Below, piece after piece: positions 1 to 64,000 of a DNA stretch of 64,000 nucleotides; position 1 is the first letter of the stretch; the number at the start of each line of letters is the position of its first letter. The translations under genes were made by a program, and so were the position numbers. The DNA is from Bolinopsis microptera. Taxonomy: Eukaryota > Ctenophora > Tentaculata > Lobata > Bolinopsidae. The stretch covers positions 4,442,460 through 4,506,459 of the forward strand of contig NC_087083.1 in NCBI RefSeq assembly GCF_026151205.1. The letters run 5' to 3'. The notes beneath the pieces are model-generated. The model saw only the letters and a program-made list of their open reading frames with translations, was not told the origin of the DNA and made no database searches.

Positions 1-667
1 CAGTACCAAGGATATAGTTCACGCGAACTTCATCGCATACTATGACTACTAACTCAAATACAGTTTAACCTAGCGTACATTTAACTTTATACTAAGGATT
101 CAAGTTATAATATTCCAAAGATATAGCGAGTGAGATAATCATATTGCATCGACAGACTTGACTTACTATTGTCTTCGATATTTGATCACAAGCAATAACG
201 TGAATCTTGGGATCGTGATCTCTCAACAGATTGAAATTAACTAAGTCACTTGAGCCACGTTATAGGTTACCTTATCGGACCTTATCTGAACGGACATTAA
301 TTGAGCGCTGGAGGCCCTAGCGTTCATCTTAATGTCCGTTCAAATAATGTCCTTCCGTTTAAGGTCCGTCCAAATTAAAGTCCGTTAAAAATTTTAATTT
401 CTATATATATTCTAAATATCATATTATGGAACTTCTGCACTTTCTTAATTTAAGAGAGCTGAAGAAGCTAGTACGGTATAGTGGGAAAGAAGCAGCTCAC
501 TGTTCCAGATGGATCTACTTATTATCAATGAAGAAGGAGTGGGAGTTCAGAAAGGTTGGAGCTTGAGAGTTCACTTAACATCTATACTAGGTACCATAAA
601 CGTTATCTCGTCACCAATTGAGAGCTCTAACGGGTCTCCTCAGGACTCAGGTGACTCTCGGATCAGA
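1..667. other. AT-rich stretch with dispersed repeat pieces
   Basis: No gene seen. A block near 404-460 recurs almost exactly at 4372-4430, and the phrase AATGTCCGTT occurs several times at 325-385 and again near 4915. These are copies of one dispersed repeat lying on both sides of the transposon and retrotransposon block at 0.67-4.3 kb. Confidence 0.5.
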
Positions 668-889
668 TCTGCCGTTTTCTGACAAAAGTGCTTAAGTAAC
701 ACAGGGTTCATTTTGTGCAAATTGAGGTTAAAGATTTCAATTCTGTAATTGCTCTGGGCTAGCTACTGTCCAACTTAAACTGCACCCACTATGTTTCTAA
801 GGTACTTTGTCGACTTTTGAAACTTCTGACAAGGTTTCATCATCCTAACTTCTCGGGAAGTGCCTCAAAATCACAAATTACAGTTTGAA

Positions 890-1265
890 TTTCTTAGAAA
901 AGTGCTTAAGTACAGTCACATCGGCAAATACTACATGTTTTAATGAAAATGACCCGTTCAAACCATTGGTCATCGAAAGTAAAACAAAAATTAGCCTTTA
1001 ACTGTTGTGATGAAACATTGGTTGTAAATAGGGGACACGCTGAAATAGAAAATTTGAAATTTCGTTTTCTGACAAAAGTGCTTAAGTACAGCCGCATCGG
1101 CAAAAGCTCCATGTTCCAATGAAAATGACCCGTTCAAACCATTGGTCATCGAAAGTAAAACGATAAATTAGCCTTAAACAGTTGTGATGAAACATTGGTT
1201 GTAAAAAGGGGACACGCTGAAATAGAAAATTTGAAAATTTCGTTTTCTGAGAAAAGTGCTTAAGT
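890..1265. repeat. Two tandem ~180 bp units inside the transposon
   Basis: Two near-identical units (about 892-1068 and 1070-1250) each begin with the AAAAGTGCTTAAGTACAG core that also forms the TIR, and share a block around GTTCAAACCATTGGTCATCG. They look like amplified subterminal repeats. ORFs read through them are not real genes. Confidence 0.8.
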
Positions 1266-1601
1266 ACAGCCACATTAGTGGAAATTTTATCTGCGATCAT
1301 TCTGACCTAAAATTTTACGACAAATTGATTGGTGGTGGTTTAAGAACACGAAAACACTCCCTTCTCCCCAGCGGATTAAAAAATAGTCGGAATTCTACCA
1401 GCATTTCAACGAAGAGTTGATTGGTGCAAGTACGGGATAATAATAAATAAGTTTCTTTCTTTAGAAATTAAATTAAGAACTCAGATGAGGCTTTCTTCAT
1501 AAAGACGCGAGGCAAAGAAAAACAAGCGTATAAAATGTAACATAATTGTAAGTAATACTGTACATAAATAAATAGTAAATAATACAAGAAATAGATGATT
1601 T

Positions 1602-2479
1602 TTAGTCAAACACTCGATTAAGATCTGTTATATCTGTACTATCAGGCAAGTTCATCCAGAATACCCTACTACTCGGGGCCATAAGCCTGCACAGTTTACG
1701 TATAATGTCTTGTTTTTTGGGAGTAGCTATCCCCCGGGGCTCTTCCTGGGCGAAAGCTATTTTGCAACCTATGGAAATGAGTCTCTCGTCTTTTTGTCTG
1801 AGAAATGGAGTGAAAGGAAAGGAAACCTCGTCATGATTTGTTTTCCATTCCATTTCTACAGACCCACGCTGGAAACTTACAACTTAAACATCTTTTATTT
1901 ATTTAAGAGAGGTCTCTCAGTTTTACAACGGTTGCTTGTTCCGTAGGACCTTGGCCACGATTCAAAGTCTGTGCAGTTCATGCTTATCGCAGTACCCACC
2001 TGTTCAACTGCCTGAACAAAGTACTTATAATCAATAATCATGAAGTTGACCTGATTTTTTAATGGACAACTCCACTTTATGGTGGAATGAGTCTGCACTC
2101 ATAAAGGTGTGCCCTGGCTCTAGAAACTTGACCGTTATCTTGTCCAGGTCAACATCTGGGCTGTTGATAATTGAACATAGGGCAGTAAATAAAGTCCAAC
2201 ACTTGTTTTGAGCAGAACAATTGTCTGCCCAAAAATGATCTCCCTGCTACCACCAATCTTGCCTGCGGCAAAATGTTTTATTGCCTTTATCCAAGTCGAG
2301 GACACATTCTCATCTTTCCTTCCTGCGATTGACTCATTCCAAAGAATCGCTAAAGGAGCTCCGTCTGACCCCAGCCTCGCGAAGGTCTCGTTAAATGTAA
2401 CAAGGCGTCTTGTAAAAATCGCCTCCTTGTACTGCGGCAATCGGCATGTGTGGTAGTAAAAGAACTTTCTCCATATCAA
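1602..2479 (-). pseudogene. Degraded DDE-type transposase (DUF7869-like)
   Basis: On the minus strand a first segment (2479 down to about 2240) reads like the middle of a transposase, including NETFARLGSDGAPLAILW. After a frame change near 2240 the next frame reads WADNCSAQNKCWTLF and then FLEPGHTFMSADSFHHKVE, ending near 2040. This D-N-C-x-x-Q-N-K block followed by EPGHT-x-x-x-D is seen in a family of transposase-like proteins often annotated as DUF7869 (named from memory). A C-terminal piece at 1853-1602 ends RVFWMNLPDS. Frame changes and stops separate the pieces, so the gene is dead. It sits in the TIR element, consistent with its former transposase. The family name is inference; the DNCSAQNK motif is directly visible. 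Confidence 0.7.
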
Positions 2480-3260
2480 CAGAAAAGGAGCAGTGAGGCA
2501 AATCGCTTCTATCTCTTTGGAAATGTTCCCTTGCCTGTCGATAATCCCGCCAGTCTCAATCTTATAAGAGAATAAAAAATTTTAAAGCAAATTATGACGT
2601 ATATTTTGAAACGTTCTGCATTGACAAATCGGCAATTTTGACGGCAAAGCTAGCGTTTCTGAAGTTTATGACCATCACCAATCGATCCGCCGTGAAAATT
2701 AGACCAAAAAACCCGAAATTTCCAAAATGTTACTTAAGCACTTTTGTCAGAAAACGGCAGAGATGGTGGTTCAAGTAGTGGACTGCTGGGGCGCCTGACA
2801 GGAAACTGTATTGCGATTAAAGCCCCGAAACGGTTTCAAGGTTTGTAACTGATGATTCTGATCCATGCTCCTGTGAGTTTGCTGCTGTATGTCAACTCGC
2901 TAAACTGAGACATCTACGCATCTTGGTGAATATGCATACTAAACCCAGGTGTGGCATGTGTCAGTGAATACGGGCAAGCGGATGCAATAGCGAAGGTGGT
3001 GTGGTAATGCCTAAAAGATACAGTCCTAGGTTGTTCTCAGCTCGCTGACTGCAGTTAGGGAGAAGGTATATCCGTGTTTCGCTGCTACTGATGTAGTCCT
3101 TGATCTGGCAATCAAGGCATCTCTGTTTTTCGTTTAACTATGTACCGATGGGCTTGTGGAACCCGTAGGGGGACATACATAAGTTGGAATGGTTTTGTGC
3201 ACCACGAGGAGTGAGGGAAGGAGGGTTCAAGAGAGAGATAGAGATTAGAGAGTTGTTAGG

Positions 3261-4305
3261 GTGGTTAGGATCAGTAGGTGGAGTGTTTGGTTGGAGCCTT
3301 CTGTTCTGCTGTATAGCATTTTTGTCACTCCGCAGTTTATTTACTGCGTCTCAACTCTATCTACTGATCGCAACATCAAGACTCCAACTAAAATCAGGAT
3401 ATACAAAGCGGCTGTCCTCACTATAAGTATACTGCTTTATGGAAGTGAGGTATGGAATACCACACAGACGCTTATCTTCTTATGTTATCTTATCTTATGA
3501 GGATTCGTTGCGACGCAACAAGGCCATCGAATGAGTCGACCACCTTTGTTATTTTACTTCGGCATTACCTGCATTACAATGTAAACCAGCACTTTCAAGG
3601 AAGAGCTTTACAAGAAGCCGAAGGATCGTTCCTAAGGCCAGCAACGGTTAAGGCACTATGCCACACTTTCTTCGCCCGAGGCTTCGCTGTGTTGATCAAG
3701 CACAGCTCCTCATTTAACCCTCACACCCGATTTTTCGAGCATTCGGCTGAGTGAACCGTGGGGCTACATAGACCACTCGGGATCCTTAGCAGAGCGTCAA
3801 CGACGCTCACCCCACGACTAGGCAGGCAGTGGGATTCGAACTCGCAATCTTACGATTACAAATCCGATGATTAACCAACTACGCTACCTGGCCGCAGATG
3901 AAAAGATTTGAGGTGTTCCATCATAGATGTCTGAGAAGAATCCTGAAAATCAAATGGTTTTATCATGTATCTAATGCTGACGTACTTAAGCGGGCTAACA
4001 TCGCCCCTATTGATACTTTCGTACGAGCAGCTAGGCTCCGATGGTTTGGCCATGTGGTGAGGATGCCAGAAGAAAGAATACCCAACTATCTTCTGCACTG
4101 GATTCCAAAGCATGGTAAAAGGTCAAGAGGTAGACCTCGGAAAAAATGGTTGTCATGTGTCCGGGAGGATGCAGCAATCGTCACAGGTGTCAATAACATC
4201 ACGATAGAAGATGCAGAACAACAAGCATTAGACAGGGTTCACTGGAGAGGTCTAATACATCGGAGAAAGGAGTTACTATGTGGAGCAGGCCGCTCCAACG
4301 ACTAG
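3261..4305 (+). pseudogene. 3' part of a non-LTR retrotransposon ORF, split by a SINE
   Basis: The first piece (to about 3475) reads KTPTKIRIYKAAVLTISILL then YGSEVWNTTQ, the segment found downstream of the reverse transcriptase core in CR1/RTE-like proteins. The second piece (3898-4305) reads FEVFHHRCLRRIL, then ARLRWFGHVVRMPEERIP and RSRGRPRKKWLSCV, the usual C-terminal module of those proteins, ending RSND. Between them lies a reverse-oriented tRNA-derived SINE. The upstream RT core is missing, so the copy is 5'-truncated. Another copy of the same 3' end is at 44195-44390. Confidence 0.75.
3485..3895 (-). mobile_element. tRNA-derived SINE inserted in the retrotransposon
   Basis: Read on the minus strand, the head at 3895-3820 has an A-box-like TAGCGTAGTTGG and a B box GTTCGAATCCCAC at tRNA-like spacing. 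The tail runs to about 3485, where TTATCT-type short repeats occur. It interrupts the retrotransposon reading frame exactly between two conserved blocks. The parent tRNA is unclear: the anticodon loop resembles Thr(TGT) but the stem is imperfect. Internal pol III promoters are known for this class; activity here is inference. Confidence 0.75.
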
Positions 4306-5691
4306 GAGGAGACCTTTTCAAGTACAAGTACAACTCTATCATTGGATCAATGAAAAACAAGTTATTATAAAATTTCTATATTCTAAATATCATATTATGG
4401 CACTTCTGCACTTTCTTAATTTACGGTTCCTCTTTCATTTCTTCGGAGTTACTATTGATATTTACCTCCACATCGTCTAGATCTCTTACAACTGGTTATT
4501 TATCCAACTCGTAGTTGTACCGGTTAATGACCAATATCAACTGCTCTACCAGAGATACTAGAATGCCTGAAGTACAACTTGAGCTTTATCTCTAGCCCCC
4601 CCCCCCCCCCCCCACTTGGCAAAGGCTACAGCTTCGGTGGTTCATGTCAACGACGATACTTATAGTTATAGTTCTACTTCTACTGCGGACCAAACTTCTT
4701 GATGATATAGAATTCGAAAACCCGGATATCTTCCGATCAGGGATATGGCCGACGTACCTTCATACCTCATCTGCACAGCATTTAACATTATTAATGCTTA
4801 ACGACTGCTTTTCTTACTTGCTGTATGAAAAATTGATTTACAAATTATCTGTTAAATTGAAAAAAAGATGAAGAAATTCGGATTTTTATGGTTTTGAACT
4901 CCTTCGAGCGTTCATTTTAATGTCCGTTCATAACTAGATCCATCTCACATTGCACATGATATGAGAACTTGCGGCAATATAACCTGTATACTAACCTGTA
5001 TACTAATATATAGGTATAGTTCTCATTACCAAGGATCATCGGCTTCATACAAGCGACAAAACGATTTACCAAATGTGGAGAGGACAAGGCTTAACCTTGC
5101 TTTCTTCGCAGATTAACTTTACCGGGGTAAGCACAGGGCTTCAATGCTCTATCTTATAGTGGTTTTGATCTATTCCTTAGTAGTAAAGACCACTGCCCCC
5201 TACGAAGAAGAAGAATATAGGTATTTTTTCCCAAATTGTTCGGCCTGTAACCGTTTTACAGCTGTAAGATTTTTACAGGCGGAAAAATTTGGGGGAAAAA
5301 AACGTTTTTGATCTTTTGAAGTAAAAAACGATTTTAACGTCCATTACAACTATATTGTGAACTATAAGGATTAAATCAAATTTACCTATTAATGAGTTCA
5401 TGAACGGATTTAATATATATATATATATGGTATAATGCTGCGTTGTTTTTGATACAACGCGTTAGATTGAACAATGAACGTGAATTTGAATTTTGAAGTG
5501 GAAACTGGAAGTTTATTGAAAAATGTCACGCGGAGCTATTAAATGCCGCTTGAGTTAATAAGTTGATAGAATTTTTGTTGGTAAACGGTTCTTGCATTTT
5601 CACTTTATAATACTTATTTATTAATCAACACAAGCTAAGCTTACCAAACAATTTTAGTTTTAAAGTAATCCCACGCGATTTTAGTGACTTT
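4306..5691. other. Non-coding stretch with dispersed repeat, poly(C) and TA run
   Basis: Holds the retrotransposon 3' end, a second copy of the 404-460 repeat at 4372-4430, an 18 bp C run at 4596-4613, and a TA dinucleotide run at 5409-5428. The small ORFs carry no recognisable motif. Confidence 0.5.
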
Positions 5692-6447
5692 CTATCAGAA
5701 TTGCTTGCAACATATTCAGAGAATATAAATATGGGTCAAACTTGAAATTTTCGTAAAATTTTCGTAAAATTTCATTGATTACAGAGGGTGTGACACACCA
5801 CTTCCTATTTTTTCTTTTGTCGCCATAAAGTGAGAACGTTTTGAGTTATATATAGGAACTTCAAAATTTCCAGACACATGTGGTTTGATAATTGAAGTGC
5901 TGTCCCAAAATTTCAAGTTGGTTGTTTACAACTAAACCGAGTTATGATTATTTTAAGATTTGGCGGATACATGATCTCGGCACTTAATTTGTGATTTCTT
6001 CACTTGCAATCAATGGTCTGATTGGTTAATACCTGCTCATAGGACAGCAACAGAAGCGCTATAACGTGAATTTCTTTGATTCCAAGGAAAGTCACAATCA
6101 GTATTCTCTTAAAGTTATCAGATCGTCATCACCCAACATGCTCGGTATACCGCCTAATGAGGCTCATTATTGCCTGCTACTGAATAGCTCCCGATGAGAT
6201 CACTGATCGGGTGACGAAATCACTGATTAAGTGCCGAGATCACGTATCCGAAAGACCTTAAAAGAGTCATAGCTCGGCTTCGTTGTAAACAACCAACTTT
6301 AAATTATGGGAAAGCACTTCAATTATCAAAACACATGTGTCTGGAAATTTTTGAGTTCCTGACTCAAAACGTGACAAAAGAGAAAAAAGGGAATGGTTTG
6401 CCGCACCCTCTGTAATTGATGGAATTTTTAAGCAATTCTGATGCCAA
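5692..6447. repeat. Foldback (long inverted repeat) element
   Basis: Left arm about 5692-5995 and right arm about 6215-6447 are imperfect reverse complements. Shared blocks include ATTACAGAGGGTG against CACCCTCTGTAAT, and GGTTGTTTACAAC against GTTGTAAACAACC. The spacer is about 220 bp with no coding capacity. The left arm has some extra bases. It could be a foldback transposon or two converging copies of one repeat. Confidence 0.75.
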
Positions 6448-6708
6448 TTACATGAGTTATTTAAGGGTTGCGTGTGGGTAGTTACTTTTGGGCCACCCTG
6501 TATAAAGCATGACTGTATATATATGCGAATCGAACAAAACTAGCTAAATAATCGAAAAATCAAATAAATGGAATGGAAGGCATCATCACTGGTCATGACG
6601 CTTGTAGTTGTAAGAACTAAATCGGATTTCAATGTCGAATAAAATCTGTTCGCAGATCTGATCATGTAATTCTGTTTGACTATATGTATATTATACGTAT
6701 ATGTATAT
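6448..6708. other. Flank of the LTR element
   Basis: No gene. The stretch ends in an alternating purine/pyrimidine TATATGTATATTATACGTAT tract that resembles the microsatellite on the other side of the LTR element at 16693-16870, so the element inserted into this simple repeat. The last four bases, ATAT (6705-6708), match 16692-16695. Confidence 0.7.
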
Positions 6709-7229
6709 TGTTGGCCTCTCGGACCAACAAGACTCTTTAATTATAGGTGGTTCTTTGCTAAAGTTCCGTTCATTTGGCTGAATTTGTCGAATCCATTTCT
6801 CTTGAGAACTCAAAGTTTTAGTATACCTCCAAGTCAAATTTATTTTACGGATTGAAACAGTTAATTGAATTAACCCGTAAAACTCTTAGAAGGCACAGCT
6901 ACAGTGACTTTGGTCATTAGTCCAGTGAAACTTTCAAAATATAAAACACCGATAACGGGTCTACTCAAATGATCCAGGGTGTTGGTCATTAGTCCGGAAA
7001 AACTTTCAAAATATACGGACCTTCAAATGATATAGGGTACATAGTTCCGTGTTGATTAGTTTCAATTGAGCATTAACGAGGCCACGCATCGGCGATCTAG
7101 AAGCCGTGTTTCGATGCGTCCTAACGGTAACAACACTGCCCGACTATATCTGAATTTTAGTTGCGATAGCAACAAGTTACAATTCGACGTAGCTCTCAAA
7201 TAAGCTACAAGTTCAATTCAAATCGGAAA

Positions 7230-7238
7230 TATAAAAAG
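7230..7238 (+). promoter_or_regulatory. TATA box in the LTR
   Basis: TATAAAAAG lies in the LTR at offset 522 of 716; the same site is at 16497-16505 in the 3' LTR. Transcription would start about 25-30 bp downstream, so the hAT-like insertion at 7341 falls in the transcribed part of the 5' LTR. Confidence 0.6.
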
Positions 7239-7340
7239 ACTCTCAATATATGAACCTTATCTCCGAAGGTATCTATTTAATGAATTAATGGAAGTATTAT
7301 TATATTTGAAGGCTTATTATACGACTCTATCAATTGTGTT

Positions 7341-8404
7341 CAGAGGCACATATTAGGTGCGGTAAAAAAATCGAAATTATGCGGTACCGCACCCGACTAT
7401 AAAGGTAAAATGTGCGGTAAGTTGCGGTAAATTTTTACCAATTATGCGGCAAATGTGCGGCGATTTTTTCGAAATTTGTGCGGGAATTGTGCGGTTTTCT
7501 TTTGCATTTTCTCAAGGACTTTGGAAATTCTAAACGTATAACCGCCGCTCTTATCAAAAATAGGTCTGTTTATGTGTTACTGAGGGTGTAGTTCTTTACT
7601 AAGACCATGATTAAACCTATATTGAGATTCAGTTATCTGAGAACAGTGACTTAGAGTAATCAGATGATGTGGTGAAGTAACGAATGATAACTGATAAACT
7701 ATAATCAAAGTATGGTAACGACGAGGGTTTCATAACGGCCTGGGTCACGGTCCCGAAAGGGCCTGGGTCACGGTCCGAAAGGGCCTGGATCACGGTCCCG
7801 AAAGGGCCTGGGTAACGGTCCCGAAAGGGCCTGGGTCACGGTCCCAAAAGGGCCTGGGTAACGGTCCCGAAAGGGCCTGGGTCACGGTCCCGAAAGGGCC
7901 TGGGTCAGGGTCCCGAAAGGGCCTGTGTCACGTGGTAACTGGGTCACGTGGCCTAGGCATGAGTTCCAAAAGGGCCTGGGTCAGGGTCCCGAAAGGGCCT
8001 GTGTCACGTGGTAACTGGGTCACGTGGCCTAGGTATGAGTTCCAAAAGGGCCTGGGTCACGGTCCCGAAAGGGCCTGAATCACGGTCCTAAAAGGGCCTG
8101 GGTCAGGGTCTTGAAAGGGCCTGAGTCACGGTCCTAAAAGGGCCTGGGTCAGGGTCCCGAAAGGGCCTGAGTCACGGTCCTAAAAGGGCCCGACTATAAC
8201 ATATTTTGGTTTTTACACTCGAAAATCTTAACGCGAAAATTTCAAAATTATGCGAAATTACGCGGAAAATGCTAGATTATGCGGAAATATGCAGAAAATT
8301 ACAAAATGTGCGGACATGTGCGGAAAACAATAAATTATGCGGACATGTGCGGAAAACGGTAAATTGTGCGATCCCGCACCCATCGCACCTAATATGTGCC
8401 TCTG
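7341..8404. mobile_element. Non-autonomous hAT-like transposon in the 5' LTR
   Basis: Perfect 21 bp terminal inverted repeats begin CAGAGGCACATATTAGGTGC. An 8 bp target duplication ATTGTGTT lies at 7333-7340 and 8405-8412, and the intact 3' LTR has a single copy, so the empty site is known. Both subterminal zones carry many TGCGG-containing repeats, typical of transposase-binding arrays. No transposase is encoded. The core is a GC-richer minisatellite. Confidence 0.92.
7731..8192. repeat. ~23 bp minisatellite inside the hAT-like element
   Basis: About 18-20 copies of a unit GGGCCTGGGTCACGGTCCCG plus AAA, with variants (CAGGGTCC, TAAAAG) and two longer interleaved units containing GTCACGTGG. 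It is far more GC-rich than its surroundings. Confidence 0.9.
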
Positions 8405-8469
8405 ATTGTGTTCAAGTAACCATAAATTGAGACTGATTAAAAGCTCTAAAATCTAAAATATAAAATATA

Positions 8470-8475
8470 AATAAA
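8470..8475 (+). terminator. Poly(A) signal in the LTR
   Basis: AATAAA sits 21 bp before the LTR end; the equivalent in the 3' LTR is at 16665-16670. With the TATA box upstream it gives a plausible promoter and polyadenylation layout for an LTR. Confidence 0.6.
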
Positions 8476-8497
8476 CCACAACGGCAGTAGCCAAAAC

Positions 8498-8515
8498 TGG
8501 TGCCCTCCTGGTTCG
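8498..8515 (+). promoter_or_regulatory. Primer-binding-like site
   Basis: One base after the 5' LTR comes TGGTGCCCTCCTGGTTCG. A TGG start is the complement of a tRNA CCA end, and the reverse complement continues into TTCGAACC, which resembles a T-loop. Which tRNA it matches cannot be decided here. Confidence 0.65.
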
Positions 8516-8592
8516 AATTGACGATCTCTTCATATCAAGCTTCAATTACTGAAACATCAAACTTCAATCATTGAAACATCAAGTTCAATAAA

Positions 8593-8625
8593 ATGGCTAC
8601 GAATCATCAGCCAATGCTCTGGTAA
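8593..8625 (+). other. Ten-codon upstream ORF, possible leader/splice donor
   Basis: An ATG opens a 10-codon frame whose TAA lies just ahead of the main ATG at 8628. The sequence CTCTG followed by GTAATA at the end resembles a splice donor, so this could be a leader exon joined to the downstream Env frame. Inference only. Confidence 0.35.
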
Positions 8626-8627
8626 TA

Positions 8628-10061
8628 ATGTCTCGAACCTGTGAATCATATATGAATTTTGTGGGAGAAGAAACAATCACGGGTCAAAGTAAAAGAGTAA
8701 TCACCGTAAACCCAGAAAGGGCTAAATATTTGATTGAAAATCGAAAATGTATTAACGAAAAAGGCGAGTATCAGACGAAATTGGTTAATAATTTTAAATG
8801 TGACTTCAAGTGGCTGGAACACAGATCTAAGACTACGACATCTTGTTATTTCTCGGATGGAGTAGTAATAGCGAATCATGAGGATACATTTACGTCCTCT
8901 TTGTCAAATATGGAGGGTTGCGACTATAGTTCAGGGTACTGTCTAACGCATAACGGAAAACACGTCACTTGGAACGTGATTGAAAATGTAAAAAGGGCTT
9001 ATTTGCCTGTGGGGCAGTTCAATGCAACACAAATCGAAAAGAAGCTACTCGTACCCGAGTTGAGCATGTCATTTAATCTGCCGGAGAAAAATCCGGGTAA
9101 CACTTGGATCGATAGGGATTTCCAAATAAAGGGAAGCCCAGCCCCGTATCATTTTAATCTTGAAAATGTAAATTCGAATAATGAAAATGCGATCGAAGCA
9201 ATAAGAGAGGAACTCGTCAATAAATTTAATTATCTTTTGGAATTAATTAAAAGTCCGTTGGCGCAAACGGAGTATTTGTGTAACGTGTACAACGACATAT
9301 ATGGGACTGAGAGAATCCTAGCGAAAATCGATCCAACTGATTACGTACAATGGAAGTTAAATAGGACGGATGTAAAGGCTAAATTGGTCGGAAAATTGTT
9401 AATGATTTATCCTTGTCTGCAAATTCAACATTATCGATTCATAAACGACACCAACAGGTGTTATAACGGGTTTAAAATAGAATATAATCTGCCGGAAAAT
9501 GATGAATATATTGAGGGCTATGTAGATCCTAAGTATAACATGATAATGCCTACCGCAATAGAGATAGATTGCCACAACTCTACGACCCAATATATGATGG
9601 TGAATAATACGATTCTCGCTCAAAGTGCTCATGGGTTACACGAAATGAGGGTAAACCTTTCAAAGGTAGAAAGTATAGACAGAGTGAAACTTACTGGAAT
9701 ACCCATGTCTCAAGATTTTCAAAATTGGATATATAATACGTCTGAATTGAAGCACCATGATATTAGCGATTTAATCCTGAAGGAAATGGAAAATGAAATT
9801 AACCATTTGACGATTGATAAAACGGAAAAACGAAATGTAAAATCCAATTGGCGGGAATTATTTGGAATATTCGGACAAAGTAAGTTTACGATTATATTTG
9901 CTATTATTAGCAACGTACAAAGCATCGCCGTATGGTATCTAATCTGGAGGTACATTATAGTAGAATTAATTATAAGTAAATGCGTCGATCGCACCAGAGG
10001 ACGGATCCCAGTTAATGAGGGCCCAATTGACCGGGATGGTCAGGATGATACGGAAGTTTAA
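8628..10061 (+). CDS. Virus-type membrane glycoprotein, G-like (477 aa)
   Basis: Type I membrane protein by layout: a Cys-rich ectodomain with at least six N-glycosylation sequons, one strong hydrophobic segment at about residues 422-452, and a short acidic tail. The pattern of CYFSDG, SGYCLTHNGKHVTWN and later EGYVDPKYN then a Cys resembles glycoproteins of chu-/rhabdo-like negative-strand RNA viruses and of retroelements that captured them; that match is from memory and tentative. No furin-type site is evident. The N-terminus lacks a clear signal peptide: the frame opens at 8592 after a stop, and 8628 is the only ATG. A spliced leader may supply one. It is the first gene of the element, so it stands where gag would be expected. 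It is intact, with no stops. Alternatively it could be a truncated remnant of a longer envelope. Confidence 0.6.
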   Translation: MSRTCESYMNFVGEETITGQSKRVITVNPERAKYLIENRKCINEKGEYQTKLVNNFKCDFKWLEHRSKTTTSCYFSDGVVIANHEDTFTSSLSNMEGCDYSSGYCLTHNGKHVTWNVIENVKRAYLPVGQFNATQIEKKLLVPELSMSFNLPEKNPGNTWIDRDFQIKGSPAPYHFNLENVNSNNENAIEAIREELVNKFNYLLELIKSPLAQTEYLCNVYNDIYGTERILAKIDPTDYVQWKLNRTDVKAKLVGKLLMIYPCLQIQHYRFINDTNRCYNGFKIEYNLPENDEYIEGYVDPKYNMIMPTAIEIDCHNSTTQYMMVNNTILAQSAHGLHEMRVNLSKVESIDRVKLTGIPMSQDFQNWIYNTSELKHHDISDLILKEMENEINHLTIDKTEKRNVKSNWRELFGIFGQSKFTIIFAIISNVQSIAVWYLIWRYIIVELIISKCVDRTRGRIPVNEGPIDRDGQDDTEV

Positions 10062-10929
10062 TTCCTAGATTGACACTGTCCTTTATATGTACTGTAGTAA
10101 ATGTGTATATTTAGATATTCTCCTTAGATATTCCATCAACATAAAGAATTAATTAGCTGGAATTTTAATTATGTTAGTAAATAAGGATAAGTAGTAAGAC
10201 AGTATAACTATATTATGATTGACAATGAAACAATGATAATGAATAACAAGTGCACAATATGATATGTAATAAGAAATAAATATGCGCAATATGACAGTAT
10301 TTGTATGCAATGATATTAAAGTAAATGCACTATGTATGACAAAGATTATGTTATGAAAGATAATAAAGCGCAATCATATAAAATGAAAGTGCACAAGATA
10401 GCTAGATTATGAATGAAGTGTATGCGCAAAGATATGATCAAGATGAGTAACAAGTAATGCACAATATGGCATGATATTTAAATAAGTGATAAGCAAGCGC
10501 TATGAAAATATAAATTAAAATAATGTGAGATATGAAACGCCATGAAACAAACCATATTTTAAATGCAGGCCGGCCAAATGGAATGGGAACTAGATTAAAT
10601 GACGTCACCCGGAAAATTTTATTTATTTATTTATTTATTTAGTTCTTAATTTATTTATTTATTTGCGTGCACGATTTGTGCCAAATCTGAGCTTAAATGT
10701 GCCAAAAGACTCTTTAGATCCAAGGCAAATTGAACGTGATTGTTGTCTGGAACCAAAATAATTACTTTAGCATGACCTGTTTTGTATACTTTTCTAATAA
10801 AACACAAAAACCAAATTAGGCACGTAGTAATTTAGAATCTTGTATCTTTGTAACTAAAGTTACAGTTATAAAAATATATTATAATATGACCGGTTAATGG
10901 TGGTTAATCTAAATACTTAAATAGCAAGG
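10062..10929. other. AT-rich gap between the two glycoprotein genes
   Basis: No conserved ORF. Contains short ATGA/ATAA-rich repeats, a TTTA microsatellite run at 10619-10662 and a GGCCGGCC palindrome near 10569. Near 10905-10932 CTTAAATAGCAAG precedes the next ATG and could act as a weak splice acceptor. Confidence 0.5.
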
Positions 10930-13035
10930 ATGCGGAAGAAAGGATATTATCAACAAGTTATCTTCTTTATCAGTTGCTGCATAGCACTTTCAAAAGGAAT
11001 GATTGAAGAAATCAATTACCACCAGGAAAAGACTGGTCTCATCTTACAAGGAATCGGAATCGTCGCACCGGAGATTACCCCTGTGCTGATATCAACATTT
11101 ATAAAGATAAGAAATCCAATGAAAAATGTAAATGAATGCGAAAACATATGCAACATTGACGAAAATGTAATTTGGGGACTGCTAACCCACGTAAAATGTA
11201 ATCATGTGCACAACAAAATCGGAGATCGCCAAAATGTAATAAAGGAAATCGAGAATTCGGTGGATAAAGACCTCGAAAATGATTCTAGACAAATGGCGGA
11301 ACGATGTTTCAGAGAATGTATCAAAATACCGAAATGTAAAGCTTTCGGTGTGGAATATAGATCTGACGTCGTGATCTGCATTCTGAGAGAAACCATCCCT
11401 ACGTATCATCAGGATTCTAAAGGTTCAAGCGAATTCGACATGCGATGCATGGTCGAAGATAAGAATAAATTCTGTGGACAATATCAGTCCAGAATCAATA
11501 TTCTGTTTGAAAAATCAAATGAAAATTTTGTCAATGAAACAATGACAAAAATAGAAAAACTTACTGAATTGACGAAAAACAGGAAACAGAAAAGATTTGT
11601 TCAAGCAGCCCTTGGATTTTTTGCCGGTTCTATTCTTACTGGAGTGTTCAGTCTCTATGAACAATCGAAAATTTCAACTCAACTTAACGAGTTCTACGAC
11701 CAATTTCAGGATTTCCGTAATGAAATGACGGACTATATTGAATCAGCAACGGAATTTCATGAAGGTATGTTGAAAATGTACAAAACGTTGGAATTAAATT
11801 CCCAGGAGTCATTGGAAGAATTAAGCTGTGAAATGATGAGTATAATTCGGTATAACCTGAAAAGAAATCAGCTTCAAGACTGGAAAGAGTATATATACAC
11901 TCTCTCGAAAGATTTGATAGACGGCCAATTAAAAGGTCCCGTGAGTCCCACAATATTTAATGAAACGAATATACTGGATTTGCTGAAACATAAAAGAATG
12001 GAGGACGCAATTTATGTTGACAACGTCCCTTTATTCTATCGTCTAGGCAGAATGTGGCTAGCTGATGTAAAGAAAGATGGAAAATTTTTCAATCTTCATG
12101 TGATTATATCGATACCTCAAATAAAAAGTGATGAAATGTACATCCTATATCAAGTGAACCAAGTAGGTTTGGTCAATGGTACTCAGTGCATGCGTCTGGA
12201 TATACCGAATCACGTGTATCAAAAAGATGGCGAATTCTACGAATTGGAAAACGAAAATAATTGCGAGGTCCGAAGTGGGATAAAATTATGTCTGGGGAAT
12301 AAAGAAAACGAAGAATCTGCAAAGAAAGCAAGGTGTTTAAACGCCGACCCAAGAATATGTAAAACGAATTTGGAAAAATGTCAAATGCGCAATATTCAGA
12401 CTAGTTCTGGTGTCATGGTCAGAGCAATACATCATTTGAAAGCATCGACGCAAGAAAGTCCTACTGAATACGTGGATATTTCAAATGGAAGTACGGTGAA
12501 ATTTCTCAACTACGATAAATATTATCAAATAGTTGCCGACAACTACATCATTAGATCAATTAAAGAGCCAATGTTTACGAAAGAACTAGAGTTGACGAAC
12601 CCCGAAAAATGGGACGAATATTTGATATCTGAAAATGAATTGCTGAAAAGAACGAATCTAAGTCAGCTCAGTGCTCATGTAGTTCAACAAAAAGAAATTG
12701 TTAAACATATCAAATCTGAAAGAATCGGACTAAATCTGACGAAGGATCTAACTCTTGTGAATTTTATAGGAATTTTAACAGTAATGATTAGCATTATAGT
12801 GGGAATCTTCCTTCTATACAGCTATTGGAAAAAACGGTTCAGGACAAGGAAAGTAGAAAAGGACATAGAATTAGAAGAACAAAATAAAGACGAACTTTTA
12901 GAAAGCGGAAAAGATGAAGAATCTGGAGTAGATGAAACTAATTTCAGTGGTGAATATAGCGAAGGACTGCGACAAAGAGCGCCTAGTACAACTAAGGTGT
13001 ATTCAGTGGACGATGTGAAAAACAGAGTCTTATGA
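10930..13035 (+). CDS. env: F-like class I fusion envelope glycoprotein (701 aa)
   Basis: Starts with a basic N-terminus and a hydrophobic signal peptide (about residues 5-22). A Cys-rich zone at about 120-175 (RCFRECIKIPKCKAFG) looks like a PAN/Apple module. A furin-type site RKQKR (218-222) is followed at once by a Gly/Ala-rich hydrophobic stretch (223-250), the expected place of a fusion peptide, then a heptad-like helix. A second Cys-rich domain follows, a transmembrane segment lies at about 609-633 and a 68-residue tail contains YSEGL and YSVDDV tyrosine motifs. This order matches baculovirus F proteins and errantivirus Env, which mediate membrane fusion at the cell surface or endosome. 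The frame is open and intact. It ends in TGA then CTAG, and the same frame continues downstream. Fusion function is inferred from architecture. Confidence 0.8.
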   Translation: MRKKGYYQQVIFFISCCIALSKGMIEEINYHQEKTGLILQGIGIVAPEITPVLISTFIKIRNPMKNVNECENICNIDENVIWGLLTHVKCNHVHNKIGDRQNVIKEIENSVDKDLENDSRQMAERCFRECIKIPKCKAFGVEYRSDVVICILRETIPTYHQDSKGSSEFDMRCMVEDKNKFCGQYQSRINILFEKSNENFVNETMTKIEKLTELTKNRKQKRFVQAALGFFAGSILTGVFSLYEQSKISTQLNEFYDQFQDFRNEMTDYIESATEFHEGMLKMYKTLELNSQESLEELSCEMMSIIRYNLKRNQLQDWKEYIYTLSKDLIDGQLKGPVSPTIFNETNILDLLKHKRMEDAIYVDNVPLFYRLGRMWLADVKKDGKFFNLHVIISIPQIKSDEMYILYQVNQVGLVNGTQCMRLDIPNHVYQKDGEFYELENENNCEVRSGIKLCLGNKENEESAKKARCLNADPRICKTNLEKCQMRNIQTSSGVMVRAIHHLKASTQESPTEYVDISNGSTVKFLNYDKYYQIVADNYIIRSIKEPMFTKELELTNPEKWDEYLISENELLKRTNLSQLSAHVVQQKEIVKHIKSERIGLNLTKDLTLVNFIGILTVMISIIVGIFLLYSYWKKRFRTRKVEKDIELEEQNKDELLESGKDEESGVDETNFSGEYSEGLRQRAPSTTKVYSVDDVKNRVL

Positions 13036-13039
13036 CTAG
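13033..13039 (+). promoter_or_regulatory. Candidate programmed stop-readthrough site (TGA CTAG)
   Basis: The stop of the F-like gene is TGA followed by CTAG. UGA-CUAG is a known strong readthrough context in animal mRNAs and in some RNA viruses. The downstream F-box frame is in the same phase, continues without a stop to 13981, and lacks an ATG ahead of the F-box. Readthrough would give a product of about 1,017 codons with a cytoplasmic F-box extension. Confidence 0.65.
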
Positions 13040-13983
13040 ACGAAGTAGAAGAATCAAATTTAAACTTGAACTGGAACCTAAATTGCGAAAATATAAATTG
13101 TGGAAAGGTGTCAGAAAAAGAGGTAAAGAAAGCTGTAAATTTACATTACGAAAATGTAAATGATAGTGTTCAAGATGTCAGCGACTGGGAAAGTGAATCA
13201 AAGAATACAATAGACTCAAATAGTGCTTCGGATATACACGAGGAACTGGAGGAATTGAACATCGAGCATGACGCTTCTAACGATGATAATGTGGAACAAC
13301 TACACAAAGAAGAGACGAAACGAGAAACAGAAATACCAATAGAAATATGGGTGATGATATTTAATTACCTCACCATCAAGCAATTACTGAAAGTACGAGA
13401 ATTAAATAAACGATTCAGTAGTTTGGTGAAGGATTACTTGCGGAACCCTACCAATGTAATAATGGAAAATTTTAAATTTTATAGTTACGAAACGTTCTAT
13501 TTAACGGAAATACTTATAGAAGATCAAATGTGTTGGACGAATATGAAAACTAAAATTGGAAAGTTTGCCATGAAATACATGATCATGAAAGGGGTGTACT
13601 GCAGCGCCATCAATAAAGTGGAAAAACCATACTTGAGGTTTTTAAGAACACGGTGTCTACCATTGTATACTTTCAAGGACCGGCTAAGAAGCTTCACTCC
13701 TAAAGCGTCTGACGACGAAGTGATCATAAGATGGAAGGAATATAAGAAGAATTCTTGGGCGGATATTTCCCCATTGGAAAAATCATGCATTAAAATGGAA
13801 TGCAAGTTCCAAACTTTCTTAACGAAACTATATATGAATAAATATGGTACGTCTCTACCGATAACTACGAATCGGGAAAAGATCCAAAGAATAGGCAAAA
13901 TGCTGAAAACCGAAGAGAATAAAAACTTCAATCTTCTTCAAGCTATAAAATATAGACCCCCGATTGAAGTTCTAATAGGGTAA
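13036..13983 (+). CDS. F-box / HMG-box-like protein 1, in frame after the env stop
   Basis: The open frame begins right after the env TGA and runs about 315 codons to TAA at 13981-13983. The first 90 residues are acidic and low-complexity. An F-box follows (nt about 13327-13450: EIPIEIWVMIFNYLTIKQLL), the motif that docks Skp1 in SCF ubiquitin ligases. The first in-frame ATG falls inside the F-box, so full translation needs readthrough of TGA, splicing, or a non-AUG start such as TTG at 13066. A later region (nt about 13627-13830) with W, SPLEKS and basic helices resembles an HMG box in spacing. It is homologous along its length to the next gene. The substrate is unknown. F-box call good; HMG-like call weak. 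Confidence 0.7.
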   Translation, partial: LDEVEESNLNLNWNLNCENINCGKVSEKEVKKAVNLHYENVNDSVQDVSDWESESKNTIDSNSASDIHEELEELNIEHDASNDDNVEQLHKEETKRETEIPIEIWVMIFNYLTIKQLLKVRELNKRFSSLVKDYLRNPTNVIMENFKFYSYETFYLTEILIEDQMCWTNMKTKIGKFAMKYMIMKGVYCSAINKVEKPYLRFLRTRCLPLYTFKDRLRSFTPKASDDEVIIRWKEYKKNSWADISPLEKSCIKMECKFQTFLTKLYMNKYGTSLPITTNREKIQRIGKMLKTEENKNFNLLQAIKYRPPIEVLIG

Positions 13984-14154
13984 TCAAACCGTAAAAAGGA
14001 AAAATGTAAAATGTAAAATGTAAATCAAACGTAATATGTCAAACGTAATATCACAACTCACCAACGGGTTCAAAATTATAGAAACAGGCTCTTTCGTCAT
14101 TTCCATTATCACTTTAATTAAAGTTTTCTAACCACATATCGATCAGCAAAGCAA
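13984..14154. other. Short spacer with AAAATGTAAA repeats
   Basis: Holds an overlapping run AAAATGTAAAATGTAAAATG at 14001-14020, the densest cluster of a motif repeated through the element's genes. Confidence 0.6.
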
Positions 14155-14835
14155 ATGGAAAATACATCAGAAGAGATACCTTCAAAAACAGAAGAAATTC
14201 AAAGTCTATCCATTAAAGAAGTCAAATCAGTTTCCAACTGTAATCTACCTATTGAACTATGGCATATTATTTTGACAAGGCTGAATCTACGTGATTTACT
14301 CAAAGCCAGGTTAATTTGCAAAAGGATGGGGAAAATCGTCTCACAATATTTGCGAGACACAACAAGTGGATATCCAGATCTCTTCAGCTTCTATAATTAT
14401 GAAACATATTATCTCTTTGACATTCTAATGGAGAACGAGATGTATTGGACCAGGATACAAACGAATATTGGAAAATTCGCGATAAAACTCCTAACCATGA
14501 GAGGAGCGTATAATGCAGCAGTATTAGGACAAAAGAAATGTTATGCTCGTTTTGTCAGAACTAGATGTCTAACATTTGAAAAATACAAGTCATTATTCCC
14601 AAATGAATCGGACTGGGTTATCCTAGAACGTTGGGGAAAGTATAAACACGAGTCATGGACGAAATTGTCAAGAATCGAAAAATCAATTATTAAGATGGAA
14701 TGCAAATTCGATTATTATTTAAAGTACCAATACTGTAAAGCTTATGGAACCTGGTTGTCTATTACAATGACAGAAGAGAAAATAAAAGAAATCAGTAAAA
14801 TGATGAAATACGAAGATAAGCAATACGGTAAATGA
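14155..14835 (+). CDS. F-box / HMG-box-like protein 2 (226 aa)
   Basis: Begins at its own ATG after a 170 bp spacer. The F-box is at about residues 30-75 (CNLPIELWHIILTRLNLRDL). The rest aligns to protein 1: a YETYYLF block, NIGKFAIKLLTMRGAY, then a region at about residues 128-200 with FVRTRC, W, LSRIEKS and basic/aromatic residues that resembles an HMG box. F-box proteins act as substrate adaptors of SCF ubiquitin ligases; viral ones often redirect host proteins to degradation, so a host-control role is plausible but unproven. Unlike protein 1 it lacks the acidic leader and can be made as a free protein. The pair looks like a tandem duplication that diverged. Intact and last in the element. 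Confidence 0.7.
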   Translation: MENTSEEIPSKTEEIQSLSIKEVKSVSNCNLPIELWHIILTRLNLRDLLKARLICKRMGKIVSQYLRDTTSGYPDLFSFYNYETYYLFDILMENEMYWTRIQTNIGKFAIKLLTMRGAYNAAVLGQKKCYARFVRTRCLTFEKYKSLFPNESDWVILERWGKYKHESWTKLSRIEKSIIKMECKFDYYLKYQYCKAYGTWLSITMTEEKIKEISKMMKYEDKQYGK

Positions 14836-15960
14836 GTTCATCGCATAACTATGCGTGAATCTGCATTTAGATAAAGAATGATGAAAAATGTAAATATTGA
14901 AAAATTTGAAACTTAAAATATAAAACTGAAAACGGGCAGGTTTAAAGATGAGGAAGTTAGATAAGTAAAGGATCGACCTCAGCCCAACTGAGATCCTAAA
15001 TAATAAATATATGTATACAGTTTAAATTGTGAAAGTTATTATAAGACTTCAATAAGTTAAACATTTATTAAGTTAAGTAAGAAATTAATTATAAATAAGT
15101 AAGAATAAGTTAAAAGGCAAATAAGTTAAATATCCGATAAATTGAAAGTAGTTTGTCAAAGGACTATTAATTTAGTACCATTTCAGAGCCTTTTAAGTTT
15201 ATTGAAGTCTACTGACCAAAATGGCCCATCCAGGGGTTATGATCAAGTTATTTCATAGGTTCTTAAATAGTTCTTGAATAGAAAATTACAAGCTAGTAGA
15301 TCTTCTCGTTTAGCCGGTCTATTGAGATTCTGGATCGCAACCGTATCCCCTCTCTGCACAGGAACATTTCCTACGAAGACCGTAGACGCATCGTTATCGG
15401 GACGTAACCCGAATCTGTTTCGTATCGGGACGTAACCCCCGTTGAGAAGAAGAAGAAAGAAGAAAGAAGAGGGAATGGAAAGAATTATAATTGTAGCAAT
15501 TCGTTACCGGGACGTAACCCGACTTTAAAAGCATCGCAATCAGGGCGTAACCTGACCCCCGTTGTCGTCGAAGAAAGAAGACCAAAGAAAAGGAAAGGAA
15601 AGGAAGGAAAAGAAAAGAAAAGAAAGATACTACTTGTAATAGTGGTGAGCGGCCCTAATGGCGAATTAGGTATTAATATATGTTAACAGTTTTAAGAAAT
15701 GTTGATCAGCCCTAATGGCTAAATTATAGTAAATATTCTCCTATTTCAAGGAGAGGAAAACTTTGGTGTTAGATGATGATTATAATTAGGAGACCTAGGT
15801 TCTAAAATTCAGAGTCTTAAAATTTAAGGATGTCAAGGAAAATTTAATAGAAGAAAAGAAGAAGACGAAAAAGAAAAAGAAATATTTCATTAGAATAGTA
15901 CGAGTAAGCCCTCGGTTGGCGAATCGGCTAATCGGTGAAATGATCAAATTAAAAACTCTA
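14836..15960. other. 3' non-coding region with hairpin and CCCTAATGGC repeats
   Basis: No gene. Four copies of CGGGACGTAACCCG-like hairpin sequence (about 15398, 15426, 15509, and a compensated CAGGGCGTAACCTG at 15543) lie among GAA-rich purine runs. Three copies of an AGCCCTAATGGC-type sequence follow (about 15650, 15707, 15907). This could be an RNA signal for packaging, export or polyadenylation; function is inference. Confidence 0.6.
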
Positions 15961-15975
15961 TGAAAAAGGGGATCG
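15961..15975 (+). promoter_or_regulatory. Polypurine tract
   Basis: TGAAAAAGGGGATCG directly abuts the 3' LTR. A purine run with terminal Gs in this position is the usual plus-strand primer site of LTR retroelements. Confidence 0.75.
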
Positions 15976-16691
15976 TGTTGGCCTCTCGGACCAACAAGAC
16001 TCTTTAATTATAGGTGGTTCTTTGCTAAAGTTCCGTTCATTTGGCTGAATTTGTCGAATCCATTTCTCTTGAGAACTCAAAGTTTTAGTATACCTCCAAG
16101 TCAAATTTATTTTACGGATTGAAACAGTTAATTGAATTAACCCGTAAAACTCTTAGAAGGCACAGCTACAGTGACTTTGGTCATTAGTCCAGTGAAACTT
16201 TCAAAATATAAAACACCGATAACGGGTCTACTCAAATGATCCAGGGTGTTGGTCATTAGTCCGGAAAAACTTTCAAAATATACGGACCTTCAAATGATAT
16301 AGGGTACATAGTTCCGTGTTGATTAGTTTCAATTGAGCATTAACGAGGCCACGCATCGGCGATCTAGAAGCCGTGTTTCGATGCGTCCTAACGGTAACAA
16401 CACTGCCCGACTATATCTGAATTTTAGTTGCGATAGCAACAAGTTACAATTCGACGTAGCTCTCAAATAAGCTACAAGTTCAATTCAAATCGGAAATATA
16501 AAAAGACTCTCAATATATGAACCTTATCTCCGAAGGTATCTATTTAATGAATTAATGGAAGTATTATTATATTTGAAGGCTTATTATACGACTCTATCAA
16601 TTGTGTTCAAGTAACCATAAATTGAGACTGATTAAAAGCTCTAAAATCTAAAATATAAAATATAAATAAACCACAACGGCAGTAGCCAAAA
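15976..16691 (+). repeat. 3' LTR, intact
   Basis: 716 bp, starting TGTTGG and ending GCCAAAA. It is identical by eye to the 5' LTR halves and uninterrupted at the hAT-like target site (16600-16607). TATA box at 16497-16505, AATAAA at 16665-16670. Followed by ATAT, matching the left flank. Confidence 0.92.
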
Positions 16692-16870
16692 ATATCATAC
16701 GTATATGTATATCATACGTATATGTATATCATACATATATGTATATAATACGAATATGTATATCATACATATATGTATATCATACGTATATGTATATCAT
16801 ACGTATATGTATATCATACGTATATGTATATCATACGTATATGTATATCATACGTATATGTATATCATAC
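16692..16870. repeat. Microsatellite ATATCATACGTATATGT
   Basis: About ten copies of a 17 bp unit with minor variants. The left flank of the LTR element has the same kind of sequence, so this was the target. The ORF read through it is an artefact. Confidence 0.9.
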
Positions 16871-17555
16871 AAAATCTTACAGTTTTTATAAATATAATGT
16901 AGTACGCGCTGTGCACCGCAGCCACGTTTTATTAATTTCAACAATATAGTAGCGCAGAGTTTGCCAAAGACAAACATTTTTGAGCATTATGCTCGTGAAA
17001 AACGCCTAGAAGCAATTTGGCGATAGAGAAATTTGTGAACTATGTTTACAAGCTAACAGTAGTTGATATCGAAGAATGCGCAAGGAGTGAGAACCTGGAT
17101 AACAACAATTAACATATCATAAAACATGTTTTAAGGAATAAATTCTAGCAATGAGAAATGTAAATTTGGACTTCTGCAAGGGGTGACTATTGTGCAAATA
17201 GAATGTGCAGACAGTCTACTGCAGATGGTCTAACTGCACTGTAGATAACTTAGTTGCAGATTGTAAAACTACAGTTATCCGATCAGAAATATCTTTAAAA
17301 CTGTACAAAATTTATAATTTTCTGGGCAAAGGGGCCAAATGAGGCAAAAAAGTTGGCCCCTTTTTGCCCATTGCCGAGATTTCATTGGGGGGGCGGTCGC
17401 CCCCCCCCCCCCCCCCCCCTTCCTACACCCATGACTGAGACTATAATTAAGCACTCTATGCTAATTTATATCACACCAGTTGTTACCGAGTTAGAAGGTC
17501 GTAAGGGAGACACAACGGTACTGGCGCATGAATTATAGACTCAGGGCGAGCGAGC
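16871..17555. other. Non-coding, with poly(C) run
   Basis: No gene seen. A G/C-rich patch and a C run at 17400-17419 resemble poly(C) repeats elsewhere in the window. Confidence 0.5.
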
Positions 17556-18060
17556 AATTCTGAGTATCTGTATACTACTGAGTATCTGTATACTACTGAG
17601 TATCTGTATACTACTGAGTATCTGTATACTACTGAGTATCTGTATACTACTGAGTATGTTATTCTGAGTATCTGTATACTAGTACTACTGAGTATATAAC
17701 TGAGTCAGAGTATCTGTATATTATAACTGAGTCAGAGTATCTGTATATTATAACTGAGTCAGAGTATCTGTATATTATAACTGAGTCAGAGTATCTGTAT
17801 ATTATAACTGAGTCAGAGTATCTGTATACTATAACTGAGTCAGAGTATCTGTATATTATAACTGAGTCAGAGTATCTGTATATTATAACTGAGTCAGAGT
17901 ATCTGTATATTATAACTGAGTCAGAGTATCTGTATATTATAACTGAGTCAGAGTATCTGTATATTATAACTGAGTCAGAGTATCTGTATATTATAACTGA
18001 GTCAGAGTATCTGTATATTATAACTGAGTCAGAGTATCTGTATACTATAACTGAGTATGT
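17556..18060. repeat. Two related minisatellites (18 bp and 27 bp units)
   Basis: Five copies of an 18 bp unit ACTGAGTATCTGTATACT (to about 17665) run into about thirteen copies of a 27 bp unit built from ACTGAGTCAGAGTATCTGTA plus TATTATA (17690-18053). The second unit looks derived from the first. Confidence 0.9.
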
Positions 18061-19925
18061 TATTCATCATCATTGTATTGAGAGAGCTTTTTTTTAACGG
18101 AGCCGTGACATAGTGACAGGTACTCTAACGTGATATAGTAACGATTTTTACTCAACTTGCAAACCGGCCATATTATTTCTTACAAGTAACAGCGATAAAA
18201 AAATCAGCTCCAAGCATTGGCCAATATTCAACATCCACAACTGTTGCCTCTGCATGCAGTCTCACGAACGAACAAAAAAAATAATAATTTCATTCAAATT
18301 TCAGATGGGAAAGAGTAAAAACTAAACGCTCTAGCATAGCTGGCTTTATATAAAAACTTGTGGACCAATTTCTTTCTGATTCCAATAATGGATTAGATTG
18401 TGGAAATCTAATCTTGCGTTGTATCAGTAAACGTATGAGTTACACTTACAAAGAAAGAAAGAATCGCGTTATAAAATAAAAACAGAGCGTTATATTATTA
18501 TTAACAGAGTTATATAGGAGTTATAGGAAACGATGTAACAGAGTCGATATATTTTAATGTTGCCATGGTCCGGTAGTTTTATTGCGTCCTAATATACCAG
18601 GCAGAAAGGGAGCGTTCCAATGCTTTCATTTATAAATACAATTTAATTGATTTCACCCAGTAACACTTATCTATAATAGTTGCATCAATTAAAACAGAAT
18701 TTTAAGGGACTATACTATTGATCCCAGAATATTGGTAAGCCGCACCCTCCCACCACAGCTTCCAACATATTAACCACTAAGAAACTTTATTAGCAGCAGA
18801 ACCAACTGAAAAATTAAACAGTTATTAAGGCGAGACAAAATTAAACTAAAAATTAATCCAAATTCCGAGAATTCTGAGGTACATATTATGGTCTAGTGCT
18901 ATACTGGCCTTAGGGTGTGCACCAAGACTAGTTAATAATTATCCCAAACCTTTCTATAAAATGGAATTTATACTGAATTTAAAATTTGGTGGTAGACTGA
19001 AAGTGAAACAAAATTGTTCAATAACTGAAAGCAAAATAATTCAAAATCTCAAAGTATTGACTATTGTTCCAATGTTGCTGGAAATTACAATTAATCAAGG
19101 GGCAACCTGGCTACGTTACAGAATACACAGCAGAACACAGAACAAGCTGGACCACTTGGCAATATCAGTTTTACTTTTTTAATTTCAGGTAGTAATGGAT
19201 CAACTGCAAACAGCCTGTTATAGTGTACTGTTACTACTTTAACGACTGCATATTAATCGGTCGTTAAAGTAGTAAGCTACTCGCGCGATGTCGTCCTTAT
19301 AAATGAATATAGCTATATAGGGCAAGGCTGGGTTACTGGCAAGCACTCTAATTCTGATCAACACATTTTCATAAATTTGAGTGCTGAATATGATCTGAAT
19401 TGTTAAAGCTGTTTTAAAGTATTAGGTCACAAAATTGGGAGTTTTGCGAACCTCGCTTTGATCTGTGTTCACTGTCCAGTGTCCAAGCTGATTTATTTCA
19501 AACCAAGTACTAGTTAAAGATTTCCTAAGTGTCCTAGTAGTAGTAATAACACGAAATGCGGCCGCTTTTCTTTTGTGGATGGCCGCTCAATTTCCCGATC
19601 CGTGATGGCGAATTTTTTCATAAACCATACAACCTGGGGACCCCAGGCTTTACTGTTAATACTTTATAATCATGCAGATATGGCGGAGTGATAGGCCGAG
19701 CGCCGCCCAGTTAATTCCATATTAAATTTTAAAATCGTATACATTTCTATGTAACACTGTCACTGTAACTAACCATATGGTTATTGTTTATGCAACCTGA
19801 TATGACACGGATCTGTGCAAAATGGTAATATAACTATAATACTAACTCGAAATAATATGCTATCAATTAGTGCTTAGCTTAAGCTAGCTCACAGGGAGAC
19901 GTAAGTGCAGTGCAAAGTAATCGCT
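18061..19925. other. Non-coding with dispersed repeat fragments
   Basis: No supported gene. 18530-18600 is the inverted partner of 40143-40225 (shared block GTTTCATTGCGTCCTAAT in one orientation). 19570-19615 (TTCTTTTGTGG, AATTTCCCGATCCG) recurs at 41965-42010 in the same orientation. The ORF at 18961-19182 shows no motif. Confidence 0.5.
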
Positions 19926-20105
19926 GCTAACTGCATGCTGCTGACTGTTGCTAACTTAAACTACTGCTGACTGCTGCTAACTGCTGCTGACTGCTGCTAA
20001 CTGCTGCTAACTGCTGCAAATGGCGCGCGCGCGACAGCAGCAGTTAGCAGCAGTTAGCAGCAGTTAGCAGCGGTCAGCAGCAGTTAGCAGCAGTTTCTTT
20101 GCAGT
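19926..20105. repeat. CTGCTAACTG hairpin repeat
   Basis: A left arm of CTGCTGCTAACTG units and a right arm of CAGTTAGCAGCAG units meet around GGCGCGCGCGCGACAG, forming a long potential hairpin. Preceded by CACAGGGAGACG (19891) and ending in CAGTTTCTTTGCAGTTTAA, both shared in part with 25133-25200. Confidence 0.8.
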
Positions 20106-20359
20106 TTAATCTTCCTTTGAGTTGGATACGTGCATCGTCGCGCGCCATGAATACCAATTTAATTCAGATTTCAGAATATTGCGCAAAATAACTTTGTGGA
20201 GTGACAAACTCCGCAAAGTTATAACTAATTATAGGGCACGTACGCTTGCAGGCAGGCACGGCACAGGAGGAGCAACTAGTGCAAAGAATTAGCTGCTAAC
20301 TGCTACTCACTAGTGCAAACTGCTAATTATGATTTCGTATATACTTTGGGAGTCCTGGA

Positions 20360-21730
20360 ATGCAGCTTAGTCAGTGTAATAAGCGCCAAGCGCGAGCACA
20401 GAACTTTTTTTCTCCGATTTCGATAACTTTGGTTTCAAAAGTTGTCTAAAAATGTGAATAAAATAAATCCACCGTGTAGCAATTTTCGCTAAAAATGTTA
20501 CACGGCGCTTGTTCGCCGCGCGTGCTTTTTTCGCGCAAATTTTTAGTTTTTGGCCTATAACTTTCACATTTTCAGTTATTATCACGTAGTCTATGTAATA
20601 AGCGCCATGAGTTGGCACAGAATTTTTTGTCTCTGATTTTGATAAATTTGGTACCAAAAGTTGCCTTTAACTGTGAATAATGAAAATTCACCGTGTAGCA
20701 CGATTCGTTGAGATGTATGTGGGCCTCCTGTGCATTGCAAAAGTGTACTATGGACGAAAAATGGTTAATTTATTGCTTAAAATGCCTATAACTCCTAAAA
20801 TATTGAATATTTTGAAATAATTTTTACAGAATCGTAATGAGCTTAATCAGACGCAACTTTTAATACCAAAATTATAATATTTAAAGCACCAAATTTTTCG
20901 AAAATTTGTTCAAAATTTTACACAAGGGGGGACCCTTGTGTTCAGATTAAAAACTTTTGAAAAAAAAATCCTTTAAATCTTAAAACATTAGTACTAAAAG
21001 TTTCATCTCGATGAGCTGATTACGATACCATAATAACTATGTGATAATAATTTAAAATGTGAAAGTTATAGGCCAAAAACTAAAAATTTGCGCGAAAAAA
21101 GCACGCGCGGCGAACAAGCGCCGTGTAGCATTTTTTCCGAAAATTGCTACACGGTGGATTTATTTTATTCACATTTTTAGACAACTTTTGGTACCAAATT
21201 TATCGAAATCGGAAAAAAAAGTTCTGTGCTCGCGCTTGGCGCTTATTACACTGACTAACGTAATTATTATGGCATCGTAATAGGCTCATCGAGACGAAAC
21301 TTTTGGTACTAATTTTTTAAGATTTAAAGGAAAATTATTTTCAAACATTTTTAATCTGAACACAAGGGTGTTTGTGTGAAATTTTGATTAAATTTTTGAA
21401 AATTTTTGTGCTTCAAATATTATAATTTTGGTACTAAAAGTTGCGTCTGACTAAGCTCATTACGATCCTGTATGAATTATTTCAAAATATTCAATATGTT
21501 AGGAGTTATAGGCATTTTAAGCAATAACTTACCGATTTTTCGTCCTTTGTACACTCTTGCGATGCACAAAAGGCCCACATACAACTCGACGTTATCGTGC
21601 TACACGGTGAATTTTCATTATTCACACTTAGAGGCAACTTTTGGTACCAAATTTATCAAAATCAGAGACAAAAAATTCTGTGCCAGCTCATGGCGCTTAT
21701 TAATATTACATAGACTACTAGCAGGAGTTG
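20360..21730. repeat. Interleaved inverted-repeat cluster (A B A' B')
   Basis: Segment A (20368-20570) is the reverse complement of 21055-21265, and segment B (20585-21050) that of 21270-21728. All four termini share TGTAATAAGCGCCA and the internal phrase TTTTGGTACCAAATTTATC. Small ORFs on both strands here are repeat reading, not genes. Likely two nested copies of one MITE-like family, each with TIRs. Confidence 0.8.
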
Positions 21731-21926
21731 CATTCTGTCTGACCATTGTTAATGGTCAGGCCCGGCGCGCGCTACTTCCAACTTCGTAACATTTCAAGAA
21801 GAAAGCGGCGCGCGCTACTTCGAAGAAATTTAGACGATCGCGAGTAACATCCGTCAACATTCTGTGGGCACGGCCCGGCGATAGGGCCTCCTTCTTTATA
21901 GTAAGAGGCCAGAAACCGTTGACCAG

Positions 21927-22151
<225 letters not shown>

Positions 22152-22269
22152 CAAACTGCTACTAAGCTAATTGCTACTAACTGCTATACTAACTGCTGCA
22201 AACGGTTCGCGCAGCAGTCTAGGGGATTACCTAGGGGACCGGCCCGGATCAAGCTTTTATATGCATATG

Positions 22270-23208
22270 TTCATAAACATAATGCAAACATGTTCACTTC
22301 AAAACACCATTGACAACATTACCAGTGAAACGATCACCTGCTACACTGACGGGTCACTCACTGACTCAGGATGCGGGGCTGGCTATATCATCACAACTGA
22401 CAACAATAACACCACCCTTGAAGAAAGATCATTCAAGCTCCCTGATTATTGCACTGTTTACCAAACAGAGCTCACCGCCATCATTGAAGCTTGCAAATAT
22501 CTCTCTACCTATACCAACACACACATCATCATATGGTCTGACAGTCTCTCATCTATACAAGCTATCTCTGCGCTTTCAACGCGGAGTAGAACTACAAGAG
22601 ACTGTTACGACTCTCTTAATGCACTCGGATCCAACAACACGCTAGAGATACGATGGATTGCAGCACACATCGGATTGTGGGGGAACGAAAAAGCAGATGA
22701 GCTGGCCAAGCTTGGTACAATCAGTGAATCCACTTTGAAGTGTCCAATTCCTCAATCCTACATCAAGCGTCAAATCGACAACAAAGTCAACAGACTGAAT
22801 CAGGAAACTTGGTTAACTGACGGTCCCAGACACACCAAACTGACACTCGGCCACAAGCATGCCAAAATCATCAAAAACCTCAACACTACACTCAGCAAAA
22901 ACAGACAAGATTACAGAACTGCAGTTCACCTCATCACGGGTCACTGCGGCTTAAACAAACACCTTCACACCATTTGCAAATCAAACACCAGTGCTTGTCC
23001 TATGTGCGGCGACGGAGAGGAAACTGTCTCACACTTTCTTGGACAGTGTCCGGCTATTGCCCAAATTAGAGGTCAATATTTCCAGGACTACTACCTCTCT
23101 GTCAATGACATATTCGACAACCAACACATCACCACAATTGTCAATTTCGCAAACCGCACCAAACGCTTAATTGTGCCGGAGGAGCTGGATCAGACCGGGG
23201 TGACTTAA
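22270..23208 (+). pseudogene. Non-LTR retrotransposon C-terminus: RNase H plus zinc knuckle
   Basis: The frame encodes an RNase H domain with its acidic residues in order: CYTDGSLTDSGCGAGY, YQTELTAIIEA, IIIWSDSLSSIQAI and AHIGLWGNEKADELAK. A C-terminal CPMCGDGEETVSHFLGQC finger follows. This is the end of the pol protein of I/Jockey-like elements, where RNase H removes the RNA template. The reverse transcriptase and endonuclease are absent, so the copy is 5'-truncated next to the (GA)n tract. The 3' UTR continues to a poly(A) run at 23424-23449. The surviving part has no stop. Confidence 0.85.
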
Positions 23209-23418
23209 AGTATTATTTCATATGCTGTCTCGTCTCGTTGTACTTTTCCAAACCCAGCTGGCATTAAGCGTATCATTTTGACTCATATTATAACATCTTA
23301 CACCATCCTCCACCAATCACTCTGATTTCACCGGCAACCTTCCCCAAGGTTGCCACACCCCAGAGGTAGGCAGAGCATCTCAATGCTATCCTCTCGTGGG
23401 CTATCTTTGCCCAGCCTC

Positions 23419-23423
<5 letters not shown>

Positions 23424-23449
<26 letters not shown>
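23424..23449 (+). repeat. Poly(A) tail of the retrotransposon copy
   Basis: About 25 As close the 3' UTR of the RNase H-encoding element; they mark its 3' end. No clear target duplication was found. Confidence 0.75.
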
Positions 23450-26400
23450 TAACCTTGAACCTAATATAGGGCGTATTTGAACCCTTTCAAACGCGCAAGC
23501 TGGCGCGTTTTTGTTTTTGCGATTTTACAATCCAATAATCAGATTTTACAATTTAACAACTCAGAACGCGGCTATTTTTTATTGATTTTTCGTATTAAGC
23601 GTGCAAGTGCAAGTGTTTAAATGTTTTTTCGAGGCAGCAATTAATTATAAACAATAAACGATTTAATAGTGAATGCTGCTCGGTCATGCGCGAGTGATGA
23701 GAGTGGAGAGAACAAATTAAGAAGCAAGCCCTAAACGCAGCTAGCTGGGTAATACTAAATAATAACAAATAATCTGCTTTCCCATTTTATTAAATCGCTC
23801 GCCCATATTTTTAAAAATTTTTGTGAAAATTCATACTTTTTCGATCAAAATAAGTTTTATATTGAAATACCTCCACCGCGGCCAGCCAGTAAGGTTTTCT
23901 GGAATTATTCGGCTGCTAAATCGCATAAACTCAAAGTCACGTGATAATCTTTGGGCGAGCGAATTAGTAATAGTTTGACATACGTTGCATGCCATTTTTC
24001 GCGCGCGAAGTGCGCGCCGCTGAAGGCGGAAAAGTATATATCTCTGTATATATACTCTAGTTCGTCACTTACTGTAGTTCGACAAACTCTGAGGTTCCTG
24101 GTTCGACTCTGTCAAACTAAAGTGTTCTATCTGAGTATCTGGACTCAAGTTCGACACGCACTAAAGTTAGACAAAAGAACTTTGACTGTCGGACTACAGT
24201 TTTGAAATCTCCAATATCAAGCAACGATCCTTTACGAGCTTGAAATCTATTCGTTTGTTTGTTTTCCACTTGTCTCATGCTGTTCAATTATGTGTTTATA
24301 TAATTTCTATAATCCATATCTATGGACATTTAATTGACCTCATACTCAATTGTTAGTTATTAGAATTGTAGGCTAAACGGAGAAATAAAAGAATAACGTG
24401 GTAACTCTTACTTCGTATTATAGATCTAGATTGTAGATTATGCTAGTTATGTAGTTAGCTAATTAGTGATTCACTCCCGGCGCGAAAACAAAGCGCCAGA
24501 AAAATAAGACATTTTTCGCGCGAACTTGTAAATTTACTTACGCCGCGCAGAGATGTGCCTTCATGGTGTATCCATATATATATCTCTGATATTTGGGATA
24601 CGTAACATGTATCAAGTAATAGTATAAGTAAGCTAGAGCTTTAACTTGACGGATATCAAATTTCTTCGAAGTACTAATAGTAGCGCGCGCCGCTTTCTTC
24701 TCGAAATGCTATGGCCCGAGGCAATTGTGATTTGTGCTACGAGTACGAAGTAGCACATTTATTTTACTTCATTTCTCTCCCGGATTTGTGAGGCTGATAA
24801 GAGAGGCACCATTAATTCATGATTCCGATCTATCTGTGATATTTTCAGCGGACAATCAATTTTGTAAATCGAAGTAATAAAAAACTTGCATTCGCGGTTC
24901 ATTTCAAGATCTCAAAGTATTATAAAATAAATCCATCACATAATAACGTTTTCAAACCTCACCTTTTTTTGATCTAGAAGTACATCCGAACGCGAAGAAC
25001 GAATTCGTGAAACTAAAACGATAGGACTCGGCTCTAACACACATTGCATTTTGAAATTACCGATAAAATATGACATTATCGCTTAACTATCTCGGTAAAG
25101 GAATTACCAAGTTTCAAAATATGCCACAGCTACAGGGAGACTAATGACTAAATGAGTAAAGTGCAAAGCAGCAGTTTCTTTGCACTTTAGTCTCCCTGTG
25201 ATGCGTTAAACTTAAAGCCCTTTCAAATTTATTCCAACGTTAACAATTATACCATCTTAAACCAGCTCTAGCGCACATTTCATTTTGAAATTACCGATCA
25301 AATATGACATAGCCTAACTTAAATTGCGTTAAATACCCTTTAAAATCTAATCAATCGTTTAGTTTTACAATTAAATCATCTTTAGTTTTACCACGCTGCA
25401 CGCAAGACTAAAGATTCCTCTGAACTCTCCCCCACACTTCTGACACAAAAAACTGATCAATTTATGATGACGAATAATTATTGATAACTAATCAATCATT
25501 TTAACTAATCAATCATTTTCGTCAATTTAAAACATATAGAAACAAAAGAAAAATAATGAAATAAAAGATTAAAGATGTGACATATATTCTGATGAGCTCT
25601 CTTCATCACCTTTTTAATTTTAATGGAAATGTACATGACTTACACCATCGGTAACAATAGAAAATGATTAGCATTAATTAATTACTATTGTTACTATTTT
25701 TAATCAATTTTCAAATTAGAATCATTTATTAAGCATTGAAAATTAATTATTGTGAAATTAAGCATTCGGTTACCAATAGTGTTTACGAACTTGAATTAAT
25801 TCACAATTCAAAAAAGAAGTTGCCACAAATTGCAAAATAGTGTTACAGTAAACCAACCTGTAATTGGGTTACATTAATCTAACCATGAAAATAAATCAGC
25901 AAAAACATGAGGAAAATTAATCAATTACCTATAGAACTAATTGATCAGTTAATCAACTAATTAATTAATTAAATTAAGGGGAGGGGCGATTGAAATATGT
26001 ACATATTTTTAGGAAAAAAGGTTGCGTATCAAATATTTCGAACAGCTTTTCATTCTTTCAATTACCAAAATAACGAAGAGTTCGCACAGTAAAAGGGTAG
26101 AAACAGCTCACTAAGGCTCAGTTCCTTATTTTATGGTATCAAATTTTATCGCCACGCCACGTTCTGAGGTATCATCTGTAAACGAATAATCCCTTAGATC
26201 TTCATAAATTGTGACGCAGTGCCTGGTTATAGTTATACTGTTATAGCTAGATGTGAATGAAAAATATTCGAGTTCATTTTTTTCGAATGAAGGTTCATTT
26301 TTGCATTTATTTGATAGTTTGGATAGTCGGATCGAGCTAAATTTTATTGAATTGTGTTTGGCCATTCGAATTACGTTTGTCCTGAAAAAATTAGAACTGT

Positions 26401-28092
26401 ACCTTCTCAGATGACCGAGATATGAAGCATAACGAGTTTATTCATTACGTGTGATCAGGTGATTGGGTAACCTAATCACGTGATTAGGTGACCCAGTTAA
26501 CCACCCAGTTAACCACCTGTTAAACGTTATGGGAATTGTTAAGAGTGCCCAATTAAGGTGTCGTGTCAAGGTGTCACATGATCACCCAGTCAATTTTGTT
26601 AACGAGATACAGAAAATGCTTGATAACTTCGCCATTTCTATTCCGTTTTGCCTCATGTTTCAGATCATATGCAACATTTAATAATCTACCGTCTCTGAAA
26701 AAAAAATTAGGCGTTCAGCATGTTCAGAGAAAACAATATTTAATTATAGGTGTTTTAATATTGAATGAGCGTGGTCTAAAATATTCAAATTTTGACGACG
26801 GAATCCTCGAACCAGTAAAGCAGTAAGTACAGTATACCATCTGCAAAGGAACAGCTCTCAAATATAAACTTATAAAACACGGCGGAGCTATTAAGGCCAA
26901 CGTATGTCCACTGACTTTTGGCCCAACCTGTATAATTAATAAAGAATAAAGCGAGACGATGTAATATATCTGTCGCCATTTTATTGACACCACGACATCA
27001 AATTTAATAAGACTTTCTGCGGAAACCGTGAGAGATATACCATCGAAATTGTTTAATTGTTGGGTCGAATGCTTTTATGGCCTCTTGACCAGCATGAAGA
27101 AATACAAAATTGACAAAAGAATAAAAACTTAAGGTCCCAAAATTTTGACCAACATTCAACATGAAATTGCAAAATAAATAAGATCACAGATAATATTATT
27201 TCACAACTTAACCACTTATGGTTAAATCTGTAAAGATTGCACAATTTGTCGAGACACGTTGTTATGGTACTACTCAGTACTCAACTCGTGCTGACTTATG
27301 TAAGTGGTATTATATTTCGTAGGTTAATGACAGACTCCTACGAAGTATATCAGTAAACGAATATTCCCTAAGTTGCTGTTACTAGTATAGTAATAAATGA
27401 AATTAACTAGTAGGAACCCGTCAATACTCAAGAGACTAAATAAATTATTACCTATTTAATTCACGTTTTTGACACCTCTTGGGGGTCCAAATTTTGGGCA
27501 CTAAAATTTTTATTTCTTGGCCAATTTTTTATTTTTCATGCTGATTTTTGCGGAAAATCGTGTTTAAGTTGATGCCGTGGTATCAGTAAAATGTTACGGA
27601 TATATATCGTCTCGCTTTATATATAGTAGGATGACCATTAATGACAATGTCAGTATTGGCAAAATAAAATAATACTGAAACTAATTATAATGGTCGTTGC
27701 ATCCCCCCTCCCCCGACGAAGCTGAATGCGTTATATAACTAATATTCAGCCTTTGATGCTTGCCTATTGTGACGCCGTGCAATGTCCATGGCTAGATATG
27801 ATTGAATTTTGCACCCACTTTAAAATAGTTGTAGCACAATGCGATATATTATCATTTCACTTAATGGGACTTTTATTAGACTGTGGGTAACATTTAAATT
27901 TAGTGCTTATCACACCGTACCATTCTCTCCATAAGGAACATCGAAAACTCAGCAAAAAGGGTATTAATTGCTAATTGACAATCGCCCCTCCCCCCTCAAT
28001 GAGCAGGTCACACAACCTCCCAGCCCTCTTCAGCAGGACTAGACCCCACCTGATTAACATGCCCTTTATCTGGAACAGTCCTGACTCTCCTC
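23450..28092. other. Intergenic/repeat DNA without supported genes
   Basis: Mostly AT-rich. 24664-24712 is the inverse of 21783-21830 (GCGCGCTACTT block). 25034-25075 and 25266-25310 share CATTTTGAAATTACCGAT. 26915-26935 (GGCCCAACCTGTATAAT) looks like a transposon end. 27413-27650 is a dispersed repeat also at 39715-39960. Several small ORFs show no motifs. Confidence 0.5.
25126..25202. repeat. Small foldback: CACAGGGAGACTAA family
   Basis: ACAGGGAGACTAA...AAAGTGCAAAG on the left pairs with CTTTGCACTTTAGTCTCCCTGT on the right; the left arm has an extra 14 bp. Loop CAGCAGTTT. Related to the ends of the hairpin repeat at 19.9-20.1 kb, suggesting one MITE family. Confidence 0.75.
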
Positions 28093-28983
28093 CTATACAA
28101 GGAGATTAGACCTTCCGCTTTGACACCAGACTCCCCCACCCTTCAAGGTAGTGATAAGAGACACAGAGCCGTCTGGTGGTGGACCTGGTACCTTTCTCCA
28201 GTAGTTACCCGCGGGGAGGGTGGGGCAAGCCCCGTAACGGTATACAAGGTGCTGGGAAGTGGATAAAGCCACCACGCCCTCGTGAGCCGCGCGCACGTGC
28301 AAACACTGCAGTCCAGGCACTTGTTCCCAGTCTGATCCTACTGGTAGTGAATATGAAACACCAGTTCTGACATACACACTGTTCCTCCCATCCACACCCC
28401 AGACTAGGGAACCTGCTGAGGAGACTTCTCGAAACTTTAAAGAGTTTGATTCTACTCTCACCCAAGCTTGTACGATGTCTTTTCCGGCGTAACAACCAGT
28501 TCTAAACCAGGGCGTGCCGGTTGTGTCAACCGCCCAAACCCCTCTATCTGAACAACTGAGTTTATGAAGGAGCACCCCCATTAGTTGGGTCATGTTTAGA
28601 GTTTGCCAGTGTGTTCCAAGCACGTCATCTCGAGCTAGTCCCTCTCTAACGTGGATCTGACCGCTCTGATCTACAGCCCATAACACGTTAGTGGTAGCGG
28701 CTATATGTACTACCCTACCCTGGGAACAGGGTGGTTCCAGTGGACGAGGTGGTGAAGACCTAGTGAAACACACTATATCCCCCGCCATAGTCAGCCCCCA
28801 AACAGGACCGGAAATGTCCGGATACGCTCCTTCCCCCGCTAGTGTTTGCCACTGTTCCCGTCTCCCGCTGATCAATGTCCGGGATATGTTGGCCCAGTTG
28901 TGGCCGGTTATGATGCCGTAGCGTCGGTGTAGTGTGTTGTAGTTGCTGAGGAGCCAGACACCACCTTCTGCTGAGGTGCACAC
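28093..28983 (-). CDS. Tectonin beta-propeller exon (TECPR-like C-terminal part)
   Basis: The minus-strand frame shows repeated tectonin blades: CTSAEGGVWLLS, GPVWGLTMAGDIVCF, VLWAVDQSGQIHVREGL then HWQTLNM, GVWAVDTTGTPWFRTG then W-x-x-V, SLVWGVDGRNSVYVRTGV then DWEQVPG, and YRYGACPTLPAGNYWRKVPG. About six blades fit one propeller. TECPR1/2 proteins act in autophagosome-lysosome fusion and membrane repair, but assignment to one of them is not certain. The start is a splice acceptor (pyrimidine-rich, CTTCTCCCAG) at 28984, not a true initiator, so this is an internal-to-last exon. The stop at 28093 follows a change from blade-like to unrelated residues, so a short final intron (GTGGGG...TATAG, about 47 nt) or another 3' exon is possible. 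Probably the 3' end of the minus-strand gene whose other exons lie upstream. Confidence 0.8.
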   Translation of the reverse strand: MCTSAEGGVWLLSNYNTLHRRYGIITGHNWANISRTLISGRREQWQTLAGEGAYPDISGPVWGLTMAGDIVCFTRSSPPRPLEPPCSQGRVVHIAATTNVLWAVDQSGQIHVREGLARDDVLGTHWQTLNMTQLMGVLLHKLSCSDRGVWAVDTTGTPWFRTGCYAGKDIVQAWVRVESNSLKFREVSSAGSLVWGVDGRNSVYVRTGVSYSLPVGSDWEQVPGLQCLHVRAAHEGVVALSTSQHLVYRYGACPTLPAGNYWRKVPGPPPDGSVSLITTLKGGGVWCQSGRSNLLV

Positions 28984-29754
28984 CTGGGAGAAGTGGGTTA
29001 GGTCTGGTGTTTACTGGAGCCTAGTTGAGGAGTACTGATAATTAGTTTAATTATTATCAATTAGATAATTAGTTTGGTGGTGAGGGGCCGTGGTATTTTC
29101 AAAATCTCTCTCTGGGGTTTCTTGGATGAAATTTTAATATGGAGTCAAAGTTTAAGGGTCCTTAGGCGCCTGGAAAAAATATGCTCTAATTTTTCCATCA
29201 TGGATCCAGATTTAATAGTCTTTGTATGGTTGCTGGGACTATGGACAACACATTTCTGCAGAGAACAGCTTTAGCTTGCCGCAAATTTTTCCCAGACATT
29301 ATTCATATAATAACCTAACTCCTTAACTACAACTACCAGCTATCCCATTTATACGATATCCTTCTAACGGTTCATTTGATGACCACTTAGTGATTAAATC
29401 TTAAAGCCGTTGAATTGATGATCAAACGGTTTGGAGCAGCACTCAATTTTATTTGACGATCTAGTTTTGGCAAGCTGGATGGCTGGGTCATTGAACGAAC
29501 CCTCCATATTCTGGAATATGTTTTATCTAACCAGCAAATGCTCATTATAAGTGCTGATATCTCATAATATGAAGAGTTGGGAAACCTGTTTGACATCAAG
29601 AGTTCGTCTCCTCATTGAAAAGAGTCCGACTGTATGTGTGACAAAGTTACTTCCCAGCTGTTCGCTTACACTGAAATTATTATTATTATTGACAGGATCG
29701 TACAGTACAAATAGAATCCGTGGTAAAAACATCTTAACAAGTTTACACCGTAAT
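28984..29754. other. Intron-like stretch upstream of the tectonin exon
   Basis: No exon with clear splice sites found. Small ORFs on both strands lack motifs. Confidence 0.4.
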
Positions 29755-30274
29755 CTAAGATGGCAAGTACGTACGGTACGTACCTTTAAATTAGATGTAC
29801 GGTACGTACTTAATAAAGTAGGCTGAAAGGTACAAAGCTTATTAATCCGTCAATATACTGGAAATATTTTGGAGGAGAACTTTTTCTGCTTAAACAGTTG
29901 GCCCAAATAGTATTCAGTGTTTTAAGTTCTTCGTCAATTTGTGAGACCAATTTTAGAGATTACGAGTATATTATGGACAAGCGTAGATTAAGGTTGCGAC
30001 CTGAGCTAGCTGAAAAGCTGGTGTTCGTATACTGCAACAAAAGGATGAAGCTTTGAGTTTAACGATAATTACAAGTAGTAGTAGTGTAGTACCGGTTTTT
30101 TATCTCAAAAATTATGATGATAATACTAATCAAAAATTGCAAGTAATTCACTGAAGTTAATTCTAAAAATTTGAAAAAAAATTGTACCTTACAGTGCCTG
30201 TACGGTACGTACCTTTAAAAGTAGCTGTACCGTACGTACTTAAAGCCCTGTACCGTACGTACTTGCCATCTTAG
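29755..30274. mobile_element. 520 bp TIR element with 8 bp target duplication
   Basis: TIRs begin CTAAGATGGCAAGTACGTAC and are mirrored at 30250-30274. ACCGTAAT flanks both sides (29747-29754 and 30275-30282). Additional GTACGTAC/GTACCGTACG palindromes lie inside both ends. No coding capacity. The 8 bp duplication suits hAT-like elements; the terminal bases are unusual for hAT. Confidence 0.85.
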
Positions 30275-30434
30275 ACCGTAATCTGTACAAAAACTACAAA
30301 ATATTTATCCAACTGCAACATTGTCTACAGCGAGCTATATCCTTTATTTCATTTGAAATGGTTAACATACTGTCAGAGTACTGTTACTCTTTTTTTATCA
30401 TTTTGGAAGATTGGAAGATTCAACAATTCTATGT

Positions 30435-30622
30435 GTAAAACTCCGATTTACCGCGCCCCGATTTACTGCAAACCCCGATTTACCGCAAACCCAGATTTAC
30501 CGCGGCTATTTCCTCCCCACAAATACTATTAGGGTTTAACATGCATAATGTAAACAAACAAAACCCCGATTTACCGCGGTTGTTTTCTTTCCCCTAAACT
30601 CTGCGGTTAATCGGGGTTTTAC
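30435..30622. mobile_element. Small MITE with CCCCGATTTACCGC repeats
   Basis: GTAAAACTCCGATTTACCGC at the left is mirrored by GCGGTTAATCGGGGTTTTAC at the right. Four further copies of the CCCGATTTACCGC motif are spaced inside. No ORF. The target duplication is unclear. Confidence 0.65.
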
Positions 30623-31689
30623 TTTTAGTTTTACTGTAATAGAATTCGAGTATTACGGTGGCCGCCGTGGCCGGTGGGGTCGTTTAACATTTTGAATAAT
30701 TGGATTTTTTCCCCAGATAATTTTTTCTTGGGGTAATTTTGGACAATGGTTTGGAAAAAAAGTGGTGTCATTTTGGAGACGACTTAAAGCTTTGCCAAGT
30801 TTCATAGTACGTAGGTATTGTTATAATGTGTTTTCCAGAGATCTTAGTCGGGAAGAAAATACTGAAGTCGGGAAGAAAACGAGATTTGTGACCTTTGAAT
30901 AAACGAGATTTTGATGGGGTAATTTGAACATATAAATACCAATTTAAATAAAGCGGTCGAAGAACAGTTCAAAACGATTTTTAAATGGGATAAAGCGTTG
31001 CTGGTAAACATCTCCTTAAATATGACGGTGGCCAGCAGTCCTTTTTTCATATAATCATAATCTAAATACTATAATATTCGGAATTGTCGGACCACTTTAA
31101 TCGGGAAAGGCGGAGAGTTCAGAGTAGAGTTTAAGGAGAGTAGAGGATTAAGTCATTCAATATACTAATGCTTAAAAATACAAAAGTTACAACGAATTCT
31201 TCATGTTATAAATCCTGGGTTTGGACAGGATTTGAACCTGTTTAAAAATATTTCCATCACGTTACATTACATAATTCTCAATACATGTAATAGATTTGTT
31301 ATAGTGTTTGTAATTAGTTTTTATGACATCATGTTTTTGTTTCATGGAGCAGTTACAGCTTCCGAAAATTTCTCTCAATCCTACCATATGAAGACGTGAA
31401 TATTTTCGGAAGCCGTTTTAAAATTGCTCCACGAAAGAAAAACCCCCTCATTTCACATCAGAATTAATTTGAAATGAAACATAGTTGTGGTTGTCAATTA
31501 AGCTTTATAATCTACGTAATTTAAAATTATGATTATCTACGTAATTTAAAATTATGATTACCGGCCATTTAAAGCCAGATCAGACTATTTCAAATTATAT
31601 ACATACCATTCAGTATAGTCTGAGGACGAAACGGAATCTCGTTGCTTTTCGTGTTAAAAGCGATTTCTCAACGGTTATCACCTCTCTAG
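30623..31689. other. Non-coding
   Basis: Nothing recognisable. A GCTTCCGAAAATTT / AATATTTTCGGAAGC inverted pair lies at about 31360-31415, and TTATAATCTACGTAATTTAAAATTATGA is partly duplicated at 31505-31560. Confidence 0.4.
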
Positions 31690-32545
31690 ATGATTCTCAA
31701 AACATTTGGACTTTATTGCATTTTTGCAATAAAGGCCACACCCTTTTTCAGGGTTTTTGCGTCACTCGAATTTTTGTATTTCAGTCCAGGAAGGTCTTAA
31801 AGACTATTCCGATACACCAAAATGTGTCTAATAGCCACATTTATGTACAACTTATGAAGCAACATATACCTTAAAATACTTCGTTTCGGAAATATGGCCG
31901 AAAAAAAACGGTTTTTTTTTGGCTTGACGCAGTTCAAATTTCCGTATTTTTGGCATTTCCGCCTAGGAAGGTCGTAGAGACTATTCTGATACACTCTAAA
32001 TGTACATAATGGCCACATTTATATACAACTTATGAAGCAACATAAAAGGCTTATTTTCGGAAATGTGGCTAAAAACGGATTTTTGCTGAGCGATAATATT
32101 CACAAATGGGCTATTGGACTGTTAACTAGAACGGTCTTAAAGACTCATGAGCAACAAAAAATAAGCCTTTTATGTTGCTTCATAAGTTGTATATAAATGT
32201 GGCCATTATGTACATTTTAGTGTATCAGAATAGTCTCTACGACCTTCCTAGGCGGAAATGCCAAAAATACGGAAATTTGAACTGCGTCAAGCCAAAAACC
32301 GTTTTTTTCGGCCATATTTCCGAAACGAAGCATTTTAAGGTATATGTTGTTCTTAAGGGTTTTTAAAAATGGGGCTATTAGAAAAATTTTTGGTGTATGG
32401 GAAATTTTTTTTTTTTTAAGTTTTTAAAGGGCCCTTCCCGGGAAATGAAATACAAAAATTTCGATTTTGCCCCGCAAAAACCCCTGAAAAAAGGGTTTTT
32501 GGGCCCGAAAACCCCCTTTATTGCTTTTTATTTAAAAAAAATTTG
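31690..32545. repeat. Long inverted repeat, right arm corrupted
   Basis: The left arm (31690-32085) pairs with 32155-32545. Shared blocks include AAGTTGTATATAAATGTGGCC and GACCTTCCTAGGCGGAAATG. Pairing is near-perfect until about 32346; beyond that the right arm is recognisable but base calls are smeared into homopolymers. Only the clean part should be trusted. Confidence 0.8.
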
Positions 32546-35500
32546 AAATTAAAGCCCAAAACTTTTTTTGGGAATAAATCTAGGAGGTGAAACCCGTCGA
32601 GAAATCGTTTTTTAACCCGGGAAAAGCAAAACGAGAAAGCCTTTTAAAAACGGGGTTGGGAAACCCCCCCCCGGGGACTTTTAGGACGGGGAACCCATCC
32701 AGGAATAATCTTTTTATAACTTTTAAAAAAAATTTTATTTTTTGGGCCGAAGAAAAAAACCCCGAAAACCCCCTTTTGGGTTTTGGGTTTTACTTTTTTC
32801 TTTGGGGTTCAAAACATTTCGTTTATTGCAGTATTTTTTAAAAATTGTTGACTTTAAATTTTCTCGGTTCGTGTCTTTACGACCTTAATAAACGAAAACC
32901 CCGGGGCCCTTTGAGGGCGCGGTCCGCGAACCTGGGTGGGGCAAAAAAAAGGGAGAAGGGAAATCAAGAATGCTGTGGTATAAAAATTTAAAAATTTCCT
33001 TTTTTTCCTGATTTGGGCCCCCAGGGTTATTTTTTACCACGTGGTTTGGGAAAGGGGGAAACCCATCCGAATTGAAAAAGTGGTTATTCCAGAAATGTCC
33101 ACTCCCCAACCCCACCTGGAAAAATATTTTTTTTTTTTTTATTACTCAAAATCAAAAATTTATTTAAGTTTATAAAATATTCTTTATGTGAAAAAGTTTT
33201 GTTTTTAAGCACAGTTTTTGTTTAAAAATCCACGAAAGTAGTGCCCCTCCTGCATTTGAACCCCCTTTAAACCCCTCTTTTGGGTTTTAATTTATTAAAA
33301 TGATTTTTTTTGGCGCAGTTACTGAATGATCGCTTTTTTTGATTTTGTTTTTTTTTGCCGTAGAAAAAAATTTTTTGTAGTTTTTTTTTTTTAATAATTT
33401 TTTTTTCCTATTAAGGGTATTATGCAATGCGCAGTTAAATGCTTTAAAAAATATTTTAACCAAAAAATTTTGAGAAGTTTTTAAAGATTTTTAAGTTTAA
33501 GGCCATTTGTACGGGGACCGCGTGGGGTTTTTTAACTGTTTGGTTTTAAAGGACAGGGATTTAAATTTTCAAATTTTTCCCTTACTTTTTAAAAAAACCC
33601 CAAAAAATCCCCAAAACCCCAAACTCATTTTTTTTCTTTTAGTGTGCTTTTTTGAAATTTTAGGGGTTTTTACTAAATTTTTTTGGGCCAGCGCCCAACC
33701 CGGGGGGTTGCTGGGGGATAGAATGGCACGCCCAAAAGTCGGGAACTCCCAAAATTTAAAGAAAAAGGGGGAAATACCAAATATTGCACTTTACGGGGGG
33801 TTTTAAAAATTAACCGGGGGACGGAAATGCCGGGTCGCAAAAGGGGTCTTGAACCTTAAAATTTTTTTTTTAAATTTTAGGGGCTTCCCTTTGGTTTTTT
33901 AAATTTAGGTTTTTATTTTCTTTGGGGCGGTTTGGGATCCCCCCTTAAATCGGGAAAATGAAAATTTTACTTTTCCGGTTTGGGGTTTTAAAAAAGGAAA
34001 ATTTCCAGCAACCCCCTATTTTAATATCCATAAGTTTTTCCAACAAACATGACATTAAAAAAGGGGAAACATAAAAATTCCTCACCCCCCAGTCCCCCAA
34101 AAAGTGGAACCTTTTAAACTTTTTTTTAACACTGAGGCCAAAATCCGGGGCGGGAAATTTCCCCCCCCAAAATAAAAAAGGGAAAGTGTTGCCGGGTCTT
34201 TTCACCAGTTTACCCGAGTCCGCACACCCCAGACCACATTTTGGGGGTTTAGGGGAGGGGGGTGATTTTTGGGTTCTGAGTGGATACGGGAAACCCCAAT
34301 TCTCCCCCTGGGAGGGAGAAGTTATGGTTTTTTTTTGGAGGTTTTAAACCAAGACGCGTTGGGAGTTGGATTTGTGGGACGGTCGGGGAAAGCTAACTTT
34401 GGAAAAAATTTTCCGGGGTTTTATTGATACACTGGGTTGTATGGTTAGTAGAGGTTGTAGTTTTTAAAAAGAGGTTTTTTTTTGGGTGTAGGTTGAAAAA
34501 GGGGCGGTGTTTTCTCCTTGTTTTGAGAGTTTAAATTTTAAAATTTTGTACAAAATTTTTCCCTTCGTATTCAATTAAAAATTTAAAGGGGTTTGCCGGT
34601 TTCCGCAGCACCCGTACCAAAATTTATCCCCCAGAGTGGGACGATTTGTCCTAACTACAGATTTCATTTTAACCGGTTGTGTTTTTGGGAAAGGACCCCG
34701 CCCGGAAAAAAAACCCTAGTTGTTGGTTTTTAAAACCTCGACATCGGAAAGTATGCTTGTACATGTTCAAAATGAGGGTATATTTTCAATACAAAATGTT
34801 TCCTTGTTTTTTTAAAATTATAAATTTTTAAAATGGTCTATTTTTTTAGTTTGATGCCCCTCCCAACCACCCAAAAAAAGAGCTGTTTTAAAATATCACG
34901 GGAAGGGGACGCGGTAAAAACCCAAATTTTAAATTTTTTTTGATTTAAAACTTCATCAAATTACCAAAAATTTGGGGAAATTTTATTTTTTCTTAAAAAT
35001 TCTTGGACCTGGTTTTTTATTAAAAAAATTTTTCCTTTCCAGTTTTGAAAAATTTTCTGTGGATCCCCCTAAAGACACTTTGGGGAAGGGATTATATGTA
35101 TTAGGGGGAAAATCGTTTTTTCCCATATAAAAATTTTTTTTCCATACAGGGTGGTTGAAAAATTTTGGGGGGTGTTGGGAATTAAAAATCGTTTTTTTTT
35201 ATGAAGGAGGTTATTTTTTTTTTGGTGTTTTCCCTTTCGGTTTTTTAAAAACGTTACATATTTTTTTTGGGGGCCTTCTTTTTATTCAAACTCAACTTTT
35301 TTTTTTAAAAAATTTGGGAAAATTCGCCCGGGGGGGGGTTTCCAAATCGGTCCCCTAAAAATTTCGGTCTAAAAATCTATTTTTCTTCTACTTTTTTTGG
35401 GCAAAAAATTTTAGTGGAAATTTCTTTTTGTCAAAAAAAAGAGAGCCTTTTTTTTCCTAAAACTTTTTTCCCCAACTCCCCCTTACTTAAATATTACCGG

Positions 35501-38500
35501 CACTTCTTACTAATTTTAAGCGAAAAGATATTATTTTTATTTATATATATTGTATATATCGTGCCATTTTACTGAAAACCCGGCTTTAAACTTTAACGGG
35601 GATTTTCCCCCAAAACCCTTTAAAAAACATTTTTTTAACGGAAATTTTTTGACGGGGGTCAAAGGCTTTAATGGCCTTTTAAACGCTTTGGAAAAAAATT
35701 TAAAAAAGGGGCCAAGGGAATTAAAAATTTTTTGTGCCCAAAATTTGGACTCTCAAGTGGGGGTCAAAAAAACGCAAATTTAAAATTTGGTTTTTAATTT
35801 TTTTGGGCCCTCGGGTTTTGGGACCCATTTTGGGGGGTTAGAGGGTTTCCTGCTAGTATATAAAATTATCCCAAAACTAACATGATACTTGGGACTTATT
35901 AAAATAAAACATTTTCTGTCCCAAGCCCACCCCCAAAAAACAAAACCCTTGGGGGCCCTCAAAAGACCCCCCGGGCCGGGGTTTTTAAAAAAAGAAAACG
36001 TTGTTTCCCCTTAGCCCCCAAAAAAATTAAAAAAAAACTTGTCTCTTCCCGCTAAAGTCAGCGCTTCAAACCCATTTTTCCCGCCCCCAAATGGGTTTTC
36101 CTTGGGGCGGGCCCGCATTCTACCCAAAACCCTGAGGATTTGATGTTACTTTGTAGGACAGTTTGTTACTTGTTACAGGGTTAAATGTTACTTTTTTAAT
36201 TTTTAAATTGTGACTGTGACATGTGACATTTTGTATCTTGTTATCAGACCAGTAGGGAGATGATCTTTTTACCCAATTAAAGGGAATGTTTTTTTTCACA
36301 GACTGATTGGTTTTTTTTAAAGTCAAAAGTAAATATATGTCGTATTTCATGCCATTTTTTGCCCCCAGTTTTTTCCCCAATTAAAATTTCAATTAAATTT
36401 TCAACCCAAATTTAAATTGGGCCCCCTCTTTCTTTTATCTGCTAACTTAACAAACAGCCCGGGGTTTGTTTTTCCCCCACCCCCCAACATAACAACAGCC
36501 GCTTTTTATTTGTAAACCCCCCCCCTTTCCCCCCCAAAAAAACCAGCCCGCTTGTTATTTGTAACACCCCCACTCACCTAAAAAAAACACCCTTTTTTTT
36601 TTAAAAAACCCAAACACTCCCCATAACACCCCCCGTTTTGTTAGTGGGAAACCCCAAACACCCCTAAATTTTCCTAAAAAAGCCCGTTTGGGTTAGGGGT
36701 AACACCCCCCCATCACCAAAACAACAGCCCGCTTTTTTGAAAGTAACACCCCAAAAACCCCCACCTAAAACAACACCCCCGGTTTGGGTTGTTTTTTTCA
36801 ACCCCACACTCACCAAAAACCAACAGCCCGCTTTTTAGTAGAAAAACCCCCCCACTCACCTAAAAAACAGCCCCCCTTGTTAGTTGTAACCCCCCCACCC
36901 CCCAAAAAACACCCCCCCCCTTTTTTGGTTGTAGTAAGTAAAAACCCCAAATCTAAACAAAACAACACCCCAAACTTGTTTAGAAACACCCCCCCCTTTT
37001 TCCCCCAAAACTGACACACTCAGGGGAAAATGTTTGGCTCCAGGCCGGGGGTCCAGGAGGGGGGGGTTCCCCCTTTGGTTGGGGGATGGGTGTAAAATTT
37101 CCCCCAGTTTTTGGGAAAACCCCAATACGGGACCCCTTTGGGAAAAACGGCCAGGCAGGATATACCCACTTTACATACGCGATGGTGGGCCCCCTGGGGG
37201 GTTTTTTTATTATGAAATTTAAAAAATTTTTTGATTGGGAATTAGATTTTTCAATTTTTTAAAATTATTTTAAATTTCACTTTTTTTTTCATCAAAATTT
37301 TATGCCTTTTAAAGGGGAATAATTTTGGATCTTTCCCTTTTTCATCGTTTTTAATGTTTTTTTTTCCTCCCTCAAAGTTAAAGGCCAACATCATCTTTTA
37401 AAAAACCCTTTCCTACCTCTTAGTTTAGCCCAAACCATAATTTATAAAATTAAAAACAATTTATTCCTCGGGATTTTCAAAGGCCCCCAATATCCAGTTT
37501 TTTAAATTTAAAAAACAAAATACCTTTACCCCTTATTTTTTCAACCCAAACCTTTCTTCAGTTAAAAAAACCCCATTATCCTACCCCCCGTGTTAAGCCC
37601 AACTATCATAAAAAGTTAAAAACACAATTTTCCCTTCCCCTTTATTTCCCCAAACCCTTCATCAGTTAAAAAAAAACACTATTTTACCTCTTAGTTAAAC
37701 CCCCAAACTATAACGTTAAAAAAACAACTATCCTCCCTTTGAGTTCAAACCAAATTTTATCATCATTTAAAAAAAACACATATCCTCCCTTGATTTTCAA
37801 GCCAACGGGCATCATTTTTAAAAACCCCACTATCCTACCTCTTAGTTCAAGCCAACTATCTTCTTTTAAAAACACACAATCCCTTGGGGTTCAAGCCAAC
37901 ATATCGGGTAAAAAACTATCCAAACCTCTTTTTATTCCCCAAGGCAAATATCACATTTTAAAACACATTTACCCCCCCCCTTTTGTTAAAAAACCAAACT
38001 TTTCCTCATTTTTAAAAAACCACACTTCCTCCTTTCTTGTTCAAGCCAATTTTTCTTTATTTAAAATAAACCATTTACCCTCCCCCCTTTGTTCAAGCCA
38101 ACTATCATCAGTTTTAAATAACTATTTCCCTTTGATTTCAAGCCAACTTTTTCCTCATTTTAAAAAAACCACTTCCTACCTCGGGTTTTAAAGCCAAAAT
38201 TTTTCATCAGTTAAAACAAACTATCCTCCCTCTTAGTTCAAGCCGACTTTTCATCATTTTAAAAACCCACACTTTTAACCCTCTTGGTTAAAAGCCAACT
38301 AAAAGTTAAAAAAAAACTATCAAACCTCGGGTTTCAACCCAAACTGTCATCTTTTTTTAAAAAACCCCTTACCCAACCTCTTAGTTCAACCCAAATATCT
38401 TCATTTAAAAAAACACATTTTCCCGCCCTCTTAGTTCAACCCGAAATCTTTAAAAAAAAACAAATACCCTTTCCCTCTGAGTTAAAAACCAACAATCATC

Positions 38501-39485
38501 GGGTTAAAAAAAAACACTATCCTACCTTGTGGGTTCAACCCAAAACAGTCATAGTTAAAAAACACACTTCTTCCCTTCTTATTTTTAACCCAACTATCTT
38601 CTTTAAAACCACAATTCCTTCCTTTTTTTCAACCCAAATTTCCCTTCGGTTAAAAAAAAACCCTTTTCCTTACCTGGGGGGGGGTTTAGAATTATTAAAA
38701 ACCCTTTTCCTACCCCTTGGGTTCAAGCCCTTACCTAAATTTTTAAAAACACACACCCTTTCTCTGAGTTCAACCCCAACTATCTTCGGGGTTATAAAAC
38801 CACTTTCCTTTCCTTTTATTTCCAACCCAAACGTTCTTCATTTTTTTTTAAAAACCCAAATTTTCTCTACCCCCCTTAGTTAAGCCAACAAACCCCACGG
38901 GTTAAAAACCCCCCCACTTCCTCCTTAGTTAAAGCCAATTTATTCATCAGTTAAAAAAAAACACTTTTCCTCCCCCTTTGTTCAACCCAAAACTTCATCA
39001 TTTAAAAAAAACAAATCCTACCTCTTAGTTCAACCCAACTATCTCATTTTTAAAAATCAATATCCAACCTTGATTTTCAAGAAAATTTCATGGGTTAAAA
39101 ACACTATTCTTATTACCCTCCCTCTGAGGTCAAGAAAACTTTATAAATTTTTAAAAAACATTTGCTTTTTTATCCTACCTCTGGGTTCAACCCAAAACTT
39201 TTCCACGGGTTTAAAAAAAACCATTCTTTTTTCCCTACCCTTGGTTAAAGGAAATACAAATCTTAAAGGTTAAAAAAAACACACTATCCTCCTCTTGTTA
39301 AAGCCAACTTTCATCATTTTTAAAAACAAAATTCCCTCCCTCAAACCTTTTTTAGTTAAACCCAAAAACTATCTTTTCATTTAAAAACCCACACTATCCA
39401 AACCTTTAGTTAAAACCCAACTTTTTATCAGAAAAAAAACACACTATCTCCCTTGGTTCAAGCCAACTACCCAAAAAATTTAAAA
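32346..39485. other. Low-quality (corrupted) sequence block
   Basis: Dense runs of AAAA, TTTT, CCCC and GGGG replace mixed sequence. At its left edge it enters the middle of an inverted-repeat arm whose clean partner shows the true sequence. Its 3' third is a tandem repeat whose units vary in just this way. ORFs in this block are not interpretable and are omitted. Confidence 0.8.
36430..36990. repeat. ~40 bp minisatellite (AACAGCCCGCTT... unit), poorly called
   Basis: A recurring AACAGCCCGCTTTTTAGTTG plus ACACCCCCACTCACC pattern appears about a dozen times with smeared bases. True unit length and copy number cannot be read. Confidence 0.6.
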
Positions 39486-39490
39486 AAAAA
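37370..39490. repeat. ~45 bp minisatellite (CTATCCTACCTCTTAGTTCA unit), poorly called
   Basis: Forty or more copies of a unit reading CACTATCCTACCTCTTAG, TTCAAGCCAACTATCATCAG, TTAAAAAA, with smeared base calls throughout. ORFs across it are artefacts. Confidence 0.75.
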
Positions 39491-39506
39491 ACATTTCCTC
39501 ATTTAC

Positions 39507-39632
39507 CACCACTCTTCTCCCCCAGTAAGAGGGGCGAGAGTACAGTGAGTTGGTGTGGAGGTGGGGAGGCGGCAGCCTCGGTTGTCAGGGGGTCTTCACC
39601 GAACTCTACTGAGGGTCTTCTTTCTAGATCGT
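39507..39632 (-). CDS. Candidate exon i of the minus-strand gene
   Basis: On the minus strand CCCCTTCCTTCTCAG precedes the exon and GTAAATGAGG follows it, both good splice signals. The open frame contains DDLERRPSVEFGEDPLTT and a Pro/Ala-rich segment, ending LGEKSGG. No known domain; acidic and disordered in character. It lies between exon h and the tectonin exon in collinear order, so it may belong to the tectonin gene's linker. Its 3' edge touches the low-quality block. Confidence 0.5.
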
Positions 39633-39714
39633 CTGAGAAGGAAGGGGTTATTGTGAATTGTAGATATATTTAAATATTAGTTAAGTTATATGGTTATTAG
39701 TTAAGTTACATATA

Positions 39715-39960
39715 CAGCAGGAACCCGTCTAAGTGTAACCTAAAGTGGCGTCAAGACTCAAGAGACTTATCTCTTATTCTTATTCCTTGGCCTATTTTTT
39801 ATTTTTTCATGCTGATTTAAAGACCATTAAAGCATTTGAACCAGTCAAAAGTTTAAGTTGTATATCTTTTACGGTTTTTGCGGAAAGTCGTGTTAAAGTT
39901 GATGCCGTGGTTTCAGTAAAATGGTACGGATATATCGTCTCGCTTTATATAGTAAGATAT
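39715..39960. repeat. Dispersed repeat copy (also at 27413-27650)
   Basis: Shares GGAACCCGTC, CTCAAGAGACT, TTTATTTTTTCATGCTGATTT and GTTGATGCCGTGG followed by a CAGTAAAATG block with 27413-27650, same orientation. The ORF across it is a repeat reading. Confidence 0.75.
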
Positions 39961-40273
39961 TGAATTATAGATATAGTTGAACATATCTTTAAAGTAGGCC
40001 TAAATTACTTGATGTTGTACATAAAGGCATTTATAAAATGCCGATCTTTAAATCGTTGCCTAACACATCCTCTGTTGAATCGTTTAGCTATCTATATTAA
40101 ATGAAAATAAATGCGGCATTTAGGAAATGCCGAAATCATAGACATTTATTAGGACGCAATGAAACTATCGGACGATGTATGGGGACTTGCCACCCCTGGC
40201 AACATTAAAATATATCGACTCTGTTATATAGTTTAGTCTAGACTCTATGACACCATAACTACTTAAAACTTAC

Positions 40274-40352
40274 ATAATCAGCAGTTGACTCTGAAGCTGA
40301 ACGGGTCGAGTAGATATCGCTGGTATCTCCGTCGTAACTCTGTTGGTGCTTC
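40274..40352 (-). CDS. Candidate exon h of the minus-strand gene
   Basis: Minus-strand open frame HKRKHQQSYDGDTSDIYSTR then SASESTADY, followed by a strong donor GTAAGT. The acceptor (CCACAAAAG) is weaker. Ser/Asp-rich, no domain recognised. Collinear with neighbouring candidate exons g and i. Confidence 0.5.
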
Positions 40353-40558
40353 CTTTTGTGGTCCAATTATAATTACATAATTAATTATAATTAGATAATT
40401 GATTAGATTGTTTTTAAAAATACTGTTAAGTTTGAATGGTAACAACTAACAAGGTTAAACTTACATTTCTGATCAAGACAGCTGAAGAATAAGAATATCA
40501 TAAAAAAGGAAAGTTAAAACCAGCAACCTATCTGAGAAGGAGTTATTATGATCGACAC

Positions 40559-40702
40559 CCTTATGCTGGGTATCAAATCTCTGCTGACTATGTTCAGATG
40601 TGGAGATATTATCCGAGATATGGAAGATAGATCCCCGTCTAGGATTGTTGAGGAGGAGGTACGAACTGAGGATTTGTCATCTTGATCGGTGGTATCCCCG
40701 AT
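40559..40702 (-). CDS. Candidate exon g of the minus-strand gene
   Basis: A good acceptor (GTTCTCCACAG) opens the only fully open minus frame: DTTDQDDKSSVRTSSSTILD then GDLSSISRIISPHLNIVSRD. The donor at GTGTCG is weak, so the 3' edge may be off. Ser/Asp-rich, no domain. Confidence 0.45.
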
Positions 40703-40887
40703 CTGTGGAGAACAGTTAATTTGATTAATTAATTAATTTTTATGATCTTGCACTAAAATTTAATACTCAGAATTCGTAATATAGAAACAACTACAATTGC
40801 TAATGAAGGTTCAAGAATTTAAACATGATTCAGGAAATGAAACGTGAAGGGTATGATACTGTTATCAGCTCAGTTTGTACTACACAC

Positions 40888-41027
40888 CTCTTCATCACTA
40901 TCAACATCTTCTTCCCCGTCAGAGTAGGGGTCATCAAACTCGTAAACAGGCAGTCCCAGATCGTCTAGTCTCAGTATACCCTCCTCTAGGTTAGCAAGTC
41001 CAATTAGTATCGAGCTCACGTCCAGGC
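40888..41027 (-). CDS. Candidate exon f of the minus-strand gene
   Basis: Acceptor TGTCACCCCAG, frame LDVSSILIGLANLEEGILRL then DDLGLPVYEFDDPYSDGEED, donor GTGTGT after an acidic end. A hydrophobic helix followed by an acidic stretch; no domain recognised. The upstream intron end sits about 10 bp from the 9 bp satellite, so satellite DNA supplies the branch-point side of this intron. Confidence 0.55.
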
Positions 41028-41037
41028 CTGGGGTGAC

Positions 41038-41725
41038 ATTTCTTTAAATTCTTTAAATTCTTTAAATTCTTTAAATTCTTTAAATTCTTTAAATTCTTTA
41101 AATTCTTTAAATTCTTTAAATTCTTTAAATTCTTTAAATTCTTTAAATTCTTTAAATTCTTTAAATTCTTTAAATTCTTTAAATTCTTTAAATTCTTAAA
41201 TTCTTTAAATTCTTTAAATTCTTTAAATTCTTTAAATTCTTTAAATTCTTTAAATTCTTTAAATTCTTTAAATTCTTTAAATTCTTTAAATTCTTTAAAT
41301 TCTTTAAATTCTTTAAATTCTTTAAATTCTTTAAATTCTTTAAATTCTTTAAATTCTTTAAATTCTTTAAATTCTTTAAATTCTTTAAATTCTTTAAATT
41401 CTTTAAATTCTTTAAATTCTTTAAATTCTTTAAATTCTTTAAATTCTTTAAATTCTTTAAATTCTTTAAATTCTTTAAATTCTTTAAATTCTTTAAATTC
41501 TTTAAATTCTTTAAATTCTTTAAATTCTTTAAATTCTTTAAATTCTTTAAATTCTTTAAATTCTTTAAATTCTTTAAATTCTTTAAATTCTTTAAATTCT
41601 TTAAATTCTTTAAATTCTTTAAATTCTTTAAATTCTTTAAATTCTTTAAATTCTTTAAATTCTTTAAATTCTTTAAATTCTTTAAATTCTTTAAATTCTT
41701 TAAATTCTTTGAAATCTTTAAATCA
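41038..41725. repeat. 9 bp satellite (TTTAAATTC)n
   Basis: About 76 near-perfect copies of TTTAAATTC with one short unit near 41187. The Leu/Lys/Asn repeat ORF on the minus strand is an artefact of its 9 bp period. Confidence 0.97.
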
Positions 41726-42492
<767 letters not shown>

Positions 42493-43600
42493 TATTAAGG
42501 CCCTTTAAAAAGTTTTTACGCATAAAAATTGTCGTATGAAAAGTTGGAATTCTCTCTACGTTTAAACAGACCGCAATCAGTCCCTTGTACATCCTTTAAA
42601 ATCACTTGGGGAGTAAAAAAAATTTTCCAACGCTACAAGAGAGCGGGAAAAGGAAGAAAAAGTGGAGCCCTTTAGTGGCTCCCCTCCCTAAGTTACATTT
42701 TTAGTACAAAAAACCTCAATAAGCCACTTACGCCGGCCGATTTTAAAAAAAAAAAAATTTCTTTTGGGGTTCGTCCCGGTTTTGTCGCACTTTTACCGAA
42801 AAAACCGGCCTGTTAAATCTTAACCCTTTTTTCAAATAACCGACGGAAAAATTTAAAAACCCGCGTCAGACAAACATCTTGGATTTATTAGTATTGATTT
42901 TCCCAATTTTAAATTTTCCCTTTTCAGTCTTTATGCAAGTTTAATAATTTGCAAAAAACATTTTCCACTATTCTGAACCCTCAAAAAAGCTTTGTTTGGG
43001 GAAAAAATTTTGTTACTGACCCGTTTAAAAAAGGAAAGGGTCTCCCAAAATTTCCCGTGGAACTTTACACCCCAAAATTTGAAAAATTACCTACTACGAA
43101 GAAAAAATCCAAAGTTTTTGTTTTGTGGGAAAACGAAAGTACGGTGGAAAGGTTTTTTCTGGGTTTTAAAAAGGGGCGACGAATTTTTTTTTAAAAAAAA
43201 AAAACTACATTGCAATTTTAAAAATTAAAAAATTTAACAAAATTTTTTCCATTTAAGGGGGGGGGGGGGTTTGGGGGTTTTGGTAAAAAAACTGGGTTAA
43301 ATTTCCATCACGACGAAAGCTGTTTTCGTGCCCGATTAAAATAAGGGTTTTTGCGCAAGTTTTAATTATATTTATTAAAAAATAATATGAATAAAATGTT
43401 ATCGAAATCAGGGCTCTCAGTCGTAATGCACAAAAAGTGAGAGGGAAAAATTTTCAGGAAAATTTACGCAATAGAATTTTCCCACTTTATGCCGGGTCCG
43501 ATTTTTTGAAAAGAAAACACATTGGGAAATTTTGAAAATGGGGGAAAGGAATTCCCAACCCCGGGGGGCAGTTTATATGATAAATTAGAGTACGTGATTT
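42493..43600. other. Low-quality sequence after the poly(C) tract
   Basis: Homopolymer-rich smeared bases like those at 32.3-39.5 kb, improving gradually towards 43.6 kb. ORFs here are not interpretable. Confidence 0.65.
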
Positions 43601-44194
43601 TAGTTTTTTTAAATTAGGGCCATTATTTGAACAGGACAAGCTCCGGCTTTCACTGCATAAAAGATGCAACCCCATTATACCGTGGACTTCTGGGAAAGGA
43701 AAATCTGCGGAACATCGAGTTTCGCGGTGATGAATCGGGGATTTGACTGTTATACGATCCAATCAATTGGTCTAGAAGTTATTAAAAAATTAAATTTACT
43801 CAGCAGTGCAAAAATTTACTCATCACTATATTTATTTCATCATTCATTGCGGTCCTTTTAATAGACCAAAAAACAGTGAAGACTTGCAAGAAGATTGAAC
43901 ATATTCCTATCAAATGATGACACTAAATTTAACAAGCAAAATATAAAAGATCAGTCGAACTGCTCATAAATTTTTAACTAAACTAAAATAAAGCATAAAT
44001 TTAACTTAATTCTGAATAGGGTAATATTTAAAGCTTACAGTTACACAAGTTTCCCCCACATCACGTACAAATAGTTGAGAACTGTACGTGTTTGTTCTTT
44101 TCGAGTTGTTATACCAAACAAAAATTATACATAAAATTGAATTAACACAGACATAAAACTACTGAGACGGGGTATTATTTCCAGCAATCTCAAG

Positions 44195-44390
44195 AGGAAT
44201 ATTTAAAGACGTAAAGGGCCTAATAAATTCCAGAATTTGCTGTTTGGTGTTGACAACATCAGCCGATATGCAGTACGTCAGTTAGCACTAAACCAAGTGG
44301 AATGGAGAAACGTGTTTATAACGCCGTATAAGAGATGTGTGTGAAGAAGGCCACTGACCACTCCAACGACTAGGAGGAGACTTCTTTATG
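44195..44390 (+). pseudogene. Second 3'-end fragment of the 3.3-4.3 kb retrotransposon family
   Basis: Translates to VDNISRYAVRQLALNQVEWR with a frame ending in a Ser-Asn-Asp-stop, then AGGAGGAGACTTCTTTATG-type 3' UTR. It aligns with VNNITIEDAEQQALDRVHWR and RSND at 4185-4305. Only the last 45 or so codons remain. Confidence 0.65.
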
Positions 44391-45134
44391 TAGCATATAT
44401 GGTATGTCCTGAAGTGCTTCACTGGGACCCTTGGTCTATGGAATGATACTGTTGCTCTCCTCTTCAGGACCAAACCAATGGTGAACTTCCGGAAGTGATC
44501 GTTGGTGATGAAGTATATAAAAGGATTGGACCAAAAGAAAGAAACACGACCGAAAGGTCACGTAGCGTAGCTTGTAGTCATTTTCGTCCCATGTATCCGC
44601 GCTAAGCAGCAATGGAGTATACACAGTATGGTAACACTGAAATCAGGAAGGACACAGTTACCAGAACGACTACACGATATTTTTCTTATTGACGAGTTGG
44701 TTGTTTTCTTACAGCGTAAATCACTAGAAAAAGTGTTCATAACAATCAAAGTCAGGCAAGGTAATCGTTTAGGAGTAATTAGTAAAGTATTCAAAAATAG
44801 AAGGGATCTTTGGTAAAAAGATTTTAGAGCGTTCCCCACAAGAGATTTGACATCCACAAATTTTACGACCAAAGTACGCTCAAAAAACCCCCCCCCCCCC
44901 CCCCCCCCCTCCCCCCCCCGGGGAAATTTAAGTGGAATTTTCATCGTTTTAAAAAAATGACCATAAACCCTTTTTTAGACCATTTTTCTGTTTCTTGGAA
45001 CAGTTAGAAAACGTTGAGGAAAACAAACATCTCATCATTTTTAATTTTTGGGCCGTGCAACAATCGGAATATTTTGGCTACCCAACCCCCCCAAATCTGT
45101 TGGGAAAGTGGACCCTACAGAAATTTTGGTTTAC
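44391..45134. other. Non-coding, with poly(C) and a degraded patch
   Basis: No gene supported. A C-rich run at 44887-44919 is followed by smeared bases to about 45120. Confidence 0.5.
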
Positions 45135-45225
45135 CTAAGACCCATTTCTCGCGGAATTTGATGAGATGATTGGGATCGGTATAAAGGGTGGTGTTAGCGA
45201 GAAACTGTAAAAAGCCAAGTTTGTA
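45135..45225 (-). CDS. Candidate exon (FGSYKLGFLQFLANTTLY)
   Basis: On the minus strand a frame reads FGSYKLGFLQFLANTTLY then TDPNHLIKFREKWVL and ends at a donor GTAAAC. The composition is that of a folded globular segment, unlike its surroundings. The acceptor side is uncertain (about 45215-45230). No family recognised. Same strand and order as the other candidate exons. Confidence 0.5.
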
Positions 45226-46099
45226 TGATCCAAAAAGGAGCTTGTCCGTTTTTTAGCTTTTGGTGGATTGGGTTTGAGTGGACTACGAAGGTGTTTTCGA
45301 GAACTCCCAGGATGAAAGATGTGTGGCACCAGACTAATGATGGAATGTAGGGGAGTGTCATCGTGGAGATTCCTATCGGAAATATATTAAACCATTGAAT
45401 TTTGTATTGAGGTATCGGGGGTATTTCAGGGGTATTTCGGGGGTATTTCGGGGGTGTTTCGTTTAATGAAAGGAATTATACATGTTTACGTTGATGAATA
45501 GTACGTTGAGAGTTGAAAATATTGTGCATTTTTAACAATAACAAGAAATAATCATTCCGCTACAATAACGCTATGATATTGTTAATTCTCATCATACTTT
45601 TCATAATCAATATTCAATATATGTATCATAATTAAAGTATCCAACTAAGTTTTGTTTTCAATAGGTTAGGTAGGTAAAACAACAACTAACTATCACTATT
45701 CTACAAAAGCATCTACATTCTACGGGTGCTGACTGCTATGGGGCGAGGGCTGGGAGTTTAATGACCAATGACATTCATATAATGGTCTTTTTCAAGGAGA
45801 ATTTGGGGAAAAATATCTGCCTAAAACGGTTAATAAAACACCTATTATCAGTCTTTCTAAATAAATGAGTGGTATTAACTTGGTGCCAGCTGATAAAAAA
45901 TAGTGTATGACATTTTTCTTTAAAAATATAAGTTTTTTAAGCGATTTAACAAATCTTGTGGATATTTTGCGGATATTTTGCTATTAGTATTATTCGGAAG
46001 TCTCAAATATATTTTGCGGATCGAATTCTCTGAAACCATTTTTGATCAGCCCTAAAGAATTATCATTGGAAGAAACAGACATTTTAATTTTATCATGTT
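45226..46099. other. Non-coding
   Basis: Short tandem GGGGGTATTTC units at 45415-45460; otherwise nothing recognised. Confidence 0.4.
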
Positions 46100-47260
46100 T
46101 TTATAGTATATACTTTGAGAGTCCTTTTTAAACGGCCCGGCGACCAAAATTTTTTCCCCGAAGTAGATTGTAGGGCCAAAAATTGTATTTTTCAGGGTAA
46201 AAGCGTTTAAAATAGCGCGTAAAAACTAAAAATGGGCCCGTCGACAAACCCTTTTTGGCGTTTTTAAATTTTAAAAAAATTAAAGTTAAATTGTAGAAAA
46301 GTTTGAAACACCCCAAAAAATTTTTCCCCTTAGTATTCTCTGGTGTTGGGCCATCTCTTGGGTGGTGGAGCTCAATTTTGCTTCTTAAAGGTCTAAATTG
46401 TGTTATAGGCTAGTTTTAAAGTTGAAAATTGAAAAGTTGCACACGTGGGGACACGCCCAAATTGATAGAAAATTGCTAAAATCACTGAAAATTGTTATTT
46501 TCACGATTTTTATCAGCTTTGGAGTCCCGTTGTGATGCGAGTTCTTGCTAAAATATTCTGAAACTTTGCACACTTATTAAAATACATAAGAAATACGAAA
46601 ATTCAAAATTTTACGGTGATTGGATATTGGATGCGCACGCAACGTCCGCTCAAAGTTTGCAAAAAGTGAGAACTTCACTCTCTTTATTTCGATTAGATTT
46701 AGTTCCTGCTTTAACAGTAACATGACAGTTAAATGACATTATATTTGAGTTTAGTGCCAACTTGATAGATTATATAGTTGCATATTCAATCAGTGATCGA
46801 AAGATATGCTTACCTAAACACAAGGAAATGTTTTTAAAGGAAAAATTTCGAAATTGTTGAAACTTCCTCCTTATTAATGAAGATATCAGTTTATATTTCG
46901 ACTTTATAAAATACTCTGACATTACAATCAAAAAGAGATGATATTTGACCAAAACCCATAATCATGGGTAGAGTGGACCGCTGCCAGTGTCTCTCTTTCC
47001 CAAACAAAAGGAAATGATATTAATTTGACTGGCCGTTCTCAAATGCAAATTCATACCGAGAATGAAATCGGTCGCTCGCTTTTCCTATATTCAATAGTCA
47101 AATATAGTATATACTTTGAGAGTCCTTGAAGCGGCCGGCGACCACATTTTTACGCGAATGTAGATTGTAGACCAAAAATCTGTATTATTCTCAGATAAAA
47201 GCGTAATAATAGCGCGTAAAAACTAAAAATGGTCCCGTCGACAAACCTTGGAGGTGGAGT
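46100..47260. repeat. Repeat family with duplicated ends, one copy corrupted
   Basis: The block ATATACTTTGAGAGTCC... occurs at 46108-46250 (smeared bases) and cleanly at 47107-47255. Between them 46330-47090 is the inverse of 54900-55670 (GGGGACACGCCCAAATTGAT, GGTCGCTCGCTTTTCC). A transposon-like family with terminal duplications. The ORF at 46128-46316 is an artefact. Confidence 0.7.
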
Positions 47261-47361
47261 TGTATTATTATATTAGCTGTATTGTTATAGGCTTATAATT
47301 AACAACTTATCACAAACAACATCGTCAAAACAGCAGTGGACGGACAACAAAAAATACCCAC

Positions 47362-47584
47362 CGATCTCCTGTGGCTGCGCGTCACTCTCCTCAGTCAGGT
47401 GACAAGACATCTCAGTAACTTCTACACTCTCGGCATTCTCATTAAGCTGTAAAACAGGGGACACATCAGACTGTTGTGGAATGTTGGTAGGTAGGAATGT
47501 TGGTTCTTGGCCCTCCTCCACGATTGTTACTCCTGCTACGGAGTCCAGGGTGTCGTTTGAAGAGCTCTTCTCCTTCCGTGATCC
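47362..47584 (-). CDS. Candidate exon e of the minus-strand gene
   Basis: Acceptor AAAACGCTTCACTCAG and donor GTGGGT bound an open frame with SSSNDTLDSVAGVTIVEEGQ and EVTEMSCHLTEESDAQPQE. The phase matches exon d (which ends with one base of a codon), so d and e can be joined cleanly. Ser/Glu-rich, no domain. Confidence 0.6.
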
Positions 47585-47729
47585 TGAGTGAAGCGTTTTA
47601 GTTTGTGGGATAGTTTGTAAATTTTAATATCTGATAAATGCAGGAAACAGATCATAAATTTAAACGCATATCCCCAAAACTCGGGACGAATATCCCCAAA
47701 AAGCCCAAAAAACCCATCTCCCAACTTAC

Positions 47730-47841
47730 GGTGCTTCTTCCTCTTGATCCGTATTGCTATCTTATCCTCATCCTCATCACAGTTGGTAGAACTACTGTGT
47801 ATGGAGATAGTATCTTGGGAAGACAGTGATATCTTGTCCGG
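47730..47841 (-). CDS. Candidate exon d of the minus-strand gene
   Basis: Acceptor CACTTATTCAG, frame PDKISLSSQDTISIHSSST then DEDEDKIAIRIKRKKH, strong donor GTAAGT. The basic KRKKH end looks like a short nuclear-type or membrane-binding basic patch. Phase fits exon e. Confidence 0.6.
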
Positions 47842-47864
47842 CTGAATAAGTGTTAGTTTAACAC

Positions 47865-47985
47865 ATTTAACAAGAGCTTATCTGTGTTAATTAATTTAAA
47901 TTTCTCATAAGAAATAAATGCTAGGATATCATTAGTAGCAGTTAAAGCTTTGTTGATGATGATCTGTAACTCGACGGGGGAGTGG
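47865..47985 (-). CDS. Candidate exon c of the minus-strand gene
   Basis: A pyrimidine-rich acceptor (CAACCTTTTTTTCAG) opens HSPVELQIIINKALTATNDI then LAFISYEKFKLINTDKLLL. A helical, globular segment. The donor is uncertain (GTGTTA). Phase with exon b does not fit the simplest pairing, so one boundary or an extra exon is missing. Confidence 0.5.
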
Positions 47986-48180
47986 CTGAAAAAAAGGTTG
48001 CACGGATCACCATAATCCATATCTTAACACTTAAAACAGGCTATCAATGAATTATTTGTAGCCTATAACATTTGATCATTACAAATAAAAAGGAGTGATT
48101 CAAGTCCCGCTTATAGTTGATTGTCACGGGAACTGACTGCTAATTATTTCGCCCCCCCCCCCCCTCTGCCTGTAACTGAC

Positions 48181-48313
48181 CTCATATAACGGTAAGGTAG
48201 AGTCGGATGTGATGAGTTGTTTGTGTTCGCTGGGACTGGGGGTGAGACATAGCGAGGTTATCATCTTCTTACCAATATTAGTCTTTAGCTCTTCCATTAC
48301 ACTCCTCTCTGGA
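48181..48313 (-). CDS. Candidate exon b of the minus-strand gene
   Basis: Acceptor TTAACATTTCAG and donor GTCAGT bound PERSVMEELKTNIGKKMITS then LCLTPSPSEHKQLITSDSTL. Folded-protein composition; family not recognised. The acceptor and first ~36 coding bases are present three times in tandem upstream (see 48275-48540). Confidence 0.55.
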
Positions 48314-48540
48314 CTGAAATGTTAATGGTTAAAAGTTCTAGAAAGTAGTCTTTAATAGTCTTTAATAGTCTACAATATTAGTCTTTAGCTCTTCCATTAC
48401 ACTCCTCTCCGGACTGAAATGTTAATGGTTAAAAGTTCTAGAAGGCTGTAGAAAGTAGTCTTTAATAGTCTTTAATAGTCTACAATATTAGTCTTTAGCT
48501 CTTCCATTACACTCCTCTCCGGACTGAAATACTAATGGTT
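48275..48540. repeat. Triplicated exon start, ~103-106 bp period
   Basis: The block from AGTCTTTAGCTCTTCCATTA through GGACTGAAAT occurs at 48275, 48378 and 48484, separated by GTTCTAGAAAGTAGTC / TTTAATAGTC units. Each copy has the splice acceptor and exon-b start. Confidence 0.85.
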
Positions 48541-48546
48541 AAAAGT

Positions 48547-48700
48547 TGGCTTGATGACGTCACGAGGTGGCTTGATGACGTCACGAGGTGGCTTGATGAC
48601 GTCACGAGGTGGCTTGATGACGTCACGAGGTGGCTTGATGACGTCACAAGGGGTTTGATGACGTCACATAAAAGGATTTTTAGCGTCATTACCTCCTCTC
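48547..48700 (-). pseudogene. Partial copy of the DVIKPP repeat of exon a
   Basis: Six units of a 21 bp repeat (minus strand TGACGTCATCAAGCCACCTCG) preceded by GACGCTAAAAATCCTTTTA, a sequence also found in exon a at 57690-57705. The unit that follows is one base short, which breaks the frame. It looks like a duplicated, dead piece of exon a about 9 kb downstream in the gene's direction. Confidence 0.65.
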
Positions 48701-48961
48701 TGGACTGAGATGTTAAAGGTTAAAGTTCTGGAAGGCTCTGAAATGTTTTAGAAAGTTCTGGTAACGTTGGGTTTTAAATACATGAAAGTTGCTTGTTTAT
48801 TTTTCTTTTTTATTCATCCAGAATAACAATAGCTAGAGTGGGCAGGGGACCGGGAAATGTTTCGTTTTTATCTTGAAGTATAATTAATCTAACCAGCTTT
48901 ACTTTGACTATATCATATTTAACGCTACAATTCGTATAACTTACTTGTAAGTGTAGTAAAC

Positions 48962-49252
48962 TTGAATCATCGACATGATCACGTGAACGACATTATCCAG
49001 TACCTTAATGAACTCATGTTTAAGTGCTCCCTTCACCATGACAACTTCAGACTCTTCGACAACTCAAGTTTTAGTCTCGCTCACCTCGCTCGTGACGGTC
49101 TACATCTTAACTATATAGGACAGAGTGTATTATCAGATTGCTGGGTAAACTGTGTGCTCATTGGACTGGGGTTCAGGCGAGGACCCCTACCTCTACGTGA
49201 GCACTTTAAACGTATGATATCTTATCCAATCCCTGGCCACTTTGGCACATGA
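48962..49252 (+). pseudogene. ORF1 remnant, SGNH/esterase-like C-terminus
   Basis: The frame holds DGLHLNYIGQSVLS, which matches the D-x-x-H block of SGNH hydrolases used as ORF1 domains in some CR1-type elements. A stop lies just upstream (48956), so the N-terminal part of ORF1 is lost or frameshifted. Position 0.8 kb before ORF2 supports an ORF1. Confidence 0.55.
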
Positions 49253-50035
49253 GCACGACGTATTTTATATCTTAATGTCAAATTATCATGACAAAAATAT
49301 CGAATCCTGAACAACTTTCCAGACTCGCGCTGAGTCGCAAACAATTTCACTAATCAAACAAACGTAACTTATTTGAACAAACTCTTACAATATTTTTTTC
49401 AAATCAAATTCAAACTCAAGCACAAAGCACATAATACAACCAACTACTTAAACGAACTTTTCCCTTATCCAGATTCCCTACCTTCTCACCTTATCTATCA
49501 CACCTTATCAGCAAAACGCGAAATAAACCCTGCTTGATAATAGTCCACGTCCCTACATCATAACAATCATTTCATATTATCTAATTCCTAACCTCATGCC
49601 GTACTCAGACAACGACGACGCAATATTTACACGATATCTACACAGATATTTACACAGTACTCATTATACATACATCACACATTACTGTACATTTGACTCT
49701 GTACATTTGACTCTGTACATTTGACTCTGAACATTCGACACATACATTACTATACTGTACATATGGAAATTAGGCTCATGCACGGTGAGCTGCTGCCATC
49801 AAGTAATAGAAGAGAAGTTAAAGGTCAATCATAAAGGTAAAGGTGAAGTTTACTTAATTACTGTAGATAAGTCACGGTACTTTCTACACACAGGACTGAA
49901 AGTCTTCGTTAGAAGTATCTGACTAGGTCACGTTATTATTATCATATTTTGTATTAATAGTAAGTCTATACTCTCTTAAATATATCATAATATAACTATA
50001 ATACTAACGAATATAATACATTATCTCATAGTTCT

Positions 50036-51331
50036 ATGAACGAATCTCAGCGTTGCAACAAATGTAATACACGTATTCCTAAATCACGTTCGTTCCTAAT
50101 TTGCAGTCACTGCGACAAAATAAAACATATGAAATGCATGAAGTTATCTAAGTCTGAGGCAAAAATAATTGTAGATTCTGGCTCTGCCTGGATATGTTAT
50201 GACTGTATTTCCAGCGCCTTACCAGTAAATGCATGCCCCTCGGCAAAGCCACCGAGACAAGGGCCCGTCATAGGTCCTAAATTTAAAGTCCAATGCACAT
50301 GCTGCAATGGCTGGATTTACTCCCCCGCCAACCTGAAAACCTGCCACTGGTGCGAATCTAAAGTACATACCAAATGTCACTCCGACTTATTAGGATGCAG
50401 AAATTGCTGTGAAAATATGATCCCGGGATACTATGTACATTGCTATCAGCTATACTCATTACATACACATATTCACACCGGCGTAATCCACAATCCCTAC
50501 GATCGCTATCAGTTGATTAACGAAATAGGAAATACAATTGACCAAGATCAGGAACTCGAATATTGGAATGAGATTTCTGATATTTTAGTTAGCTGCAATT
50601 ACATGGAGCCGACAAATGTAAGTTCGTCAGGACCATGTGATCTTAAGATATTTACCTTAAACATACGGGGACTTCTTAAAAACGTAGACAAATTAAGAGA
50701 AGATATATTCACGTACTCGAAGTATGATGTCCTTTGTTTTAACGAGACTAATCTCTTGCAGGATAAGCTTCCGAATGGTATTAATGACCTAGTGCTTGAG
50801 GGATTTTATGAACCACTGTTACGAGATCCAATACGTAGTTCTGGTCGTGGTGGGGGTTTAGCAATTTATATCAATACGCGCGTATGCGAGTCTGAAAATA
50901 TTGAAAAATTCTTTCCCCAAAACTTTGATGTGACAGACAAGAGTGGTGAATTCATGTTGGTAAAACTCCATAACTGCAAAGGCTTTAACAAAACAAAGAT
51001 AATCGTCAATATATATCGGTCACCAGCATCAAAAAATCCTGATAATTTTAACAAACTCATTGACTCCCTATTACACGGCATGGAAAGGCACTCGAGAAAA
51101 CATACTATATTAGTCGGTGATTTCAATGTAGATCTTACACATTATGATACTGACAAACATAGTCAAAATTTGATTGAAACTATGACTAAATACGGTTTCT
51201 TTCAGCTAGTCTCACGTCCCACACGTATCACTGATCACAGTGCCACTCTTATAGATCATGTTTACAGCAATAACGTACAACACACACACACAGCTGCAAT
51301 GTTCTTACTGTTGACCTGTCTGATCATCTAG
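50036..51331 (+). pseudogene. Retrotransposon ORF2, 5' part: PHD-like fingers and endonuclease
   Basis: Begins with Cys/His-rich fingers (residues 7-57, C4-H-C3 spacing like a PHD finger, then a second Cys cluster at about 87-125). The apurinic-type endonuclease follows: TLNIRGLLKNVDKLREDI, DVLCFNETNL, GRGGGLAIYINT, VNIYRSPASKN, ILVGDFNVDLTHYD and LIDHVYSNN. This enzyme nicks target DNA for reverse transcription. The frame is lost at a CA run (51281-51293): the following SDH block is in the next frame. So the break is a repeat-slippage frameshift, and the ORF continues in the frame of the next entry. Confidence 0.85.
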
Positions 51332-53697
51332 CCACTCTTGTTACTATCTCACTTGGGCAATACAGCCACATTGCAGGGAGTAGAAACAAACGACACAGAG
51401 TCGACCATGGAATGAATATTGAAAAACGTATGTTTAACGAGTCGAACAACCTTAAATTTATAGAATTAATTGGATCCGAAATGTGGGAGGAAGTCACACG
51501 TGAAAATTGTGCTGATGAACAATATAACAAATTTATTGAAATATACGGTCAGCATTATGATGAGGCATACCCAGTGAAAACCAATCATGTGCGCCGCAAA
51601 TTTGAAAGGCAGGACCCCAAACCTTTTATGCTACCCTGGCTTGAAATTGCATGTGCTCGTAAAAACAAATTATTCCATGCCAAAATAGTGGACCCAACGG
51701 AGGAAAACTACAAGGCTTACAAAAAGCATAAGGCATTCTGCGACAAGCACGTCAATAAGGCAAAAGACAAATACTACAAAACACAATTTGATAAGTATAA
51801 AGATTGTTCAAAGAAACAATGGCAGCTGATCAACACTCTACTTGGCAGAAAATCTAAATCTCATAACAAAATTAAACTCCAAAACGCCGACGGAAATATC
51901 ATAAATAGTGACAGAGATGTAGCTGAGCACTTTAACTCTTACTTCTCCAACATTGCCACAAAAATCAAAGATGCGATCAGCGCGCGTACTGTATTCGATC
52001 CAGGGGGTTTTAAACATTACCTTAGCAGCCCAGCTTCGCAGTCTATGTTCGTAAGACCAACTACCGAAAGTGAAGTTGAACAAATTATTAGCAAGCTTAA
52101 GAATAAATCCACTCAAGACACTAAAATTGAACCCCTAAAAATTGTAAAAGACTGCCCCTCCTTCTGTAAAGTCTTGTCCATAATCATTAACACATCATTT
52201 AGTCAAGGTATCTTCCCATCATCTCTCAAAATAGCTAAAGTTATACCAATTCACAAAGGAGGCAGCAAATCCGACGCCACTAACTATCGACCCATATCTT
52301 TGCTGTGCACCTTTTCCAAATTGTATGAAAAACTTATGCATAATAGAGTAATGGACTTCCTTGACAAGAAAGGCTCGCTCTTTGAAGGGCAATATGGCTT
52401 CCGGCCAGGCCGATCCTGTGAGCATGCTCTTTTGGATGCTCAACACACGATTCTGAATTCCCTTGCCAAAAAGGAAGTTGCTCTATTACTCCTAGTCGAC
52501 TTTAGTAAAGCTTTTGACGTTTTGTCTCATGATGTATTGATTGACAAACTCTAGCACTATGGAATCCGTGGGCAAGCTTTGCAATGGTTTAAATCCTACC
52601 TGAGCACACGTCAGCAATATGTATGTTTGAATGGTATTAAATCAGCTCTTAAACCTATTACATACGGAGTTCCACAGGGCAGTATTATGGGACCTTTGTT
52701 ATTCCTAATCTACATCAATGATATGCCAAATATCAACAGTATGATAAAGTTTATACTCTACGCTGATGATGCGAACATCATAATAAAAGGCAAAAATGCA
52801 AACGATGTTATACAAAAATTCAACCAATTCTCCCACGAGTTTGTACGCTGGGTTGACTGTAATGGACTTGCACTTAATCTAAAAAAGACCTGCTATATGC
52901 TTTTCGGTGTTAGAAATACTGATAATACTCCAAATATTCATATTGCAGACACACAATTAGAACGTAAAAGGGAAGCACGGTTCCTTGGCGTTATAATGGA
53001 TGATAAACTAACATGGTCTAAGCATATAGCAGCTGTTAGATCAAAAATGATGCGGTATGTAGGAATTATGTATAAAATAAAACGTCACCTATCGATTCAA
53101 ATAAGGCTACAGATATATCAAAGTTTTGTTCAATCGCATTTAAACTTCTGTTCAATTGTATGGGGGTTTGCAGCAAAAAATCACATTGAATCACTCTTCT
53201 CACGACAAAAACAGGGTATCAGGGCAGTAATGCCAGGTCACATTAATTACTTTTACAAAGACGGTCGACTGCCAGAACACACAAAACAATTTTTCAATAA
53301 CAATGGTATACTCACGGTGCACAGTGTTATTGTAAAAAACACACTAATTCTCATGCACCGAATCAAACATTTCCGCAGCTCAGTCCCTCAACAAATCTGT
53401 ATGACTATCCCAGAAAATGCACCCACTGCAAACTCAGATCACGTGACTGCAGCATCCTGGTTAGCCGAGTACAACACCACACATTTCAGATCTTCGATGT
53501 TCTTCAAAGGACCTTTACTCTCAATTTATGCTGAAAATACAAATGTAAGCACCCTACCCACACTTTTTTCCATAAACCTTTTTAAATCGGCTACAAAACG
53601 CATGCTCTTGAACCTGCAGAGTGAAAATGACGATGACACGTGGCCCAGTTTCTTATTACATAATATTCCAGGTCTAAGAAGGTCACAACGTGTCTGA
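51332..53697 (+). pseudogene. Retrotransposon ORF2, 3' part: reverse transcriptase
   Basis: Reverse transcriptase motifs are in order: KVIPIHKGGSKSDATNYRPI, GFRPGRSCEHALLD, LVDFSKAFDVLSHDVL, GVPQGSIMGPLLFLIYINDM, FILYADDANIII (the catalytic YADD) and RFLGVIMDDKLTW. The protein ends at 53695-53697 (TGA). One in-frame TAG at 52552-52554 interrupts it between the palm motif and a downstream HYGIRG block. With the frameshift upstream, the copy cannot make its protein, though only two lesions are seen. RT makes cDNA at the nicked target. Confidence 0.88.
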
Positions 53698-54290
53698 AAG
53701 TTACTGGACACAACGGTCATTATATCAGTTTAGTGAATTAGTTAATTAGTTAATTAGTAAATCAGTTATTAGTCATATGGTTATTATTAAGTACTATATA
53801 TTATATGATATTACAAAAATAAACTATGAATATATATTTGCACACAAAAAAACCAGAACAAACTGATCACAGACTAGCGGCAACTAATATTAATGGATAA
53901 GCCACACATCCTAAATTCCAGGTCCATATTTACACTGCCACATTCCCCACTATCACTATTTTCCTATCAGCACAAACCGTAATTAATTGATTTCAACAAT
54001 CACAAACACTACATATCCAAACTAATGGCATGGCATAGCAATATCTACGATATCCTAAATCAGTCCCTAACAAACTTAGCGCGAGTCTGAAGGGCTGTTG
54101 GAAGCACAGAGTGCTCCATATTTTGTTTTAGCAATAAACCTTTTTTTTTCATTTTCTTTTTTTTATAAATTTATTAACTGCGTGCAAATTTGTGTTTCAG
54201 ATTTGATCTATTTATGATATATATTTATGATTATGTAATAAAGTTATTAATATTATATTCGTAAACATTGGCTGGCTTACAAACCAGTCC

Positions 54291-54717
54291 CCAAACAAAC
54301 AAACAGATTGACTAAAAAAATCACGTGCGGCTCAAAAACCAAGTCGAATACCTCAAAGGAGGAACCTTATGACAGCAGAACTAAGTTTCATAATACGAGA
54401 TATTATATCCGACATATACAGTAATCAACAAACTACACAAAGGACAGAGGGCGGGAGATGTGTATCTTAATGAAGTGTCGTAACACACGTGAGCTTCAAC
54501 CACCAAGCGCTGCCAGCACGTGCGATACAAATATCAGCACGTGCAATACAAATAACTGACGTAGTCCTGTATTACACAAGAAAGCAGCAAGATTACGTTT
54601 TGTGTGACAGGGAGTAGTACTACAGGTTATAATAAGGGTGCACAGAGTTGAGTCAGTTTGAGTAGGATAGATTTCAAATAGTGGATATATTACAGTTGCA
54701 CTGTGTATTTAGAGTAG
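54291..54717. other. Non-coding
   Basis: No gene seen. Two near repeats of AGCACGTGCGATACAAAT at about 54515-54550. Confidence 0.4.
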
Positions 54718-55055
54718 ATATATTTGACCAAAACCCATAATCATGGGTAGAGTGAACCGCTGCCAGTGTCTCTCTTTTCCAAACAAAAGAAAATGATATT
54801 AATTTGAGGAACCGTCCGCAAATGCAAATTGATACCGAGAATGAAATCGGTCGCTCGCTTTTCCCATTCAATAAGCTTTATTACAATACGTAAGCCGTGA
54901 ATGAATGGGAAAAGCGAGCGACCGATTTCATTCTCGGTATCAATTTGCATTTGCGGACGGTTCCTCAAATTAATATCATTTTCTTTTGTTTGGAAAAGAG
55001 AGACACTGGCAGCGGTTCACTCTACCCATGATTATGGGTTTTGGTCAAATATCAT
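54718..55055. repeat. Near-perfect palindrome with ~150 bp arms
   Basis: 54718-54868 and 54897-55053 are reverse complements almost without mismatch, with a 28 bp loop. Short ORFs on opposite strands are mirror readings. A related single arm is at 46935-47090. Confidence 0.9.
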
Positions 55056-56851
55056 CTCTTTTTGATTATAATGTCAGGATAATTTACACAGTCGAAACTT
55101 CATAAATAATAATAAGGAGGTAATTTCAACGATTTCGAAATTTTACCTTTGAAAACGTTTCCTTGTGTTTAGGTAGGCATATCTGTCAATAACAGACTGA
55201 ATATGGCACTTTTTACTCATTCAAGTTGGTATTAAATTCATATATATAATTGATAATGCCATTTAAATATCGTGGGAAAGCAGAATATATTCGAAATCAC
55301 GAATGAGCAAAATTCTCACCTTTCGCACGTGCAAACTTTGAGCGGACGTTGCGTGCGCATAAAATATTGAATCACCATAAATTTCTGCATAATGATATTT
55401 GATATATAGTTTGATAAGCATGAAAAGTTTCAAAAGATTTCAAAAAGAACTTGGATCACAACGGGACTCCAAAGTTGGTAAAAATCGTGAAAATAACAAT
55501 TTTCAGTGATTTTAGCTATTTTAAATCAATTTGGGCGTGTCCCCACGTGTGCAACTTTTCGATTTTCAACTTTAAAAATAGCCTATAACACAATTTAGAC
55601 CTTTCGGAAGCAAAATTGAGCTCCACAACCCAAGGGATGGCCCAACACCAGAGAATACTAATTCACAACTTTTGTGTTTTTATAAAATAATTCTTCAAAA
55701 AAGCACTAACTTCAATAGCGAATATCTTTATGAAGGAGCAAGGTAGGAAACTTTTCCGGTAGATTTTCGGAATGCTTGAACAATTATTTAAGGTGAAAAT
55801 GTCCTCAGATTTTGAATAAAATTACTCCTTAATGGTGTTAAATCGATTTGAAAAGTTGTTATTTTGTAAAAAATCAGGTTTTAAAAACACTTAACTTGAT
55901 GACGTCATCAAGTGATGATGATGAAGTTAAATTATTTTTCAATATAATGTAAACTAAAGTATAAACGATTATCTTTAAAACCTGTGGTTCGAAATGACTG
56001 TATCTTTTATACTTTTGAATCTACGGACACTTAAATGTAGGCTACAATTGACTGCCAAAAGCGTCTATACATACATATATACTATACTTCACGACAATCT
56101 GTTGTAAAACAGGGGTTCCAGAAAACCCATTTCCCGATACTCCTGAAATATGAAATTTTTTTTACAGTCGATTTGGACAAGGTATAGACGCCCTGCAAAG
56201 TTTCAGATCTCTAACTCAATTTTAACATGGTTTTTAAGGCACCTGAATATGGCGATTTTGGGTTTTTTACCTAATTTCGTATAACATGCTGGCGCGTATT
56301 TTGCGCAAATTTCTTAAAAACCTCCACATAACTATTTCTTATTCCTGTCATCTTTAACATTGAATTAGAATGTTTTGAACTTAAATATACCTGCTGAACT
56401 ACTTTCGATGAGTCTTAATGCCTGGAAAACAATAAAGGGGATATAGTAGTATAGGGGGTAAATAGTGTTGTGAATATAAGGGCAACGGTTATGCTTGCCA
56501 GCATTGTGATAGTGCACTGTTGGTTGAGTAATGATGTAAGGGTGGGTCTGTGTTGTGTTTGTGATGTAGCTGGTTTTGATTGGGGACCAGCTTTACTTAC
56601 TGGCCAATGTTTACTTCAAATATATTATAGATACAAAATTAATGTAAAAAAGTAGCACAAAATACTTGATAACTCCTAATCTCTATAATATGGCTGATAA
56701 ATGATAAATGTGATTATTAATCAGGCAATATGTTAAAAGATAAAATATAAGTTATTATGAACACTGTCACTGAGATGAATGCCAACTGAATGCTAAATAG
56801 GCTCTCGAGAACTGTTTAGCTAATATCTTTAAATAATCATTTGAAACTGAC
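55056..56851. other. Repeat and intron-like DNA
   Basis: 55060-55670 continues the transposon-like family seen inverted at 46330-46960. The remaining stretch has no supported exon. TGATGACGTCATCA at 55906-55919 is a palindrome containing a CRE-type octamer. Confidence 0.5.
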
Positions 56852-58246
56852 CTTGTTGAAGTAACACTGTCAGTCACTGACATTTCCAAATCTACAGAAG
56901 ACTCCATGTTGTCAGATCCACCAGAGGTCACTATGATACTTGGTTCCTGAGTAGTCGGCGTGACGTCACTCGATTCACACGTGACGTCACTCGATTCACA
57001 CGTGACGTCACTCGATTCACGCGTGACATCGCGAGAGTTTGTAACACGGTCTTGTGGGGACATGGTGTTGTCACAAGAGATAAGAGTATCATCATTTGGA
57101 GTCAGAGTGTGGTCAAAAAAATAAGACGGATCTGTGTGCTCTTCTGTGTGATCTGTGTGCTCTTCTGTGTGATCTGTGTGCTCTGTGTGCTCTGTGTGCT
57201 TTGTGTGCTCTTCTGTGTGATCTGTGTGCTCTGTGTGCTCTGTGTGCTTTGTGTGCTCTTCTGTGTGATCTGTGTGCTCTGTGTGCTCTGTGTGCTTTGT
57301 GTGCTCTTCTGTGTGATCTGTGTGCTCTGTGTGCTCTGTGTGCTTTGTGTGCTCTTCTGTGTGATCTGTGTGCTCTGTGTGCTCTGTGTGCTTTGTGTGC
57401 TCTTCTGTGTGATCTGTGTGCTCTGTGTGCTCTGTGTGCTTTGTGTGCTCTTCTGTGTGATCTGTGTGATCTGTGTGCTCTGTGTGCTCTTCTGTTGATC
57501 TACCGGACAGATCAATATTAAAATTGTTCTCATCTTCGTTGTTAGTTTTTTCTATTATCACCTTTACTTCTGTTAGATCACAAGGTGGCTTGATGACGTC
57601 ACACGGTGGCTTGATGACTTCACAAGGTGGTTTGATGACGTCACAAGGTGGCTTGATGACATCACATGAAAGTTCAAGGGAGTCAATAAAAGGATTTTTA
57701 GCGTCATCTGATAGTTTAGTGACTTCGCATGATACAGAATGGCCAACACTCGACACGATATCAAGGTCGGGAACTTTCTGAAGGGGGATAATTTCAGAGT
57801 TCTCATCCCGTTCACAGATAGATTTTACAAAATTGGTGATTTCTTCAAGTTTTTCTTTTGGAACCGGCTGGTACTTTGGGATTTGCGTTATGATTTCATT
57901 TGGTTTATGAGGATCTATTTGTTGAGTTTTATCGGCGGCTAACTGACCGTTCTCTGATTTTATATTCCCGTTTTCTGATATGATTGTAACGCTCTGAGTC
58001 TGTTCATTATGAGCTATATTACCCCCAGCTCTATCATTCTCAACATTTTCTGATATTGAACCAAATTCACTATTCGTTGAGGTAATATTTTGTGTAACAA
58101 TATATCTTTTAATGATATTGTCTTTATAAAGGAGCACGAGAGCCCTGTGACTTGTGTACCAGTCCAAAACAGATTCTTTCAGCCACCCTGAAATAAGTTT
58201 CGTTATTTGAGGTGCCTGGTGAAATGTGAGCCCAGACAGCCCAGAA
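56852..58246 (-). CDS. Candidate large exon a, with three internal coding repeats
   Basis: On the minus strand an acceptor (TTCTCTTTTAG) at 58247 opens about 465 codons that end at a donor (CAAG|GTCAGT) at 56852. The start SGLSGLTFHQAPQITKLISG, then WLKESVLDWYTSHRALVLLY, looks globular; the family was not recognised. The rest is Ser/Glu/Asp-rich and carries a CDVIKPP repeat (4-5 units), a long His/Thr/Glu repeat (EHTEHTDHTEEHTK units, nt 57131-57490) and an SSDVTCE repeat. All are in frame, which argues that they are translated. Probably part of the same gene as exons b-i, in a disordered region. Long ORFs on the plus strand here are shadows. Confidence 0.6.
57131..57490. repeat. 45 bp coding minisatellite (HTEHTDHTEEHTK)
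   Basis: About seven repeats of a 45 bp unit built from GTGTGCTCTGTGTGCTTTGT and TCTTCTGTGTGATCT-type pieces on the plus strand. The period is a multiple of three, so the exon-a frame is kept. All six frames are open here, producing artefact ORFs. Confidence 0.9.
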
Positions 58247-58423
58247 CTAAAAGAGAAGTAAATTAGTAATACTCCCACAGGGGATTTCTTAAATAAACTG
58301 TAATCTGTACAACATAGAAATGCTATGTCTGTGTATAAAGAAATAGCCAAAAAGGCTGCCAAGATTGGACAAATTAGTTACACCTGCTGCACTCGTGGAA
58401 TCATGGATGTCACTATAATAATA
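58247..58423. other. Intron-like stretch
   Basis: Upstream of exon a on the minus strand; nothing recognised. Confidence 0.4.
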
Positions 58424-58472
58424 AGATTTTTTAGATATCATTGAGCATAAGCAGTGATACAACGTATCTCGG

Positions 58473-58534
58473 GATGATCCGCAGAGTCTCGACTAGTTTC
58501 GGCTTACCGCCATCAACAGGATCGATGAATCATC
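58473..58534 (-). ncRNA. Hammerhead-ribozyme-like motif, left arm
   Basis: Reverse-complement copy of the motif at 60390-60451, with the same core deviations. Penelope-like elements are known to carry hammerheads in their terminal repeats. Confidence 0.45.
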
Positions 58535-58826
58535 TAGCGGGAAATTTGAAATCAATTATCAATAGACAACATTCCGAAAGTATAAAAGTAAAATTCAAAA
58601 GAAAAAGTCAGTAGGAAAATGTACGAAGTAAGTAATGTAAATAAGGTAACTACTGTGAAAGCATGGAGTGGGCCAAAACAACTACAAAACGTGCAGAGTA
58701 AGACTGAACTGAGATAGGAAGTTAAAAGGAGGAAACACGTTCGCAAGCAAAAAGTACACTTTACTGCTAATAACCTAAGAGAGAGTGTGTGTAAGTGTAA
58801 AGGGTAAAAATAGCCAAACATCGGAC

Positions 58827-59030
58827 CTAATTCCCGGTAACTTTGCTCCTATTTAACCCAATAATCCTCGCTTTAAATTTCTCGATATAAATATCTTCAA
58901 ACATGTTAAGTTCCTCTCTACTACATTGTTTAATAATACCCAAATTAAAATTGCTTAATTTCTCAGAAAGTTTGTCTTGGTGCATTTCAGATATGTGCAT
59001 GGAAAGGGCCGATTTAGTGTAACAACAGTG
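58827..59030 (-). pseudogene. Inverted copy of the Penelope protein C-terminus
   Basis: The last ~68 codons of the element's ORF (SALSMHISEMHQDKLSEKL to RSKVTGN) in reverse orientation. Part of the left arm, not a gene. Confidence 0.85.
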
Positions 59031-59035
59031 AGTCA

Positions 59036-60097
59036 TCAACTTACGGGATAGAGTTCACAGGGGATGGAGGTAGAGAGCTAAGCTTCTTGGATGTTAAGGT
59101 CAGGATAACAGATCCAGAACACGACACACCAGTAACTCTGGCTACCTCGCTGTTCAAGAAACCTACTGATAACAGATCTTTTCTACAGAGGAACAGTCAC
59201 CATCCTCCTCATGTCTTCAAAAGCGTTCCTTACTCACAACTTCTAAGAACAAAAACCATATGCTCAGATGAGGACACTTTTATGGAAGCAGCACAAGAGA
59301 TTATGGGAGACTTCAAGAAAAGCGGATACAGGGATGCAGAACTTAAGGCAGCATTAACCAAAGCTAGTCTGGTTAACCGGGATCAACGCCTTACACCGAG
59401 GGAGAATACCAATGAGTCTATGCCAAATAGTGAACACTGCAACTTGATCCTCTCAACACAGTACTGCAAGGAACTCAACGAAATCAGGAGCTTCCTTGAA
59501 GATAAGAAACAAACTATTGAGCATATCATTGGTAAGCAGGTATCCATAACAATAGCTCACAGAAGGGACAACAACATCGCAGATGAAATGTTCAAGAGGC
59601 GGAGATTTGCGACAACACCTGCTGACTCAGCACCCAACTCCATCAATACGGCGGACATAACATCACAAGCTTGCAATAGACCTCGCTGTCTTACATGCAA
59701 GCTAACTAGTGGAACAGCAAATGGTACTTTGACAGTTAACAGACAGATTATCAGAATTGACATGCGGCTTAACTGTAGTAATGAAAACGTGATTTATGTA
59801 GCCCAATGTAAACTGTGCGATAGTGGCTTTTATTTCGGCCAAACCTGGTTGACTTTAAGCACACGAATGAACAGCCACAGGGCAGCTTTTAAACCAGGTT
59901 GTTACACTAAATCGGCCCTTTCCATGCACATATCTGAAATGCACCAAGACAAACTTTCTGAGAAATTAAGCAATTTTAATTTGGGTATTATTAAACAATG
60001 TAGTAGAGAGGAACTTAACATGTTTGAAGATATTTATATCGAGAAATTTAAAGCGAGGATTATTGGGTTAAATAGGAGCAAAGTTACCGGGAATTAG
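59036..60097 (+). pseudogene. Penelope-like protein, RT end plus GIY-YIG endonuclease
   Basis: The frame opens in the last RT motif (FTGDGGRELSFLDVKVRITD), continues with LFKKPTDNRSFLQRNSHHPP and SVPYSQLLRTKTICS, then a linker, a CysxxC finger (RPRCLTCKL) and a GIY-YIG domain (VIYVAQCKLCDSGFYFGQTW then STRMNSHRAAF). It ends RSKVTGN at 60095. Known Penelope elements use this RT-endonuclease fusion to copy themselves. The N-terminal RT core is missing, so this copy is dead. The surviving frame has no stop. Confidence 0.85.
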
Positions 60098-60389
60098 GTC
60101 CGATGTTTGGCTATTTTTACCCTTTACACTTACACACACTCTCTCTTAGGTTATTAGCAGTAAAGTGTACTTTTTGCTTGCGAACGTGTTTCCTCCTTTT
60201 AACTTCCTATCTCAGTTCAGTCTTACTCTGCACGTTTTGTAGCTGTTTTGGCCCACTCCATGCTTTCACAGTAGTTACCTTATTTACATTACCTACTTCG
60301 TACATTTTCCTACTGACTTTTTCTTTTGAATTTTACTTTTATACTTTCGGAATGTTGTTTATTGATAATTGATTTCAAATTTCCCGCTA

Positions 60390-60451
60390 GATGATTCATC
60401 GATCCTGTTGATGGCGGTAAGCCGAAACTAGTCGAGACTCTGCGGATCATC
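60390..60451 (+). ncRNA. Hammerhead-ribozyme-like motif, right arm
   Basis: Order: GATGAT (distal helix I), GATC, then CTGTTGA, a GGC-GGTAA-GCC hairpin (helix II), GAAAC, the palindrome ACTAGT closing helix III, C cleavage site, then GAG and ATCATC closing helix I. The usual core CUGANGA has a U at position 6, so it may be inactive. Palindromic short helix III is typical of Penelope hammerheads that work as dimers. Confidence 0.5.
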
Positions 60452-60502
60452 CCGAGATACGTTGTATCACTGCTTATGCTCAATGATATCTAAAAAATCT
60501 TA

Positions 60503-61100
60503 AGATCCTAACGTATTTTATCTTGGGAGGATTGCGGCTAATTAACACCCTTGCTGGACAATCTCTACTTTCCTTAACGTCAGCGAAAGCTTTATCAATT
60601 TTTTTAAAAAGCGCCTTTAGCCTTAGGAGGCAGCAATTTCCCGAATTTTAGGTTTTTTAATAATGCAAAACGTCTGATTTGTGTATTATCTTGTCCATAA
60701 TGAATGTTGGGCTGCAAAAAGCTGTAGGGAGGATAAAAAGGTTTGACCTTTTTTCTTTAAGGGGGCGGGGGAAAATGCAATGAGGCGGCAACTGCAAGTT
60801 TTACCGCTGTGCTCCAGCCTCAACAATTATAGTAATGTATTAAGTTTGATGCACGAGTTTTTCATGTCATGTAGTGTTCCATGTTCATTTTATACTGCAC
60901 CTGCCAAAGACTGGGTTCATGGGTGCTATATATGCATACCACACTCAAAATCAAAGGGCCTTTGTCTTGAAGGAAAGTATCTTAGCACAAATAGATCATA
61001 TAAGTGAACGCTGGACCATCATTTCGTACTTTAAAAAAGGGAATGTGGCAGGTATATGTTTTTAAAAAACATATTATTGCTGAGAATTGCTTAAACTTTT
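60503..61100. other. Non-coding
   Basis: No supported gene; short ORFs lack motifs. Confidence 0.4.
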
Positions 61101-61252
61101 TTAAGCATGATTAGCTCTACAATTCCGTTGTTCCTCCTTCTTCATATTCCCGCCCTTTTTGTTTCTCATCAGTGATATAATGAAGATAAGAGGGTTTATT
61201 GATGCGTTCACCAAGATTGTTGTATAGCTGGCGGTGATCAGTAGGGAGAAAT
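61101..61252 (-). CDS. Last exon of a rhodopsin-like GPCR (TM7 and tail)
   Basis: A minus-strand acceptor (TAATGTTTTGCAG) at 61253 opens FSLLITASYTTILVNASINP then LIFIISLMRNKK, a short basic tail and TAA at 61101-61103. The N-x-x-x-N-P-L-I-F pattern is transmembrane helix 7 of class A receptors (the NPxxY site with F in place of Y), followed by helix 8. The tail is only about 25 residues. Upstream exons were not found in the window. Ligand cannot be told. Confidence 0.7.
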
Positions 61253-61542
61253 CTGCAAAACATTAGATGATGAGTCTTTATCAAACAGTTTGAATTCTAA
61301 ATAGCTTTCAATTAATGATCGCTATATTTATAAAGGGCTTTACAAGCAGTTTTATTAAATATTTTGATGATAGTTGGTGACGAAGTGAAAATCTCCACTC
61401 AGTGTTTCAAAACAAATTAGTTGTCGAAATCATCAAAATATATGATCGACCCACTCATAAGAGCGGAAAAAGACCAAAGTTTTATTAAATGTATCATTTA
61501 AGTGGATATACATCAAAACCTTTTTTGCCAGGACCCGGGATT
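61253..61542. other. Intron-like stretch before the GPCR exon
   Basis: No further exon was recognised. Confidence 0.4.
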
Positions 61543-62163
61543 CAGGCACGTAGCCAGGGGGGGGGGGGGCTAGGGGGGCGGCAGCCCCCCCCCCCCCCCC
61601 CCGGAAAAAATCGAACCCCAGAAAAAAGATAAGCCCCCTAGTCCCCATGGTCGCCTGGTAACTGGGCTGTGTTTATGACTGCAGTCAGTCAAAGATTTGA
61701 ACTGTGGATTAGTAAATATATGTCATTAAATCCAAGCAAACATTCTAGAAGACTTCTATAATTATAGTCAATAGTGTCCCCTAGACCGTAGGAAATGTAA
61801 AAATCTTAAGACGATGAGGCCTGAGTAAGTCGTAAATTCTGATTGGAGAATGCAGATTTCTGTTGTGAAGTTACCAAATTTACGTGAGTACTTGATTCTT
61901 TTCAATCCCAGTTTATTGCTGTCCTACAAATTTCTTTAATGCCAAATGTCGTCTAAAACACCCTGTTTCGCAAAAAATTTCCGGGGGGCTGCGCCCCCCT
62001 AACCCCCGCCAAGGGGCTCCGCCCCTGGACCCCGCTGGGGGCTGCGCCCCCAGACCCCTGCCACAGCTTGCTCGCTTCGCTCGCTGCGTAGCTTCATTGG
62101 ATGCGTAGGCTCGCTTCGCTCGCCGACAGCCCCCCTCAAAGAAAAATCCTGGCTACGTCCCTG
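61543..62163. mobile_element. 621 bp hAT-like MITE
   Basis: TIRs CAGGCACGTAGCCAGG and, at the right, CCTGGCTACGTCCCTG match with one mismatch. An 8 bp duplication CCGGGATT lies at 61535-61542 and 62164-62171. CAG-N-GACGTAGCCAG ends are typical of a widespread hAT group. Inside are poly(G)/poly(C) runs and GCTCGCTTCGCTCGC repeats; no transposase. Confidence 0.9.
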
Positions 62164-62640
62164 CCGGGATTTGACTTCACATTATGAAAGTATAGATTAC
62201 AACTGTAAGATTTGAGGCATTGAAAATATTTTTTGAGAGTACGCACATTCGAAAAAAAAATTATTTTCTTTTTCGAAAGTTTTGGAAATTTTGAGAAGTC
62301 TGTCAATACCGATATTTCAGTCATTTTAAACATTTTTTTTGGCTGATTTGTTTACTGAACATTATTTACAATCCTTAAAAGAAGCCCTTCAAAGGATTTT
62401 ATAATCAAACAATAGATGACGAATTTATAGACAAAACAAGGTCGTTTTTTTTCCTTTGGTTTTCCGCAAATAAGTCACGTTCTGAATATCCTAAAAGATT
62501 CTAGTTTAAACTTTAAAGCAGTGTGTTTAGAAAACAAAGAAGGATCGGCTATTCAGAACGATCGCATTTCTCGATGAAAGTGTAATAGATGCTTTTTATT
62601 CGGAAAATTCTACACTAGCTACCTTAAAGCTAAATGGAAG
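62164..62640. other. Non-coding with an inverted repeat copy
   Basis: 62450-62560 is the inverse of 63365-63460 (TCCGCAAATAAGTCACGTT, CAGTGTGTTTAGAAAACAAA). A third, diverged direct copy is at 63055-63130. Confidence 0.6.
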
Positions 62641-62841
62641 ATGAACAATGGGGCGCATGTACCAGTGACCACTCTTATGAGTACAGCTCCGAAAAAGCTG
62701 CTCATTCAAAACATCAGTTGCAACTGTTTAAAGTCAGGTTGTGGCAATACTTGTTCATGCAGAAAAGCAGGAATACATAGTGGATCAACCTGCCTCAAAT
62801 GTCAGAACAATTGCACCAATGTGCCAGCTGAGGACTCATAA
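62641..62841 (+). CDS. Cys-rich TE-type C-terminal module (66 aa)
   Basis: The frame ends with ISCNCLKSGCGNTCSCRKAG then STCLKCQNNCTN, a CxC...CxC...CxxC...C pattern common at the C-terminus of uncharacterised transposon proteins in invertebrates. It probably binds zinc. No larger gene is visible upstream in the same frame, so it is likely a remnant with a fortuitous ATG. Not a host gene. Confidence 0.5.
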   Translation: MNNGAHVPVTTLMSTAPKKLLIQNISCNCLKSGCGNTCSCRKAGIHSGSTCLKCQNNCTNVPAEDS

Positions 62842-62929
62842 GACTCTTATCTAGCATATATGGTTACATGATAAAGTACTGCTTCGATTTCCCGATTAAT
62901 TTAATAAAAAGTTGTTAATTATTCGTGTC

Positions 62930-63480
62930 ATGTAATTTTAAAATATTTTGATCTAAAATAATTTCTATAATTTTTGAATATTTGTCAAATAATTGATTAA
63001 CTAATTAATTAATTATCTAATCCAATGGTTGTCGAATAAAAAGTTATTCTCTTTCATGTTTTGAACACATTGGTTCAATCTAGATTTTTCTACGACATTC
63101 AGAAGTCGTTTTATTAGCGGAGATTCAATGTGGTAAAAAGTGGTAAATAGTGGTTATTCTTTACAAATTTCGAAAAGTCCAAAATATTGCAAGTGAAAAT
63201 TTTCAAAAGCTTTATAAAAATTAGTTCATTATACGTGTAATGTAATTGTGAACATTTTTTATCAAAATATATTTTTGAAACATTTGAAAATATATTAATT
63301 ATTTGATTAATTAATTAAATAATTTATTTTTGAAAAAGTTGATACATAAAAAGTTTTTCTTTTTTGTTTTCTGAACACACTGCTTTAAACTAGAATCTTC
63401 TAGGATATTCAAAACGTGACTTATTTGCGGAAAACCAAAGTGGTGAAAAGGTGGTAATTGTGGATTTTGCTCTAGTCAGA
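62930..63480. repeat. Duplicated ~300 bp AT-rich unit
   Basis: 62930-63190 and 63235-63480 share order and wording: AATTAATTAATTA run, TTTTCTTTTTTGTTTTCTGAACACA, then a GTGGTAAAAAG/GTGGTGAAAAG block. Similarity is moderate. Confidence 0.6.
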
Positions 63481-64000
63481 AATTTTGGGAATTCTCTGGA
63501 ATGATTCCTGGGACCTGTCCTGACCATTTCCCGTTAAAATCGCTTAGTTGCGAATTTTGTCCGACAAAGGCTTAAACTAGGACGTATTTGACTGTACGCG
63601 TACTCTCAAAAAAATTTTGTACCGTCAAGGAAGATGAAATGTGAGTGGAAAGAGCGATGGGTAAACACCATTAGCGCGGAGTCCAATGCAGTTAGTGTTA
63701 CATACAATTCTTGAGAAAAGCACGCCCCCGTTATTTGGTCCCTAATAATTGAGGGTTCTAAAGGGAATTGAGTTTGAGACAATCACCGTGGTCAACATCC
63801 ACTGCGAAGCCTTAATTTACCATTATGTTTAATAGTATTTGACTCCCAAATTAAAGTTATAAAAATAAATCTAGAACCCTTATAATGCTGTTATAGTTAT
63901 TTGAGGTATTAAACCCAATATTTAAACTTTGATCTGTCTATGAAAAATATAAACAAGTGGAAGAACCGTTATGCGTTCTAACTCTAAATTCTAACATTCT
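63481..64000. other. Non-coding end of window
   Basis: No gene seen. Confidence 0.4.

Follow-up and report, generated by a model that had tools for sequence, protein, structure and literature searches.

We describe a young LTR retroelement of the ctenophore Bolinopsis microptera that carries two envelope-type genes together with F-box accessory genes. The F-box gene is present in two homologous copies, and the first of these, F-box1, is startless and lies in phase behind the stop codon of the second envelope gene, env2. Judged from the sequence, readthrough of this UGA-CUAG stop is the likeliest single route to F-box1, one to which we give about an even chance and which would be specific to this family. 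A shade less confidently, we propose that a minor envelope form produced by UGA-CUAG readthrough would carry a cytosolic tail with a Skp1-binding F-box and would thereby constitute a viral ubiquitin-ligase receptor. The firmer result is that an F-box accessory gene is common to two-envelope LTR retroelements and is duplicated in this family. Coordinates (Table 1) refer to the window, the whole stretch of 64,000 nucleotides that was analyzed.

Table 1. Features of the element in the window.
Feature	Position	Strand	Remarks
LTR element, window copy	6709-16691	+	Pair of identical 716-nt LTRs
5' LTR	6709..8496	+	716 nt without insertion; both pieces identical to 3' LTR
Transposon-like insertion splitting 5' LTR	7342-8404		
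env1	8592..10061	+	Class III-type fusion glycoprotein frame; PF24664, Glycoprotein_B
env2	10930..13035	+	701 aa; frame open in 10/10 loci
UGA-CUAG	13033..13039	+	env2 stop with readthrough-type context
In-phase acidic linker	13036..13329	+	98 codons, no ATG; codon-like up to stop
F-box1	13330..13983	+	F-box at about 13330-13434, then C-terminal domain; ends in TAA
F-box2	14155..14835	+	Own ATG; PF00646 30.7 bits (cut-off 20.5)
3' LTR	15976..16691	+	716 nt; identical to 5' LTR

The window copy is flanked on either side by the 4-nt repeat ATAT, a weak target-site duplication because the surroundings are TA-rich repeat DNA. No gag/pol frame is present in this copy among the frames of at least 200 aa that were checked. 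Three other copies read (L017, L018, and L027) have gag and protease frames at junction 8598, and the window copy is therefore an internal-deletion derivative. The gag frame of these three copies contains zinc-knuckle motifs, recognized by eye, and matches PNMA (25.5 bits, cut-off 25), and the protease matches PF13975 at 28.1 bits, just under the cut-off of 28.2; both matches are generic ones. The RT is deleted, apart from its start, in the copies read. An LTR pair, gag, protease, and env, the defining parts of an LTR retrovirus-like element, are thus found, with gag-pol missing in the window copy. A search of the genome (264.7 Mb in 232 contigs) for copies of the element located the env2/F-box1 region at 10 loci, which are 99-100% alike and include the window copy itself (L002). 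LTRs match at 91% at two further sites (C7:6142951 and C11:2581068). The insertion that splits the 5' LTR resembles a hAT-type non-autonomous element, with ends that are inverted (CAGAGGCACATATTAGGTGCG) and with the 8-nt repeat ATTGTGTT on its flanks; it contains a tandem array of 23-nt units.

The env1 frame matches PF24664 at 30.4 bits (cut-off 27) and Glycoprotein_B at 23.5 bits, under the cut-off of 43. Its 5' end was lost in the window, with all of gag-pol, at the junction about 8598, and L027 has a longer env1 frame of 565 aa. Two unlike envelope genes, one of class III (Monjiviricetes/gB-like) and a second that is possibly class I-like, stand together in one element (8592-10061 and 10930-13035 in the window; 4005-5702 in L027; 2932-4590 and 4986-7130 in L048), and the pair is retained in the 36% relative.

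By eye, env2 has a signal peptide, an RKQKR-type cleavage site, and then a hydrophobic stretch, with a TM segment at about 12757-12828 and a tail that runs to 13032. Substitutions among the loci, read from 11400 on, comprise 7 synonymous, 6 nonsynonymous, and 0 stop changes; from this synonymous excess (P = 0.016) we conclude that env2 is under recent constraint. Of 5271 candidates drawn from 5.8 billion database proteins, five (P0001-P0005) proved to be homologues, 46-65% identical. A GLRxR-type motif near the C-terminus is shared by P0001, P0002, P0003, and P0005 and is lacking in P0004. P0001 and Env2 end at the same aligned residue, and the env2 stop has therefore long been the terminus and is no recent mutation; the same observation rules out a recent stop within an ancestral env-F-box fusion. 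P0005 is the sole homologue with a match to PF00523 (Fusion_gly), at 25.2 bits and below the cut-off of 29.8, and P0001 has a weak match to a PAN/apple domain (PF00024, E = 0.0079, below cut-off). The structure model of Env2 is unusable at a mean pLDDT of 38.6, residues 69-180 being the best modelled.

The arrangement at the end of env2 that a sequence-only reading had described is confirmed. The env2 frame closes with TGA (13033-13035), directly behind which stands CTAG (13036-13039); the next frame is in phase and runs for 315 sense codons up to a TAA (13981-13983), no in-phase ATG lies between the stop and the F-box, and the first one (13354..13356, + strand) falls inside the F-box, a domain assignment that Pfam bears out (PF00646, 25.2 bits against a cut-off of 20.5, E = 1.4e-5, aa 99-133 of the frame). 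The string TGACTAG is rare, occurring at 3 of the 7712 stop triplets of the window on both strands and, on the + strand of the element interior, at 1 of 507, namely, the env2 stop itself, which was chosen post hoc for this count. Since TGACTAG is present at 10 separate loci, a sequencing error at the env2 stop is ruled out. The same reading had looked to other copies for conservation of the context and phase, and this held within the family and failed beyond it: both are kept at 10 of 10 loci, none of which has a frame break just behind the stop, and TGA-CTA is found in none of the 7 diverged env relatives of this genome whose 3' end was read. The agreement within the family is weak evidence of conservation, because the loci are 99-100% alike. 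RNA structure 3' of the stop stimulates some readthrough sites; the structure sought there on the suggestion of the sequence-only reading did not emerge (z = -0.38, +0.32, and -0.27). An RNA fold directly upstream of the stop (12973-13032) has a z of -2.57, with 5 of 200 shuffles equally stable. The stop is also part of an ATGA, whose ATG at 13032 opens a very basic frame (13032-13163) that is not codon-like.

The stretch between the stop and the F-box is codon-like up to the stop. Over 13036-13326, the env2 phase contains no stop, compared with 11 and 8 in the other two frames, and none of 5000 dinucleotide shuffles stays open in that phase. Its codon score is 0.373 versus 0.125 +/- 0.065 in shuffles (0 of 2000 as high), a value inflated because the linker is acidic and on a scale that is poorly calibrated, since 0 of 73 true coding windows attain it. 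The first 25 codons (13036-13110) score 0.414, a level reached in none of 168 off-frame windows and in 8 of 84 coding ones. The body of F-box1 scores only 0.160, and 153 of 2000 shuffles are as high. This codon signal supports, without proving, that translation enters the linker frame at or before the env2 stop. It bears on a start behind env2, by a non-AUG codon or by reinitiation, which we hold to be very improbable: the ATG at 13032 overlaps the TGA and opens 43 codons, and the in-phase ATG at 13354 opens 209, yet the frame of the former scores -0.044 over 13036-13326, a start at the latter would cut off the beginning of the F-box, and the codon-like signal starts ahead of any in-phase GTG looked at.

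The purifying selection on 13036-13326 that the sequence-only reading had called for left no sign, the substitutions among loci being 0 synonymous, 6 nonsynonymous, and 0 stop, and six are too few to decide. Substitution density in 13036-13326 is 2.07 per 100 nt, similar to that of the noncoding flanks (2.34 and 2.62); it is 0.80 in env2, 2.14 in the F-box1 body, and 1.33 in F-box2. The extension thus shows no recent constraint, at little power. F-box1 is intact at 8 of the 10 loci. Its body has 5 synonymous, 8 nonsynonymous, and 1 stop changes (P = 0.19), and F-box2 has 2, 6, and 1. On a longer timescale, F-box1 and F-box2 are 42% identical over 222 aligned positions, and their dN of 0.51 against a dS of 2.70 (near saturation) leads us to conclude that the F-box body has been kept as a protein.

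F-box1 may nonetheless be a decaying duplicate that has lost its start and is untranslated, F-box2 doing the work and the TGACTAG context being coincidental. Its breaks (one inserted base in L008; four deleted bases together with a stop in L026), the missing purifying signal in 13036-13326, and the nonsignificant one in its body would all fit, as would the ATG close before the F-box in relatives, unlike in F-box1. We consider such decay improbable, since the 98 codons preceding the F-box are open and codon-like up to the stop, TGACTAG stands at just that one stop triplet of the element interior, and the faults of F-box2, one stop plus a loss of 75 nt in L003, are relatively as numerous.

Relatives of both genes place the arrangement in context. 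The 40 env2 matches in the same genome comprise the 10 family loci, 2 members of a 36% subfamily (L048 and L054), and 28 more distant or partial ones, and tblastn with F-box1 and P0007, with the best candidates scored, confined the F-box family to the first 12 of these elements. The 3' end was read in seven env relatives, the two of the subfamily and five from the 28 (L055-L059). L048 and L054 share the env stop TAG TTT, behind which another in-phase stop stands one codon on; their F-box gene has its own ATG (7558 in L048) and is out of phase with env, and in L054 its frame is broken. The five more distant loci have neither an F-box nor a TGA-CTA stop. Long open frames of env relatives (905, 856, and 326 aa) were considered as natural env-F-box fusions and rejected, as they have no F-box match; this rejection covers the three long-frame relatives read (L055-L057), in which extended tails or breaks were seen and an F-box was absent, and leaves out a second 905-aa frame (C5:10100372). 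The tail behind the TM segment is ~250 residues long, with no F-box, in L055 (3-1364) and L056 (3-1280).

A profile search recovered three stand-alone F-box relatives (P0006-P0008) of 193-196 aa, each with a Met no more than 7 residues ahead of the LP-E-W motif in its F-box; they and locus L049 score 15.6-18.8 bits against the F-box profile, just under the cut-off of 20.5. Because P0006-P0008 and L048 have their own start, the usual form of the F-box gene is stand-alone. A single-sequence protein search with F-box1 yielded no relative among 601 candidates, PDB searches including a profile search gave nothing credible, a PHROGs search gave nothing useful, and a scan of a viral contig collection gave 13 pattern matches and 0 relatives. 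In one env homologue, P0004, an env2-type protein continues into a C-terminus that resembles the one of F-box1 (41% over 32 aa), with the F-box skipped; P0004 may be just a gene model rather than a transcript.

P0004 is among the observations that would suit splicing, by which F-box1 would come from a spliced mRNA in which either an upstream exon supplies the ATG or an intron containing the env stop has been taken out. Splicing is usual in LTR retroelements, the available text of PMC8096092 describing gypsy env as made from a spliced transcript. The F-box gene of L048 looks spliced, lying 64 nt behind the best-scoring of 358 acceptors, and F-box2 has an acceptor-like site 8 nt before its ATG (first exon base 14147, rank 23 of 466); all splice-site scores use approximate weights. 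At env2, the donor-like site 12950 (rank 5 of 137) is in phase with acceptor-like sites at 13115 and 13310, the phases having been calculated manually from the coordinates for just the two best donors, 12950 and 12997. Against this, the in-phase acceptors are weak (13115, rank 189; 13310, rank 269; and, for donor 12997, 13243, rank 207, of 466), any of them would throw away the codon-like linker, and P0004, perhaps a mere gene model, is itself without the F-box. An upstream splice had been named as something that would speak against readthrough, and a crude scan found no good acceptor behind the stop, no site in 12823-13330 coming higher than rank 80 of 466 and none past the stop higher than 94. 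Splicing is the main rival of readthrough; we regard it as unlikely, although less so than decay of F-box1.

Readthrough is favored because no further feature has to be assumed and because context, phase, and the codon signal that reaches to the stop all agree with it. Of the fusion as originally put forward, the context, phase, F-box, and cytosolic side stood; the stand-alone F-box relatives and the six of six nonsynonymous substitutions, with no purifying selection, count against it, as do the seven env relatives without TGA-CTA and the lack of 3' structure. As a mechanism, we suggest that a duplicated, once separate accessory gene was wired behind the envelope gene through loss of its start codon, and that ribosomes reading through UGA-CUAG would give a minor share of Env2 a 315-residue extension containing the F-box. 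Since this extension comes after the signal peptide, ectodomain, TM segment, and tail (by eye), the F-box would face the cytosol. F-box1 may be made only as such a rare tail on the envelope protein. Anchored in the membrane, extended Env2 could then act as the substrate receptor of a Skp1-Cullin ubiquitin ligase, a speculative role suggested by the F-box domain, and the targets might be Env2 itself, the receptor of Env2, or some restriction factor.

According to the available text of PMC4132726, four mammalian genes (OPRL1, OPRK1, AQP4, and MAPK10) are established cases of UGA-CUAG readthrough, with UGA-CUAG as the most efficient context among them; such readthrough is found in alphaviruses as well, and Drosophila has hundreds of readthrough genes. 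The present case resembles the four genes and the alphaviruses in its UGA followed by CUAG and its coding-like in-phase extension; in the mammalian genes, conservation of the extension and of the motif spans the vertebrates, whereas here they belong to one young family and readthrough is predicted. PMC13172572, in the available part of which "F-box" has 0 occurrences, reports class III glycoproteins for both gypsy and BEL elements. Our element is like the envelope-carrying gypsy elements (errantiviruses) in its LTRs, gag, aspartyl protease, and env, and it adds two envelope-type genes and F-box genes. It also resembles Anakin, described in the accessible text of PMC7642597 as BEL-Pao elements with a chuvirus glycoprotein, in being an LTR element with a chuvirus-type class III glycoprotein; ours differs in having F-box genes and a second, possibly class I-like envelope, and its gag and protease matches are generic. 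Among the matches listed, in a search whose scope left most subscription papers and the errantivirus catalogue (Chary and Hayashi 2025) outside, no paper dealt with an LTR-element F-box gene or an Env-F-box product.

If readthrough occurs, this would be, as far as we know, the first case of a retroviral envelope that stop readthrough produces in two forms, and it would offer a direct way of placing a ubiquitin ligase at the membrane on which retroviruses encounter receptors and restriction factors. With or without readthrough, the shared accessory gene suggests that two-envelope LTR elements manipulate the ubiquitin system, because the F-box gene is common to those found here and has homologues in other records; lentiviruses manipulate that system by other means. 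Viral F-box proteins and lentiviral adaptors connect viral proteins to ubiquitin ligases, and the predicted link of a viral protein to a Skp1-Cullin ligase would be alike in our element, with the difference that, should readthrough occur, the envelope protein itself would carry the F-box.
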